Source: Beverwykella pulmonaria
Taxonomy: Eukaryota > Ascomycota > Dothideomycetes > Pleosporales > Melanommataceae
DNA length: 64,000 nucleotides
Assembly (NCBI GenBank): GCA_001599595.1
Contig: BCHH01000007.1
Span: forward strand, 458,574-522,573
Direction of reading: 5' to 3'
Shown: one piece after another, positions 1-64,000 of the stretch
How the letters are laid out: each line of letters opens with the position of its first letter
Numbering within the stretch: the stretch's first letter is position 1
Translations under genes and position numbers: made by a program
The notes under the pieces: generated by a model
Databases searched by the model: none
What the model saw: only the letters and a program-made list of their open reading frames with translations
What the model was told of the DNA's origin: nothing

Positions 1-1922
1 CCCTGTTGCCGCCTCCCACACCCGAACCGTCTTGTCATCCGAGGCCGACGTGACCAGCTGGCCGTCCGGCGAGAAGGCGACGGTGTTGACATAGCTGGTA
101 TGGCCCTCGAGCACGCTGCGGCAAGCATCCCAGTTATCTTCCCTCTTGGACAATATCTTAATCCATCCCGGCATTTCGTTTACGAAAGTTTTCCGTACTA
201 TACTCGCCTCTGGGGCAAATATAAGAGCCGAGGAATATATTTGCAGAGGGGCATCTTGGAGTATTTGTTGGAATCGAAGTGTGAATCGTCGAGCGTCTTG
301 GAGAAATGGAGAAAGCGTACTGGTCGATGACTGTATCGTACGTCAGTAATGCGGTGTAGTAAAGCAATGAAATCCCTACATCAACGGGCGTACAAAGCAT
401 TTCTAGTAAGTAAGCACATTTGTTCGTATGTCCAGCTAGACTCATCGTTTCAAGCCAGTGAAGGAAGTGTTTCTGGAGGAACATGTCCGCAGAATTCCCA
501 TTATCGATATGGTGCCGGCTCTGTTCTAGATGCTGTACCCAGTACAAGCATGCATACCTCAGCTCTGGAGGAAGACACTGCTCCAGTCGGTCCTTCTGCA
601 CATCTACTACAAGAGTACCAGGAGCACCAAGGCCACAAATATCTCGTTTGAGTGAGCTTGACATAAGCCGAATGCATCTATCTGCCAGACTAGCATGGGC
701 CTGCTTCTTGTCTACCCAAAAGTTGGCATCACTGCATCTGTCTTTGTCGAGGAGGAAGTCGCGAAACGAAGGATGATGGAGGCGGAGAGCGCGTGTTTGA
801 TCTTTTGGAATGTCAATAATAGCATGGAGGCTCTTCAGCGTCCAGCCCACCTCCTGTTCCGTAATAGAGAGTAGCTTGCTCAATGATTTGATCGAAAGAG
901 GGGAAGACAGTATGACGATACTTCCAAGCACATCTCTAAGCCTGGTATACACCCTTTTCGTCTCTTGCATAGTGAAACCTGGGCGGATGGAACTCTGTAG
1001 GACAGTTATATAGATCCTGTTGAGGTGATGCTCCGGTGCAACAGTACTGCCTTCAATAAGTGTGCGCAGTCTTTCTTCCGCGAACGGCCCTTCACCAATG
1101 AATCGGCAGGCGGTTGCAGCCCAAATAAATAGACCCCCTGCATTCCAGACCAGAGTTTTGATGCTCTCTGCATCCGGCCAGCTATCACCGAGAGCCTGTT
1201 CGTGTCCGATGAGTTTCAGGTTGTATAGTAGAAAACAAGAGATGTCGTGGTCGACAATGGACGGCGATATGTTGTGCAGCACAAAGTCGTGGTGTTCGGT
1301 ATCCGGTATCTGGAAGAACCCGTATCGAATCGGCACTTCAGGCCTGCTCGTCAGGAACACGCGCAGCCGCACCCTCTCCAGCGAGCGAGCTTCGGCCAGG
1401 AGCTGGACGATGGTGCGGATATTATTTTCGTCGTCGCACTCGTCGAGCGCATCCACGACAAGCACATAGGACGACGGCTCTTGCAGTTTCAACAGCGACC
1501 GGAGGACAAGGTGGTGCCACTGGTCACGGAGAGACTGGCTCGCGATGTCGCCACGCTCTGTAATGGCATCGCAGACGTGCTGGTGGAGGGCTGGCACGTT
1601 CCGCGCAAGCTGGACGGCAATGCTGGTAACGAACTTGGCGGCATGACCGACATCTCCACCGCCCCTCGAGAAGAAGAAGCTGGCTCCAAGACGCCCTTCA
1701 TTAAAGCATCTACGGGCCGCAGTGCGCGCAATCGTCGACTTTCCCGTCCCAGCTAGGCCGTTCAACCAGAAGATGCATTGCTCGTCGTGGGCATCAGCCC
1801 AGCTGTGAATCTTGTTAAGAAGGTCGACGCGTGTGTTGTCCAGGCAGGTAGGTTCGTGTTGCTTCGAGTACGAGTTGAACGGCGCGTCTTCCGCATACGG
1901 GAGCTGATTGAGGGGGTTATCT
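1..1922 (-). CDS. NACHT-WD40 STAND receptor (partial, frame break)
   Basis: Fungal NLR (HET-E/NWD class) read right to left and cut by the left edge. Seen: the conserved pre-NACHT segment ([13 protein letters not shown], 1870-1910), Walker [10 protein letters not shown] (about 1740-1765), Walker [12 protein letters not shown] (about 1440-1475), NACHT winged-helix remnants, the linker preceding beta-propellers ([12 protein letters not shown], near 185-225) and the first WD40 repeat ([17 protein letters not shown], 40-115, ending DDKTVRVW). NACHT and linker lie in different frames. The switch falls at about 300-345, where one frame has a TGA and no credible intron fits, so a one-base frameshift (mutation or assembly error) is likely. 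The N-terminal exon(s) right of 1922 are not resolved, since an in-frame TGA lies just upstream. Family role: ligand-triggered oligomerising receptor in heterokaryon incompatibility and xenorecognition. Whether it is functional is uncertain. Confidence 0.85.
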
Positions 1923-2529
1923 AGTCCTGGATTTGCGATGCGATGAGCGCCATGTCAAGTCTGGTGTTTTGGCGGCCTTACCCACGTGATACGTATCTCC
2001 TAGATGGGCTCTGGCGGCCTCGCCGATGTGGAAGCGCTGGTACGTGTGTCCAGGCGTGCTTCCAGCATCCCTCCCACGGCCCGGAAAGCTGGCGAAGGAC
2101 ATGTGCTTGCGCTGTCACAGCGGGAGAGTGGCAGAACTAAAATTTAGCGTCGTAGGGTCATCAGTGGGGTCGATGTAGGGGAAGCGCGGCTTTGCGCAGC
2201 GCCAAGACGGAAGGCGGGTGTTCAGCTTGTCCCGTCCGCCTGTATACTATAGCTCCGAAAACAGAAGGCATATTGATAGTCGCGATGGAACCGGGGGACA
2301 AGCTGAGAGCGGACCTCAATGCCATCACGAACCAATCGACGGCGACATCAACGCCATGATGTTTCTCTGATCACATACCAGTACTAGGTGCAGAAACAGT
2401 TGAGGAACATTGGAAAACTAAGTACGGCTTTGTATATTCACGTGGAGGAAGCCCAAGACATCTAATTACTAGATCCATCTCTTTACGTGGTGATTCTCGC
2501 TACGTAGCGAGGCATAGTATCAGTTTTTA
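1923..2529. other. intergenic / unresolved 5' region
   Basis: Should contain the promoter and possibly a first exon of the NACHT-WD40 gene. An open minus-strand stretch at 1917-2102 shows no recognisable domain. Nothing else is supported. Confidence 0.4.
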
Positions 2530-2984
2530 TTGAACTCGAAGAACAAGCGGCAGTCGTTGTCCTCTCGCTGGCTACGCTTAACCCAGCGTAACTCTGAACG
2601 AAATCGCAGCAGCGACAACTTACAAACCGATCTGAAGGCTGAGCAAGAGGGCAACAGTGACAGTGCAGGGTTCATTCCATATTCCATGGTGGAGTCACCC
2701 TATGGTTGCCTGAGAAAGCGCCGACTGAAGCCCCACCGCGCGAGAAGTCACCTCCTGAGGAAGTGCAATCTGAGGAAGTTCCATGTACAGATGCACTGTT
2801 TGATTAAGCAACGTCTGAGGAAACACCGATAGGAAACACCGTCGGGGAAACACGGCTTGAAGAAATGCAATCTGTGGAAGCACAATTGGGAGCACTCACG
2901 AGAGTGTTCGGAATCCGACCTGTGAAGCGCTTTAACATTCGCAGTGGAGGCATTGAAAACTCATTATCCACGACTAAGAGTTAG
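2530..2984 (+). pseudogene. decayed acidic-repeat protein relic
   Basis: A plus-strand frame from about 2708 to 2984 reads as an acidic protein (PPEEVQSEEVPCTDALFD, then SEETPIGNT and LEEMQSVEAQLG) interrupted by one TAA at about 2807, then runs on to a stop at 2984. Upstream, a short stretch (ELEEQAAVVVLSLATLNPA) lies in a different frame. The continuous low-complexity coding look with a single stop and a frame change suggests a degraded gene or an unspliced remnant. The family is not recognised. Confidence 0.3.
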
Positions 2985-3029
2985 TCAGTGAATGTGCCAA
3001 AACAAGCGAGGACGTCATTTCTATAGAAT

Positions 3030-3659
3030 GTGCCCTGGGCATGCCGCATACGTCTTTATTCCACATGGTACACGGCTAATTTTAGCTTCATTCCCTTACT
3101 CTTACGAGAAAATTATGTGCATTCTATGTCTTCTTTTGTCCTCGTTGTCACTGACCTAACACCGCTCAACAAAGACGCCGTTCTTAGAATCGCGGAACAA
3201 AGAGTATTTCAAAATCGCCACCAACAAGGCATCCACCACAACTTATCTTCTGCTCAATCTCATTACTTTCACGATCCCGATACCATGCTTAAAGACGTAC
3301 CAAGGCACAGGCGTCCTTCAATCGAGCGTAGCGCTGATATTCCCAATACACAGAATGCACAGCGAGACGAAGATAGCGTAGCTCAACACAAAACGGTATA
3401 TTATGATCACTCCAAATCACAAAGAAACCTAATGAAGGCCTCCCAGTTAGAGAAACATTTTCAGCCCCACACCTCGCACAGCCACTCAGGAAACTCTCAG
3501 GCCAGTTCCAGATCTGTATCTCCAACGAACGCCTCAACGTCCGCGTCGGGAAAGCAAAACCGCATACAGTGGTCCTCCAACATTCTTACAAAGTGTACCA
3601 ACACAGAGTCGTTGAGAAGCAATATCGTACAGGCCAAACAGACTCCATCTGCGCCATAA
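3030..3659 (+). CDS. hypothetical Ser/His/Gln-rich protein or 5' exon of the next gene
   Basis: An open frame of 209 codons ends one base before the ATG of the 518-residue gene at 3661. Its second half is polar and Ser/His/Asn-rich (HPHTSHSHSGNS-like composition, SVSPTNASTSAS), similar in style to the downstream protein. It may be an upstream exon of a single spliced gene. I tested the GTACAG...ATGTCAG intron at about 3628-3674 and it does not keep frame. No domain is recognised. Confidence 0.35.
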   Translation: MPWACRIRLYSTWYTANFSFIPLLLRENYVHSMSSFVLVVTDLTPLNKDAVLRIAEQRVFQNRHQQGIHHNLSSAQSHYFHDPDTMLKDVPRHRRPSIERSADIPNTQNAQRDEDSVAQHKTVYYDHSKSQRNLMKASQLEKHFQPHTSHSHSGNSQASSRSVSPTNASTSASGKQNRIQWSSNILTKCTNTESLRSNIVQAKQTPSAP

Positions 3660-3660
3660 C

Positions 3661-5217
3661 ATGTCAGGTGCCAGGCACATACGCGAGGAAGATATGCCTG
3701 GGCGCCTATCAGAACTAGTGAAGCATCCCTGGGAGAAGCATACAGATGAAGGCGCTGTGGACTCACAGGAGATGTCGAGGGGCACAAAATGGAAGTTGCC
3801 GCTTGAGGGTTCGCGGAAGAGAACTGGGAAGGGCGATCCTGGAGATCTAGACAGCTCTTCATCGGATAGAGAGACGAGGGCACGAGAGCAGAGACTAAGA
3901 CTTTGGGTTGAATATAGCACTGTGGATGGCCAGGATCAACAAGCCCTGCCAGTTGTAGGAGCTAACGCATCAGGGACAGACGGGCATCGAAATTGTAGCG
4001 ATGGAATTCTCAGCTCACCACACAATCCTAACGAACAGGAATCACTCGCCCGTCCTTATTATTCCGACAATTCTTCGCACCATTCTGAGCCTTCTTCTTC
4101 GGGCGGCAATACAACCCCACCGCCCTCCCCATTATCATCGGGCGTCCTCCCTTTCCACATGTCGGCCTTCGAATACGCCATTCGCCCCTACCTCGAAAGC
4201 TCGCCCGATCATAAGGACCACAGCTATACCGACCTCCCCTCTCCAATCGACTCATCCTTCTCTTCGATTTCTTCGATTCAGTCTCCGGGTTCCTCGTCCC
4301 ACGCACCATCCTTGTGGTCCAACCGGACAGAGCAGCTCTTTGAGCCGCAGCCCCCAGACCGTGGTCTCCCACCGTTCTTGCAGGGCCAAGCGACACTAGA
4401 GAGTCGACTGAGGTATCTCACACTCAAGACTGCTTTGTTCAGATGTGCTGCGTTGGCAAAGATAGCAGAGGGCTTCCAGAGCGGATTCGGAAATGTCGGA
4501 GCAACTGTGCAGACCCCTAAGTCGGGAACCCAACCCAAGTCACGCATCGGAAGTATGCGTAGAAACAGTTTGGAACTCGCTGAAGACGCAGAATATGCAG
4601 AGGCTGAGCAACGAAGAGAAACTAATTTGATTTATTCGAGAATGCACACACTCGCGCACCGTGTTGCACTGCCGATTGCGCAACGCTTTGGTCAGAACGG
4701 CTTGCAAGCCAGGTGTCTCTACTGGATTGGCAGGTCGGAGATCGGGATTGGGAGTTGTGATAACGCGAAGGCAGCGTTTGAGCGCGCGGCCTCATTAAAG
4801 GGGGAAGATGTGAATGAAGTCCTGAGGGGAGAGGAAAAGGATCTAGCTGTTTGGCTGGAGAAGGTGAAGGGGAGGGAATACGGTGCGGAACCAGAATCTA
4901 GTCCGTACAATTTCATGAGTGGATGGAAGGCGAAGGAGTTCAAAAACTGGGAATGGGAGTATATCTTGCACGGCGACGCGCACAAATTCCGTGCTAGCCA
5001 GTACCAAAGCTACCAAAAATCCAAGGAAGAAGATACGCTTCCCAAATCATCCAATGAACCCCTAAAGTCAGATGCCCAACGGCAACTTCCAGAGACCTAC
5101 CCAGAGCACGTCTTTAGTCCCTGGAATAGACTTTTCAACCGTGCGCCTTCGCCCCCTCCCGAGATGGGACACGAATCTTCTGAACCGAGCGAAAACTATC
5201 AAGAATCATCTGGGTAG
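3661..5217 (+). CDS. conserved fungal hypothetical protein, Ser/Pro-rich with TPR-like helical region
   Basis: Intronless frame, 518 aa. Residues about 1-240 are disordered and rich in Ser, Pro and charged residues, with runs such as SDNSSHHSEPSSSGGNTTPPPSP. Residues about 245-400 are predicted helical: a LESRLRYLTLKTALFRCAALAKIAEGFQ segment, then a segment resembling a tetratricopeptide unit (ARCLYWIGRSEIGIGSCDNAKAAFERAASL), as expected of a protein-interaction scaffold. The C-terminus is again Pro/Ser-rich. No signal peptide or membrane segment is seen. The start is the first ATG of the frame, directly after the stop of the upstream frame. I do not recognise a named family; function unknown. 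Confidence 0.7.
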   Translation: MSGARHIREEDMPGRLSELVKHPWEKHTDEGAVDSQEMSRGTKWKLPLEGSRKRTGKGDPGDLDSSSSDRETRAREQRLRLWVEYSTVDGQDQQALPVVGANASGTDGHRNCSDGILSSPHNPNEQESLARPYYSDNSSHHSEPSSSGGNTTPPPSPLSSGVLPFHMSAFEYAIRPYLESSPDHKDHSYTDLPSPIDSSFSSISSIQSPGSSSHAPSLWSNRTEQLFEPQPPDRGLPPFLQGQATLESRLRYLTLKTALFRCAALAKIAEGFQSGFGNVGATVQTPKSGTQPKSRIGSMRRNSLELAEDAEYAEAEQRRETNLIYSRMHTLAHRVALPIAQRFGQNGLQARCLYWIGRSEIGIGSCDNAKAAFERAASLKGEDVNEVLRGEEKDLAVWLEKVKGREYGAEPESSPYNFMSGWKAKEFKNWEWEYILHGDAHKFRASQYQSYQKSKEEDTLPKSSNEPLKSDAQRQLPETYPEHVFSPWNRLFNRAPSPPPEMGHESSEPSENYQESSG

Positions 5218-6839
5218 GGTATACCTGGTAACAAGAACCCAGAGTGAAGGAGGAGTAAGAGGTCTAGCACGAGCCTGGCGGGAAGGAGGAATGTTGAGCC
5301 GTCGGAATGGACTTATATTGAGTTGAGGGGAAAAAAGAAGATTAAGTAACCTAAGGGAATGGTCAGATATCGTTGGTGATGTGTCTCTCTTTTGGGGATA
5401 ATATGTAGGTGATGATTAAATTTGTGTTCGTTTGTGGGGAAATAACAGGATAGAAGGAACTGGTTGATTACTAGCTAAAGTGTGACTGCGAGTATATATA
5501 ATACAAAACCGTGATAAGATAGTGAAATCTTTTAATCTTGCTACAGGCTACATGTCGTCTACGCGATCGAGCGAAGATTAGATACGACTTCCGATCGCAA
5601 TAACATTTCAGGCCCACATCTTTTGAAATGTGACTATCGTAGCTCTCCAATTCATTGTGAGTTTCCTCGCTGAGATCAGCTTTAACCAGGGCTTATTTGT
5701 GGTCACGGGGCATTCTGCTGGTGCTTCCTTGCTTGTGGCTCGCTGCAGACAGTAGTAGCCATGTAGTGCGCGTAGAGATTGGATTTCGCGGCGTTGCGAT
5801 AAGTCTACCGCAGTCTGTTTGGGTCTCAGAAGGGGTGTCTTTCAAGCGCTTCTAATTAGATGTACTTGAATTTATTAACATTCATCCCTATGTAACCGGA
5901 CACCCCCCGAGATCGAACGAATCACAGGTACTTTGTCTTTGTAACCATTTTAATCTCGCACAAAGGTCTATATATAAATAATTCTATAGGTATCCTATAA
6001 ATTAGGTTACTTGTAAAATACTAGAACCTCTTAACTCTAAAAATTACATTTACATCGTCGCCTTATTACATACTTAGTAGAGAGCCTCCTTTATACTATA
6101 CATCGATTCCGATGCTCTCTACCCTAATATTAGGCTTAATCATTTCTGAATTAAATGAAATAGTGATATCCAAATAAGAGAGCCGGTACACTATACTTAG
6201 GAATGTGGTTAGCCATATAGCAGCCGTGGAGTGCAAATTCATATAGTGATCAGTACCTTCCTAGTAAACGCTATTATGTTTCTGGTTAGTGTCAGAAGCG
6301 TTCTATGTTTTACGTAAGTATGACATCTTACAAAGCCCGTTCATAAAGTGGCACATCTCAAACTACCGGTACTTAATTTCCGGCCACGATATCTTCGCCA
6401 CATTTTCGAATCTGGAATCACGTGCGCTGACATAGCAACTGTCTAGTCGCTTTTGTCCTAGCGCTTCATGCACCTCGCAAAGCCGACGCACATCTCATGA
6501 GCTGTAGCTACACGTACCTCTACCCTCCCATTATCTATACATTTGGAAACATCTACAAGGGTGTGGCCGGAGCGGGTCGGTTACCCTCCCTCCTAGCGTG
6601 ATTAGGGCATTCGTCTGCCTCTAACGAGGCTTAGGTGGCAAATCTTCAACAGGTGGTTCTCCTGATACCCTTTAAGTACCTTTCTTCGTACCATGTTCTA
6701 AACTCACACTTAAGATAACAGCCATTCACGTTGTCAAAGGCTCCACACAAAGTATCTCTGGACAGTGGGATATTTCTTTCCACCCGCGATTTCACTCACA
6801 CCTCACCCATCATCACCTCCCTAATCGAATCCCGAACAA
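5218..6839. other. AT-rich intergenic region with a repeat relic
   Basis: Starts with the 3' region of the preceding gene. About 5870-6330 is strongly AT-rich with TA-rich words, like RIP-degraded repeat DNA. The segment near 5876-5910 (ATTAACATTCATCCCTATGT, then AACCGGACACC) matches, inverted, sequence at about 12663-12708, marking a dispersed repeat. No gene is seen. Confidence 0.5.
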
Positions 6840-9800
6840 CTACACGCTCGTCCCATTTTCCGTCTCGACGATAATGACTGGCGACGACGGTGGGGTGTAA
6901 AAAACGTTGTCATCCTCCTCTGGCCTGGGGGGTTCAGCTGGTGGCGACGACTGTGAATTGAGGGAGGAACGGTCTTGCAGGTACGAATATATGGTTGATT
7001 GGATCTGGATATCCCGTTCCCTCTGCATTTGGGGATGGGTGTCATTCTTCCGCGTGTGTTCTTCCCAGTCCTCTCTGGCGATCTGTTCGCGCCATTCCAC
7101 ACATGGCCAATTTGATTGGCCGTGTCGTTCCGCGGTTGAAGTTCCTTGGTTGATATCCTGTTCAGGCTCTTTTCTTGTCCATTGAGTGTTATGCTCCCGG
7201 TCTTGCTCGGCGATTTGTTCACATAATTGTAGTTTGTCTATATCCGCGGCACGGAGCACTGGCAAAACTTCTAGCGAATCTTCTAGCGAATCTCCTGGCC
7301 CAGGTTCCGAGTGAGACGGTGATATAATCCCATGTTCTGATTCTGCATCACCAACGAGGGTTGTGCTTTTGCTCTTTGGTAGACTGGACATGGATGCTGC
7401 ACTCCGATGTCCCATCCCTGACGCCAGCATTTTCACCGGGTTCGTCTCGCTGCCCCCAGTGATCCTTGGGTTCAGTGACATCGTCATTCCTAGGAACCAA
7501 TTTGCATAATTCTCTTGTATCAATAGAGCCGTCATTTGCTGATCGTCCATTACCATGGGAATAGCTCCTGCTCCATTCAGATAACGTACCAACCTATCGT
7601 CCCCACATTCAACGGCGATCTGGAGTGCAGTACGCCCGTAGCATGTTTGCGCATTGATGGCGTGGCCGGCTTCGAGGAGGAGACGAGCCACTTGGATAGA
7701 GCCGGATAGCGCGGCGCTGTGGAGTGGCGTATGGCCTACATTTGTGCTAATGTTTGCCATCATGCGACTTTGTGAAAGAATTAATTTGCACATCTCGACG
7801 TCACCGAGACGGGAGGCGAAATGCAGTGGAGTGTAGCCTGCTGCATCGACCGAGATAGGGTTGGCACCCTTGTCAAGGAGGGCCCGAGCGAAGGGTACAT
7901 TGCCTTGTATAGCAGCAATGTGGAGGGGTGTTCGGCCACGGATATCTCTTGTATAAACTTGATCACTTTCGGAAATGTCATCAACATACGGGTTTGACGC
8001 GGGATTGCAAGCACGACGGTGCAAAGCCGTCCAGCTTGGCAGGCCGAAGCCTTGTTCTTCTTTGGGTGTCTTCGCCGTATATCGTTGGAGACACCGGCGT
8101 AAGAATGCCGAGTCTGATTCGTATGGTTTGCGAGTCTCAGAGAAGTCTGCGTTTTGCAGGTCGGTCATGAGCCGATGCACCAAGTTCAGGGCCTCCTCTA
8201 CGAGTGTGAATTGGTCTGGCTTCCACGGAACAATGCGGTGTCCAATCATGCCCAGTTCCAGCAGCGGCCATGCGCGCTGGAGGCGACGCATTATAGTCGC
8301 CAATAGCTGCTGTAACGTGGGGGGAGCTATTTCTGTGAACCCGGGTTGGCTGATGTGACTGTACAGATATCGCGCAGGGTAGAAAGAAAACCAGTAGCAG
8401 TTGGACCTCGCAAATGCCCACTTGGACTGCTCTGGAGACGGGCTCGGAACCAATGGACGTATAGTTGGTATTAATTCCTCGAGATAAGCGTGGTGCAGGC
8501 ATCCCCTGATGATGGCCAGATGGCCTAGGACTGTAGAGGGCGACCCTGATCGATTCTCCAAAATGGCCAAACCGTTGCCGTGAACAAAGAATTCTCGAAC
8601 CACTTCGTGAATGAACTGGACTCCTCTCGACGAGACCTCAATCAACCCCTTTGACAAGTTCCTGATCAGTCTCGACAGCTGCTGTGGATGAGTTCGATGT
8701 TCATTGATCTGTGGCCAAGGCCCGATCGACTGATATGGCATCTCGGTAGAGAACACAACGGCAAGGTACACAGAATCAATCGAAAGTCTCTCCCGGGCAA
8801 ACGAGATCCATCGGATGAGTGCCAGCGATCGCTCTTTCTCATCGTCTCTTACTTCTCTCAGGATATTGGTGAAGAGCAGATCAAGATCTCGCGGCACATT
8901 GTGTAACACGTCCTCAATCTCCAGGGAGCCTTTACCTTCGTCTAACAATCGAGATACAATGCCAACCACCAAGACTACCCACAAGAAAATGCCCTCAGCT
9001 TGCCGAATAATTGAGTCCTGCAAATCTGCGACGGAGGGGCCGTGGATTAGCTGCTGCGAGTGCAAGGAAGACTTCACGTAAGTTGAAATGTCGTTATTGT
9101 TGGAGCCTTCCACGACAATCTCGGGGCATCGGTCGATCGTAATGGTTGGATAGTGGCGACTGGAGAGACAAATTTTCAGTACCTGACCAGAAGCATAAGC
9201 CGTGTCAGTCAGCATGCGAAAGTACAGGACAAGTTCCCGCGCTTTCGTTTCCTCACATTCATCCAGGGCATCAACGAAGACGCAGATCGGTTTCGTCCGC
9301 TTGACTGAAAACGCGTCTCTCAAGAGTCCCTCAAGTTCTTCCTCAGTCCATTTCCACTTCGTCCGCGTAGCGAGACGCTTGGATTTGTACGCGCTCTGGA
9401 ACCACTTCATGATCGCTGTGTCTTGCCTCGCAATCTGGTGTAGAAGCGAACGGTACAATCCGTGTGGGCCTCTCTCCATTTCGTTACCACGCGCGTTGAA
9501 GAAGAAGCTTGCAATGATGGTGTCTTGGCCATGCCTGCTGCTCGCCCGGTGAAGAGCCGTCTTCATCAATGTCGATTTGCCTGCACCTGGTTTGCCCTTG
9601 ATCCATAGCATGCCATGAGAGGTCTCAGTATTCTGGTTTAAATCCCAGTCGATGAATCGTGCTTCCCGGAAAAGCCATTCGCACGTGTTCGCAAGAGCGG
9701 GGCGGATCCTTGCTTCACGCATACCCTGTTCGGCGTAAGCAAGACTATGGAGGGACTCTGATACCGTCAGACTGGCATTGGCAAGTCTAGCATTGTTCCT

Positions 9801-11135
9801 TGTAAGTACCTTCTTGGGCGTTGTTCAGCTTTGGCATATCTGGGACTGTTAGTTATGCACAATATTACCTCGATGTCCACCTACTGTTGGTATGCTTGAT
9901 TGGAGCCTGATTCTTCGCCAACTGCTGAACCATGCGCCTGAGCTCGCCTCCTACTTTCCGATAACCGGGGTCGTCGTCGCCCGTGAAACGAGCCATATCC
10001 ATGTGGTTCGCTGGAATCGTCTCGGCATGTTCTCTAGGATCGTCGAGCGACGACGAAGTGTCTGGCACAACCTGTGCAAAGTCAGCTTGCTATCTTGTTT
10101 CGCCAACGCAGTTTGATGGACGCTCCCACCTTCTCGTTCAACAGCCCAACGTTGACCGCGGTCACACCCAATGCTTCTTGGAAAGTTTTGACCTTGAAAT
10201 TGTACCTGTTCCATTGCGAGATGAAAGACTCGCGACAAAGCTCCAGCTCGGGGCTGTCTGACCCGAGCGCTCGCAGAATGGTCGCGTTCGAATCGAGCCG
10301 AAGCATAACGCTGCCAATTCTCCGAAACAGATCACCGAGAGCTGCAAAGTCTGCGCTACCGCGATGCGGCGTTCCTAAAAAGACCACGGCGGCTGTGCTC
10401 TCCAGTATGTCTCGAATTGACTCTTCTGAAGAAGTTTGCGACCGTCGCAGGACCTGGTGTGTCAGATCTGATCGCAAATATTCTTAGGCATACCTACCTC
10501 TTTGATGAGAATGCCACCCAGAGAATGACAGACAAAAATGATTGGCCGACTTTCAGCTCGCTCGCGATCTATAGCGTACAACAAATCCTTTGCATGACCA
10601 AAGATGTTGCTCTTGTTGGTCGGCTTCGACAGACCGTGCGTGACGACCGTGTCGTATCCCCAAGTCATTATTCTGGCTTCAGGACACTGTTTGGGCAAGA
10701 GATCCCTTGGCCAAAAGACCTGGCCCTGCCATTCCACCGATGCCTGAGCCGACAATATGCTCCCAGCACTGCTCCCGTTGGAGGCATCCCATGACTTGCG
10801 TTTAAAGAGGGACTTTAATAGCCCCTTCTTTCGAGATGTGGGCGCACGATTGACAGGTTCCACGTTTGGGGGGAGAAGATACGGGGACGAGCTCTTCGTC
10901 GGATACGCTGGTGAAGACTTAGTCGCCCATGTCGCAAACGGATGGCCTTGGAGACCATGAACGAAGATGATGCTATGACCGTTAGAATGCGCTCTCGGTT
11001 AAGGATGCAAACATACTCTACGATTGTCTCAACATGTGTCGGCTGATACAGTACAGACAGACCGGTGGACGAGACTGTGGTCGCAGCGGGTACCAGCAAT
11101 GCCGGCTCAGGTGGGGTCAATGGCGAGGCTTGCAT
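6840..11135 (-). CDS. SesB-like hydrolase-NACHT-ankyrin STAND receptor
   Basis: Predicted join on the minus strand: 11135-11017, 10972-10498, 10453-10130, 10071-9869, 9798-6840 (1359 aa; introns of 44, 44, 58 and about 70 nt; the last acceptor is least certain). N-terminus: SesB/DUF676-type alpha/beta hydrolase with IIFVHGLQGHPFATW, nucleophile elbow FVCHSLGGIL and FLGTPHRGSADF, then VVPDTSSSLDDPRE and ANHMDMARF typical of the fungal clade. Centre: NACHT with Walker A GKPGAGKST (about residue 442) and Walker B ICVFVDALDECE. C-terminus: about four ankyrin repeats (RGRTPLHIAAIQG, GYTPLHFASRLG, GHTPLHSAALSG, GRTALQIAVECG), then a disordered charged tail. By family, an NLR whose ankyrins sense a ligand and whose hydrolase is the built-in effector. 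The full set of motifs suggests it is intact. Confidence 0.9.
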
Positions 11136-11631
11136 GGCTCACCCACGGATGTCAGCGTCGAATCAGGTCTTGTACTGTGTGACGATGCGATTTAAGCACC
11201 AGCGTCGACAGCGATTCAGGTGACATTGAAGAGTCGCGCGGAGGATAGTGTACACGCAGCATTCGAAGGAGAAGACGTTCAAGCTGCGGGCGGCTCATAC
11301 TTCAGCCGCACAGCTCGTCAGGCTTGACAGACTTGCCCGAATGACGCGCAGGGCTGGGGACCAGGCTCGGCTTCCTGGCGAACTAATGCTAAAACTGTAA
11401 CGGGCTGAGCCGTTACTAGGTATACGCAGCTGGTAGACGTCCCGTGATCCTTAGTGATCTCTATCCCTGATCCGCACTAGCTCCGCACGAGCCCACCCTC
11501 TTTGTATAGCCGAGGTACCTGCTTTGGTGATCCCGCTCATAGATAGCTCTTTGACAATCTATATTTCGTTCCCTTTGAGAGGTACTGTTTGTTCAGTGGT
11601 CCCAGTGGTCCGTCTATCGTGACCAGGACAG
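11136..11631. other. upstream region of the SesB-NACHT-ankyrin gene
   Basis: Holds the promoter side of the minus-strand receptor gene. No further gene is seen. The 5-bp target duplication of the adjacent solo LTR (GACAG) lies at 11627-11631. Confidence 0.4.
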
Positions 11632-11943
11632 TGTAACGGCGCAGGTTATCAGAACTATCTGATTCGGGTGCGAATCACTACCGAAGGCATATGAGAGTGC
11701 GTGAGTGATAACGAATACCCAAGATTGAATTGATACCTATAGGCCCGGTACGAAAGGATATTGAAAAGCTACCTGATCTAACTAGCGAGAAGACTGGCTT
11801 ATATACAGTAAGAGGGATGAGAGATAGCTAAGCCGGAGTACTACAGGTTCGGATAGGAATAGGACCTGTATCGGAGTTGAGTAGGGAGCAGGTCGGGTGT
11901 ACTCTTTTGGTCATGTGATGGAACGATTGTTTGAATCGCTACA
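11632..11943 (+). mobile_element. solo LTR, family A (copy 1)
   Basis: A 312-bp unit starting TGTAACGGCGCAGG and ending GAATCGCTACA (TG...CA), flanked by a perfect 5-bp direct repeat GACAG (11627-11631 and 11944-11948). No internal retrotransposon sequence is adjacent, so it is a solo LTR left by recombination. It pairs almost completely, as an inverted repeat, with copy 2. Confidence 0.88.
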
Positions 11944-11976
11944 GACAGCCGTTAGGTTCCGTCCCATTACACATAC

Positions 11977-12278
11977 TGTAACGATTCAAACCATCGTTCC
12001 ATCACATGACCGACCTGCTCCCCACCCAACTCTGATACAGGTCCTATTCCTATCCGAACCTGTAGTACTCCGGCTTAGCTATCTCTCATCCCTCTTACTG
12101 TATGTATATAAGCCAGTCTTCTCGCTGGTTAGATCAGGTAGCTTTTCAATATCCTTTCGTACCAGGCCTATAGGTATCAATTCAATCTTGTGTATTCGTT
12201 ATCACTCACGCACTCCCATATGCCTTCGGTAGTGATTCGCACCCGAATCAGATAGTTCTGATAACCTGCGCCAATACA
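11977..12278 (-). mobile_element. solo LTR, family A (copy 2, inverted)
   Basis: Reverse-complement copy of the 11632-11943 LTR, starting TGTAACGATTCAAACC and ending CCTGCGCCAATACA on the plus strand. No clean target duplication is found (CATAC before, GGAGG after), so the insertion is older or a boundary is damaged. With copy 1 it forms a long interrupted palindrome with a loop of about 33 bp. Confidence 0.82.
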
Positions 12279-13305
12279 GGAGGCTCTACACCCTAACTGC
12301 TTAATACCTAGATTTAGGGGATTTAACAGCTGCATAGTGAAGAGTATAATATTAGCTAATTGTAAAGGGCTGGGCCCTGGTTATGTGGATCCTCGGATCC
12401 TTCGTACGAAGCCTTGGCAGGACCTTATAAACCCCGCCGGCCTCTGCCCTTTGTTCTTCTTCATGCTTCCTTCTGTCGCTAGATAGGATTATAATGCTTA
12501 TTATTTGAGCCTCTTCTATCCCCTTACACTAATACTAAAGGACAACTAGTTTTCTTTGAGAAAGAGTGGTGTGCGGTAATTTTCTATTATGAGCTAATTT
12601 CTAGAACACAATTAAGCGAAAAGATGCGCAAGGGAAAATTTTACTACGTCTAAGAGGTAAACTTGTCCGGTTACACGGTGTGTCCGGTGACCTAGGGAGG
12701 GATGTTAATCTGCTAACTATTTGGCGGCCTCAGAGAGGGAACTCATTGGTATACTTAATAAACGCATCTTGTAAGTCCACACACTTCCCCAAGGTCTCTT
12801 TCCGGCCTCTCCACGCTACGCATACACCCATCTTCCTAGTATAGGGCGGCCAAGTTAAGCAGGGCACAACTTTCGTGAAGCACCGATAAACACCTATCTA
12901 GCTTCTTGACACATGAAATTTCAGAATGGCCTTGTAGCAAAAATTCATTATTTCGTCGCTAGAAACCCAGCTTCTGCTCAAATACTAAGAGGTAGCCGCG
13001 TCACTAATTAAAGCTTCGTTTACTTGCATTGCCCATAGTCAGAAGTTACATCACAAGACGGCGCGAAATATGTCACGGCATTCACTCGCTTCTTCGTGCA
13101 CTTAACGCGTTTCGCGAATCGATCAATCTTGACGTATCTAATGTCAGTCCGTAAGTGCTCGGTGCGACCATGCTGCGCTCTCGCACACTACGCCCGCTCC
13201 CTCGCACTCTCCAATTACCACAACAGCACCGCCTCCATGCCCGAATCGACCGCAACCTCTCCGACTGTATAGCCTACTTTGCTCCTAACGGATCGACGAG
13301 CTTCC
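12279..13305. other. repeat-rich intergenic region
   Basis: Contains an LTR-promoter-like stretch (TATAAACCCC near 12426, pyrimidine-rich downstream) and the inverted partner of the 5.9-kb repeat at about 12663-12708. The sequence looks like LTR debris. No intact gene is supported. Confidence 0.4.
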
Positions 13306-13578
13306 ATGACGCCAACTACTCAGCCCGCCTATATCGCGCCCACCGGATTTGCCGCGCGCATATGGGCACTAGAAGACAAGCAACAGAAACAGGAGGATAA
13401 GATAGAGGCGCTAGAGAAGCAAATCACGGCGAAGGATGGCAAGATCAAAGAACTCGAACGCATGAATGAAGAGCGCACTGCCTGTCGCATGAACTCTATC
13501 GTGCAACTGCGGCGCTTGAAGTTTCTTCACAAAGAGGTATTTCACTCTCGCACGCGAGCAGCAGATCACGAGTGCTAG
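13306..13578 (+). CDS. small coiled-coil hypothetical protein
   Basis: A 90-codon frame from an ATG. Residues about 18-55 form a highly charged heptad-like coiled coil (WALEDKQQKQEDKIEALEKQ and on to KELERMNEER). This looks like the basic-Glu-rich coiled coils found in fungal DNA-associated or mobile-element proteins, but no family is recognised. It may be a fragment of a longer decayed gene, because stops follow in all frames. An upstream in-frame stop supports this start. Confidence 0.4.
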   Translation: MTPTTQPAYIAPTGFAARIWALEDKQQKQEDKIEALEKQITAKDGKIKELERMNEERTACRMNSIVQLRRLKFLHKEVFHSRTRAADHEC

Positions 13579-14315
13579 CAATCAGTAGGCCGGCAACGCT
13601 TTCCTCCAACGAATCGCGCAACTTGCATTAGACAATGTTGAAGGTCATCTAGCTGCCTGTGCGGCCACCGTCTCAACCATCCTCAGCCACAACCAGCTCG
13701 TTACTTGAGCCTTCACAGACAGTAGACATCTAGTCACAGAACAGCTAGGGATGCTGTATGTTAGCTCAGCACAGCAGGGTATGCCGTATCAGCAACCCGG
13801 TGGTTATCAGTGCCCTATGTCATCATATAGGGGTTGCTTGCATCACAATATACCGCATCCGTGCCGTCTCTGCCACAGATAATAAGGTGAAAGGATCCGA
13901 TACCTACTTGACCGCATGCCTCTTTACTCTCAACCTCTCGAGTTTCTGGTTCAGGATTTCGGCGTTGAGATCTCCTTGATCTAGTTGACGGGTATATTAG
14001 CATTGCATTTAATCGAATATTCTGTCTTCTGGGCGTGCATTTCGGAATTTGTATTTCAGTGTATTATATATTTGCCTTTGGTATCTTTTCTTTTCGCAGT
14101 TGGAGCAAGGGTACCCGTAACATCCGCAGGCATAGCTCTTGCGACGCTCCGAGTCTACAATATAACCGCGTCTTTCACGTAGAGTCCGCATAGGCACTTA
14201 GAAGTAATTGGCGAGATACGACCCTTTTGATCATTTGTGGGGACGACAGCTTTTGTCAGCCCAAACTGCTATTTGGCGGATATATGTGCATGCAAACTAA
14301 GGAACAGGATATACA
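13579..14315. other. intergenic region
   Basis: Short open stretches without coding character. The last 130 bases belong to a dispersed repeat annotated separately. No gene is seen. Confidence 0.35.
14183..14310 (+). repeat. dispersed repeat, copy 1 (partner at 43.8 kb)
   Basis: Shares an ordered series of words with 43772-43893: GGCACTTAG.AGTAATTG, TCATT.GTGGGGA.GACA, CAGCTTTTGT and GGC(A)GATATA.GTGCAT. Same strand, roughly 75-80% alike by eye. The element class is unknown. This copy lies next to the 3' end of the NB-ARC-TPR gene. Confidence 0.6.
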
Positions 14316-17300
14316 CTAAACTGCGGTGTCCACCTTTGACAATAATACGGCAATTCTCCTAAGAGCTTGGACCTCGGGATATTTCGGCAGACCTTCCAAT
14401 TCTGTTTCCGCCTTCTGTCCCAAGCCATTCTTCAAGCTGTCTTTAGCTACCTCGATTTGTTTGTATTCATCGGACAGTTTTCCAGCCATCACCTCCTCGA
14501 GACAAGTCTTCTTAAACCCTTCCCATCGTTCCATAACACCATCTCTGATGTCCTCTGAAAATATCCGGTACTTTTGAGACTGGCGTGTGATATTAACCAA
14601 ACTTGCCGGACCTGTTGGTTTACCACCCAACTGCTTCGTGAGGAATTCACGGGTCTTCTCACTTCCGTGGCTCTTTTCATATATCAGGCAGTAGTAGCTG
14701 AGACTGGAAAGTGTTTTTCGATGATCGATACCTAGCAGGACCTGCCTGCTTTCGAACGCCTTCCGAAATATTTCCCCTGCCTCTGACAAATTTCCGGTAT
14801 ACAGATGGATCAATGCCACCTGTTGCATGCTTGACAGTGTGTCCGGATGATTGTACCGCAATCTCGCTTTCCTCATCTCTAGTATCTCTTTGCTGATCCT
14901 TTCTGCTCTTGCGTACCTTTGCTCGTGACAGAGGGCCCAAACGAAGTTGTAGCGACTCAGCAGTCGCTTGGGATGGTCTACAGGGAGTCGTTTTCTTGAT
15001 TCTAGTGAATAACGTATATCCGCGGCCGCATCTTTATTGAGATCTATTAGCATGAACGCGTAGCTGTCGATACTATCCAGTGTGTCTGGGTGATGAGAAC
15101 CTAGAACCATTCGCCGTCGAGCCAGTACTTTTTCGCATAGTTCTTGAGCGTACTTATGGTGACCCATGTGATGATGTGCTAAGGCAAAGCTGTCAAGAGA
15201 ATCCAGGTAGTCAGGGTGGCGGTTGCCCAAAACTGCATGGCGTGCGCGACAAGCTTTTCTGCTGAGCGATTCCGCCTCTTTGTACAGCCCCTGATGTCGC
15301 AAAATAACAGCATATAAAGAGGCGGAACGTAACGTCGCTGGATGGTTTTTTCCCAGCAATTCTTCTTGCAAAATCATTGCTGTGAAGGCCGTTTCCGATG
15401 CATCAGGATAGCGTCCAAGTTGGAACCAATTCCATGCAATTGCGCTTGCTGTAGCCAGAGTGCTGGGATGTGTCTCTCCAAGTGACTTGATTTGTTCGAC
15501 GTGTATCGCTGTATGCTCTTGCTCCGATTTCGAGAAGCTACCCGATAGTGCCATGATGCAGGCACGGAGACAGCGAACTTCAAGAGTATCTGGGTGGTTA
15601 GGACCAAGAATACGGCTCCTTGACTCATATATTGATTCGCACAGAAGCATCGCTCTGGTATTGTGGCCCAAGTACATCTCAACCTTAGCTAGTGTAGTGT
15701 GCGTGGTAAGTGTTTCTGGATGTTCCTTTCCAAGGATCGCTTTTTGCAGAGAGAAAATTTTGTGTGCCTCATCTTTGACGTCTCCGAACCTACCTTGACA
15801 CGTGTGAAGGTGTATTTGAGCAAGGACAGATTGGCTGGCCAGTGTTTGCGGATGTTTTTCGCCAAACAGTTCGCGCCTCCGTTCCCAAGCTTTGTGGGCG
15901 TATATCCCTGCTTTGGTGTATATGCCTTGGTCAAGTAACACTGATGCGCAACTGTGCAGGCTGCTGATCGTCATAACATGATCTTTGCCAAGTACTCTTT
16001 TCCGTTCCTTGAATAGTTGGTCAATTTCCTTACTGGCCTCAACACTACGCCCAAGCTTCTGGAGTGCTAACCCGTAGCAATCACCCCTTGTCAAATTGTT
16101 CAACACTTTGCTACCGTAATCTCTGGCAATCTCATACTTTCCACAAAGTCGGTAAATAGAGGAGAGATCTTTATAACAGCGTTGGCGAGCGTCATTGCGA
16201 GTGTCCCCGAACATGTTGTCCTTGACTTGTTCCACCTCTTGCAGTTCTTCGAGAGCATCCTGGTATTTCCCTTGACATTGCAGCAGTACAGCACGGTCTT
16301 CTTTGCACTCGAGCCAAATTCTGCTTTCCGGAGAGCTTCGAGACACTGATCCTTTGATCATTCGTTCAGCACATTCAACTGCTTTGGCGCAGCGTTTTTC
16401 AGCGTCGTCATACTGTCCCAAGCACCGTAGCGATTCCACATACATTCTTGAAGCACTCAGAGTATCAATGTGATTTTCCCCATGTTGGCGTTTACTCATT
16501 TCGTACGCATCTTTCGCAGCCTTTGACGCCCTCTTGAATTCTCCGGTATTAAGAAAGGATTGAATAATTGTCTCTCTGAACTTCAACAATCTAGGCACAT
16601 GTTTCTCAAGGCGCGATTGTTTCAAGTCGTAAATGCATGCCAGCATAGCTCCCACATGCCGTAATATTTCCTCCACTTCAATGAGATCTTGTGGAATTTC
16701 GGTATGTTTTCTGTCGAAGTTGAATGCGATCTGCAATCTTTCGACCACACCGTTGATGTGTTTGTCGGATATGCGCCCACTGTATAGATCCCTCCTCATC
16801 ATCATTTGAACAAGAGAGTGAATCCAAATGTCTTTTCCATTCGAGCCCTGAGTCAAAAGAGACAATCTTTCGAGCCTGTCGATTGTATGTTTTACTATTT
16901 CCCTGGCGGACAAAAGCTCTGGTTGAGACTGGTAAGTAAACCAAGAACTCATCTTTTGTGGGACAGTTTGCCAGATCGTGAGAGGTTGTTCCAAAAGGCT
17001 GATGCTGATGCAAGTTGGATCGAGAAAAGATAAATCTCCGCAGATGGCCGCTTCGTTGCCCTTGGGTAATTTGTGGAAGTCTAACAGGAAGTCGAATGCG
17101 CGCTTTAGAATCATTTTTTCCAGAAATCGGGGATGGTCATTGTAGTGCGTGATCGTGGTCTCCCAGTTGAGTGCCTTACTGCATTTTAGCGTTGTGGACT
17201 CACTACGACTTGCGAAGTAAATTGATACTCCTTACATTAATTCGTTCCTTCCACACTGTTTCTATGCCCACCCGCCTAGCTTTATTGGCAGCAATTTCTA

Positions 17301-18347
17301 CTGCCAAAGGGAGCCTACCAATCGCTTGAATGATATCCGGAATCAGTTTCTTCTCGTGGTCTTTTAGCGGTTTGTCATAAAAGCCGGAGAAAACACTTGT
17401 TGCCCAGACGATATCAGGAAGCTTGATCTCATAGCATAAGTCTCTGACACCAGGTAGGAGAAACCACGTGAGATCCTCAGCTATGAGCCTTGATCTCGTT
17501 GTTATCAACACTCTGCCGTCTTTAGCTTTCGCGGGAACGATATCCTTAGTATCTTGCATTGTAGCATCCCGCACATCGTCCAGGACAAGTACCCAACCCT
17601 TGCACTTAGACTGTTCGAGGCCTATGTCTTCCAGCCACTCTTTCAATTTTTGAATCCCAGGTTTCAGTGCAATATCGTCTTGATTGTCATAAATCTTTTT
17701 CAGCGCCTCATTTATTGACATAGCCAAAGTTGTTGAAGTAGAAGCCTTCAGCAAAATTGCACAGAGGTTGTTGGAGTTCAGCTCGAGATATCGATGTGCA
17801 AGCCAGGTCTTTCCTATTCCAACCATTCCCCATATAGCGCAACATGATGGCGCGTCGTTATCTGTGGCCCTTTTCAGAGCGCTGTTTATGACATTAAATT
17901 CTTCTGTCCTCTTTCTAAAATGCGGAAGATTCTTCGCAGAGTATAAACGAACGATTTCGCGAGGTTTCAAGCGTGTGCCATCTATGGAGCGTCAGAAATT
18001 ATGACGACAGTATTAGCTGGGCACCTGCTCACTGCTTCCGTAATGGTTGTTGTTCAATATGGTGGCTTCGACCTCAGTTAGTTGAAATTTGCTGAGATAT
18101 TGGGTACAGGAGCAAACATACTAACGCGAGAGTTGCGTCCACTCGCCTGTGTGATGCCGGAGACCGCACCTCCCACATTGCTTGTATTGGTGTATCCCAC
18201 CCCGCCCTGTTGAGTATTTGGACTTTTTGAAACTTGCTGATTGTAACTGGCTTCGCGGGACTGTCTAGTGGGGCGAGGCTGTCCTCCACAACCATATGCC
18301 TCCGGGGTGACAGGAATTCCTGGTGGATAGGCACTCAATGGATCCAT
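14316..18347 (-). CDS. NB-ARC-TPR STAND receptor with N-terminal Gly/Asn-rich signalling motif
   Basis: Predicted join on the minus strand: 18347-18126, 18072-18033, 17981-17236, 17174-14316; frames close exactly (1288 aa). The first exon and the 40-nt second exon give a disordered Pro/Gln/Asn-rich head with a motif at residues 53-88 (TNTSNVGGAVSG, then TILNNNHYGSN across the first intron). NB-ARC: P-loop GMVGIGKT (about 139), kinase-2 GWVLVLDDV (about 216), GRVLITTRS (about 243), GRLPLAVEIA (about 309). Residues about 500-1200 hold some twelve kinesin-light-chain-like TPRs (recurring LG..HPDTL.S). By family, the TPRs sense, NB-ARC oligomerises and the head signals. The head motif recurs at the C-terminus of the divergently transcribed hydrolase. 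The first intron's donor (GTTAGT) could instead be GTATGT three bases on, so the head is the least certain part. Confidence 0.88.
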
Positions 18348-19030
18348 GGTATCACTGAAGATTGTAAAGTAGTAAGAGGATTGACAGCCTTCAGGAATGA
18401 ATTGCTGTTCGAATCATCAGCGCAAATTACATTGAAGTAATTTGAGGTTAGGCGAGCCGAATGCTGAGCACGTCAAAGACTTGAGGCAAATATCACTGCT
18501 GATGTAAAGTGCGCATAGACGTGGTAGCAAATGAATGATTTTGACCCCTCTATTAAACCAGGGTAAAGAATGAGCATTCGTATTCTCCCAGCCACTGATG
18601 ACGAATAGCAGCCTAGGATGTTCAGCTGTCCCATCACAGAGTCGCATTAGCTGAAGTCAAGACCTAAACTCGCTTAACCCAGCTATACACGGCCCCACTC
18701 TAATGGCTATATCGAGGACCGGCCCGCTTAGAACGACATGGCCATGAACGCCAAAGGCAACACACATTTCATATTCTATCCTAAGTGGGTGATGACTGCA
18801 GCTACCGCTTCTTATCATCGTACAATGCTTACTTGCATGCATTGACGTACGTACCAGTTGCAGGCAAAGTGGATGAAGGTTGAATTATAGGCTCTAACGA
18901 CCCAGATCAGGTCGATTGCTCAAACTCTTCGAATATTTAGGTTTCTGCCTTCCCCATCACTCTGTTTGTAAGCTTGTATGCTTCAATAGCCAAAATCGAT
19001 AGCTTGGTTTCTCTAAATTCTTGACTGCAA
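18348..19030. promoter_or_regulatory. shared divergent promoter region of receptor and effector
   Basis: The only spacer (683 bp) between two genes transcribed away from each other, the NB-ARC-TPR receptor and the SesB-like hydrolase, so it must carry both promoters and may co-regulate them. I see no strong operator or gene in it. Confidence 0.5.
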
Positions 19031-20370
19031 ATGATGGATCTCAACATTGTTTCGGACGATTTGAACAAACTCGCTGATGGAGGACTCAGACCAGTAGTAG
19101 AGTAAGAGATATGTTATCCATGACTTCCTTACTTATTCACGTACATTAGCATCGTCTTCGTTCACGGACTTCGGGGTCATCCGAGAGACACCTGGGTTGC
19201 AGAAGACCCGCAAGACAGGGATGACAAAATCTTTTGGCCCGCAGAACTTCTTCCCCAGACAATAAAGAACGCTCGGATCTTCAGTTTTGGTTATCACACC
19301 GAGTTCGCAACATTCTATCCAGTTCTCCCCAAACAAATTCCCCACACGAGTATCGATCATCACTCGACAGGCTTAATCCTTAAGCTTGGTAACTTCCGGA
19401 GTCACGACAACACCGTGAGCACTGCCCTTGCTCCCTACCTAAGAACTAATGTGATTGAAAGCTGAACACTTTTCCAAAACAGTCTACGCGCCCAATAATC
19501 TTCGTCGCTCACTCTCTCGGAGGTCTTGTTGTCGCTAACGCCCTCGCAAGCAAATACGACGACGATGCGCAGGGTCAGAAAGTTGTCGATCATACTTATG
19601 GTACCATATTCCTCGGAACCCCCTTCAAAGGCTCAGATAAGGCGCCCTGGGCCGAAACAGCACGTCGAGTGCTCGACTGGGTCGGCGGCGATACCAATGA
19701 CCTCACGATCCAAGACCTCAACAAGCGCTCCGAAAAGCTCCAACAGATTAGCATACGATTCCAACTCTTGGTGCAGAGTCGAGCGACATCGAAGGAGCTG
19801 AAGCCGATTCAAGTTGCATGTTTCTTCGAGGAGATCAAGACGAAGAAGTCAATTCTCAAGGTCAAGAAGGATCTTGGGCATATTGTTACGGCGGCTTCTG
19901 CGACATTGGCCGGGTATAAAGAGGTTGGAATTAATGCGGACCATGTTGGCATGTGCCGATTCCACAGTGTGGATCAGGCCGGGTACAAGCTCGTCACTGG
20001 GAAGATCAACGAGATGATCGCAAACTTTAAAAAGAGCAGTGCTGAGCTCACGGTGAGTGCACCACTACCTCACTTATACGAGATTTATTTGCTGACATGT
20101 AAAATAGAAAGAAGGGCAGACCGTGGTTAATATTGGCGATGTGAATATGGGAGATAACAATCTTAACATTGGCGGATTTATTGCGGGAGTAGTTCTCGGT
20201 ACCACTGAAAATGCAGTCATAACGACAATCAACAATACTGTATGTGAGAAAATGAACAGATTTCTAGAAAGGGAACCACTGACGTTTAACTTCTCTAGTA
20301 TGGGGCTGAGGTTGCCCAAGCTATGGCAGCCCACCAAAACAGACAGAATGCAAATAATGTAAACAACTAA
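19031..20370 (+). CDS. SesB-like alpha/beta hydrolase with C-terminal amyloid-like motif
   Basis: Predicted join: 19031-19101, 19150-19414, 19483-20052, 20108-20239, 20299-20370; all phases agree (369 aa). The catalytic core has VFVHGLRGHPRDTW, nucleophile elbow IFVAHSLGGLVVAN (Ser in GHSLGG-type setting) and TIFLGTPFKGS, the signature of fungal SesB/DUF676 serine hydrolases. There is no NACHT; the protein instead ends in a Gly/Asn-rich tail from residue about 303: TVVNIGDVNMGDNNLNIGG, then VVLGTTENAV, TTINNTYG and an Asn/Gln-rich end. VNIGDVNM resembles the RHIM core pattern [IV]-Q-[IVL]-G-x-x-N-x-[ML] with N for Q. The tail resembles the N-terminus of the adjacent NLR. By analogy with NLR/SesB pairs, this is probably the effector switched on by that receptor. 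A second ATG three bases on could also start it. Confidence 0.85.
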
Positions 20371-20856
20371 TGCGTACTACGTTTTGACCACTTTTGGGAA
20401 ATGGAAATGATGTTTTCTTCCATAAGTTGACCAGAATGGCTTCGTATGCTTCTGGAAATCGGTGTTCTTGGGGGTAAATTTGGACATCGGCGATGTGTGT
20501 TCCATAGAGAAAGATCATTGGAGATCTTTTGACGTTAATTTTGACAATAACCAATATCCCGATACTACAATAAAAGCTTAGTGACCTGTTACCAGCTAGC
20601 CAATCGAAGCGACCCATCATATCAATTTGCCAAATTGGTAAACTCGTGCATATCAAGGTTGCTTACTAACTAACCGGAATTGGTATCCTTAAACGACTTC
20701 GAGAGAAGGCGGTAGTCTTTTCTCTTCTACTGGCCCCCACTCCATTTAATGATAGCAGGTTACAGCCACGCTAATTGCTTAGCTGAACTCCCTGCGCTAA
20801 TGCACGATCCTTGTTTATTGCTTTCGGATGCACCAGCTTCATCTCCTTCCGACCAC
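20371..20856. other. intergenic region
   Basis: 3' flank of the hydrolase gene. No coding signal beyond spurious frames. Confidence 0.35.
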
Positions 20857-20862
20857 CCTTAG

Positions 20863-21760
20863 GCAGCGTAGTCAACGTAGCGTAGTACGGTACGGGAGGT
20901 CCTTGTCGCTGTACGGTACGGCTTGTATGGTGGTTACGTACGTACGGCGACCGCCAAAAAAGGTGGATTACGGTCCGTAACCGTAGCAGGGCATCCAGGG
21001 CATGCTACGGAGCGTATAGCACTTCCAAATTAGATAATTGGTGATTGTTTCTTGGTGTTGAGCTTTGTTTGAGGAGTTTCTTAAGTAGGGAGCTTGAATA
21101 TAGGTGTACGATTGTATTGAGATAAATCTTTGAGGTTGACTCAGGAACGTTGAGAAGGTTATATACTCCTGTGAGGTCACGTGACCCTGTCTTAGTCACG
21201 TGATTCTTTCGAGGACCCGTGACTGGTCCGTAGCCTGCCCGAGGGCCTTCAGGGGCTGGCGATGTATAATATTGTCACACCATGCCTCATAAAATTGCTA
21301 AAAAAAAACGCCTTGAGTACTCTCACACGATTAAGATAGCTAAGATAGCTCTAGTAACAGCAGGCGGCTAGTAGAAGCTTCAAAAGCTCTCCTCAGCGTG
21401 GCAGTATAATAGGGCGTATACGCGGCTAAAGCTTGAGATGATTGCAAAGCCTAAGATGGTAAGTATTGCTCTATTTTGTATGCAAAGGTTAATAAGNTAC
21501 TGCGTTGGNTTCAGCNAAACACTTAAGGCAATATAGCCTGCGACGCTTAGTGATTGATTCAGGTGTTGTGCTACATCAAAATCAGCTGCCGAAACAGCCA
21601 AAATACCACTAAAGAAGGCGGCCGTACAGCCGTAATTACGGGTCAAATTATATACAAATACGGCTACGGTACGGCTCATATGGCTGTTACGTACGTACGG
21701 AGCAATTCACCATTACGGTCCGTAATTGTACGGCGTACTACGGTACGTTGGCCACGCTGC
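20863..21760. mobile_element. TIR element (MITE-like) with nested solo LTR
   Basis: Imperfect terminal inverted repeats of about 35 bp (left GCAGCGTAGTCAACGTAGCG, right end its inverse ending CGTTGGCCACGCTGC) are flanked by a 6-bp direct repeat CCTTAG (20857-20862 and 21761-21766). The subterminal parts repeat TACGG/GTACGTAC words on both sides. No transposase is visible, so it is non-autonomous. A solo LTR sits inside at 21006-21280. Three ambiguous bases (N) occur at about 21497-21516. Confidence 0.7.
21006..21280 (-). mobile_element. solo LTR, family B (copy 1), nested in TIR element
   Basis: On the minus strand it begins (G)TGTGACAATATTATACATCG and ends CTCCGTA, about 275 bp, with a perfect 5-bp target duplication CATGC (21001-21005 and 21281-21285). 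A related copy at 44397-44619 ends CCTCGTA. CACGTGA words occur in the middle of both. Confidence 0.8.
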
Positions 21761-21766
21761 CCTTAG

Positions 21767-22049
21767 GCAGCCGAAATGATTTTCAGACACAAGGTAGTCT
21801 GAACGTTTTACAAACCCGTTCGATATGGATTGGAATAGCGCACTAGACTGTCCCACCACGCTAGCAAAAGACCAGGCATTGAAAGCTATAACAGCATTCA
21901 ATGTAGTGCAGTAACTCGCTTTTAAAGGAACTGGTCTCCCCGAGCGCCCGGCAGGCTTGACGAAGGCCCCGTCACAATCCACATTGTACTGAATATAATA
22001 AGTATTTGGAGGCAGAATTAGCTCTTTTTCTCTGTGTATTCATCCCAGA
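21767..22049. other. intergenic region
   Basis: Nothing recognisable beyond the flank of the TIR element. Confidence 0.3.
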
Positions 22050-22425
22050 TGCCCATCGCAATAGAAAGCTAATGTTGTGGCGCCTAGATAAATCAATCAA
22101 CCCAGTGTTTGTCAGCAGGCCTTTTGGCAATATCAGACACAAAATTGTGTATCATTTGTTGTATAGAAGGTAGCTCTCGTGAATTAAGGGTATCAATATA
22201 TTGGAGAAGCTCTTGTTCTTGCGTGTTGTTGAGAAGTTGTTGATTTTTGAGCTTGTGTGCCGTTAAGCCTTGAACACCCCGCCAGCGCTTTGACAGCGTT
22301 GACTAATTGCACCCATATTTATCAGCCGCCTGAGTAATATTAGGTGTTTCTCTAGATTCTAGCAATTATAGCTTAGCCAACGCGTCGTTGATTGGAGCTA
22401 TTTTGGTGGAGTTACAAACCTATTG
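22050..22425 (-). pseudogene. pogo/Fot1-type transposase N-terminal relic
   Basis: On the minus strand, frames spell the HTH and CENP-B-like start of a Fot1/pogo DDE transposase: an ITQAADKYG-like helix, STLSKRWRGVQGL, then LLNNTQEQELLQYIDTLN and MIHNFVSDIAKRPADKHWV. Stops (TAG where CAG is expected) and a missing catalytic domain show it is dead. Confidence 0.7.
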
Positions 22426-22744
22426 AAAAATGTGGGATTTTGGTGTCACTGTTGGGCATCTTGTGCGATCCATATATCTGTGCGTCTCAAGGTTCCCCAG
22501 AATGCTAGGGAATCTTAAAGTATAGGATATCGTGAGATTCTATAGGATGTCTCATAGTGTCTCGTGCCTTGGTGTTCCTCAGTTTTCCTGGGATATCCCG
22601 TGACTTCGGGTCAAGGGACCGGTGTATCATGAAAGGGAATGGTCCTCCCTATGCTGAACTAGTATATTAATTAGCGCCTGCGTCTATTTATCAACTACTA
22701 CTAGGAAAACTAGTAAGACATGCTGCTATGCATAATGGACTAGG

Positions 22745-22900
22745 CACAAACAATTTTGCCGTACTGTCACGAGAGGCTATGAGTAGTTTATGATCGGGAC
22801 TCAATTCGATATCAGTGACTACGGATACAATCACATGTGTGGTAAGGCTTATAAACAAGACGTTGCGTAAAAAGCTCAACCAGAGGCCCTTCACGTTCAA
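22745..22900 (-). pseudogene. WD40-repeat fragment
   Basis: A minus-strand stretch reads VVTDIELSPDHKLLIASRDSTAKLF, split here as VVTDIELSPDH and KLLIASRDSTAKLF, a single beta-propeller blade of the type found in NACHT-WD40 proteins. There is no neighbouring blade, so it is an isolated fragment. Confidence 0.4.
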
Positions 22901-23109
22901 TAAGTACTCTGCATGGTTCGTGCGTAGGCTGAGCCCGATTACGGCTCGGTTGTAAATTTTAAGTTAGATTGGTTAGTTGCCGAGCTCGCCGTTCGTAGGG
23001 TACTGTGTCGCAGAGCACAGTACTTGTCAGGCTCATCGTTCGGGAGGTATTGTAGAATACAATACCCTTGACAGTGTCACTCCGTGACATGTATAAGACT
23101 ACTACAGCC

Positions 23110-23825
23110 TTATTGCCGCTTAAGATTAAGTTTAGCCATTAGCCTACCTATTACTAGGACCGAGAAGGACGCGCAAGGAAATATTCTACTGTCTATTAGG
23201 AGCAGATGTCGCGCAAAGAGGCTTGAAGATACACTAAAGCCTACCATAATGCTGTAAAACTAGCCACAGAGATAGCCTAGCAAGGGATTGCTTAGACTTA
23301 GAAACGACAGGTGCATCAAGCCAACCAAAAGCGTTAAGAGCTGACTTTGTTGTGGGAGACAAGGTGTACATCACACCCAAAGGATTTACCTCTAGCTGTT
23401 CTAGCTAGAAGCTTGATTAACAGATGTAGACCCTATCCTATTGTAGGGATAAAAGGACACTCCTACCACCTCAGCCTACCGCCCTATATGGCATGCACAA
23501 TGTGTTCCATGCAGACCGCCTACGAAAGGCCTTAACTAAACCAGAGGAGCCTGCAATTGAGATCAACGGCCACCCAGAATGGGCTACGCACGAGATTCTA
23601 GACAGCCATCTGTTTCATGGCTAGCTGCAATACAAGGCCTCATGGGTATCCCATGACCCAGATCTGATATGGTACAATGCTGTGGCTTCATAAGAGCTCC
23701 GCACAAGGCAAAACCACCAGCTCAATTAGAAGCTTGGCTGAAAACATACAAAGCAGAAGAGGGCTTGGAGGCAACAGATGAGGATGGCAAGGCTCGGGGA
23801 CGGGCCTCTTTTAGAGGGGGGTTAA
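23110..23825 (+). pseudogene. Gypsy-type retrotransposon pol 3' end (integrase C-terminus), RIP-degraded
   Basis: The plus strand contains VGDKVYITPKGFTSS, a degenerate GPYPIVG-like segment, HNVFHADRLRKALTKPEEPA and HPEWATHEILDSHLFHG, as in the integrase/chromodomain-like tail of fungal Gypsy elements. Several TAG/TAA stops stand where CAG/CAA would be expected. It runs directly into a polypurine tract (AGAGGGGGG at about 23812) and the 3' LTR. Confidence 0.7.
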
Positions 23826-24056
23826 TGTAACAGTGGCGCACGTTCAGCTTAACCACGTCATACAACGTGTGCCAGCCACGCCACGCCACACTCAGGACAT
23901 GCTCAGCTGGCCTGCGCCCGGACCGTACCCACTGTATATAGGATCACTCTCCCTCTGTACTTCTTCTCTCTCCATCTTAGTGTAACTGACATAGAGCCAA
24001 TTTATCCTCATTGCCTCCCCACATCCACGATAGTGACGACTGCGCTCGTCATAACA
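23826..24056 (+). mobile_element. Gypsy 3' LTR
   Basis: Begins TGTAACAGTGGCG just after the polypurine tract and ends CTCGTCATAACA, 231 bp, with a TATA-like box (TGTATATAGG) and a pyrimidine-rich start-site region. No 5' LTR or rest of the element lies within the window, so the element is truncated. Confidence 0.75.
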
Positions 24057-24127
24057 CATTAGCCTTGATTTACCTGGTAAGAGTCACGGAGTAAGGTGAT
24101 CAGGTGGGGACAGTGCTGTTGGATTCA

Positions 24128-24420
24128 ACATGGGAGTAAGAATGGTACAGCTCAGAGAGTTGAATGGTACAACACAGGGAGTAGAATGGCACAGCACAAG
24201 GGGTAGAATGGCACAGCACAATGGATAGAATGGCACAGCACAAGGGGTAGAATGGCACAGCACAGGGGGTAGAATGATACAGCACAGGGGGTAGAATGGC
24301 ACGGCGTAGGGTAGAATGGCACAGCACGGCAAGGACAGTAGAATGGCACGGCATGGTAAAGTCGATAGAATGGCACGTCATAGCAAGGACGGTAGAACGG
24401 CACGGTGTAGGGGTAGAATG
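24128..24420. repeat. minisatellite, about 22-bp unit
   Basis: About 13 tandem variants of GTAGAATGGCACAGCACAAGG. The unit is not a multiple of three and the frames through it are repetitive artefacts. The right-hand copies are longer and more diverged (GGCAAGGAC insertions). Confidence 0.9.
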
Positions 24421-24761
24421 TCCGTTACTTTATGGCGTGGGGCGGAGTTAATTGTTTGCATACATGCGTGACTCAACACGGGAAGTGGGGTAACCATTCA
24501 GTTGGGAGTACACAAGGCGGCAGGCATTCAACCGCGCGAACTAGCGAGATGACTTGAGCATTATCTCAACCCGAGCGTTAATTTTTTTTGCATTTGGATA
24601 TTCTATTTTTCCAGACTCTGGTGAGAAAACCGAACTCTAGGATTTTGTAGTGAAGATTCTCGTTTATTGCAACTTGCATGAACGAGAGCAAAGTAGAAGT
24701 TTGAATTTAAGGATACCATAGCATAGGAATAATTTCGGTACAATCATACTGTACATCCACG
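24421..24761. other. intergenic region
   Basis: Flank of the minisatellite and 3' side of the rhodopsin-domain gene. No gene is seen. Confidence 0.35.
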
Positions 24762-25980
24762 TTAGGCTCCAATCGTCTCAATAGTATAAGTCTTTGTCCT
24801 GCTGATTCCCTTATGCTGCCCGTTGCGGGGGTGTTGCTGCGGATTGCGGGGGACATCAAGAAGTTTGTATCCTCTCTCACTGTCATCCGTACCCTTTGTA
24901 GAATGCTCTCCTTTCCGACGCAGTTCGTCGACCCTGATCAGCCCAGATTCGAAACTCTCCATGAATATCTTGGCATAGGGTAGAGACGTTGTAACGATTG
25001 CGAGACATAGTACAATTTGATTACAGATGGTCGATTGCCAGTAACCGAGCGCGAAATCTTTTCGGAGGGAGCTTGAACTATCCCTGTGAAAGTAGCAGAG
25101 CTGGATTGCAGCAGCTATTGCAACACTGCCATTCTGTCAGCGCTCCTTTGGCCCCTAGGTATTTCCGTGAAAGCACATACAGTAGTCGACTTGCAAAAAG
25201 GCCTGTTATAGAGACCTTTTTTGATACCGGTATTTGAAGTGGGATCATAATGCTTATCTCCAAGGCGACAATGGCCATTTCAGAGATCATGTTCATAATT
25301 GTTGTCGCGTCCCAGAAAGCCACCTGTTCTAGATTCAGCTTACAGCCCAATTCGAGTTCCATCATACCCAGTCAACTTACAAGGTTGATACATTGGTTTG
25401 AAGATAGATCCCAAGTATGCTGCGGTTTACATTGGAATACTGAAACGAAAATGGACACAAGAAACCATAGCACTGTGAATACCCCAAGACTATAGTTCAC
25501 GTAACGATCCGATTTCTTGGGTGTCAAGTCGTGAATGAATGCAACGATAGCAAACTTCGAAAATGCGATCGCAAAGAAGAAGAGAATGGTAGCTGCATAT
25601 TTGCTCTACGACGGTTTAATAATGAAAAGACACAGATATGGGGCCTATTTATCACTTGCCTTTAACATAGCTTTGTATTGATTATCTTGGAGAGACTCGT
25701 AGGGTTTCCCGAACCCATTCGCCGCCTGTGCTAATACTGCGATGGATTGCGCAACGCCAAAAACCTAACACTAGCATAAGCTTGAGGAATAACCTACAGA
25801 TGGCTGAGTATATACCAATGATAAGAAGGCGAGCACCGTTTCCAGATCAAAGACTCTTGATGTGTAGGCCTTTATGCCAACGCGAGTAACAAAGGCTAAC
25901 ACGCTAGTCACAAGACATAACCAAATAACTATTTGGACTACAGGCGTCCGGTTGAAATCAGAGACAGTAACTTGGTCCAT
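24762..25980 (-). CDS. rhodopsin-domain (SAT4-like) integral membrane protein, possibly damaged
   Basis: Multi-exon minus-strand gene of the fungal family of seven-helix membrane proteins. Seen in order: a first helix (VQIVIWLCLVTSVLAFVTR, from ATG 25980), VFGVAQSIAVLAQAANGFGK, helix ILFFFAIAFSKFAIVAFI, helix GVFTVLWFLVSIFVSVFQC with the conserved Cys, a W-x-x-x-x-x-x-Cys loop, VALEISIMIPLQIPV, a helix ending IVTTSLPYAKIFMESFESGL, and a polar C-terminal tail to 24762. Introns near 25818-25767 and 25660-25610 splice cleanly. Around 25140-25190 I could not join exons without a one-base mismatch, so it may be a pseudogene or use a splice site I missed. The ligand is unknown. Confidence 0.65.
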
Positions 25981-26482
25981 AAAGTTTGGAAAAATTAATT
26001 ATCTTAACCGCAGAGGCTTATTTGCAGCTGCTATTTGATGGAAAATGGAATGTATAAGGAAGTGGCGTTAAGGATTACAGGTAGAAGGAAATTATTCAGC
26101 TGCCAATCGGACTGAGGGGGTTTCCTGTATGCACTTGGTAAATTGTGACAAGCATTGATGTCCCTATAAGTTCTAGACCTTATCGATGTGTAATTGTGAT
26201 ACCTACCTGATAGGGTGTTGGTACTTGTATACAACTGCTCTGCCAAGAGATGTTGCATGTGACACATAGGCCAACCAGAGCTTTGGGCCAGAGATAACAC
26301 GCAAATCATCTATTTGCCGTGCCGTAGCTTTTCCGGCAAAACTTAAAACTTTCACTTTGTTCCTAAATTTAACGCTTCCAGATTGGACGCAGCTCGCCAA
26401 CCCTTTCTTCTTCCTCACTCTCAACCATCTACCCGAACCTTGACACTCGGGCTCCTATCTCCAAATCCTCCAACGACCAATT
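25981..26482. other. divergent intergenic region
   Basis: Spacer between the rhodopsin-domain gene (minus) and the acetyltransferase (plus). Presumably holds both promoters; no specific site is recognised. Confidence 0.4.
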
Positions 26483-27258
26483 ATGACTTTCAAGCTCTCA
26501 GACGTGGACCTCGATGTTGACTTCGACGAGTTCATGTCCTGCCTATGGTTAGCGCACGAAGATCCGTTTCAGCCATTTTTCCGACTCTTCTGCCCCATTT
26601 ACGAGACCGGACGAGAAGCCTCGCTGAAAGAGTCCACTGCACGCTTTTTAGAATGGCACCATAACGACCCACATGCGCGATGGCTCAAGGTCGAAGATAC
26701 ATCTACAGGCAAGATCGTGGGTGGAGCATGGTACAAAGTGTACAAGGAGAATCCATTCGCTCATGCGGAAGAAGAGTTCGTCGACTGGTACCCAAATGAC
26801 AGCACTCGAGACTTCGCTAGCCAAGCAATAAGTCAGATGGATGGCCCTCGAATGAAATACGCTACAAGGCCTCAAGTCTGTACGTAGTTTTGGCCATTCA
26901 CATTTACAGTACACTGGGGAAAAAGCCTAATACAAACACAGTTCTGAACATCCTCTTCACTCTCCCTGAATACCGTCGCAAAGGTATCGGAGCGATGCTG
27001 GTGCAATGGGGCATTGATACAGCAAAGAGCCTTGGTATAGAATTCTGGCTCAACGCGACTCCATTTGGAAGACCTTTGTACGAGAAACTCGGGTTTGAGT
27101 TGGTGCAGAAAAACCCTCTTGTACCGAGGACGGAGAATCCAGATGAGAAATGGGAAAAAATGGAGGAGCATTTTGGAGAGATTGTTTTCTGGACATATTG
27201 GCTGCCGAAGGAAGGCTACATCGAAGCTGGCAAGACGGTGAGACCATGGGAGCAATGA
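26483..27258 (+). CDS. GNAT-family N-acetyltransferase
   Basis: Join 26483-26879 and 26942-27258 (62-nt intron GTACGT...ACACAG), 237 aa. The GNAT fold is shown by the N-terminal strand-helix region (a DPFQPFFRLFCP motif common in fungal GNATs), a central strand (RWLKVEDTSTGKIVGGAWYKV), and the acetyl-CoA loop LPEYRRKGIGAMLVQWG (pattern R/Q-x-x-G-x-G/A), then FWLNATPFGRPLYEKLGFEL with the usual Tyr before the last strand. Likely a cytosolic acetyltransferase for small molecules or peptides; the substrate is unknown. Intact. It lies outside the biosynthetic cluster and is not obviously linked to it. Confidence 0.87.
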
Positions 27259-28282
27259 CTACGCACGCTTTTAAGCTATTCCGTGAACTTTCAATCATGA
27301 TCTCCTCATAGCACGTATTCGCATCAAAAATGTTAGGCTCTATATTGAGAGATTGACCGTTCCAATATAGTGAGTGGCTAGATAGCACGCAATCCAACTA
27401 CTGCAGAAATTTCCATCTCAACTGAGCTGCCTTCGATGGTTAAGCGTCAACCATCATTTGCCGTCTTGTTAGGTAGCATCAAGTGACGGTGACAGCGAAG
27501 GGTAAAACGAGACGCACAAGAGGTTAGCCAAGACATTGATGTAACCCCCAGCCTTAAATATCTCAAAAGACTCTTGTCAGGGCTGATCTTCGGCTCACTG
27601 ACGAAATCCTTCCATGACTATCTACGCTTATTGGAATTGCAGTTGGAGGCGAGTTGAGCGATGAGATTGTTGGCGGCCGTGATGAATATTGACATGAAGG
27701 ATTGGACCTAGTAGTCAATTATCGCCTGGAACAATTAAATGACACCTAATCTCCTACCTACTATGACAGCGCAGTTTCTTGTAAGAAGTTGATAACAAGT
27801 GAGTCCTATCTTAAAAAACTTTACAGCCTTATAACTTATCGGATAGTTGATTACCCCGATCTAGAGTTGTGGTAGATTGCTATGGATCATCTTACCTAAT
27901 GGGCCGACTCGAAGTCTTGTACAAATAATCTTGTTGCTATAGAATATTTTAACCCTAAGCAATGCTATTATACTGTCTGTGCCGTGCCGTGCCGTGTCAT
28001 GCAAAGCTACTATGAGTTGTGTACCCGACAAGGTGGTTGCATTTGCTCTTCTCTCGTATGCAGACAAGCAATTAACTCGGTGCCACACTATTATGCAGCG
28101 GATATGCAAGGCTGATATCGAATTGTATTGTTTTCGCTGGGGTGTAACGAGTTAGCTTTGTGTTAATTTATTCTCCACTAAATGGACACCGAGGTGCGCA
28201 ATGCTCCCGACTGTGCCTCATGCAGCTGAGACACACCTCATCATTATTCTTTTTTTCTACTGACTTCTCGTCTGAGGGTTCA
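27259..28282. other. intergenic region
   Basis: No gene is recognised. Includes a short GTGCC repeat tract (TGCCGTGCCGTGCCGTG, about 27981) and the promoter of the permease gene. Confidence 0.35.
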
Positions 28283-30374
28283 ATGTCCGAGTCTACTACT
28301 CAAGTCGCTGGAGGTACGATGGTGTTCCAACCTAAGGATGCAGATGTCGAGTTACAGGAGATTCGTGTCAAATCCGAGGCATTGGAGAGTGACGATGCGG
28401 CCCTAGGACGGCTAGGGAAAAAGGCTGTTCTAAAGGTGAGTATCTATTGAGGACTAATAAGTTCTCTATACTCACGAAAGGCTTCTAGAGAAGATTCGGT
28501 TTCCTTTCGGTTCTCGGTTTCAGCTGCACGGTGTTGATTACTTGGGAAGGATCATTGATGTTAGTTGCGCTCCATCAATTTTTCGTGAAAAATCCAGCTA
28601 ACTTCATTACAGCCTATTTCTTGTCGGGTTTCAAAAGTGAGTTGTGAGGAATTATTGAGACTGAAACACCTCTAATGGATTCGAAGTGGAGGTCCTAGAG
28701 GTGTCGTCTACGGATATCTCGTTGTCTGGCTAGGAACCATATCGAGCTTCATTGTGCTCTCTGAGCTAGTATCGATGTAAGAGAACCGATTGTGACTTTA
28801 TCAAAGTCGAAACCTAAAAAGACCCCAATAGGGCGCCTACGTCTGGAGGACAATACCACTGGGTTTCCATGCTGGCACCACGCTACTTGCGAAAAGTACT
28901 CAGTTACGTTGCGGGTAAGGGCTCCGTTACTTGAACACGACTAAAAAAATGTAACCAGTTTCGAATTAGGATGGCTCACGTTGTGCGGCTGGCAAGCATC
29001 TGTCGGCTCGGGTGCATACCTTACCGGAACTTTGGTACAAGGGCTTCTCGTCCTCACTCGACCCACCTACGTCCCCGAGAATTGGCACGGAACTTTACTA
29101 TACTGGGCTGTCATGGTCTTCTGTGTCATCATTAATGTGTCAGCTGGCTGGATACTACCGAAGTTTGAAGGAATGCTGCTAGTCCTTCATATTCTAGGAT
29201 TTTTCGGCATAATGATACCACTGCTCATATTAGGACCAAAGAGTGATACAACAGAGGTCTTCACGACCTTCATGAATCTTGGAGGATGGAATACACAGGG
29301 GCTGTCCTTCTGCATCGGGATCATGGGCAATGTCTTCGCTTTCGTTGGTGAGTCTATCATATAGGAATTGCTGAAACAAGCACTGACGCTCACAAATAGG
29401 GGGTGACGGGCCCATCCATGTTCGTAAACCAACTTCCGGTACATAGGTCATGAACTGACTTCTGGCAGATGAGCGAAGAGATCCAGAATGCCGCCGTCGT
29501 CGTACCTCGATCTATTATGACTGGTATCATGATTAATGGATCCCTTGGTTTTGCTATGGTTCTCACTATCCTTTTCCGGGCCGGAAACATTGACCAAGCA
29601 CTTGCGGAGAACCCAGCGTATCCCTTCATGGCTATATTCATGCACGCCGTCAACTCGACATCCGGGGCAGCTGCGATGGCGTCACTCGTGATGGTACTAG
29701 CTACTAGCGCCACTGTTGGGCTGCTGGCGTCCTCATCCCGAGTCTTTTGGGCATTCTCACGGGACAAAGGGCTCCCTGGGTGGCGCATGTTGAGCAAAGT
29801 AAGGTGCTGCAATAACCAGTTCGAAGGAAGTTGACTAACACGACGACAGATTAGCGCGAGGACATCGATTCCTATATACTCCGTCGTGGCCACAACTCTG
29901 ATTGCATGCATCCTTTCTCTACTCAACATCGGTTCTTCAACGGCATTCAACGGCATTATCTCCATCTCCATTGCTGGTCTCTTTTCATCGTACCTATTGG
30001 TCTCGGCGTTACTATTGTATCGGCGCTGCACGGGAGGCATTGCGCCAGCCAGCAGACTTGCCACTTCGGGGAATGGCTCACCGGGCTCAATTGGGCCGGA
30101 TGGAGGCACAATTGTCTGGGGACCTTGGAGGATACCCGGCGCGCTCGGTATTGCAAACAACGTGTTTGCCTGCATCTACCTGACGTTTGTCCTCTTCTTT
30201 AGCTTTTGGCCGAGTTACGCACAAGTCACTCCAAAGACGATGAATTGGTCTATTCTAGTAACAGGATTTGTTGCTGTCTTCAGCACACTTTACTACCTTT
30301 TTTGGGCCAAGAAGACGTATAAAGGACCAGTTGTTGAGGTTGAGCCAAGGTATTTGCATAATGGATTGTCTTAA
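28283..30374 (+). CDS. APC-superfamily permease (GABA/choline/amino-acid type)
   Basis: Join 28283-28435, 28489-28559, 28613-28636, 28687-28776, 28832-28914, 28970-29347, 29400-29419, 29469-29798, 29850-30374; nine exons with consistent phases, 557 aa. Twelve hydrophobic segments, a polar N-terminus, and family landmarks: FGFLSVLGFSCTVLITWEGS, GFQNGGPRGVVYGYL, SELVSMAPTSGGQYHWVSML, YVAGWLTLCGWQA, GGDGPIHMSEEIQNAAVVVP (conserved helix 6 loop) and SSRVFWAFSRDKGLPG. This is the fungal AAT group that includes yeast Hnm1 (choline) and Uga4 (GABA). Plasma-membrane proton symport of a nitrogenous solute is expected; the exact substrate cannot be read from the sequence. Intact. Confidence 0.9.
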
Positions 30375-30684
30375 GCAGAGAAGACATAAGAAAAATATGA
30401 ATGTTAGTGTTAAAATGTAACGGTTTAAACTCGTCCTGATGTAGCTAGCTGATCAAGATCAGACGGCTTATAAACCGCTCTGACTTGATCCCTCCTAGAA
30501 CAACACAGTCGCCAAAATGATGATTGTCCCTTATTAGAAAACTCTTACACAAACCAAGTCTGCGACTAAATACGCCACCACCTTCTAACAATGTCCTATA
30601 CTTATAGAATAAGATCACAAAGATCTTATAGTTATGTTTAGACAAAGGTCTTAAGAACAACATTAAAGAAGAACTTATTGTGGT
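30375..30684. other. intergenic region
   Basis: 3' flank of the permease gene leading into repeat family C. No gene. Confidence 0.35.
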
Positions 30685-30850
30685 GGAGTAAAGGGATGAT
30701 ATAGAAATCAGGAGGGTAAAGGCGACATCTGAGGTAGCAATGCACTAGATAAGAAGATCAAAGGTCTCGAGTGACATTCACAAAGAAGATAAAGTTTGAT
30801 AGTAGACTGTTACAATTTTCGTTTTATCTATTAGCTACTGAAGAAAGAAA
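30685..30850 (+). repeat. dispersed repeat family C (copy 1)
   Basis: Shares GTGGTGGAGTAAAG..ATGA and GATATAGAAATCAGGAGGGT, then AGCAATGCACT, CTCGAGTGAC.TTCACAAAG and CAATTTTCGTTTTATCTA, with 44380-44396 plus 44620-44790 and with 61105-61235. Same order in all three. Probably the start of a retroelement internal region or LTR edge; the class is unknown. Confidence 0.65.
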
Positions 30851-31148
30851 AATATATATATATGTGCCGAGGGTTTCGAAATCGGCCTCTGCACCTCCAC
30901 GCGGTGAAGCCTGGGAACCTAGAGCGTTCTTCAAACGATTTAGACCCAGTGCAGAGACGTACAATGGTTTGTGGTTGCTTGCAGTGCTGGAAATTTTACC
31001 AGGGTGAGCTGGTGAAAATATTTCACGCACCACAACTAACCACGCCGTACGCACCCACAATAGTTGGAAATGGTTCGCGAACTTCTCAAGACTTAATAAA
31101 TTTCTAAATACCTACGGTGATTAAATGGATTGTTCTATTCATGGTTAG

Positions 31149-31340
31149 TGTTGGGAGTATATAGAACGTGATGATCACGTGGTGATATCGTGATCACGTG
31201 ACATTATGTGAAACACTAGTGATGCTTGGCGGCAGAGGAAGGATACGATCCTCCTGGCCGCACCTCACATAGAGACACAACGAATTATTACCCCCTTTGA
31301 GAACACCCATTGCTATTGCAATAGCCCTGTGAGACCAACA
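31149..31340 (+). mobile_element. solo LTR, family D (copy 1)
   Basis: 192 bp from TGTTGGGAGTATATAGAACG to CTGTGAGACCAACA (TGTTGG...CCAACA), with a perfect 5-bp target duplication GTTAG on both sides (31144-31148 and 31341-31345). Contains two GATCACGTG boxes. Nearly the same sequence lies at 52237-52431. Confidence 0.9.
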
Positions 31341-33300
31341 GTTAGGCTGCCAAACATCTTATTCACAAGAATTCTCGCGACGAGATATCTCAGCCTCATC
31401 ACATCCACCATGTGAGCTCATCTCATCAAGCCTCTCACGCGACGCTTGATCGACGATTTGAATCACTCACCCGCCGTCCCTTTCAGCGTTGTTTTTTGTT
31501 TTTGTTTTTGTTTTTTAGATAGCATCTCCCAGCTATGTCTCGGTCTCCGTTCAGGCGGATCAACACCTCATTGATCGATAGAGAAGCTCTACTCTCTCTA
31601 TATCTGATAGAACTGCCTTGCCAATCTTACGGCAAGCTTCAAGGCAAACGCAACGCTCACGGGGCCTATCACGAGCCTGAGTACGATCGGTCAATCACGT
31701 GAGGGGAGACGAGCTCTGACCCCCAATTCAAGCGTTCCAAAACCAAACTACCTACTTCCTGCAGACTGGAGTGATGAATAGACACTACTCAGAAACAGAC
31801 CCTAATCCTCCCCTGCTGCCGCGCACGGACAAAACAGCAACTTAGACAGACCTTTTACCCCTACGCTGAACAAACCTCTTATAACCCCTTGCCTCTACAT
31901 CTAGGCTTAGGTAGATAGCCACAATTGTAAGACGTGGACTCGTCACTCTCCTTTATAAGGAGAGCCAAGGATTGGGGCCCTAGGGCAACAACACCTAAAC
32001 AACCCAGCGGCACATGTCCTACTTTGTATGGAGAAGTAGGGTCTTACAGGATAGATAGTTACGTTGCAACAGCAGCTAAGGCGCTATGTTGCAACGGCGA
32101 GCGTTGGGAGAACAGTAGGCGCGGAGTCTACACCAACGGAGCGTGATAAAAGTAGGGGAAGCGGAGGAGACCAAGGATAGGCAGACAACTACAGGTACAC
32201 AGGACTTCAACTCCTAGAGGAAGCATTCACCACAACCATGGCCAGCGTGACAGAGCGGGCGGTCAGGGCAAGCGGACAGCAGCCATCTAGGTCGCGTGTG
32301 TGGGGAACAACGGACGAAAGATGTTTTTCCCCAATACGAGTACTCGTATCAAGCCCAGTCTGGGGTTTTTTGTTCATCTGGTGTAAATAGCGGCAATAGT
32401 CTGCATGGCTCTAGCTAGGGCCGGTGACAGACGATAAATAGAATATATTATTATTATTTCATACGAATTGACATAGTGTGAGAGCAGTACTGGTAGGGAA
32501 CAGAACGAAGGGATGGATCGGAAGTAAACAAGCTTGATTCATCAGAGTCGAGACGAATCCTTGAGGATACTCAGAGGATTCGGAGAAACTATATATATGA
32601 TGTGTCACGTGACCCGTAGACACACGGCCCGATATGCCTCCGAGGAACCTCCGCAGGAGGCCCGCTAGGAAACAAAAGTATCCCTCACACATAGTACATT
32701 ATGAAGACTGACCTTTCCGATGCGGAGCCGATTTTGCGATTGTCCGGCATTTATCCAAGCGCCTCAGTTGATGCAATGTTTTTGTACAATTAGAAAACGA
32801 GATGCAAAATAAGGCAACAGAAACTGTCTTGGGGCGCAAGACAAGATACATTTACTACGAACGTTTTGGGTTAGTGCTAGTTAGTGTTCGACTAAGCTTA
32901 TTTTGGGTTGGGGCCCGTTTAGAATTGGGTCAATCTTAAAATAGAGCCTAAATGGACTGAACTAATACAAGAAAGCAGAAACCAACATCACAAACAGGGG
33001 AACTAACTAAGGAAACCAGCAGCCGTAACTGAGGACTTGGAAAATGGCACCTCAATTTGAAATTAAAGTGTATTCAGCTTAACTCCGCCCCCCTGCGTGA
33101 TGGGACGCCCACCGTTGTGGACAAATCCAAGGTACTTAGATTTCACACCGATTTAGAGGCTGCATACACGCTAGGATGTGTATATTATTATATCTATTGT
33201 GAATTATCTATGCAGCTAAATAGCTAGGACTATGTCTACCTTAACTATTACAAGTGTGTGGTTGCTAATTGGCTGAATTCCATGGTGTGTATAAAGTGCG
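31341..33300. other. repeat-derived intergenic region
   Basis: A long gene-free stretch. A T-rich microsatellite (TTTTTG units, about 31491-31517) is followed by an open frame of some 56 codons (MSRSPFRRINTSLIDREALL) without an identified family. CACGTGA-type words and pyrimidine tracts resemble LTR debris. No intact gene is supported. Confidence 0.4.
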
Positions 33301-33310
33301 CGTGGGAAGT

Positions 33311-33480
33311 TACTACAGTCAACTCCCGGTTATACGATCTCCGATTGACCGATGTTTTCGCCAAAATGATTCGCCACCAAAATATTAAGGTTTTACCGAT
33401 ATATCGGCCGGTTCCGCCAATTTATCGCTCTAATGAATACTCCCAAATAGGCTCTAGGCCATTTACAAAAGCACTACAGA
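33311..33480 (+). repeat. possible pogo/Fot1 terminal-repeat fragment
   Basis: The sequence CAGTCAACTCCCGGTTATAC with the following CGATCTCCGATTGACCGATG resembles the terminal inverted repeats of fungal pogo/Fot1 elements (CAGTCAACTCCCG...). The opposite end was not found, so this is a fragment or a coincidental match. Confidence 0.4.
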
Positions 33481-34087
33481 TTCATCGAAAAAATTGTGCA
33501 TGTCATACGTCAGCGAAGATTGTGAATTCTGGAAGACGGGATATTCAGTACATTTCCTGCGTCCTCGCAAGTTGACGATTTCATCTTCATCTTGAAGGGT
33601 CGCAACGCACCGTATGTATTGAGAGATGCTGGGTACGGCTAGTACAGGCTCATTGGAGAGTGTTACGTTCATGGTATCATGAGAGGTGAGGACACTGTAC
33701 AAATTTACTGGACTAGCAAACAATTAATTTGATCTTAGATGTAGTTTGGAAAGGTAATTACTAATTACCAGCAGTGGCGGAGCATGGTACACTTTCTCGT
33801 CTACTGGCCAGCCCTGACTTTGCTTTTGGGAAGGTTCTCTCTAAACCGGTTTAAACTTTGTCGAATCTGTCTAAGAAAATGAGTATTATGAAATCATGGT
33901 AAGGAATGATAGGGCAGTGGAGGGCTCAGTTCGACCGAACGACGACTGTATGTGTACCAAACAGGCAGTGGTCGAGAAGCCGGACAAATAAGAGGAAGAT
34001 TAACAGTGTAAAGGCTCAAGATATGTTCTTGACGTCGTCAGCTAGTTAAACAACTTTTTTATTTCACTTCCTCGTCTCAAAGCTGCT
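33481..34087. other. intergenic region left of the biosynthetic cluster
   Basis: No gene is recognised. It separates the repeat island from the first cluster gene. Confidence 0.35.
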
Positions 34088-35450
34088 TCACATAGGTAGT
34101 TTTTGGACGCCTCCGCGGCTCCGGATCTCCCCATGCTCGAAAAGGTCAACACAGGCTTCTATTCTCTCAAGGCCGAGCAACAATGTCTCCATCGGTACAG
34201 CATAACAAATTCTGAACCATCCGGGTTGCTTGAAATGATAGCTCGTTCCGGACGCCAGAGCGACATGTTGTTGCTGAAGAAGTTGAATGAAGTAACGCTC
34301 GTTCTTCTGCAGCTGAGCACGGCATAGCTTTGCGAACACAAAGAAACCCGAGTCGGCTTCGTGGTATGGGATATTGAGCCTGACCAGCATTGCTCGCACC
34401 AACATGTACGATGCCCGTAACTGCTTTGCCGAATGTTCGAGACCTAGCGCCATCGTCTCGCGGGTGAGCACTTGGCTTACGGCAAATTGGGTAGCAATGT
34501 TCGATACTTGTTGATGGCTCGTCAATGCTGCACTGAGGCGCACCGCGTCATTTGCTTGTGTAACTATACACCCCTGGATACATGAGAAGACTGCTAGCAA
34601 ATTTAAAACGATTACGTACTAATCTTAAGCCACTGCACCCAAAGTCTTTGCTTAGACTATAGACAACGTGTAAATTATCTTCCGGTGGCACCGTTGCTAG
34701 GATCGATTGAAACTTATTAATTGACCGAAGATATCTATCACACGAGTGAGATGAGAGGGCGTAAACTTCATCCGAGATATAGTGAAGGTTGTTTCGGTCG
34801 CAAAATCGAAATAGTTCTAGAAGCGTTTGTTGCGGGTAGCACTTCCCGAGAGGATTGTGTGGGTTGCAGACAAGAATAGCTTTGACAGGAAGCGCGCAAG
34901 TCCGTAGAGCGTCTTCGTAATAAGCAATGCTCCCAGGATTGAAAAATTCTTGAAGAGGGACATGCACTGGTAGGACGTTAACTCCAGCATGCAAACTAAG
35001 AGTAATGTCGAAGCCCGCCCAGTACGGAGTAGCAATCATGATAGCATCCCCGGGATCACATATCTGCTCTACCAGTGCTTCCAACGCATAACTTCCCCCA
35101 GCAGTAAGGACAATTTGAGAGTCGTTTACGGCGTGCATTGGTTCAAAATGCGCATTGAAGAAGGCCGCAAACGCTTGTCGTGCTTCACCGTCCCCTCCAA
35201 TCCCTGTCGAGTACGGGAGCTTCTATATGTCATAAGTATAATCCCGATGATGAAAGGTGACAATACTTACGGCGAGAACAGCTTCGTTGGGGATATGCGC
35301 AATATTTTTTGCTATGTGATTTTGCATGAAATGATTCTCTGCGATGCTGAGGTCAACAACATGTTCTTCCGCGTAAAGGCTCGAGCTGTACTGTCGCAAG
35401 AGGCCTGGTATAATCGTTTGGGTTCTTTGTTCGCAAAGTTTGGACAGCAT
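34088..35450 (-). CDS. PLP-dependent ACC-synthase-like aminotransferase (GliI/SirI-type)
   Basis: Join on the minus strand 35450-35271, 35222-34620, 34573-34088 (introns 48 and 46 nt), 422 aa. Fold-type I class I/II aminotransferase: LPYSTGIGGDGEARQAFAAF near the N-terminus, TAGGSYALEALVEQICDPGD, ATPYWAGFD, LVCNPHNPLGKCY (Asn of the pyridoxal site), YISDEVYALS (Asp-Glu-Tyr), and the PLP lysine in VVYSLSKDFGCSGLRLG, the ACC-synthase-like variant. In gliotoxin synthesis GliI is the C-S lyase that splits the Cys-derived adducts to thiols. The neighbouring GST, cyclotransferase and dipeptidase support the same role here. It is divergent from the prenyltransferase gene (407-bp spacer). Confidence 0.88.
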
Positions 35451-35857
35451 ATCAGCTTGAGTCTGTTCTCAAATCTTCTGGGAACTTCCAAGCCTCGTCA
35501 AGATTTTATTCATCGAGGTCTAAAGTTGAGCTGAGATATATAGCGTTGGACGTTCTCACCGCTGACTTTGGGGCCAGGAGCTAATGTCCGTCTCTTGTGT
35601 CGGATTTCGGGTATTATTATTTTGCCATTAACACATTCATTCTGCTTACAATAAATCTCCGCAGTCAAAACCACAATCCTTTATAACCTGCTCCTGTTAG
35701 GGCACATTCTGAAGGCGTTGAGAGCGTTAACGACATCATTCAACAGCTCCTGAGTAGCAGCCGAGCTTCGACCTCAAAGTGCCAATAGAATGACTCGAGC
35801 CGCGGGTATAATATATCGCCCACGAGTCCATGCAGACGTAGTAAGAACAGCGATTCA
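35451..35857. promoter_or_regulatory. divergent promoter region, aminotransferase / prenyltransferase
   Basis: A 407-bp spacer between head-to-head genes. It contains TCGGATTTCGG at about 35600, a near-relative but not an exact match of the TCGGN3CCGA motif associated with ETP regulators, and a TATA-like TATAATATAT near 35810. Confidence 0.4.
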
Positions 35858-37224
35858 ATGACATTGTCTTTCGCCGTGACTGACATCTCTCAGATTTTCA
35901 ATGCCAAAGCTTCCACTTTGACCACGCCTGCTGAGAGCCAAGATCTTCTTTGGCTCGATGTCTTAGCCTGGAGCCGAGATGTTGGATGGACCCTCGGGAT
36001 CATGCTTCATTTAGCTGGACATACGCTCAAGCCGACCTTAACTCAATTGAATCTTTTCTCAAGAAACATCGCATCGGACCTAGGCCCTCACCCCGAACAT
36101 AGGTTTGGCCAAGATGCTTGGAAAAGCTTCATGACAGATGATCATACGCCCATCGAGCTTAGTTGGAATTGGTCTGCATCACAGAAGTCTCCAACGGTGC
36201 GATACTCGGTGGACCCAGTTCCAGATCTCACTGAACATGGATCGTCGTTATTCAATACAGACACAAGCAGAATTGTCCTGGAAAAGATGCTTAGATTTGC
36301 ACCAGGCTCTAACACCAACTTGTACTACTACATGGCTGGCAAGCTCACAGTACACCAGGAGGAGTTATCGCCCGCATTGATAGAAACTGCAGGATACCCG
36401 AAGTCGCAGCAGTTTCTTGCATTCGACATCGAAGAGGAGACTGTCCTGCCGAAGGCCTATTTTCTTCCGCACTGGAAAGCTTACAAAGAAAACGTATCCA
36501 CTCTTCAGATCATGGAGTCCGTCATATACGACCTACCCAACTTTGATCCCCAAATGAGGATAGCTTGGAGCCTTGTCGCAGAATACATAAATTCCCAAAA
36601 GGACGATGTTCCCGAGATTGAAATTGTGGCGATTGATTGCATCAATCCCTTAAAGTCACGTATCAAGATCTATCTTCGGCGCCGGCAGACAAACTTTGCT
36701 AGTGTCAGGGAAATGATGACCCTCGGAGGCAGATTGCCTCGAATACCAGAAACTTGCCTTGCATCTCTACGAAAGTTGTGGTGCTCCGTACTCGATCTAA
36801 ACAACGCCGAAGCCAGTCTTCCTTCGGTAACTCATCGAACGGCTGGAATTCTCTACTATATGGAGCTCAAGTTTGGAAGATCATTTCCTAAGCCGAAGGT
36901 ATATATACCGGTCAGGCATTATGGTGAGAGCGATCTTGGAATAGCTCGCGGTCTATCTGAATATCTACAAGACCGCGGAAAGTATTTTGCGAATGGAGAC
37001 ACCTATTTGTCAGGCGTTCAGAGAATTTGGTACGTTCAGGAACTCTCAAGGTTGGTAACAAGTCTGCTAACTTCGCAATCATAAGCACTCCTGGAGACTT
37101 AGCGTGCGGTCGCGGCTTTCACACATACATTTCGGCGGCCATAGAAGGTAACGATCTAAATGTAACATCGTACATTAAACCACCAATAAGGCTCCGGCCT
37201 CACTCCGAGCTAAAGGAGTCATGA
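35858..37224 (+). CDS. DMATS-type aromatic prenyltransferase (SirD-like)
   Basis: Join 35858-37029 and 37086-37224 (56-nt intron GTACGT...ATAAG), 436 aa, normal for fungal DMATS enzymes (400-470). ABBA-fold landmarks: a WLDVLAWSRDVGWTLGIMLH N-terminal helix region, PIELSWNW (Glu at the site that deprotonates the acceptor in FgaPT2-like enzymes), KAYFLPHWKA (Lys and Tyr of the diphosphate pocket), SRIKIYLRRRQTNFASVREM (Arg/Lys-Tyr set), and GRGFHTYISAAIEG near the C-terminus. It transfers a dimethylallyl group to an aromatic amino acid or its diketopiperazine. In sirodesmin synthesis SirD O-prenylates tyrosine, and the cluster context suggests a similar first step. The acceptor cannot be read from the sequence. 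Confidence 0.88.
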
Positions 37225-37804
37225 TGGTCTAGCCGTTGTTTTCCGATCGTCAATTACTCAGCCGGAGCATTTTCTATTCAAATTTCTTTCATGTCGGCCG
37301 TGGGTCGCATGATGAGTCACCTCTATGTTTGCTTTCACTATCTTGGCAGGCTTCTAGCGTGCTTGAAAAACTATGGTTATTTCTTCGGTAGCTCCTCTGT
37401 AGAATCAATATACGACCAAAATCAATCTCTCTATCGACTTCATTTCACCACGACACTTTAGAATATCATGAGAGAAAATTCAAATAGGAAAACCTTCGAT
37501 CCGACTCTCTTGTGCGGGAAAGCTTTCCCCACTCGCAGTATAGCCGCTCTGAAGAATTTTATGATGCACGATTTCCTTGCCCGACGTACTCGACAAGCAT
37601 CGGACTCTATTTCGGCTCGGGGGCTCACAATCATTACGCCGCGTCAATGTCAAGCATCGGTCGGCCACCGTCGAAAATCATCGACAAGATTCCACTTGCA
37701 CACGTCTGGGGTGTGGCATCCGTGGAACCAGCCGTGTTTGAAAAAACTGCTGTTTCGCCTCTGCTGAAGCTTCTATGTGTAATAGGTCGAACGTTTTATT
37801 GACC
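37225..37804. other. intergenic region
   Basis: 580 bp between prenyltransferase and P450. Overlapping open stretches at 37468-37802 have no recognisable product. TCGGCCACCGT at about 37660 differs by one base from TCGGN3CCGA. Otherwise nothing is seen. Confidence 0.4.
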
Positions 37805-39464
37805 ATGATACCTCAAGTTACATTCTTCTTCCTCGCAATCTCGATATTGAAAGCCTTTTCCATCCAGATCTGCGAACACTTCATAAATGTGAGCAACAAC
37901 TAATTGCTCGTGATCAACCTTCTTCAACTCTACAACTTTATATATACTTACTCATAATCTAGGTCTACTTAGGTTTGAGGCACCCAATCCAAGATCACAA
38001 TGGCCGGCGGATACCAACTATCCCGTGGAAATGGCCAAACGGGCAAATGGCCGACAAATTCCTTTGCGGCAGGCTAGCTAGCCAGGAGTGGAGAAAATAC
38101 GGACCTGTGTACAGGATCTGGGCTGGTTTAACCCCTGAGGTGTATGCATTATGCCAGGGTGATAATTCGGGTAGATAACTGACGCTCGTATAGCGTAATC
38201 ACGTCGCCGCGAGATGTGCGAGAGTTTTTTTCAGATACGATGCCCCACAACAAATCGCGTTCGAGCAACGGAGGGTGGTTCTTCCATGAGATGCTTGGAG
38301 ATTGCTTGGGCTTGGTAAATGGTGTGGAATGGAAAAGGTTGAGATCGACTCTAGATCTAGCATTCAGCCTTCAGTCAATCAAAGCGATGGACCTCGCAGT
38401 GTACAACTCTGCATCATCTTTCATAGAACGGTTGCTACCAACAACAGGTAATGATTCTGTTGCCATATCTTCAACAAGGTTCTCGCGTTATGCAATATTT
38501 TGTACTGCAGAGGCTCTGTATGGCGAGATGACTGAGAGTGAAAAAGATGAATTATGGAACCTGGGGCAGCAGCATTTAGAATTGATGCAATACGTTCTTT
38601 TGGGAGGAAGATTCCGCTACACCGCTCTCAAATTTCTTATAAGAGATGGCTATAAACTCGACAACTTTAGCAAGGCATGGAAAGAATTCAATATCAAAAT
38701 GTACGACACTCGGGCAGCCCAAGGTCCCGAGACTACTTTCGCATCACTCTGGAAAAAAATTGGACACGGTCAATTATCTCAGTCAAGCGTCTTGCACACA
38801 TTAAGCGAAGTCCTCTTTGCAAATTTGGACGTCACCTCCCACGTCTTAGCGTGGTTTGTTACGAACCTCTCACAGAATCCCGGGATACAATCCACCATTC
38901 TCCAAGAGAGCCGTAGCTTCATTCATAGTCCAGTCGCCGTTGTGGAGTACGTGTTCAAGAAGAACACGTTACTGGGTAGGAGCTTCATGGAGTCTATTCG
39001 TCTCCGACCCTTCACCGCATTTTCCATTCCAGAATCTTCCACTAAGGCCAAGTGCTTTCATGGCTTCCAGGTCCCAGCGGATACTTCAGTTGTAGTTGAT
39101 ACCAACTCGATCAATATTATCAATTCGTTTTGGGGGGAAAACCCTCAAGACTTTGTCCCAGAGCGCTTTCGGAGTCTTACGAACCCAGAGGTAAGTGTAT
39201 CATGATTTTTGTGTTTGGGGTGTAGCTAATGTCTAATAGCTCCGTTATAACCTCTTCGCTTTCGGTTTTGGTGCACGGAAATGTCAAGGACAGTACTTCG
39301 CTCATCTGATGATAAAGACGTTCATTCTGCTTCTTATACACCGATTCGAGTTGGCACTGATTGATATGGAGGAAGCATTACATGATGGTAATGGTTCGAG
39401 CAAGGGAAACTGGGTCCCTGGATTGGATACACATATACTACTACGAGTTCGGAAGAGCGATTGA
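37805..39464 (+). CDS. cytochrome P450 monooxygenase
   Basis: Join 37805-37888, about 37963-38141, 38194-39190 and 39240-39464, 494 aa. N-terminal hydrophobic anchor (VTFFFLAISILKAF), PIPWKWP-like proline region, I-helix EVLFANLDVTSHVLAW (ANLDVT in place of the usual AGxDTT), K-helix ESIRLRPF (ExxR), PERF, and heme loop FGFGARKCQG with Cys about residue 435. Microsomal heme-thiolate oxygenase. The ANLDVT-type I-helix recalls the GliC/SirC group that oxidises the diketopiperazine alpha carbon before glutathione addition, but that link is from memory of the family. Intact. Confidence 0.88.
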
Positions 39465-39568
39465 TATGGGCATTCTTACGATCTGTTTCTGAGTTTAAAT
39501 AGTTCCCATGGCCATGCTAAACATTGCATCAAGGATCGCCTTGCATCCTGATTTCCGGTATATTGTAT

Positions 39569-41231
39569 CTAACTAGTCGATTTCTCGTCCTTCTCGTGAA
39601 CTAATTCAGCCTCAATAATGGGTTCTGCTGAGACCACTTCCTCTTTGACCTTCATCGACTTCCACTCCACGCCACAAGCAGCAGCTAGCGATGCACAGGT
39701 CAAAGCAAGAGCAACGAAAAATGTTCTCATCACGGCGTCTTTGTAGACTTGAAATACTCGAGGGAGCTCCTGTGATGTAAATAGTTCCGGGAGGTTCGTT
39801 GCACCAGCTTGAAACATAGTGCTGACGGCTACGTCTGGAAAAATGGAATGAATAACAGCGATTTCATTTTGGAAGATGCTTTGAGACACAGCGACAAAAA
39901 TTGCACCACCGAGCATCTGTGATAGGCTGATAAGGGCCACGCCAGCAGGAATATCGGGACCAGCCAGTACGGTCTGAACAACGAGCATGGGTTGTTGCAA
40001 ACCAAAACCTATGCCGAAACCAAGAAGGGCCTGGTAGCCTATCCAAGAACTTGACTTTGAGTCGATGCCCAAGGTGGTGAGCAAGCCAGCTCCAACCGAA
40101 GACAAGATCGCACCAGCGATCATGCAAGGATTGGTGTAGCCAAGAAAGTTTGTGAGGAAACCCGCTATTACAGACATAATGACAAATCCGAGAATGAGAG
40201 GCGTGAGCATGACACCAGATCGCAATGCAGAGGCATGTCGAATAGCTTGAAAATATATCGGCAAGTATGTGACAGCAACAATCATTGCTGCGGACGAACA
40301 AGCTGCGAACAGGATTGCGAACCAGATGCTTCGATTGTGGACCACGCCGCGGGAGACGGTCGCGGGGACTGGCATCCAGCGTTCAATACCAATTGACGCA
40401 ATGAATAAGAACCCAGAAACAACAAGTAAAGCAATAACAGTTGCACTGTTCCAGGACTTGGACTGACCGCCGAGTTGAAGGGCCAGAATTAGGCATATCA
40501 GCGATGCAAGATTGACTGTAATCCCAACGATGTTGAATTGTTTGACCTTGTTCCAGAGACTCGTGGCATCCGTGTCGGATTTTGTGCCCTTAACACACAG
40601 CCCAACGGCAACCATGGTGAAAGCACCAAGGGGGACATTGATGCCGAAACACCAGCGCCAGGTGCTTTTGTCCGCAAGCGCCCCTCCAATGAATGGTCCT
40701 GCAATACTGGCCAGTCCGAAAACGCCAGATATAACACCAAGCAGGCCAGCTCGTTTCTCTAATGGCGCTGATTCTGCCAGAATCAGCACTGCTCCCGACA
40801 TCAAGCCCGCAGCGCCGAGGCCAGAGATAGCACGACCAAGAATGAGCGCAATGGAGTTCGGTGCCGCTGCACAGACGATTGATCCAATATTAAATATCAG
40901 CAGCGCCACAAGATAGACGTGCTTGATCGGCGCCAACGTGTAGGCCTTTCCGTATACGAGCTGAAAGGTCGCGGTAGTGAGGAGGTAGACGGACGTCCAC
41001 CAACCTACATCGTTGAGAGCATGAAACTCATCCGAGATAACTGGGACGGCGGTTGCGATGACGGTTTGATCCTACGAAGACGTTAGCTAGAGCGTTTTTC
41101 TATTCCGTGAAAAGCAAGTTTACCAATCCGGTTAGGAACACAGCGATGCATAGCGTAGCAACAATGGCGGTCAATTTGATCGGTCCTGGATATTCGGACG
41201 GAGCGCTCTCAGGTGACTGGATAGATGCCAT
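39569..41231 (-). CDS. MFS (DHA14-type) efflux transporter
   Basis: Join on the minus strand 41231-41124 and 41071-39569 (52-nt intron), 536 aa. Around 14 membrane segments. Motifs of the drug:H+ antiporter family: LDQTVIATAVPVI (motif D1) across the intron, GRAISGLGAAGLMSGAVLIL (motif A/B region), RAGLLGVISGVFGLASIAGP (motif C-like) and GPFIGGALADKSTWRWCFGI. Polar C-terminus ends in a Lys/Glu-rich tail. Expected in the plasma membrane, exporting the cluster product (GliA role) and giving self-protection. The start at 41231 is preferred over an upstream ATG at 41333 because it gives the normal short N-terminus before helix 1. Divergent from the cyclotransferase gene. Confidence 0.9.
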
Positions 41232-41484
41232 TTGGAACGGTGGATTGTAGAAACAGGTAGCACCTGCAATGGGCCTAAACTTGGCTAAAGCGTGGCCGAT
41301 GCCGCCAGTGAAAGGCCGGCATGTCAAAGCCACCAGAAAAGAATAGTATGCCGAGCGGCGATCTATCGAAAAACCGGAGTTCTAAGTCATGGAATGAATC
41401 GCCGATTTGCCTCCCAAGGTTTAGGCAGGCGGCTCAAATATACCGGCGAGGTAGGAATCAATCGCTTGGACCCCATTTTCCGAT

Positions 41485-42315
41485 ATGGCTGATTATGGGT
41501 CTCAGCATGCTGACTGGTACTTTGCATACGGCTCGAACATGTCATGGGAAGTTTTGGCCCGCCGCCGAGGCATCGAACCGCTCGAAGTACGCACCGCATT
41601 GATACCAAACTATTGCCTCTGCTTTCATGTGCCAGGGATGCCATACACTGAGCCTGCGATGGCAGGCATTCGCCTCAGGCGGGCAGAGAACGAGCAGGCC
41701 GTGTGCGGCGTAGCATACCTACTGACGCATTGGGACCTTGCGCGGCTAATAGAGAGTGAAGGGTAAGCGCCATCCAGAACATCGGAACACGCGGGTACAA
41801 CTAACCCTGTCTGCAATAAAGCGGTGGTATTGCTTATCTGCCAGTACAACTGTGTGCAGGTTCCTTCGCACGGGACGAGAATTTCCATGTCTTTGCATTA
41901 GTTGCGCGGCGGCCCGTCACCCAAGGCAGAGAAGGTCTGCCGTCCGCCCGATACATGGTCAGATCTTGACCCCTGCATAAATATAGCGCCCCTAATTTCA
42001 TCTCAGAAGCTGCTGCTCCAAGGGGCCAGAGAACATCAGCTGCCTGAGGATTACATCAATGAGCTGGAACGGCAACCAATATTCCAACCAGGCAACACAT
42101 GGCGATGGCAATGTGGGCGATGGGCTTTCAATCAAATATGGCAGCGTATGAGTGGTCTGATTCAGAGAGGCGTAAAGCATTATCGAGATGAAGCTGGACA
42201 AGTCCCTTCCTGGTTCCTTGTCGGATTCGACTGTCTTCGGTTTCTCATGTGGGCTCACCACGATTATCTGCACCAGCTTGTATGGGGCCGAGGCGATGGA
42301 CGTGATCAGATGTGA
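41485..42315 (+). CDS. gamma-glutamylcyclotransferase (GliK-type)
   Basis: Join 41485-41762, 41822-41957 and 42007-42315 (introns 59 and 49 nt), 240 aa. Signature YFAYGSNMS near residue 12 (the gamma-glutamyl-binding loop of the GGCT fold), GVAYLLTHWDLARLIESEG with the catalytic-site Glu, and a C-terminal helix set (EDYINELERQP...). It removes the gamma-glutamyl groups of the glutathione adducts as 5-oxoproline, as GliK does in gliotoxin synthesis. Its stop lies 7 bp from that of the dipeptidase gene on the other strand, so the two are tightly convergent. Intact. Confidence 0.88.
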
Positions 42316-42322
42316 ATGCTTA

Positions 42323-43724
42323 TCACATAGCTTTCGGATATGTGCGTTGAATCAACTCTCGAAAGTCCTGGTCCCACATATAGGGAATCTGGTCCTCCAA
42401 AACCGCCTCGTTCTGGCTGGCGCGCTCAGCGTGGAGTTCAACCTCTTTGAGAACTCTGATTATGTTCATGCCAATGATCTTCTCAATATCGGGCGTAGCG
42501 ATTCCTTTTCGAAGCATTTCAGCCACGAGATGCGCGTAATTTGAAACGTCTTCTAAGCCCTGTGCTGCCTTGAACATACCATCATAGTCCGAGCCTATTC
42601 CTACGTGATCGTAACCTATCTTTCCACCAATGTACATTATGTGGTCGATAACATCGTGGATGTTGGCGCTGTCTTGTTCCTGGTTCACTAAACTTGGGAC
42701 GAATGTGACCATTACAATGCCACGGTTCTCTTTGATTTTGTGAAGAGCTGCGTCGCTAACGTTCCGTTCGGTAGGCACGAGAGATGCACTGGGAAGAATC
42801 AGCAATCAATCGAGCTCCCCAACGCAATTCACATACGCGCAAGAATGTGTGTAAGCCACGGGGGCTGCAGAAAGGCGTAGAACGGCAAGCGCTGCATCAT
42901 TACTCGCATGCGACAAGTCGATCAGCCTGACAATTAGTCCGCGCTCAGGCAGGAAAGAGACCCAAAGACTTGCATGCCGAGCCTGTTCATTTCCTGAACC
43001 ATGTCTTTCCCTCTGGCGGAAATTCCACCATGTCGCTTTTCAAGGGATGTCTTCGAGGAGTCAGTGACAACTAAGCGGAGCCAGAAGGCAATGCGTTGAG
43101 TGACAGACCGCGCTATCGGCGTGCATATTGGACTCGCTGTGGACCAGAGTAACATAGCGGACACCAAGTTTGTGGTACATGCGCAGGACACTGCTGCTGT
43201 CGGCGACTTGGTGAAGTCCCTCGACGCCAATGAGGCAGGCAAACTTACCGTTGTTGAAGATGCGCAGAACATCGTCTGCGCGATCAACAAGCTCCCAGGT
43301 GTCAGCATACAAGTTAACCATGCGATGTATTAAGTCGATCTGTTGCAGCGTGTCCCGTACTGCCCTACAGTCAATGTCGGGGTGTTCAAGCTCACGAGTT
43401 CTGTTTCAGGTAGTGAGCGTCTAGATTCCGTATTGAGCTGTCAGACTCACCTAGGCATAAATGCGCTCATAAACGCACCACCTGATCGGCCTTGCTTGAG
43501 CCTCCGCATGTCGACATGGCCTACTAAGTTCACATCCGTGCGAAACCGGCTATCCAGACGATTTTGGTAGTAGGCGCGGATGAGGTGTGGCCAGTCATTG
43601 TGTCCATCTGCAACGTTCACAATGCTGCGCGATTGAGAAAGAAAGAGAGCTCAGACTCACCTATCAGTGGTACTCTCTTCATGATGTGCAGGGCCTCTGC
43701 GAGAGTGCTGGTGATGTCGGGCAT
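42323..43724 (-). CDS. membrane (renal) dipeptidase, zinc-dependent (GliJ/SirJ-type)
   Basis: Multi-exon minus-strand gene, about 400 aa, with ATG at 43724 and first exons 43724-43661, 43607-43451 and 43400 onward. Peptidase M19 motifs: LIDGHNDWPHLIRAYYQN (HxD zinc ligands, formed across intron 1), GVEGLHQVADSSSVLRMYHK (bridging Glu), LGVRYVTLVHS, LIDLSHAS, THSCA and HVGIGSDYDGM. By homology to GliJ/SirJ it removes the glycine of Cys-Gly adducts after the cyclotransferase has taken glutamate. The middle exons between about 43000 and 43080 are inferred from frame continuity (GTCTGT donor is weak). It ends convergently against the cyclotransferase gene. Confidence 0.85.
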
Positions 43725-43771
43725 AGCTAACACAGCGCTCCAAGTCTGCAATACAACCACGGTTTTCATGT

Positions 43772-43893
43772 AGAGCCGGCACTTAGGAGTAATTGAAGCA
43801 ATAAGATTCTTCTGGTCATTCGTGGGGAAGACACAGCTTTTGTTGGCTCGTACTGCCACTCGGCAGATATACGTGCATTTAGCTGCGGATACA
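43772..43893 (+). repeat. dispersed repeat, copy 2 (partner at 14.2 kb)
   Basis: Same word order as 14183-14310 (GGCACTTAGGAGTAATTG, TCATTCGTGGGGAAGACA, GGCAGATATACGTGCAT). Lies just upstream of the dipeptidase gene. Confidence 0.6.
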
Positions 43894-44379
43894 CCCCTCT
43901 TCTATGAATGAAGGAGTAACGTCGCAGGGGCTACTGTGGCAATTGGTTCGTGCATAGAATGACTATGAAGTGTAATCTTTTATGTAAATTACATACAAAT
44001 GATCATCAAATCAACATTCCTACCTTGATGCAGTCACTACTTTGTATGCCATTCATTGGCTTGGATAGCTGTCCAGCAGCGCTCTTTCATAGATGAGATA
44101 TAATTCTTTTAGTCCTTAATTAAACCCTTATCCTACTCTTTCTTGAGGTCTTGCCTCACCTCAGTATTAGTCTTTGGAAAGCGCTTTGATACCCTCCATT
44201 TTAGTGAATTGGCCGGCCACCACACCTTCCTTATACCTGGCTCTATTTCAACAGCAGTAGTCGCCTTTAATCAGTAAATGGAGGCTGCATCCTCTATTAA
44301 AATAAGGACTCTATTTGAGTACTGCTTGTAGAGCTCCTAGTACGCTAACACTAGAGTTAGGATATGCCTAACGTACCGT

Positions 44380-44790
44380 GGTGGAGTAAAGTAATGTGTG
44401 ACGATACTATACATCGCCAGCTCCGGAAGGCCCTCAGGCAGGCCACGGGCCAGCCATGGGTCAGTCACGGGTCCTCCACATGATCCTGTGACTTCGATAG
44501 AATCACGTGACCGCGCGGGAGTATATAGTCTTCTCGACGTTCCTAAGTTATCATCAAGGATTCATCTCAATACAATCATACACCTACATTCAAGCTTCCT
44601 ACTTACGAAAACCCTCGTATAATGATATAGAAATCAGGAGGGTCAAGAGCGACTCGCAACCATGCGATGTCCGAAGCAGCAATGCACTGAGACAGGAAGA
44701 TCAAATATCTCGAGTGACGTTCACAAAGCAGATGAGATATGACAGCAGACTGTTGCAGTTTTGTTGTATCTATCTACCGATGTAAGCTGG
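44380..44790 (+). repeat. dispersed repeat family C (copy 2), interrupted by a solo LTR
   Basis: Matches 30685-30850: GTGGTGGAGTAAAG before, and GATATAGAAATCAGGAGGGT after, the inserted LTR (44397-44619). Continues with GCGATGTCCGAAGCAGCAATG shared with 61135-61160. Confidence 0.65.
44397..44619 (+). mobile_element. solo LTR, family B (copy 2)
   Basis: Begins TGTGACGATACTATACATCGCC and ends CCTCGTA, 223 bp. Flanked by the 5-bp repeat TAATG (44392-44396 and 44620-44624), which restores the uninterrupted repeat-C sequence seen at 30.7 kb. Homologous, in opposite orientation, to 21006-21280. Confidence 0.8.
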
Positions 44791-45453
44791 AGTGTGGAGG
44801 AAAGAGTTGTCAAGATGTGTATTGTATGTGATGTATGTACAGCTGATATATATATATGACGGACTGATTAGTCAGTGGCATATCCACGTGACATTATGGT
44901 GTCCTCGGCTTACAACCGAAGGAAATATATGTATGTGCTGAAAGATAGAAGAATGATCGTGGTCCCGCCCCTCTCGGGTCCTGTTCGTGTGTTCATTGTC
45001 GGTGGTTGAGGTGTCGGCTGCCAGATCATTGTTTGATTTTGCCGTTGAAACTACATGTCCCCTCGATGATGGGTGTTAAATAGGCGTATTTAGTATAGGT
45101 GGTCGACCTTTGGGCTTTGTAGGAGTTTCTTGTTCTTGAAGGCATCTAGAAACTGTTGGCTGAGGGACTCTAAGCTGGCTAGCAATTATAGCTTGTTTCC
45201 ATCTAAGCTCTGATAGTGCATGGATTTTGACGTGCTCCTTGTAAGTAAGTTGACAGTGAGGTCAGGGTGCTTTAGCATGACCGCAGATGACCACCCTAGA
45301 TAAGTTACAAGCTTCACGTTACTTCCACGCACGGGCCATGGTCCCTGCGACGCTACTCATTCATTCATGGGAGGGGGCTGTAATAATGCCCGGCACGGCT
45401 CGGACCGCTACCTAACCCGTGATTACTACTACTGTAAGGCTTGGCTACGTCGC

Positions 45454-46378
45454 TCAACTACGCGGCTTGCGTGCCACGACCACATGCGTGCGCCACGTAT
45501 TCCCCACCGTCCTCAGTTCTTCTGCTAGAGCCTCCCTCAGCTCTGCCAGCTCCTCTGGCTTGGGAAAGCCGGGCATATCTAGGCCACAACCCGTCAGAAA
45601 CGTGATACGGCAAATGAAACAAGGAGCACCTACTGCTCAGGACAACTTGAGCGCCGTCGAGCAGTGCGAGAAGGACGCTGGTGGCGCGCTCGCTCTGGAC
45701 CGCGTCGGCCTCAAGCGGCCCGCACTTGTTCACCACGATCGTTTCCTCGATGGCTTCTGCACCTACTACCTCAAGCCACTCGACGAGCTTCGGTCCCGGG
45801 CTAAGGTTGTGTCCCATCATTTTCCACGCCCTGCCCATCAGGTCTCGGAAGCGCTCCATGGCACCATGCCCAGGGCCCTCCAGAATTGTCTCCATGTCAC
45901 CGTCGTGAATCTGCAAGTACCCGCCTTCCTTCACGCACGCGAAGAGCTTTGTAATTGCGTCAATGCTCTTGGCATCATCGCAGACAGGCAGAACGAAGCG
46001 TTGGTGAACAAGATCGAATGCATTGTGGTATTCGGCTGGCCACTCATCGAAAATATTGTGAACCACAAGCTGGAGATTGTTTGGCCTATCCTCTAGAAAA
46101 TGTTCTGGGGCGATATCGACCCCCAGAAGCCGCGCCTTTGGATTCACAGACCGTGCCAGGTCTGCCAGCCAGTATCCGTCAGCTGTGGCGGAGTCAAGAA
46201 CGGCAAGCGTGGGCATCGATAAGTCAACGGGGGCTAGGACGAGCTTGCCGCCCATATTCACCTTGATGAGCTCGTGCTGTATCCGCAAACGTTTGTATTC
46301 TCCATCATGTCTTGGGCCCTGGTATGTGTCTTCGTCTTCACTAACTTTGTATGGTTCCGAAACTGGTGTTTTGTCCAT
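45454..46378 (-). CDS. SAM-dependent class I methyltransferase (GliN/GtmA-like), paralogue 1
   Basis: Join on the minus strand 46378-45634 and 45578-45454 (55-nt intron GTAGGT...CCTAG), 289 aa. Rossmann-fold MTase: LAVLDSATADGYWLADLA (motif I), LLGVDIAPEHF (acidic loop binding the ribose), NAFDLVHQRFVLPVC (motif post-II) and GGYLQIHDGD. The C-terminal exon (MPGFPKPEELAELREALAEE, then TWRTHVVVARKP) restores the family's usual end. Without the intron the frame would run into unrelated sequence to 45458. The close paralogue at 48.3-49.3 kb has an intron at the same place. Members of this group methylate amide N (GliN) or thiol S (GtmA/TmtA) of ETPs. Which applies here is not known. Confidence 0.86.
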
Positions 46379-46530
46379 AGTGTTGAATTTGAGGTGGGGA
46401 ACAGAGCATCTGAGCGAATCCTGCACCCTTTGAACCTAAGGTGTTGCAGCCGGTGTACAGCAGCTGTCGGACTTCCAGTCGCGATAAAGTCGCCGAGCTG
46501 TTCACATCGAAAATACGACCCGACAAACAT

Positions 46531-47905
46531 CTATGGCAAGCTGAACCCCGCCGTTGTTGTTTTCAAAGAGCTCACTAGACGCTCTACTTGAGACTGGGCA
46601 TATTCTTTCTGGTGCTTCTCTCCTTGCAAACCATCGGCCTTTTCCTTTAATAGTGTGAGAGTACTTCGGACATTAGTCAATGCTCGCCCCGTTAACACAA
46701 CCTTTACAAGCTCGCAGTCTTCTTCAGATGCGGCGAACTCCCCAAATTCACCATACTGTACTCGGAAACGCGTGGGACTTTCTGGAAGCTTCACGAGTGT
46801 ATCTGCCCAGCGGACTACAGTTGTCATAACCATAGAAGCAAGGAGAATGGTTTGGGCATCGGTTGAACACGAGGGACACTGAAGTGCTAAAGACACACCG
46901 AGTAAAAGCCCAGGATAGCTGTGCAGATTCGTTTCGAGCCTCATTGGAGTCTCCCGTCTTTCGGTCGCGCGTCCTTCGCTGATGCAGTTCGCGAGCTGTT
47001 GCGTGCATCTACATGACTCTACGAGGGGGCTAAGCGTTGGCGTTGGTAGCGTGTAGTTTCCCGAGAATGAATTCAACATAAGCGCGCTATCCATGGTCAT
47101 AGGCGAAGGGGCCGATAGATGACGAAGTTTAGGAGTAGGCCGTACACAAGAAGCTACAAGAGAATTAAATGCGTCTAAGCGATCTTCGGTTTGCTCGTCG
47201 ATGTTGTGCCTTCCTTGCACACTGCCACTTGGCCTTTGGTCCGTTGCTGGTGTATTCGGAAACGGATCTAGCATCGCAAACGCCTATCATAGCGGACAGA
47301 TGCCGTTAGCTCTCCGTACAGTCAAGCTGTGGCTGAAACTCGTCCTTACCGCAATATCTGTATTCGATGCCCCTTCCTCAATCTCGCTATCAAAGAGAGA
47401 GTTAAGTGAGTTCAGAGGATCATTAAGTTGCACTTCGCGTGATTCTTCTAGGTTCATGGTTTCTTCTAGGTGCATGGATTCTTCGAGTTCTCCCAGCGCG
47501 CCAGGTGACGCGTGTGATGGGTCTTCGCGAGTGCTTGATTCGGAAGAGAGTCTATCTCGAGCCGATCCACCATTGCGGCTACGATCGAGGAGACTCTGAG
47601 CATAGCGAGCCTCCACACTGTCCACAGTAGAACACTCTACGAGTCCCTTCAATCTTTCTATGGTTTTCTTGTTCAAACTCCCTTTCGGCTTTCCCAAGTG
47701 AGCACGGTAGCTAAACCGACAAGGCGCGTTACTAGTCCAATATTAGTGCTATGCCGTTTCGTCCAATCTACGAGGTCGATGTGTGAGCGTCTACTCACTC
47801 TCTCTGGCATTTGGCGCACGGTTCCTTTCCACCCAAGCATCGAATCTTAGACGCGTGGCATCTATCACAGGCTGATCTGAGTTTCCTAGTGCCTGGCTCA
47901 GACAT
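46531..47905 (-). CDS. Zn2Cys6 transcription factor (GliZ/SirZ-like cluster regulator)
   Basis: Join on the minus strand 47905-47799, 47710-47350 and 47283-46531 (introns 88 and 66 nt), 406 aa. The N-terminal binuclear zinc cluster CDRCHASKIRC and CAKCQR is split from YRAHLGKPKGSLNKKT by the first intron; the basic GKPKGSxNKKT tail is typical of this regulator group. The middle is Ser/Glu-rich and disordered, with EESMHLEETMNLEES. The C-terminal half (LHSYPGLLLGVSLALQCPSC, VRWADTLVKLP) matches the AflR-like regulatory fold in style. Nuclear activator of the surrounding genes is the likely role. It is flanked by two methyltransferase genes on the same strand. Confidence 0.86.
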
Positions 47906-48348
47906 TGCTTTGTCAGATGAAGCCAACGCTATGAAGTCACGATTCTTGAATACGACCTTGGCTGGAGGGTCTAGAAGTAACTTCTCTTAGCCATTGCGTG
48001 AGAGATTCTCGGAGAGGGCGGCAGTGGCGCCTGCACCGTGTTTAAGTGGATGGCTCGATGTCTTACCTCGCTTTTCCACTCAGTTCCATTCCTGCCCCTC
48101 TCCCCTCCGGGATTATCTTAACGACTGCATGCATTTATTACGCCGCTGCACTCACACGGCGAGGACCTCCTATGGTGACACAAATATTTTTTTTTCTTGC
48201 GATTTGAATGATATTAAACGGTATGCGCTCATTGGTCAGCTGCCTGCAGGCAAATGCAGCTATGCACATATGTCCATGTCCATGCCCCGCAGCCCTCACC
48301 GAAGCCCCCGCCCGATTCATCATACCGTTGCAGTTCGTATCTCGTGTC

Positions 48349-49271
48349 TCACGAGGGTCTTCGGCCCGTAACTACATGAAACCGCCATGTGTTCCCGGTG
48401 TTGACCATCTCTTCAACTACCGCTACTTTCAAGTCTTTGAAGTCCTCTGGTGAATACCAGTAGTTGGGAATTTCTATCAAATTCAGCTCTCGAGCTTGGG
48501 GATCGGAATTCTTGGGAACTTACTGGAGCCAATCATAGCAAAATTGTCGATCATGGCACAAAGATTGGCAGTTGTGCTTTGCTGAGCCTCAGCCGTGCTT
48601 GCCATATGCCCCATCGGAAATGAGAGGACTTCTTCTCGGATTTCAATTGCCCCCGCCTCCCGCATCCATCCCGCAAGCGACGGCCCAGGAGCGGGATTCA
48701 TACTTGCTTCAGTGAAGCCTCGATGCATGTACTCCATCATCCTGGCCATGCCAGGGTGTGCCTCACCTCCGTCGTACCCTACCAGATTCGCATCGACCAA
48801 CTGCATGAAGCCTCCTGCTTTAACTAGTCCAAAAAGGCGGCGAACTATCTCTGCATCCACTTGTGGCGAGAACATGGCGAGGCAGTACCGCTGATGCACC
48901 AGGTCGTAAGCTCCCTGGTCTTCCTGGGGCCAGTTATCAAGCACGGACTGGACCTTGAACGTGATAGAGGCTGGAAGGTCCTTCAGTTGCTCAAAATGCT
49001 TTGCATGAATGTCTGAGCCCACGAACGCCGCATTCGGATACTGCTGTGCCACGTCGACCATCCATAGCCCATCACCCGTAGCAGAATCAAGGATGCGGAT
49101 GGGATCCGTTTTGGACACCGGAACGCGTACCAGCTGGTTGTTCATGGCTTCTTTGTGTAACTGGTGTTGTATTCTCAATCGCTCGTACTCGTCCCTTTGC
49201 CGCGCTTCCATTCCCTCGTAGAGCGGTGAACGGATCGGGTCCGCTCGATCGTTCTCCAATGAAGATGCCAT
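48349..49271 (-). CDS. SAM-dependent class I methyltransferase, paralogue 2
   Basis: Join on the minus strand 49271-48524 and 48446-48349 (77-nt intron GTAAGT...CACCAG), 281 aa. Same architecture as the 45.5-kb gene: RLRIQHQLHKEAMNNQLV, motif I RILDSATGDGLWMVDVAQ, FVGSDIHAKHF, AYDLVHQRYCLAMF and GGFMQLVDAN, ending TWRFHVVTGRRPS from the second exon. The start at 49271 (MASSLEND) is preferred to an upstream ATG because it matches the paralogue's N-terminus. Two such enzymes in one cluster could serve two thiols, or one thiol and one amide nitrogen. Divergent from the rhodopsin-domain gene (279 bp). Confidence 0.86.
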
Positions 49272-49550
49272 GGGTATGTTGCGAGAAATGATTAAATTCG
49301 TTGTTCGAGGTCCGAAGCTTGATTGAGGCACAGCTACCTGTGTCGCGGACTCCTTACATATGAACTAATGGCCTCCGTGGAACGTCACACAAAACTAGGG
49401 TGAGTCGGGGGGTTTTTCGTGCCGACCTTGGCCGCAGTGGTTGTCAAATCATCATTTGATTCTCCGAGCGAATAGTGCAAGATAAGAACGCTTCGGAAAA
49501 TTCCCAGCAATGGTTCTGTATTCACGTATGAACGACTCCCTTCGATTTCA

Positions 49551-50796
49551 ATGGCTCCATTTGTTGAATTCACCACCAGCCCGCAATGGACCCTGGTGAT
49601 AGTCCCAAGCGTTGTTCTAGTTTTCTCCACTGTCACTGTGGCGCTACGATTCTACGCTCGAAAACTCCTGAAACAGAAACACGGAAGCGATGATTGGCTC
49701 ACTCTTGCGAGCTTGGTATGTCTCCATATTCGAACAGAAGAATCTTTGCTTACCTTCAAGGTTTTTGCGTATGGCCTTCAAGTCGTTATCTGTATAAGTG
49801 TCGCGTATGGAGGTGTTGGCGTATCCGTAATGAAATTACATCCTGAGAATATGGCTGTCTATCTCAAGGTGAGAATACCGCATCTCGTAGTCTTGCACGG
49901 CGTCTCATTGTGCTAATATGAGCAGACGTTGATTGCGAGCGGCGCTATCTACGGCACTGCCGTCACGTGTGTTCAGCTATCTATTCTGTGTCTATACCTA
50001 CGCTTGTTTCGAATTATCAGATGGCACAACATCTGTTGCTACATTGTCATGGCTTTGTGTGTCGCGTGGTGGATAGCCTTCTTTGGAGGCACTATGGGCG
50101 ACTGCGTCCCTCTCAAGAGGCTTTGGACCCCCAAATTACCTGGCAAATGCGTCGACCAGAACAAGGCGTGTGGATCCACCGGCATAGCGCATATCATCCT
50201 TGACTTGATCATTCTGATTCTGCCAATGCCGGTCATTTGGAATTTGAAAATCAGCAGCAACCGCAAACTGTTGATATCTGGAATATTCCTAATGGGTATC
50301 TTGTACGTTCAAGCCAAGTTGCGTTACCCAAGAAGCGAGACTAAATGCTTGCAGTGCCACAATATGTTCGATTTTGCGCATTAGCTGCATTGTCGGGCTG
50401 GTCAAGATAGACCACAACGACTTTACCGCATCGGTCTGGATGAGCTTTCTGTTTGAAACACTTGAAGTAGCGACCGGTATCTTGTGTACATGCTGTCCTG
50501 CTCTCCCTGCAGTCTACACAAAGGCGGCATCCTCGCGCTTCGGTTCATACACCAAACGCCTATTTTCATCGCTACGATCCGGGTCTCACATCAGGAATTA
50601 TGACAGTGAACCCTACCCAAGCAAGAAGGATGACTCCGGGGAGCTTCCTCGATATGTACACATGCACTCGATTGACGACCTAAAGCGTTCAAAGCGGAGC
50701 TGTGAGAGCCAGGTCGCAATCGTTAATGTTGGGAATTCAAACTCCGATATTGCACTGCATCCGATGCCGCATCGTATCGTAGAAAGTCGCTTGTAG
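49551..50796 (+). CDS. rhodopsin-domain seven-helix membrane protein
   Basis: Join 49551-49715, 49761-49868, 49926-50302 and 50355-50796, 363 aa. Seven hydrophobic helices of the fungal rhodopsin-domain/SAT4 family: TLVIVPSVVLVFSTVTVALR, KHGSDDWLTLASLVFAYGLQ, YGTAVTCVQLSILCLYLRLF, CVAWWIAFFGGTMGDCVPLK with the conserved Cys, IILDLIILILPMPVIWNL, GIFATICSILRISCIVGLVK and a last helix near SVWMSFLFETLEVATGILC, then a polar cytoplasmic tail (residues about 270-363). Function of the family is largely unknown. Its place between the second methyltransferase and the GST suggests membership of the cluster, but none of the classical gliotoxin or sirodesmin enzymes corresponds. Confidence 0.85.
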
Positions 50797-51110
50797 AATG
50801 TATATTTTGGATAATGAGATCTCGACAGAATTTGAGAGCTTGGTATAATCTAGCAAGCAGCGTTATGTTTGCGTTTGAGATTAAGGTTTAATTTCTTTTC
50901 CGAGTAGATATCACCGACTCTAGAATAGACACCGAGGCCCAGCTTAGCCCAAAGTCAATGGACATTCAAATAGGATCGGTTAAGAATTACCTCCCGGCTG
51001 CATTTTTAGTTCTCGCTTGGTGACTTGTTTGAGTCGTTCGTGACCCAATAATAGTCGTCTCTGTCGACACTACGAAACGAAGTCTTGGTCCAAATCAAGA
51101 GATTAAAATC
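50797..51110. other. intergenic region
   Basis: 314 bp between the rhodopsin-domain gene and the GST gene, same direction. Promoter of the latter presumably. No specific element is recognised. Confidence 0.4.
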
Positions 51111-51947
51111 ATGACGCTTAATCCACCTGACAACAATACTCTTGAAGTCGCTCACCCCGGCGATGTGGTTTTGTATGTAGTAAAGGGTATACAAACCATA
51201 CTACCTTCAGAGAAAGCACTGACGCTACCTTTTCAGCCACACCAACTTCGGGCGCAAATGTTGTCAAGGTCCTCATCCTTCTCGAATTACTGCACGTCCA
51301 CTACACCTGCGAAGTAGTTCCGTCCCCGTTAGATACAGAGTGGTTCTGGGACATCAACCCCTACAAGATGGTCCCGGCATTGAAAGTCCAGAATGACTTG
51401 TTGCAGACAAATGCGGCCGAGCAGATGCTCAGCGTATTCGAAAGTTCAGCCTGTTTGACGTTCCTAGTCGAGAGGTATGATATCGAAGGGCTGTACGGTG
51501 GCCGAACAATAGACGAGAGAGCGAAAGTGTCTAGTTGGCTGATGGCGTATACCTCAGGACTCGGGTAAGATAGGGCACACAAAACTTCATCTTCCCGCGT
51601 AGGCACTAAATCCATCTTACAGGGCAACCGGAAAATGGTGGCTCACGATGAAACGCTATCACGGAGAATCTATCGGCTCTGCTCTCGATATCCTTGCATC
51701 CTCCATCAAAAAGGAATACTCAATATTGGATCAGAGGCTATCCCAACCGGATCAGCATTATGTAGCTCTTACTGATCGCCTTTCAATTGCGGATATTGCC
51801 TTTCTCCCGTTTGCGAACGCTCACATCGCAGCATCGGCAGATATTGATTTTTACGAGTATCCCTCCCTTAAAGAATGGAGTGAAAGGCTCATGAGCATAC
51901 CCGAAATGTCTCGTTGTTTCCAAAATGTCAATAGATTGGGTCATTAA
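51111..51947 (+). CDS. glutathione S-transferase (GliG/SirG-type)
   Basis: Join 51111-51186, 51237-51564 and 51623-51947 (introns 50 and 58 nt), 242 aa. Thioredoxin-like N-terminal half with SGANVVKVLILLELLHVHY, FWDINPYKMVPALKV (cis-Pro in the VPAL loop that holds the glutathione backbone) and LQTNAAEQMLSVFE (Glu/Ser-type motif reading the gamma-glutamyl group). All-helical C-terminal half with LTDRLSIADIAFLPFANAH (N-capping box S/T-x-x-D). In gliotoxin synthesis GliG adds two glutathiones to the activated diketopiperazine and is the source of the sulphur. Same role inferred here. Intact. Confidence 0.9.
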
Positions 51948-52236
51948 TTGTAAGCCTAGTGCACCACTACCAATCACGTGGATATGCCACAGGCCAACCA
52001 AGTCCTGCATATATATATATATATATGTCAGCCGTACAAAATACACGTCTTCAAAACATCCTTACCTACACCCTGATTACATGAATAGAGTGCATATCGA
52101 CAACATCGTTCCACTAGAGTCAAAGAGTAATTACAGAGATAGTATATCAAATATTCAATTCCCCAAGATATGAAAATAGCTGTCACGATGAGAAGAGGCA
52201 GCAAATCGTCTGATGGGTAAAAGTGTGTATAAAAAG

Positions 52237-52431
52237 TGTTGGGAGTATATAGAACGTGATGATCACGTGGTAATGTCGTGATCACGTGGCGATCACATGA
52301 GACACTAGCGATGCTTGGCGGCAAAGGGATGATACAACCTCCTGAGCCCCACCTCACATAGACATATACACGAATCAATACCTTGTTTAGAACCCACCCA
52401 TTGCTATTGCAATAGTCCTGTGAGACCAACA
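52237..52431 (+). mobile_element. solo LTR, family D (copy 2)
   Basis: 195 bp, TGTTGGGAGTATATAGAACG to CTGTGAGACCAACA, with perfect 5-bp target duplication AAAAG (52232-52236 and 52432-52436). Near-identical to 31149-31340, so a fairly recent insertion. It lies between the GST and NRPS 3' ends, 153 bp beyond the NRPS stop. Confidence 0.9.
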
Positions 52432-52584
52432 AAAAGAGTGCGAAAGCCATGTAGAGCTGACTGCTCGCACGACGACTATACACCCATGAAGGGGAGCTAG
52501 CTAGAATAGGAAGTACGGTACCACATGCGACACATGGCAATTGCGCCTCTCATCAACAATTACACTCTAAAAAACAGACTAAGG

Positions 52585-55500
52585 TTACCCTGTGAAAAAT
52601 CCCGGAAATGATTCGAGAGCCAACGCTTGAACCGCTTCTACAACCCTTAACATCAGCTTCTCTCCGTCTTCAAGAGACAAATGCTCCTGTGACCATGTGA
52701 CCATACATTGCATGTCCCGTTGCGTTTCAAAGAACTCGATCATCAATGGAAAAATCGTCCAATCTGCTTTCATAGGTTCGTCCGTAACATCGAGTCCCGG
52801 TACGCAGAAGTAATTTTCGTAACTTTCACTTGTTGAATGATGTATGACCATAACGTCGAAAGCTGACTCGGCTCCAATGACCTTGACAATCTCACGATAG
52901 GGAATGCTGTTCATTTTGGCTGTCTGAACAGTTGATTCTATCGACTTGATGAAGTCCGGTGACGAGACATTATGTAAACTGTTGCAGGCGATCCGTATCG
53001 GCATTCGATCTAGAAACGTTCCAATGATGGCTTCTGTCCCGGGCGCAGTGCGACTGCTATTTGGGATTCCAATTGCAATCTCATCAACTTTGAAAGTCGT
53101 CGACATGGCAAGAGCACACGCTGCAAGGTGGATCTTGGAAAGTGGCACTCCACCTTTCATAACCGCAGGCAGACTTGTACGAATACTCTGCGCCGGAACA
53201 CTCACTCCTGAGTAATCGGCAAAGATGCGATGCAAAGAATGAAGATGATGCATCCAGAATTCGGAGCTTTCTGCAGTGTGGTTGACAGAAGTTCTTGCTA
53301 GCGGGTGCTGAAGCCAATCGCCACGTTGATATGGGACAAAGTCCTCCGGCAAAGCTGAATGGCTCAAACCTGATAATTGGGTGTAAGCAGCTGACACGAG
53401 CCGCAATATAGTGTTGATCGCTGCCTTGTCGGCAATGATGTGATGCACAACGAGAAGTAGCAATGTATCCTTGCCAGATGACGCGATCATCGATCTGATA
53501 AGCTGGTCACCAGATAATTCGAAAGGTTGATTGACCATGACGCTGATGCTTTCGGGAGACAAGTCATCTAGGTGAAGCACTTCGGTTTCCTTAATCTCGT
53601 TACTGATGCGTCGGCTGATTTTGTTATTGGTGAGCCGGAATTGACGCCTTGCAGCTGTGTTCTTTTCCAATATTATCCTGATAGCTGAGGCCAATAAGCA
53701 GATATCGATGTCACCACAGAGCTTCAGCTTGCAGACCACGTTGAATGCTGATGGACATGGTGACCTCGAATGCAAGGTAAAAATCTCGTCTTCCAGATTA
53801 GATACCCCTCCGAAGCTGCCTACTGAGTCTGCTTCGCCGGACTTTCTTTTCGAAGCTGTCTCATCATTGTCGAGTGCTTCCGCAAGCGCTCTCAAAGTCA
53901 CGTTTCGGAGGAGAATGTGGAATGAGACCTGCCTTGTCCAATGTTCAGACAAACGGTGCAGAACTTTGATTTGCTTTAGAGAGTTACCCCCCAAGGAGTA
54001 AAACTCAGACTCTTCAGTTAGGATTAAATCATCCTTCAAGCTTAAAACCTCACGCCAAACTCGTTCAACCAGCTGTTCTGTTCGCGTGTGAGGCTGACGA
54101 ATGCAGCCGGGATTTATCTGAGGAAAGACAAATTGTCTAAGTGCTTGTTTGTCAACCTTCATATTCGAGCTCATTGGGAGTTGATTAATTGCGAATATGC
54201 CGTTCGGCATGGCATATTGAGGTATAATCTCGGATATCAGTCTCTTGATGGAGGAAACATCGAGCCTTTTAGGCGTGACGAAAACGTAGAGGTTACCCTT
54301 CAGTTCGATTGCGGCAACACTCTGAACTTTCTCTTCTGCTGATACCACTGCTTTTTCTATCTCGCGAAGTTCGACCCTGAAACCGCGGATTTTGACTTGA
54401 TCATCTTTACGGCCAATATATCGGATCTCCATTGTCTCCGTCCATACACCAATGTCACCGGTACAGTACAGTACTTCGTTTGGATGGAAAGGATTCGAAA
54501 CAAATCGGGCTGCCGACTCCTGTGAATTATTCAGATAGCCTTTTGAAACCGAAAGACCACTGATGCAGATCTCTCCTGGAACCCCAACTGGCAAGGGTCG
54601 TTTGTCATTGTCAAGAATATAGCACACCGTTCCGTGGACTGGTCTACCAATTGTAACGTCTTTACCAATCTCCAATCGAGCAATGAGCACCACGATCGAA
54701 CATTCGCAAGGTCCATATCCATTGTAAAGTTTCCGAGAAGGAGCCCAAGCATCAACTAATGATTGGGGTACTGCTTCCCCAGCAAGCAATATTATACGAA
54801 GATTCGGGAATTCGAAAGGATTCAGATGCGACATGAGCGATGGTGTAGCCATGGTAGCATCAGCACGCGCCAAATGAGCTAGTGGGCTTTTAGAATCCCG
54901 GAGAACGAGCGTCGCTCCGAAGCATAAGGTTCCAAAAACCTCGGCAATACTGACATCGAACCCAACTGACATAGTTTGAGCATTTCGCTGACCTGGCTGT
55001 GAATGAAGTCTAGCCTCAGGGTGGCTGATGTAGTTCAGGATGGGTTGGTGGGCTGTCAAAACACCCTTTGGAACACCCGTGGTGCCAGATGTAAAGATGA
55101 GGCACGCAGGGTCTTGAGACGTGACTCTGGTTGGCAACCTCGAGACTTCCGCATGTTGATTCCATGGTACTTCCTCCCACAAGATAGTGTGTAAACTCAT
55201 TTCCTCACTACTCTTGTCTTCCTTTGTTGAAATGTACACGGAAACTTCGCCTTCCTTCACGATTTGTTTCTTTCGATGCAGTGGTTGTTGAGAATCGAGC
55301 GGAGTATACACGCCACCGGCTTTTATGACCGCCAAAAGGCTCACAAGCCAACGCAGGGAACCATCACTGAAGACTGCGACATTATCGCTTGGCATTATCG
55401 CATCAGCAATCCACAAAGCCAGTTCGTTTGCCTTGGTCTCGAGCTCGGCATAACTCAATTTTTCGTCGCCCGTGTCCACAGCAGTGCATTCTGGCCATCT

Positions 55501-58500
55501 GTCCACGGTACTTTCGAACGCATCTTTAAGTGTCTTATTTGTATAACAGGTAGAGTCAAAATTCACTCGTGGTGGCGGTGTCAAGGTTCTGAGCTCCTCT
55601 AAATCAAACATCTTGTTGCGAATGTTTGCAAGACTATTTGATCGTGATTCCAGAAAGGCAAGTACCAGGTTGTTGAAGTATCGCTGCCATCTCACCAAAG
55701 TGGTCGCATCGTATTTGCTTGGGTCAAATTGCAGCCGCGTGACGACTCGATTTGAAATAGATTCTATGGAAACAATCAAACCTGTAGGCTTGACATAGTT
55801 CTGGTGTATTTCCCAATGATGAGATTCCCAAGGGAAGGAAATCTGTGGTAGATCCAGTTGTACAGCGAGAATGGTGTTCAGAATCTTCGCATGATCTCCA
55901 CCAGTGTCCTTGAAGTATGTATCAATCGACCACTGAAAATCTGTCACCCTAAACATAAGCCATTGAATATGTTGTAATAATGCCTCTTTGTCATCGAGCG
56001 CTGAAAAGTCAACCAGCAGAGGACATGTACTGATAGTCAGTCCCACCAACTTCCCAATTCGTCGCATTGGGAAATTGCGGCCAGAAAGTACAATGCCAAA
56101 TGCCACTGCATCTTCCTGAAGAAATATATGAAGCATCATTGCCCATGCAGCGTAGAAGACAATGGCCGAAGATACCCCAAGCCCTCCTGCCTTCTTTGCA
56201 AGTACCGCTGTTGAGAGCCCTAGCTCTTGGACCTCGGAAAGAAACACTGGTGTTGTATCCGGGTCTGCTGTAGATCGCGGCAACTCTAAGGTTTTCGGTT
56301 CGACGTCATTTTGCAGAAATGTACGCCAGATGTTGATCTCATCGGAAACAGTGTTCGCAGAAATATCAGATCTTTTCTGAGCATACTGAACAAAGTCCGG
56401 GGCAGCGGGTAGCACTCGGCCTGTTAGAGCCTCTTTAAGGTCTTCCATCAAAACACTCATCGACCATCCATCTACATAAGAATGATGCACGAGCCATAGG
56501 AGAGTGAAACCATCGGTCGCATTATTTATGACGCGGATTGCATTTATCGGACGAAAATACCCATCCATTGGCGGTTCTACGATCAGAGACAAAAGCTTCT
56601 GAGCGTCTTGCTCACCATCACGTGGATTATTGTCAAGACGGCCATTCACTTCTTCCCAGGTCAAATGAATTGAGGGCTCGAGTTTTTGTGTGAGTCGCAC
56701 CAGATTGAAGCTCATCCGGAAGACGGAGTGCCTACTAAGGGCTGCTATCCAAGCCTCTTTCATGGTATTCCCATGTCTCACCAAGCGTTCAGAGCTTGAA
56801 AGTGTCAGTAGTAGGTGATTGGACATCGGATCGACGAGGCAAGTCTTAACAAGGCCAACCTGCGCTATGGTCATGGGGACCTCGCGCTGACTGAAACAAT
56901 CCTGTATTCCAGTCGTGTGGAGGTTTCCGTGACCCAGCTCCGCGATGTCTATTGGATGCACACAGCCGGCAGCGATTCGAAGGGTTGGTGATGAGAATAG
57001 ATCCGTAACAGAAACCGTCAAGCCTCTAGTATGAAGGAAGCCGATGAGCTTTATCGCCAACATTGAATTGCCTCCAACCTCCCAGAATGAGAGTTCAAAT
57101 GGGATGTCAGCCTTGGGAATCGACAAAGTATGCTCAATTGCGTCGGCGAAGACACCAAGATCCGCATCATCATTATTATGGAGACCCACATCGTTCTGCG
57201 CATTCTTTACCTGCGATATTAGATCTACCAGTCGGGCTTGCAGAAGCTGCGTATCTACTTTTGCGTTGCTCGTAAGAGGCAACGTTTCCACAGGCACGAT
57301 AATGTCAGGTACATGATACTGGTCGATCTTCTCTCGTAGTGACGCCCGCATTGTTCGCGGATCAATACCGGTCGGCGATACAAAGGCTACTAGCTGAGCT
57401 CCATGCATCATTGCAATAGCGTTCTGTACGCCAGGATAGTTCAAAAGACGTGGTGTTATCTCTGTCTCCAGATTGACAAGGAATCCTCGATTCTTGACCA
57501 GACTATCTCGGCGTCCGAGATAAATGATTCCCTTGGACGTCCGGCGTCCAATATCTCCTGTCATGTAAACACGTACTTCGTTCAGTATCGGAAACCTCTC
57601 TCGAGTCAAACACAAGTTCTTGAAGTAGCCCACGGCAAGCCCAGACCCAGAGATACCAATCTCTCCCTCCTCAGATTCCTTGAAGTCGGAGTCAAGAATG
57701 AATATTTGCGCTCCTGCAATAGATCCTTCGAACAGTATTGGTTGGCGTGGAAATAGTTCGGTGATTGTACATGCAATGGTGGCTTCAGTCGGGCCATATG
57801 CGTTGAACATTCGACGCTCGGGAGACCACCACTTCTGTACTAAACTCTCCTTTGGCGACTCTCCACCAAGGATAATGGATCGAAGATTTGGAAACATCAG
57901 CGGATCTGGTGCTCGGTCTAGAAGCGATGGTGTGCAGGGAAAGATAGAACAGGTGCCTAGATCATCAATGAATCGATCTTGGTTTGAGATACCGAGATGT
58001 CCGCCGCTACAAAGGGTGCTAAATATCACACCAGTGCAAGCTAGAATATCAGCCTCTAGATATCAAATTTTTTACAGGGTATCTCACCGTCAAAAGCGAC
58101 GGAAAAGAGAAGCAGAACTTTATCACCCCTTCTCACAGCTAAATTGAATGGTTTCTCATCGCTGCCCTGCTGCACATAATGCAGAAGGCTCCTACGGGCA
58201 ACACAGACGCCCTTGGGTGCTCCAGTGGTGCCGGATGTGAAGATGATGTACGCCAAAGCGTCTCCCGACTCGATATAATCAGGGACCAAACTTTCGGAGG
58301 TGTCACACTCAATAGCCGCTTCCATTTCTCGTTCGCGGATCAAACCTGAAGCGCTGATTGGATACGGGGTAGTGTTAATGATGAACTTAGCTTCCACAAC
58401 TTGGATGACTCCAGAGATCCTGTCCTGACTCCAACTCTCGACGTCGATTGGCACATAGCACACCCCAATTTTCAAGAGTGCTGCCAGCGACAAAACCATC

Positions 58501-58721
58501 AACGGGCATCGGGTGGTCAAGATTGGAACGATATCGCCTGCTCGAAGGCCTCTCCCATAGAAGAAACTTGCCAATCGCGAAATTTTCAATTCTAGTTCAG
58601 CGTACGAGAGCTGCATGTTGCCAATGGATACAGCCGGATCTTCGGGGTGGAGGTTGGCGTGTAGCGCGATCAGACTATAAATCGACACGCCGGTCATGGT
58701 ATACTCTAATGGATCAGACAT
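52585..58721 (-). CDS. two-module NRPS, A-T-C-A-T-C (GliP/SirP-type, no terminal T domain)
   Basis: Join on the minus strand 58721-58088 and 58040-52585 (47-nt intron), 2029 aa. A1 (about 15-480): IIFTSGTTGAPKG, NAYGPTEATI, MTGDIGRR and the catalytic Lys in SNAKVD. T1: VGGNSML (Ser about 537). C1: VHHSYVDGWSMS (His-His-x-x-x-Asp-Gly, about 730). A2 (about 1060-1500): LIFTSGTTGVPKG, YNGYGPCECS, CTGDIG, GRKDDQVKIRG and SNMKVDK. T2: LGGNSLKQ (Ser about 1545). C2: VVHHIIADKAA, complete to the C-terminus (ESFPGFFTG). It assembles and cyclises a dipeptide to a diketopiperazine. GliP carries a third T domain after C2; none is found here. Motif A8 of A1 is odd (GRRDSLVKNRGFLVNLETEI), which may mark unusual specificity. 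Confidence 0.92.
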
Positions 58722-58884
58722 CGTTGAATGTAAGTTTCTAGTAGGTCAATAAAGTTTTGTTCTTGTACAAAGTAAGCTGCAAATCGTGGACATGTGCAGG
58801 CGGCATTGCGCCCCTCTAAGCGAAGTCGGAAGTTAATGACTAACATAGGCACCGAGAGGATGAAGAAAGCATATAGACTCAACC
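58722..58884. promoter_or_regulatory. short divergent promoter, NRPS / P450
   Basis: Only 163 bp separate the start codons of two head-to-head genes, so they almost certainly share control elements. Confidence 0.5.
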
Positions 58885-60730
58885 ATGGCGGGAGAAACAT
58901 CTCTAGCTATGGCGCACACCGATTGGACTCCCAGCGGAGGTTCAAACTTTGCTCTTCCATGCGCAACTGTCCTTTGCATTTGCGTCTTGTTAACCCTTGC
59001 ATGGGCCGTTCTGCGGCAAAGCCATCCCAAATACCCTCATATTCCAAAAATTAGTCATGGAACTTTGAGGGAGTGGGTTGATTGGGAGCCAACTTCACTT
59101 TTACGAGTTCATGATTATGAAAGAGAGGGTTACGAGAGAGTGAGTTCTGGGATTTCATCACTCCTTGCATGTCAAATTGACTATAATCGTAGTACAATAA
59201 AAAGGGCTTGCCCTTCGTGGTAAAATTATTCGGCGTGGACGTATTAGTTTTGCCGCAGAAGTACCTTCAGGCAATGAAGAAATTTGACCGCCATGCGTTG
59301 AACTTTGCGCAACTCATTAACGATGTAAGCGGACTGCCCTGTGTATTGGAAATTATTGACACAGGGGCAAAGAACATGCAAATGGAAGCGACCGTTGGTG
59401 ACATTGCTATCGCCAATGACTTGGAAATAGAATTGGTATCCCGACATCTTAATCTTAAGATGAGTGCGTATTCATGATTCTTGTCTTCCGGAGTGCTAAT
59501 TGTTTAGAGCCAGTTGCACAATTGCTCGCGGATGAGGCCCGCTTCCAATTTCAGGAGCAGCTTGGACACATACCAGGTAATGTTGTGATTGTTTCTCAAT
59601 CGCAGAGCAAGAACATATTTTTCTAATACGTTCTAGAATTCCAAAGCCGCTCCCTTTATGCCCTTTCCGAACAGTTCGTCCATCATATCTCGAGTCGTGT
59701 CCTAGTGGGCAAAGAGCTTTGTAGGGATCCGGAATACATGTATGCATGCAGGAGGTACACCATGTCTCACTTCATAGGAAGTGTCATGTGGAATTTCCTG
59801 CCACTCGGACCATTCCGCAAATCCTTTTACTGGCTGATGTCGACTAAGTTCCGGTGGGACATTTGGCGTGCCACGAGCTACATTGTCCCTCATATCCAGC
59901 AACGCATGAATGAGCGAGGCCAAGCAAACGGAGAAAAGCCGATAGATGTGATCCAATTTGCAGTGGACCAGAAACTTCCTTCAGTAAAGGAGAACGATGC
60001 AATGAGACATGCGAAGAGAATTTTGCATTTGAGCTTTGCAGGAACCGGGACGTCGATCAGCCTGGTGTACAACCTAGTATGGTCGCTCCTTTCGCATCCA
60101 GAACTGATTGCCCTGATTCGAAAGGAGATAGAAGTCTCACTTTCCCGATTCGAAGATCGTGGATGGGAAGATAAGTCAATGCTCGACTCCCTGCACATTC
60201 TCGACAGCGTCATTCGGGAAACTCTACGCCACCACCCTGCAGCATGTTTCTCTGCGCAACGCACAGCAATAGAGAGATTAAAGTTTCCGGATGGACTCAT
60301 CTTGCAGCCTCGCAGTCGAATCGCGTTCGCGACCGTCTCAACCAACATGGATCCGGATCACTACGAGAATGCGTCGGTATTTGATGGCTTGAGATTCGCA
60401 GGACCTAATCTATCTGCGAGAAGTACCCAAAAAACAGCCGCAGTGGTTGTTAATGAGAAATTTCTCTCGTCAGTAATGCCCCAAAGTCATCGAGAATGTT
60501 TCATTCAATTCGCTAACTTTTACAGCTGGGGATACGGCAATCAAGCTTGTCCAGGTCGTTTCTATGCAGTCAAGATGGTGAAGCTTATTATAGGTCGGCT
60601 GGTTCATGAGTATGACATTCAATGGTCTTCTGAAGAGAGGAATCCACCTACTACGACGGTTATCGAGGGGACGTTTCTTCCTGACATGAAAGCCGAGATC
60701 CGAATACGGAGTCGACGACCAGCTATATAG
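58885..60730 (+). CDS. cytochrome P450 monooxygenase (microsomal)
   Basis: Join 58885-59139, 59205-59463, 59508-59576 and 59637-60730, 558 aa. N-terminal signal anchor (FALPCATVLCICVLLTLAWA, about 24-43), I-helix LSFAGTGTSISLVYNL (AGTxT type, about 327), K-helix ETLRHHPA (Glu389, Arg392), and heme loop WGYGNQACPGRFYA with Cys about 499. It carries a normal CPG heme signature, unlike the other cluster P450 (CQG). Likely oxidises the diketopiperazine or a side chain. Head-to-head with the NRPS, the arrangement of core pathway genes. Intact. Confidence 0.9.
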
Positions 60731-61809
60731 TCACTTCAAAGGATATCAGTGCGGCCTTGTTAGTTTGTGTTGAATGGACTTTGCTAGCTAGCTTGGTGTT
60801 AGCAAGGTGAGCGGAGCAAAGCATGGTTTGCACGGTGTACACAGCGCGCGGGGATAGTAGGGTGGGCAAGTAACTGTTCGTTGATTCTGTTCTGTTCTTC
60901 TCTACGTACGAGGGACAAGGGGCCACATATTGTTCGCGCTCGGTCCAGCGCACTGGCCACATCACGTGGTCACACCACGTGATATTAACCTCTGTAATAT
61001 ACAACATCCACTGTTCGGACAGTTTGCAAGTTTTCATTTAGGTAGTGCTTCTTTAATCCATAAATACTGCAGTAGAGGAAAGGTGTGTGTGATAAAGAAA
61101 TATCACACGGGGGTAGGAGGGCGACTCGCAGCCATGCGATGTCCGAAGCAGCAATGCACTGAGGGAGGGAGAATCAAGGTGGAGGTTTGGCAGTGGACTG
61201 TTTCAATTTCGTTGTATCTAGCTACCAAACCAAATGAAAGAAGAAGGTGTAATGAAAAACAGATGAAGCATTCGTGAACTCGTTGGGGGTCGGTTGATGG
61301 TGATTATTCTGGTGAATTGTGGTCCGTTCGTTCCATGTGAGTCTTGTGTGGGCGTCGTGTTCGGATCCCCATATATATGCCGCGTTGAGTGATGACGAAG
61401 CAAGCAGCTGACAGAGAAACAAAGACCTATTCCCTGCACCATGCATCCAAGCCTTCAACCCGTGTCAGTAGTAAATTCGCGCAAAGTAGCACTTTGCTAC
61501 GGCGCAATACTTGAACATAAATGATTGTCGGAGGTGATCGAGGAAGCCTTGGTCGCATCAAAAAGTGGCCTATAACCGCTTGTGTCACGAGTGCATAAGG
61601 ATGGAATCGGAAGCCAAAAGAGATGTATATTGAGGGGCATCGAGGCTCTATACATATATAGTCGATGCTGGCGTCACAACGACACGTCACAGCTTGAATC
61701 CGTTATAAAAAAAATTTCATTACTCACAAGAATGCTATGATGCGTGAGGGACTCGCGACAACACCCTTGCAAAAGATACTTCGTACCGAGACGTCAAAGG
61801 GGTTACTAG
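60731..61809. other. intergenic region right of the cluster
   Basis: No gene is recognised. Contains a third copy of repeat family C and CACGTG-type words near 60962-60980. Forms the right border of the cluster against the Copia element. Confidence 0.4.
61105..61235 (+). repeat. dispersed repeat family C (copy 3)
   Basis: GGAGGGCGACTCGCAGCCATG, GCGATGTCCGAAGCAGCAATG and TTCAATTTCGTTGTATCTAG match copies at 30.7 and 44.7 kb in the same order. Confidence 0.65.
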
Positions 61810-61992
61810 TGTTGAAAGGCAGCTGGCTAGCCGAGACTGGGACACGTGACATCCTCGTGACAGGCACATGATAGGCACGTGACCAAGATGGCTGGGCAGA
61901 TGTCCGAGTATATAGCACCAGCCTGGTTCTATGTTGGCACCTCAAGCAATATTTTTCTGTCCCCTCCCACTCAGAGCTCTCACATTTTAACA
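61810..61992 (+). mobile_element. Copia-type 5' LTR
   Basis: 183 bp beginning TGTTGAAAGG and ending CACATTTTAACA (short inverted ends TGTTRAAA/TTTTAACA). Contains CACGTGAC boxes and a TATATAG signal. It is followed at once by GGTTATGAGCCCGGG, complementary to the anticodon region of initiator tRNA-Met (GGGCTCATAACC), the primer site used by Copia-like elements. Confidence 0.8.
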
Positions 61993-64000
61993 GGTTATGA
62001 GCCCGGGTTTGCGCTAGCAAGCCCGCTGGAAAACGCGCAATCCTCTGACCATTGTGTGGTTACTACACAATGCTAAGTCCTCATCCCTTACACCCAACAA
62101 AGCTAAGCAACTCAGGAAATCTCTATCTGATACATAGTCCGCTATAAGGAAGACGTTGAGGCTGAGAGAAACAAGAAGGTTGGGTGATTATAGCGCTCGG
62201 CAGACAAACCCACGAATATACACCAACCACGTGGACTTTTGACTGCTAGACCTGGCGAAGCGTTGACAACAATAGGAGACCTATAAGCCTATTAGATTCT
62301 ACTAAAATAGAATATTGCCTAGGAGAAATAAGAAAGACTATGACGCTCAGCAGACAAACCTACAAATACACGCTAACTACGTGGATTTCTCCTCCACCAA
62401 AATAGAGCATTGTCAACTTGCCATTACCTAAAGCCTTACAACTGCGTAAGCCACCTCCTAAAGCCTTACAACCGCGTAAGCCGCCACCTAAAACTAAAAA
62501 AACTGTGTGAACCAGCCCTAAAGTGTTGACAATAGAAATTTAACAGGCAGTTACCTCGCTAGATCAAATCCCTTTGCTTAAAGGTCCCTTACAGTAGACC
62601 TAGTGGCATTAGGAGATTACAGACTAGCTAGGGACACAGAAATGTAGCCGCCTGCTCACTGTCAGCAAAACTCGTCCTACACTTTAGGCAGGGGAGACTA
62701 ATTCCCAGCTCCTTGCCTGGGAGGACTTGTGGGAAGAAAAACAGGACTTTGCTGTTGCCTTAATTAAAAAGTAGTGCAGAGAAGTGGCAAGGGAAATTAT
62801 AGAGAAGCCTGCTACTAAGGACGCTGCTAAATCCTTCTACACTGTCTTAGAGGTCCTTAAGGATATTAAAAGCTGCTTCTAACTAAAGGGGAGCGCTGTT
62901 TTTTAGCAACTGGACCTAGCCTACAATATGCTCTCCCTAGAGACATGTGACAACAGTGTGAACATATTTGCTAAGAAGCTGATAAGCGCCTAGAACAAGG
63001 TGCACGCCCTTAACCTTGACTCCTAAATTAGCAAACTGCACTTTGTTAACAAGTTCCTTACTAGACTAGGACCAAAGTACAATGCCTTTTTGTCTACCTT
63101 TTATTAAAACAACCGCCTCCTTCCTAAACAAGACGCCTAGGGGGTGGTTGCTAAGCCAGCTGTCACCTTTAACAAAGCTTAGAGAGCTGCTAAGCAGGAG
63201 GAACAACACCTAAAGGTGGCTGAGCAATTAGTGACTATAGCCACTGCCCTTATTGCCTATCGCCAGCCACCCTAGAGCGGCTTAGTGTGCCTAGTATGTG
63301 AAAAACTAGGCCACTTAATTAACAATTGCTGGACCCAACACCTAGAATTAAAGGAGGCTAGCCTCCGCGACGTGCGTGAGAGGAGGAAGAAATGTAAGGC
63401 ACTAAAGGCACAGCAGCAGGGAAAAGAGAAGGGAACAAGTGACGCAGCAGATTATAACTTAATTATGTATTAGGCAGCCTAGGCCCTAGAGATTGAAAAG
63501 GCTGCCACCTTTAGTTTCCCTGCAATAGCCCTAAACGCAAGCGCAACAGGCACTAAGGCCCTGTTACACAACAATTAGATTGTGGACACAGCATGCACTA
63601 ACTACTCCTCCTGCTAAAAGGACGCCTTTATCCTAGAAACCTTGCGGCCCTACTAGGGGCCGCCTGTTAATAGATATGCTAGATTATTGCGCCCCCTAAT
63701 AATTAGCACAGTAGTTGTACTATGTGACATTAACGGGAAGCGGGAGCTCCTTACACTTAGTAACACAATGTATCACCTAGACTCTGGATGCAACCTAATC
63801 TCTGTCTCTTAGGTAAAGAATTAGGGTGCAAAACTTGCCTTTACAGATACTAGCATTACCATAACGCGCGCTAGCAGAATGCTTACTGCTGATAAGAGCC
63901 TAGAGGGATTGTACTTTATGCGACTCTGGAAGGCACCCTCAGCCCTCACCGCTTACTTAATTAGTAAGCTGTGACTAGCACTGTAGCACAAGCAGCTCAG
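61993..64000 (+). pseudogene. Copia retrotransposon gag-pol 5' part, RIP-mutated, runs off the right edge
   Basis: From about 62700 one plus-strand frame reads a Copia Gag (LDLAYNMLSLETCDNSVNIFA split as LDLAYNMLSLET and CDNSVNIFA), then the CCHC zinc knuckle CLVCEKLGHLINNCW (63288-63332), a Lys/Arg-rich stretch, and a protease-like segment with DTACTNYSS and LDSGCNLISVS. The frame is broken by more than a dozen TAG/TAA codons, nearly all explained by CAG or CAA becoming TAG or TAA, but it has no frameshift for over 1 kb. Inactive as it stands. Confidence 0.78.

Follow-up and report, generated by a model that had tools for sequence, protein, structure and literature searches.

A motif common to an NB-ARC-TPR receptor and the adjacent SesB-type hydrolase: a candidate amyloid-signalling pair in Beverwykella pulmonaria

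Results and discussion

In a 64,000-nucleotide stretch of DNA from Beverwykella pulmonaria (the window) we identified a motif of about 40 residues, rich in Gly, Asn, Val and Ile, that is carried both by an NB-ARC-TPR receptor and by a SesB-type hydrolase. In the receptor it precedes the NB-ARC domain, and the hydrolase carries it at its C-terminus. The same motif was found at the N-terminus of an NLR and at the C-terminus of a nearby effector in further cases, and adjacency of the two genes is seen directly both in the window and on contig C2, where this genome has a second such cluster. Judged from sequence comparisons, the NLR/effector pairing of the motif is real and recurring. We think it quite likely that the window pair is an NLR/effector module of the fungal amyloid-signalling kind with a motif family of its own, a reading in which the amyloid state is deduced from the arrangement of the genes. 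The motif is probably an undescribed amyloid-signalling motif, set apart from the published patterns against which we compared it. Fungal amyloid signalling serves as a model for prion-like immune signalling, and the available excerpt of a recent account lists only a handful of motif families, namely HRAM, sigma, PP, PUASM 1-2 and the provisional GDQN (PMC12261475).

Gene models of the receptor and the effector

The translated gene model of the receptor has four exons and 1288 residues excluding the stop. The effector, transcribed divergently from it, has five exons and 369 residues. The features of the two genes are as follows.

14316..17174, minus strand: receptor exon 4, end of the NB-ARC region, TPR-type repeats and stop codon
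17236..17981, minus strand: receptor exon 3, NB-ARC (Pfam PF00931, E 6.6e-9)
18033..18072, minus strand: receptor exon 2, remaining motif VEATILNNNHYG (gene model)
18126..18347, minus strand: receptor exon 1, residues 1-74, start codon at 18347 (gene model)
18179-18126, minus strand: part of the motif in receptor exon 1, residues 57-74
18348..19030, no strand: divergent intergenic region from receptor to effector start codon, 683 bases (gene models)
19031..19101, plus strand: effector exon 1, with ATG (gene model)
19150..19414, plus strand: effector exon 2, alpha/beta-hydrolase (gene model, Pfam)
19483..20052, plus strand: effector exon 3, core of the hydrolase, containing AHSLGG (presumed nucleophile Ser123) and His266
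20108..20239, plus strand: effector exon 4, motif tail TVVNIGDVNMGDNNLNIGGFIAGVVLGTTENAVITTINNT
20299..20370, plus strand: effector exon 5, motif end (YG) and N-rich C-terminus (gene model)

All seven introns of the two genes have GT-AG boundaries. The less usual endings GAG and AAG occur in receptor introns 1 and 3, and the intron-3 junction is backed by the NB-ARC-TPR protein P0121 (ERIN|ALNWETT aligned with ERLNAHDWETT), which is 47% identical to the receptor over 1221 aligned columns. The BLAST alignment of receptor and P0121 begins at receptor residue 101; like receptor exon 2, P0121 has NYG...G just ahead of its NB-ARC domain. Because the first Met in the open frame of the NB-ARC exon lies inside the P-loop, 5' exons are required. 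On the effector side, P0002, P0003 and P0006-P0009 run uninterrupted over the sites of introns 3 and 4 in the homologue alignment, and P0003 reads NNTFGAEAAQ over the exon 4/5 junction. The splicing of both genes, as modelled, rests on these homologues.

The effector has the features of a SesB hydrolase, with a DUF676 match (E 2.5e-5) and both the Ser and the His, and several of its homologues are named SesB protein. The columns matching Ser123 and His266 are nearly invariant or invariant among 50 homologues. In an AlphaFold2 prediction for the homologue P0009 (50 sequences, mean pLDDT 78) the hydrolase core is confident; the motif stretch, at a pLDDT of about 58-69, has neither helix nor strand and is followed by a C-terminal helix. 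For this prediction Foldseek ranks serine esterases, thioesterases and lipases, monoglyceride lipases included, highest, at E about 1e-5 and with query TM-scores of only 0.3-0.4.

The shared motif

The motif reads N-[VI]-G-G-x-[VI]-x-G, followed by TI(L)NN..YG, at receptor residues 57-86 and effector residues 322-348, with an Asn at +15 in both copies. This ordered correspondence had been put forward in a preliminary description of the DNA, and the translated models confirm it. Effector exon 4 scores 61 bits against a profile of SesB tails from other species. Copies on the NLR side are shorter than the SesB tails and lack the GTTxNA segment.

We aligned the effector motif with the first 92 receptor residues by the Smith-Waterman method and obtained a score of 57; in 2000 composition shuffles the receptor N-terminus never reached this value. 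Natural sequences were represented by 2881 tiles of 92 residues taken from the fetched proteins and from six-frame open reading frames of the window and 50 loci, after exclusion of the places in which we expected the motif, namely the C-terminal 110 residues of SesB homologues and the N-terminal 95 of NLR homologues. Six of these tiles reached 57, and each of the six is the exon of the effector itself, present in overlapping loci. When profiles of other species' SesB tails were run on the receptor copy, its score was reached by 11, 61 and 57 of 5000 shuffles (three profiles). With bias correction the corresponding figures are 111 and 48 of 2000 (two profiles), and for P0121 they are 45 and 14 of 2000. 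These profile scores are marginal and give weaker support than the pairwise alignment, so that the window receptor taken alone would be suggestive, short of proof.

Recurrence in other fungi and in this genome

Searching 5.8 billion proteins for SesB homologues yielded 383, and we examined the 120 that were listed. An iterated profile (domain E<=0.01) detects the tail in 57 of these 120, where it ends at a median of 17 residues before the C-terminus. Its column majorities are [IV]xxG[DN]V...NxGG[VI][VI]xG[HN][VI]xGTTx[DN]A...[IL]xGSxT, then in many proteins YG or a similar end. Among the 63 listed homologues in which no tail was detected, some gene models, inspected by eye, end at the intron preceding the tail, and at least one protein (P0078) has a PP motif in its place. 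Hosts of the tailed proteins include Pyrenochaeta, Glarea, Leptodontidium, Venustampulla, Nannizzia and members of the Xylariales, which we take to represent several classes of Pezizomycotina. We give about even chances to a broader reading, in which the motif defines a widespread undescribed family, perhaps the usual one for stand-alone SesB proteins of Pezizomycotina, that works with NB-ARC-TPR and NACHT-ankyrin NLRs and here also with a HET domain in trans. A further family in this share of the listed SesB homologues would supply a mechanism for many untested NLR/effector pairs.

The search with receptor exon 4 returned three proteins, of which only P0121, from Pyrenochaeta sp. MPI-SDFR-AT-0127, is a close relative. 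Its N-terminus, GNSNLTVGGVGTGYING..NYG, pairs with GNNNLNLGGYLTGVIMG in P0001, the best SesB match, from the same strain (score 55, 0 of 2000 shuffles). We infer that the two genes are linked because their contigs are equally long (181,248); the locus tags, 475504 and 475497, are close together. Recurrence of the NLR/effector pairing, which the preliminary description had set as a test, was observed in this Pyrenochaeta pair and in the C2 cluster.

Within this genome the SesB search gave 19 matches, which we grouped into 14 loci, and the NB-ARC search gave 30. A two-profile scan of the matched loci and the window found one clear tail besides that of the window SesB, in the SesB on contig C2; the C2 NLR exon was matched at E 1.3 and other weak matches had E 0.4 or worse. 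The C2 SesB adjoins an NB-ARC-TPR NLR with the N-terminus AFGAISNNYGVVVGDALNSHIIGSQTNNNYYPG. We sorted the SesB loci by eye, in stretches with about 1.5 kb of flank, into those fused in cis to an NLR-type NTPase and those that appear to stand alone. The motif is present in none of the 11 fused loci (L005, L008, L009, L012-L018 and L020) and in two of the three stand-alone-like ones, the third (L011, on C4) being without it within the stretch scanned. The Fisher probability of this split, calculated by hand, is 3/91, or about 0.03. Within the stretches scanned, and with L011 as the exception, the motif goes with stand-alone effectors and not with NLR-fused ones, as the amyloid-signalling model, in our own wording of it, leads one to expect.

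A protein search using the N-terminus of the C2 NLR as query yielded six hits. One of them (P0127, from the lichen Peltigera) has a complete motif, FGAISNNSGVVLGNASGQVHLIGSQTNNHYHPG, ahead of a body of NACHT-ankyrin type, where the C2 NLR has NB-ARC-TPR, and P0126 has only a partial copy, NNYGVV. The N-terminus of P0128 is different, and the models of P0124 and P0129 are incomplete and lack this region. In P0125 a PP-like N-terminus, FGDRNRGFQAGIING, precedes a C2-type NB-ARC body, and the same combination occurs in this genome at L056. At L064 a HET domain, recognised by eye, is fused in cis to the NB-ARC type of the C2 NLR. Comparison of P0125, L056 and L064 with the C2 NLR indicates that HET domains, PP-like motifs and the present motif fill the same slot. 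The NLR copies of the motif found number only four (window, Pyrenochaeta, C2 and Peltigera), with the partial P0126 in addition.

The cognate scores of 57 for the window, 55 for Pyrenochaeta and 60 for the C2 SesB and NLR were each reached by none of 2000 shuffles, as was the score of 69 for the C2 SesB against the Peltigera NLR. No unrelated tile among the 2881 reached any of these four. Across clusters, the window tail scores 50 on the Pyrenochaeta NLR (0 of 2000 shuffles) and 34 on the C2 NLR (121 of 2000), and the Pyrenochaeta tail scores 46 on the window receptor (8 of 2000), a score tied by four further tiles that are a single unrelated window ORF in overlapping loci. The window and Pyrenochaeta NLRs each score best with their own partner (57 versus 46, and 55 versus 50), and motif copies are closer within a cluster than between clusters (57, 55 and 60 for cognate against 50, 46 and 34 for non-cognate combinations). 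These two NLRs are orthologues with bodies 47% identical, and the likeness of their N-termini is not significant (255 of 2000 shuffles). A profile of window-like tails fails on the C2 and Peltigera NLR copies, which are reached by 132 and 2007 of 5000 shuffles; one profile therefore does not unite the sub-variants that make up the family. A profile of NNxGVV tails recognises both copies (0 and 0 of 5000).

Comparison with known motifs

We compared the motif with the published patterns of HRAM, PP, sigma, PUASM 1 and GDQN. The sigma elements GxGxQF and GGTQN are absent from the window copies by regular expression (run without a positive control), and no NACHT_sigma Pfam match was obtained at E<=10. 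HRAM, searched by a regular expression built from its published positions (N1, hydrophobic residues at 3/6/14/16, G17 and N18) and likewise without a positive control, is absent. Regular expressions for PUASM 1 (FxGxGxQxxGxGxF) and GDQN (NxxxGxQYxxxGxGDQNxVS) also find nothing in the window copies, nor does the PP pattern FxGx(x)NxGLQLxGxNxGxL, which the control P0078 does match. The Pfam model PF17046, called 'SesB', is a misnamed PP model according to the excerpt of PMC12261475. It matches none of the tested copies at E<=10, although the HMMER filters drop most matches above 0.1; it matches the control P0078, and the PP-like P0125, which misses the PP regular expression, only below the cut-off. 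The outcome agrees with the preliminary description in that the motif is not of the HET-s or sigma type. The closeness of VNIGDVNM to the RHIM core, also suggested there, did not hold, as neither window copy contains [IV]-Q-[IVL]-G; the RHIM core G-(I,V)-Q-(I,V)-G is likewise absent from both by regular expression. A few relatives have a core of the G-V-Q-V-G type elsewhere in the motif.

The motif profile had no match among solved structures up to E 10. Literature text searches, in which most subscription journals are outside coverage, found no description of the motif and, for five motif strings, no paper. Nor is such a motif described in the available portions of PMC5485727, PMC4986451, PMC7885112, PMC10197012, PMC12258605 and PMC12881547. 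Excerpts of PMC9815663 mention further unassigned motifs without neighbours in fungal NLRs; one of them, the ascomycete NLR34, occurs in 29 NLRs, has no neighbours, and could in principle be related to the present motif.

The arrangement has several parallels in published systems. In the sesA/sesB/het-eN cluster of Nectria haematococca, as far as the excerpt of PMC3321046 goes, a SesB-type hydrolase adjoins an NLR, the sigma motif is common to the C-terminus of the one and the N-terminus of the other, and copies are most alike within a cluster, as here; the motif was once missed through an unnoticed NLR intron. Sigma, however, consists of GxGxQFNxx and GGTQNINT units repeated three times, and the window copies have neither. 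In the PP systems (PNT1/HELLP/SBP) a single NLR may serve two effectors, one of them a putative lipase (PMC7885112, in part), and PP-like motifs replace the present motif on a related NB-ARC backbone, but the PP consensus has 17/18 residues and our motif is about twice as long. NWD2/HET-S is likewise an NLR/effector pair, often divergent, with a motif in common (excerpt of PMC3321046); its effector is a HeLo protein rather than a hydrolase, and the HRAM spacing is absent here. PUASM (2022) and GDQN (2025) are recent amyloid-signalling families that, in the excerpts of PMC9815663 and PMC12261475, were recognised by such pairing, although with PNP_UDP and SesA effectors.

Proposed mechanism and alternative explanations

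In the proposed mechanism, the TPR array of the receptor would sense a ligand and the NB-ARC domain would oligomerise, bringing several N-terminal motifs together. The gathered motifs could then form a cross-beta seed onto which the unstructured tail of the hydrolase would be templated. The clustered or released hydrolase may attack membrane lipid or another ester, and a cell-death or immune response would follow. The arrangement supports the original view of the genes as a candidate amyloid signalling pair.

A homotypic docking tag that needs no amyloid would produce the same genomic pattern; the motif might, for instance, form a short beta-hairpin or an augmented sheet and in this way bring the hydrolase to the NLR once the latter has oligomerised. 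The motif is single-copy, and its length exceeds that of the PP and HET-s units in print, which would fit this reading. Its position, its N/G/V/I composition and the contrast between stand-alone and in-cis loci are, however, those of published amyloid-signalling motifs, as are the likeness within clusters and the swapping with PP-like motifs (PMC3321046 and PMC9815663, in the parts available), and the motif is predicted to be unstructured in the monomer (AlphaFold2, P0009). We regard a docking tag as unlikely. Less probable still is convergent Gly/Asn-rich low complexity, under which the match in the receptor would be coincidental and the SesB tail would have an unrelated role. The profile scores of the window receptor, within reach of shuffles (11-61 of 5000; 48 and 111 of 2000), would fit this, but no shuffle and no unrelated natural tile attains the pairwise scores, the same behaviour is seen in three cognate pairs, and the in-cis SesB loci show no tail.

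A third reading concerns the ancestry of the motif and can stand together with an amyloid-signalling module. The motif may be an extended, Q-less branch of a RHIM/PP superfamily, with G-phi-x-x-G derived from G-phi-Q-phi-G by replacement of Q with V or I. We consider such an origin possible, if somewhat doubtful. P0048, P0035 and P0024 have the cores GVQVG, GVQTG and GVQAG, Q occupies the core position in 4 of the 49 tails counted, and the two Gly of the core do not vary in an alignment of 12 sequences drawn from both sides. PP-like motifs and the present motif also interchange on one NB-ARC backbone, and when three SesB-tail profiles were run on the PP-like N-terminus of P0125, 42, 2 and 3 of 5000 shuffles reached its score. 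Against this, a profile-profile comparison with three PP-type sequences gave a probability of 1.5% and aligned a different stretch, and the PF17046 result (within the limit set by its filters) and the lack of the PP pattern and RHIM core in both window copies point the same way.

A HET-domain protein with the motif

On contig C2 a HET-domain gene (PF06985, E 1.4e-13) lies about 2-3 kb from the SesB gene, on the side opposite to the NLR. SesB, NLR and HET-domain protein all carry the motif, and the tail of the last is the same as that of SesB. This tail duplicates the 3' end of the SesB gene, with 87% identity over 354 aligned columns that include an intron and the 3' flank. In the motif exon the two copies differ at 11 of 28 synonymous and 6 of 101 non-synonymous sites (dN/dS 0.11). 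Selection on the HET tail is likely but graded no higher, because the remaining copied DNA is, by arithmetic, only about 7.5% diverged, which tempers the low dN/dS.

HET is a frequent incompatibility domain and a remote relative of TIR (excerpt of PMC10197012). HET/NLR pairs were sought in a 2012 screen and, according to the part of PMC3321046 available, none was found, so that a HET-domain partner would be new. At C2 a single NLR may drive two effectors, the SesB hydrolase and the HET-domain (TIR-like) protein; if true, a single NLR oligomer in this genome would set off a lipase and a HET effector simultaneously. The C2 HET/NLR pair offers a direct way to ask whether templating switches HET on. 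Transposase-like ORFs, seen by eye, are also present near the C2 cluster.

A second motif-sharing cluster

The Gly/Asn-rich motif of the window's receptor and effector also occurs in a second cluster of the B. pulmonaria genome (G000), which lies on contig C2 and in which the motif is shared by three genes:

G000:C2:907800-915600 (loci L051 and L052): HET-domain gene, SesB gene and NB-ARC-TPR NLR gene, with the motif common to all three

The 3' end of this SesB gene is copied in the tail of the HET-domain gene, where the two are 87% identical over 354 aligned columns.

Ambiguous bases were observed in the near-identical repeats of the TPR array of the C2 NLR (about positions 3700–4300 of L052), which is what a collapsed or variable repeat array would be expected to show.

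Related loci elsewhere in the genome

The C2 NLR backbone is also that of an NB-ARC NLR carrying a PP-like motif at its N-terminus (L056, G000:C10:1026430-1026678, minus strand). At L064 (G000:C1:1750542-1750715, minus strand), what we judged by eye to be a HET domain is fused in cis to a C2-type NB-ARC. L066 (G000:C7:1617371-1617505), which contains stops and frame shifts, appears to be a decayed copy of the C2-type NLR N-terminus.

Other features of the window

Window positions 9951–10998 (minus strand) and the sequence downstream (L016) hold another SesB-like hydrolase, the second in the window, which forms an in-cis fusion with an NTPase of the NACHT type; no motif tail was found on this hydrolase in the stretch scanned. 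Downstream of the effector gene, positions 20880–21760 are repeat-like and contain ambiguous bases as well as runs of the GTACGTAC type.
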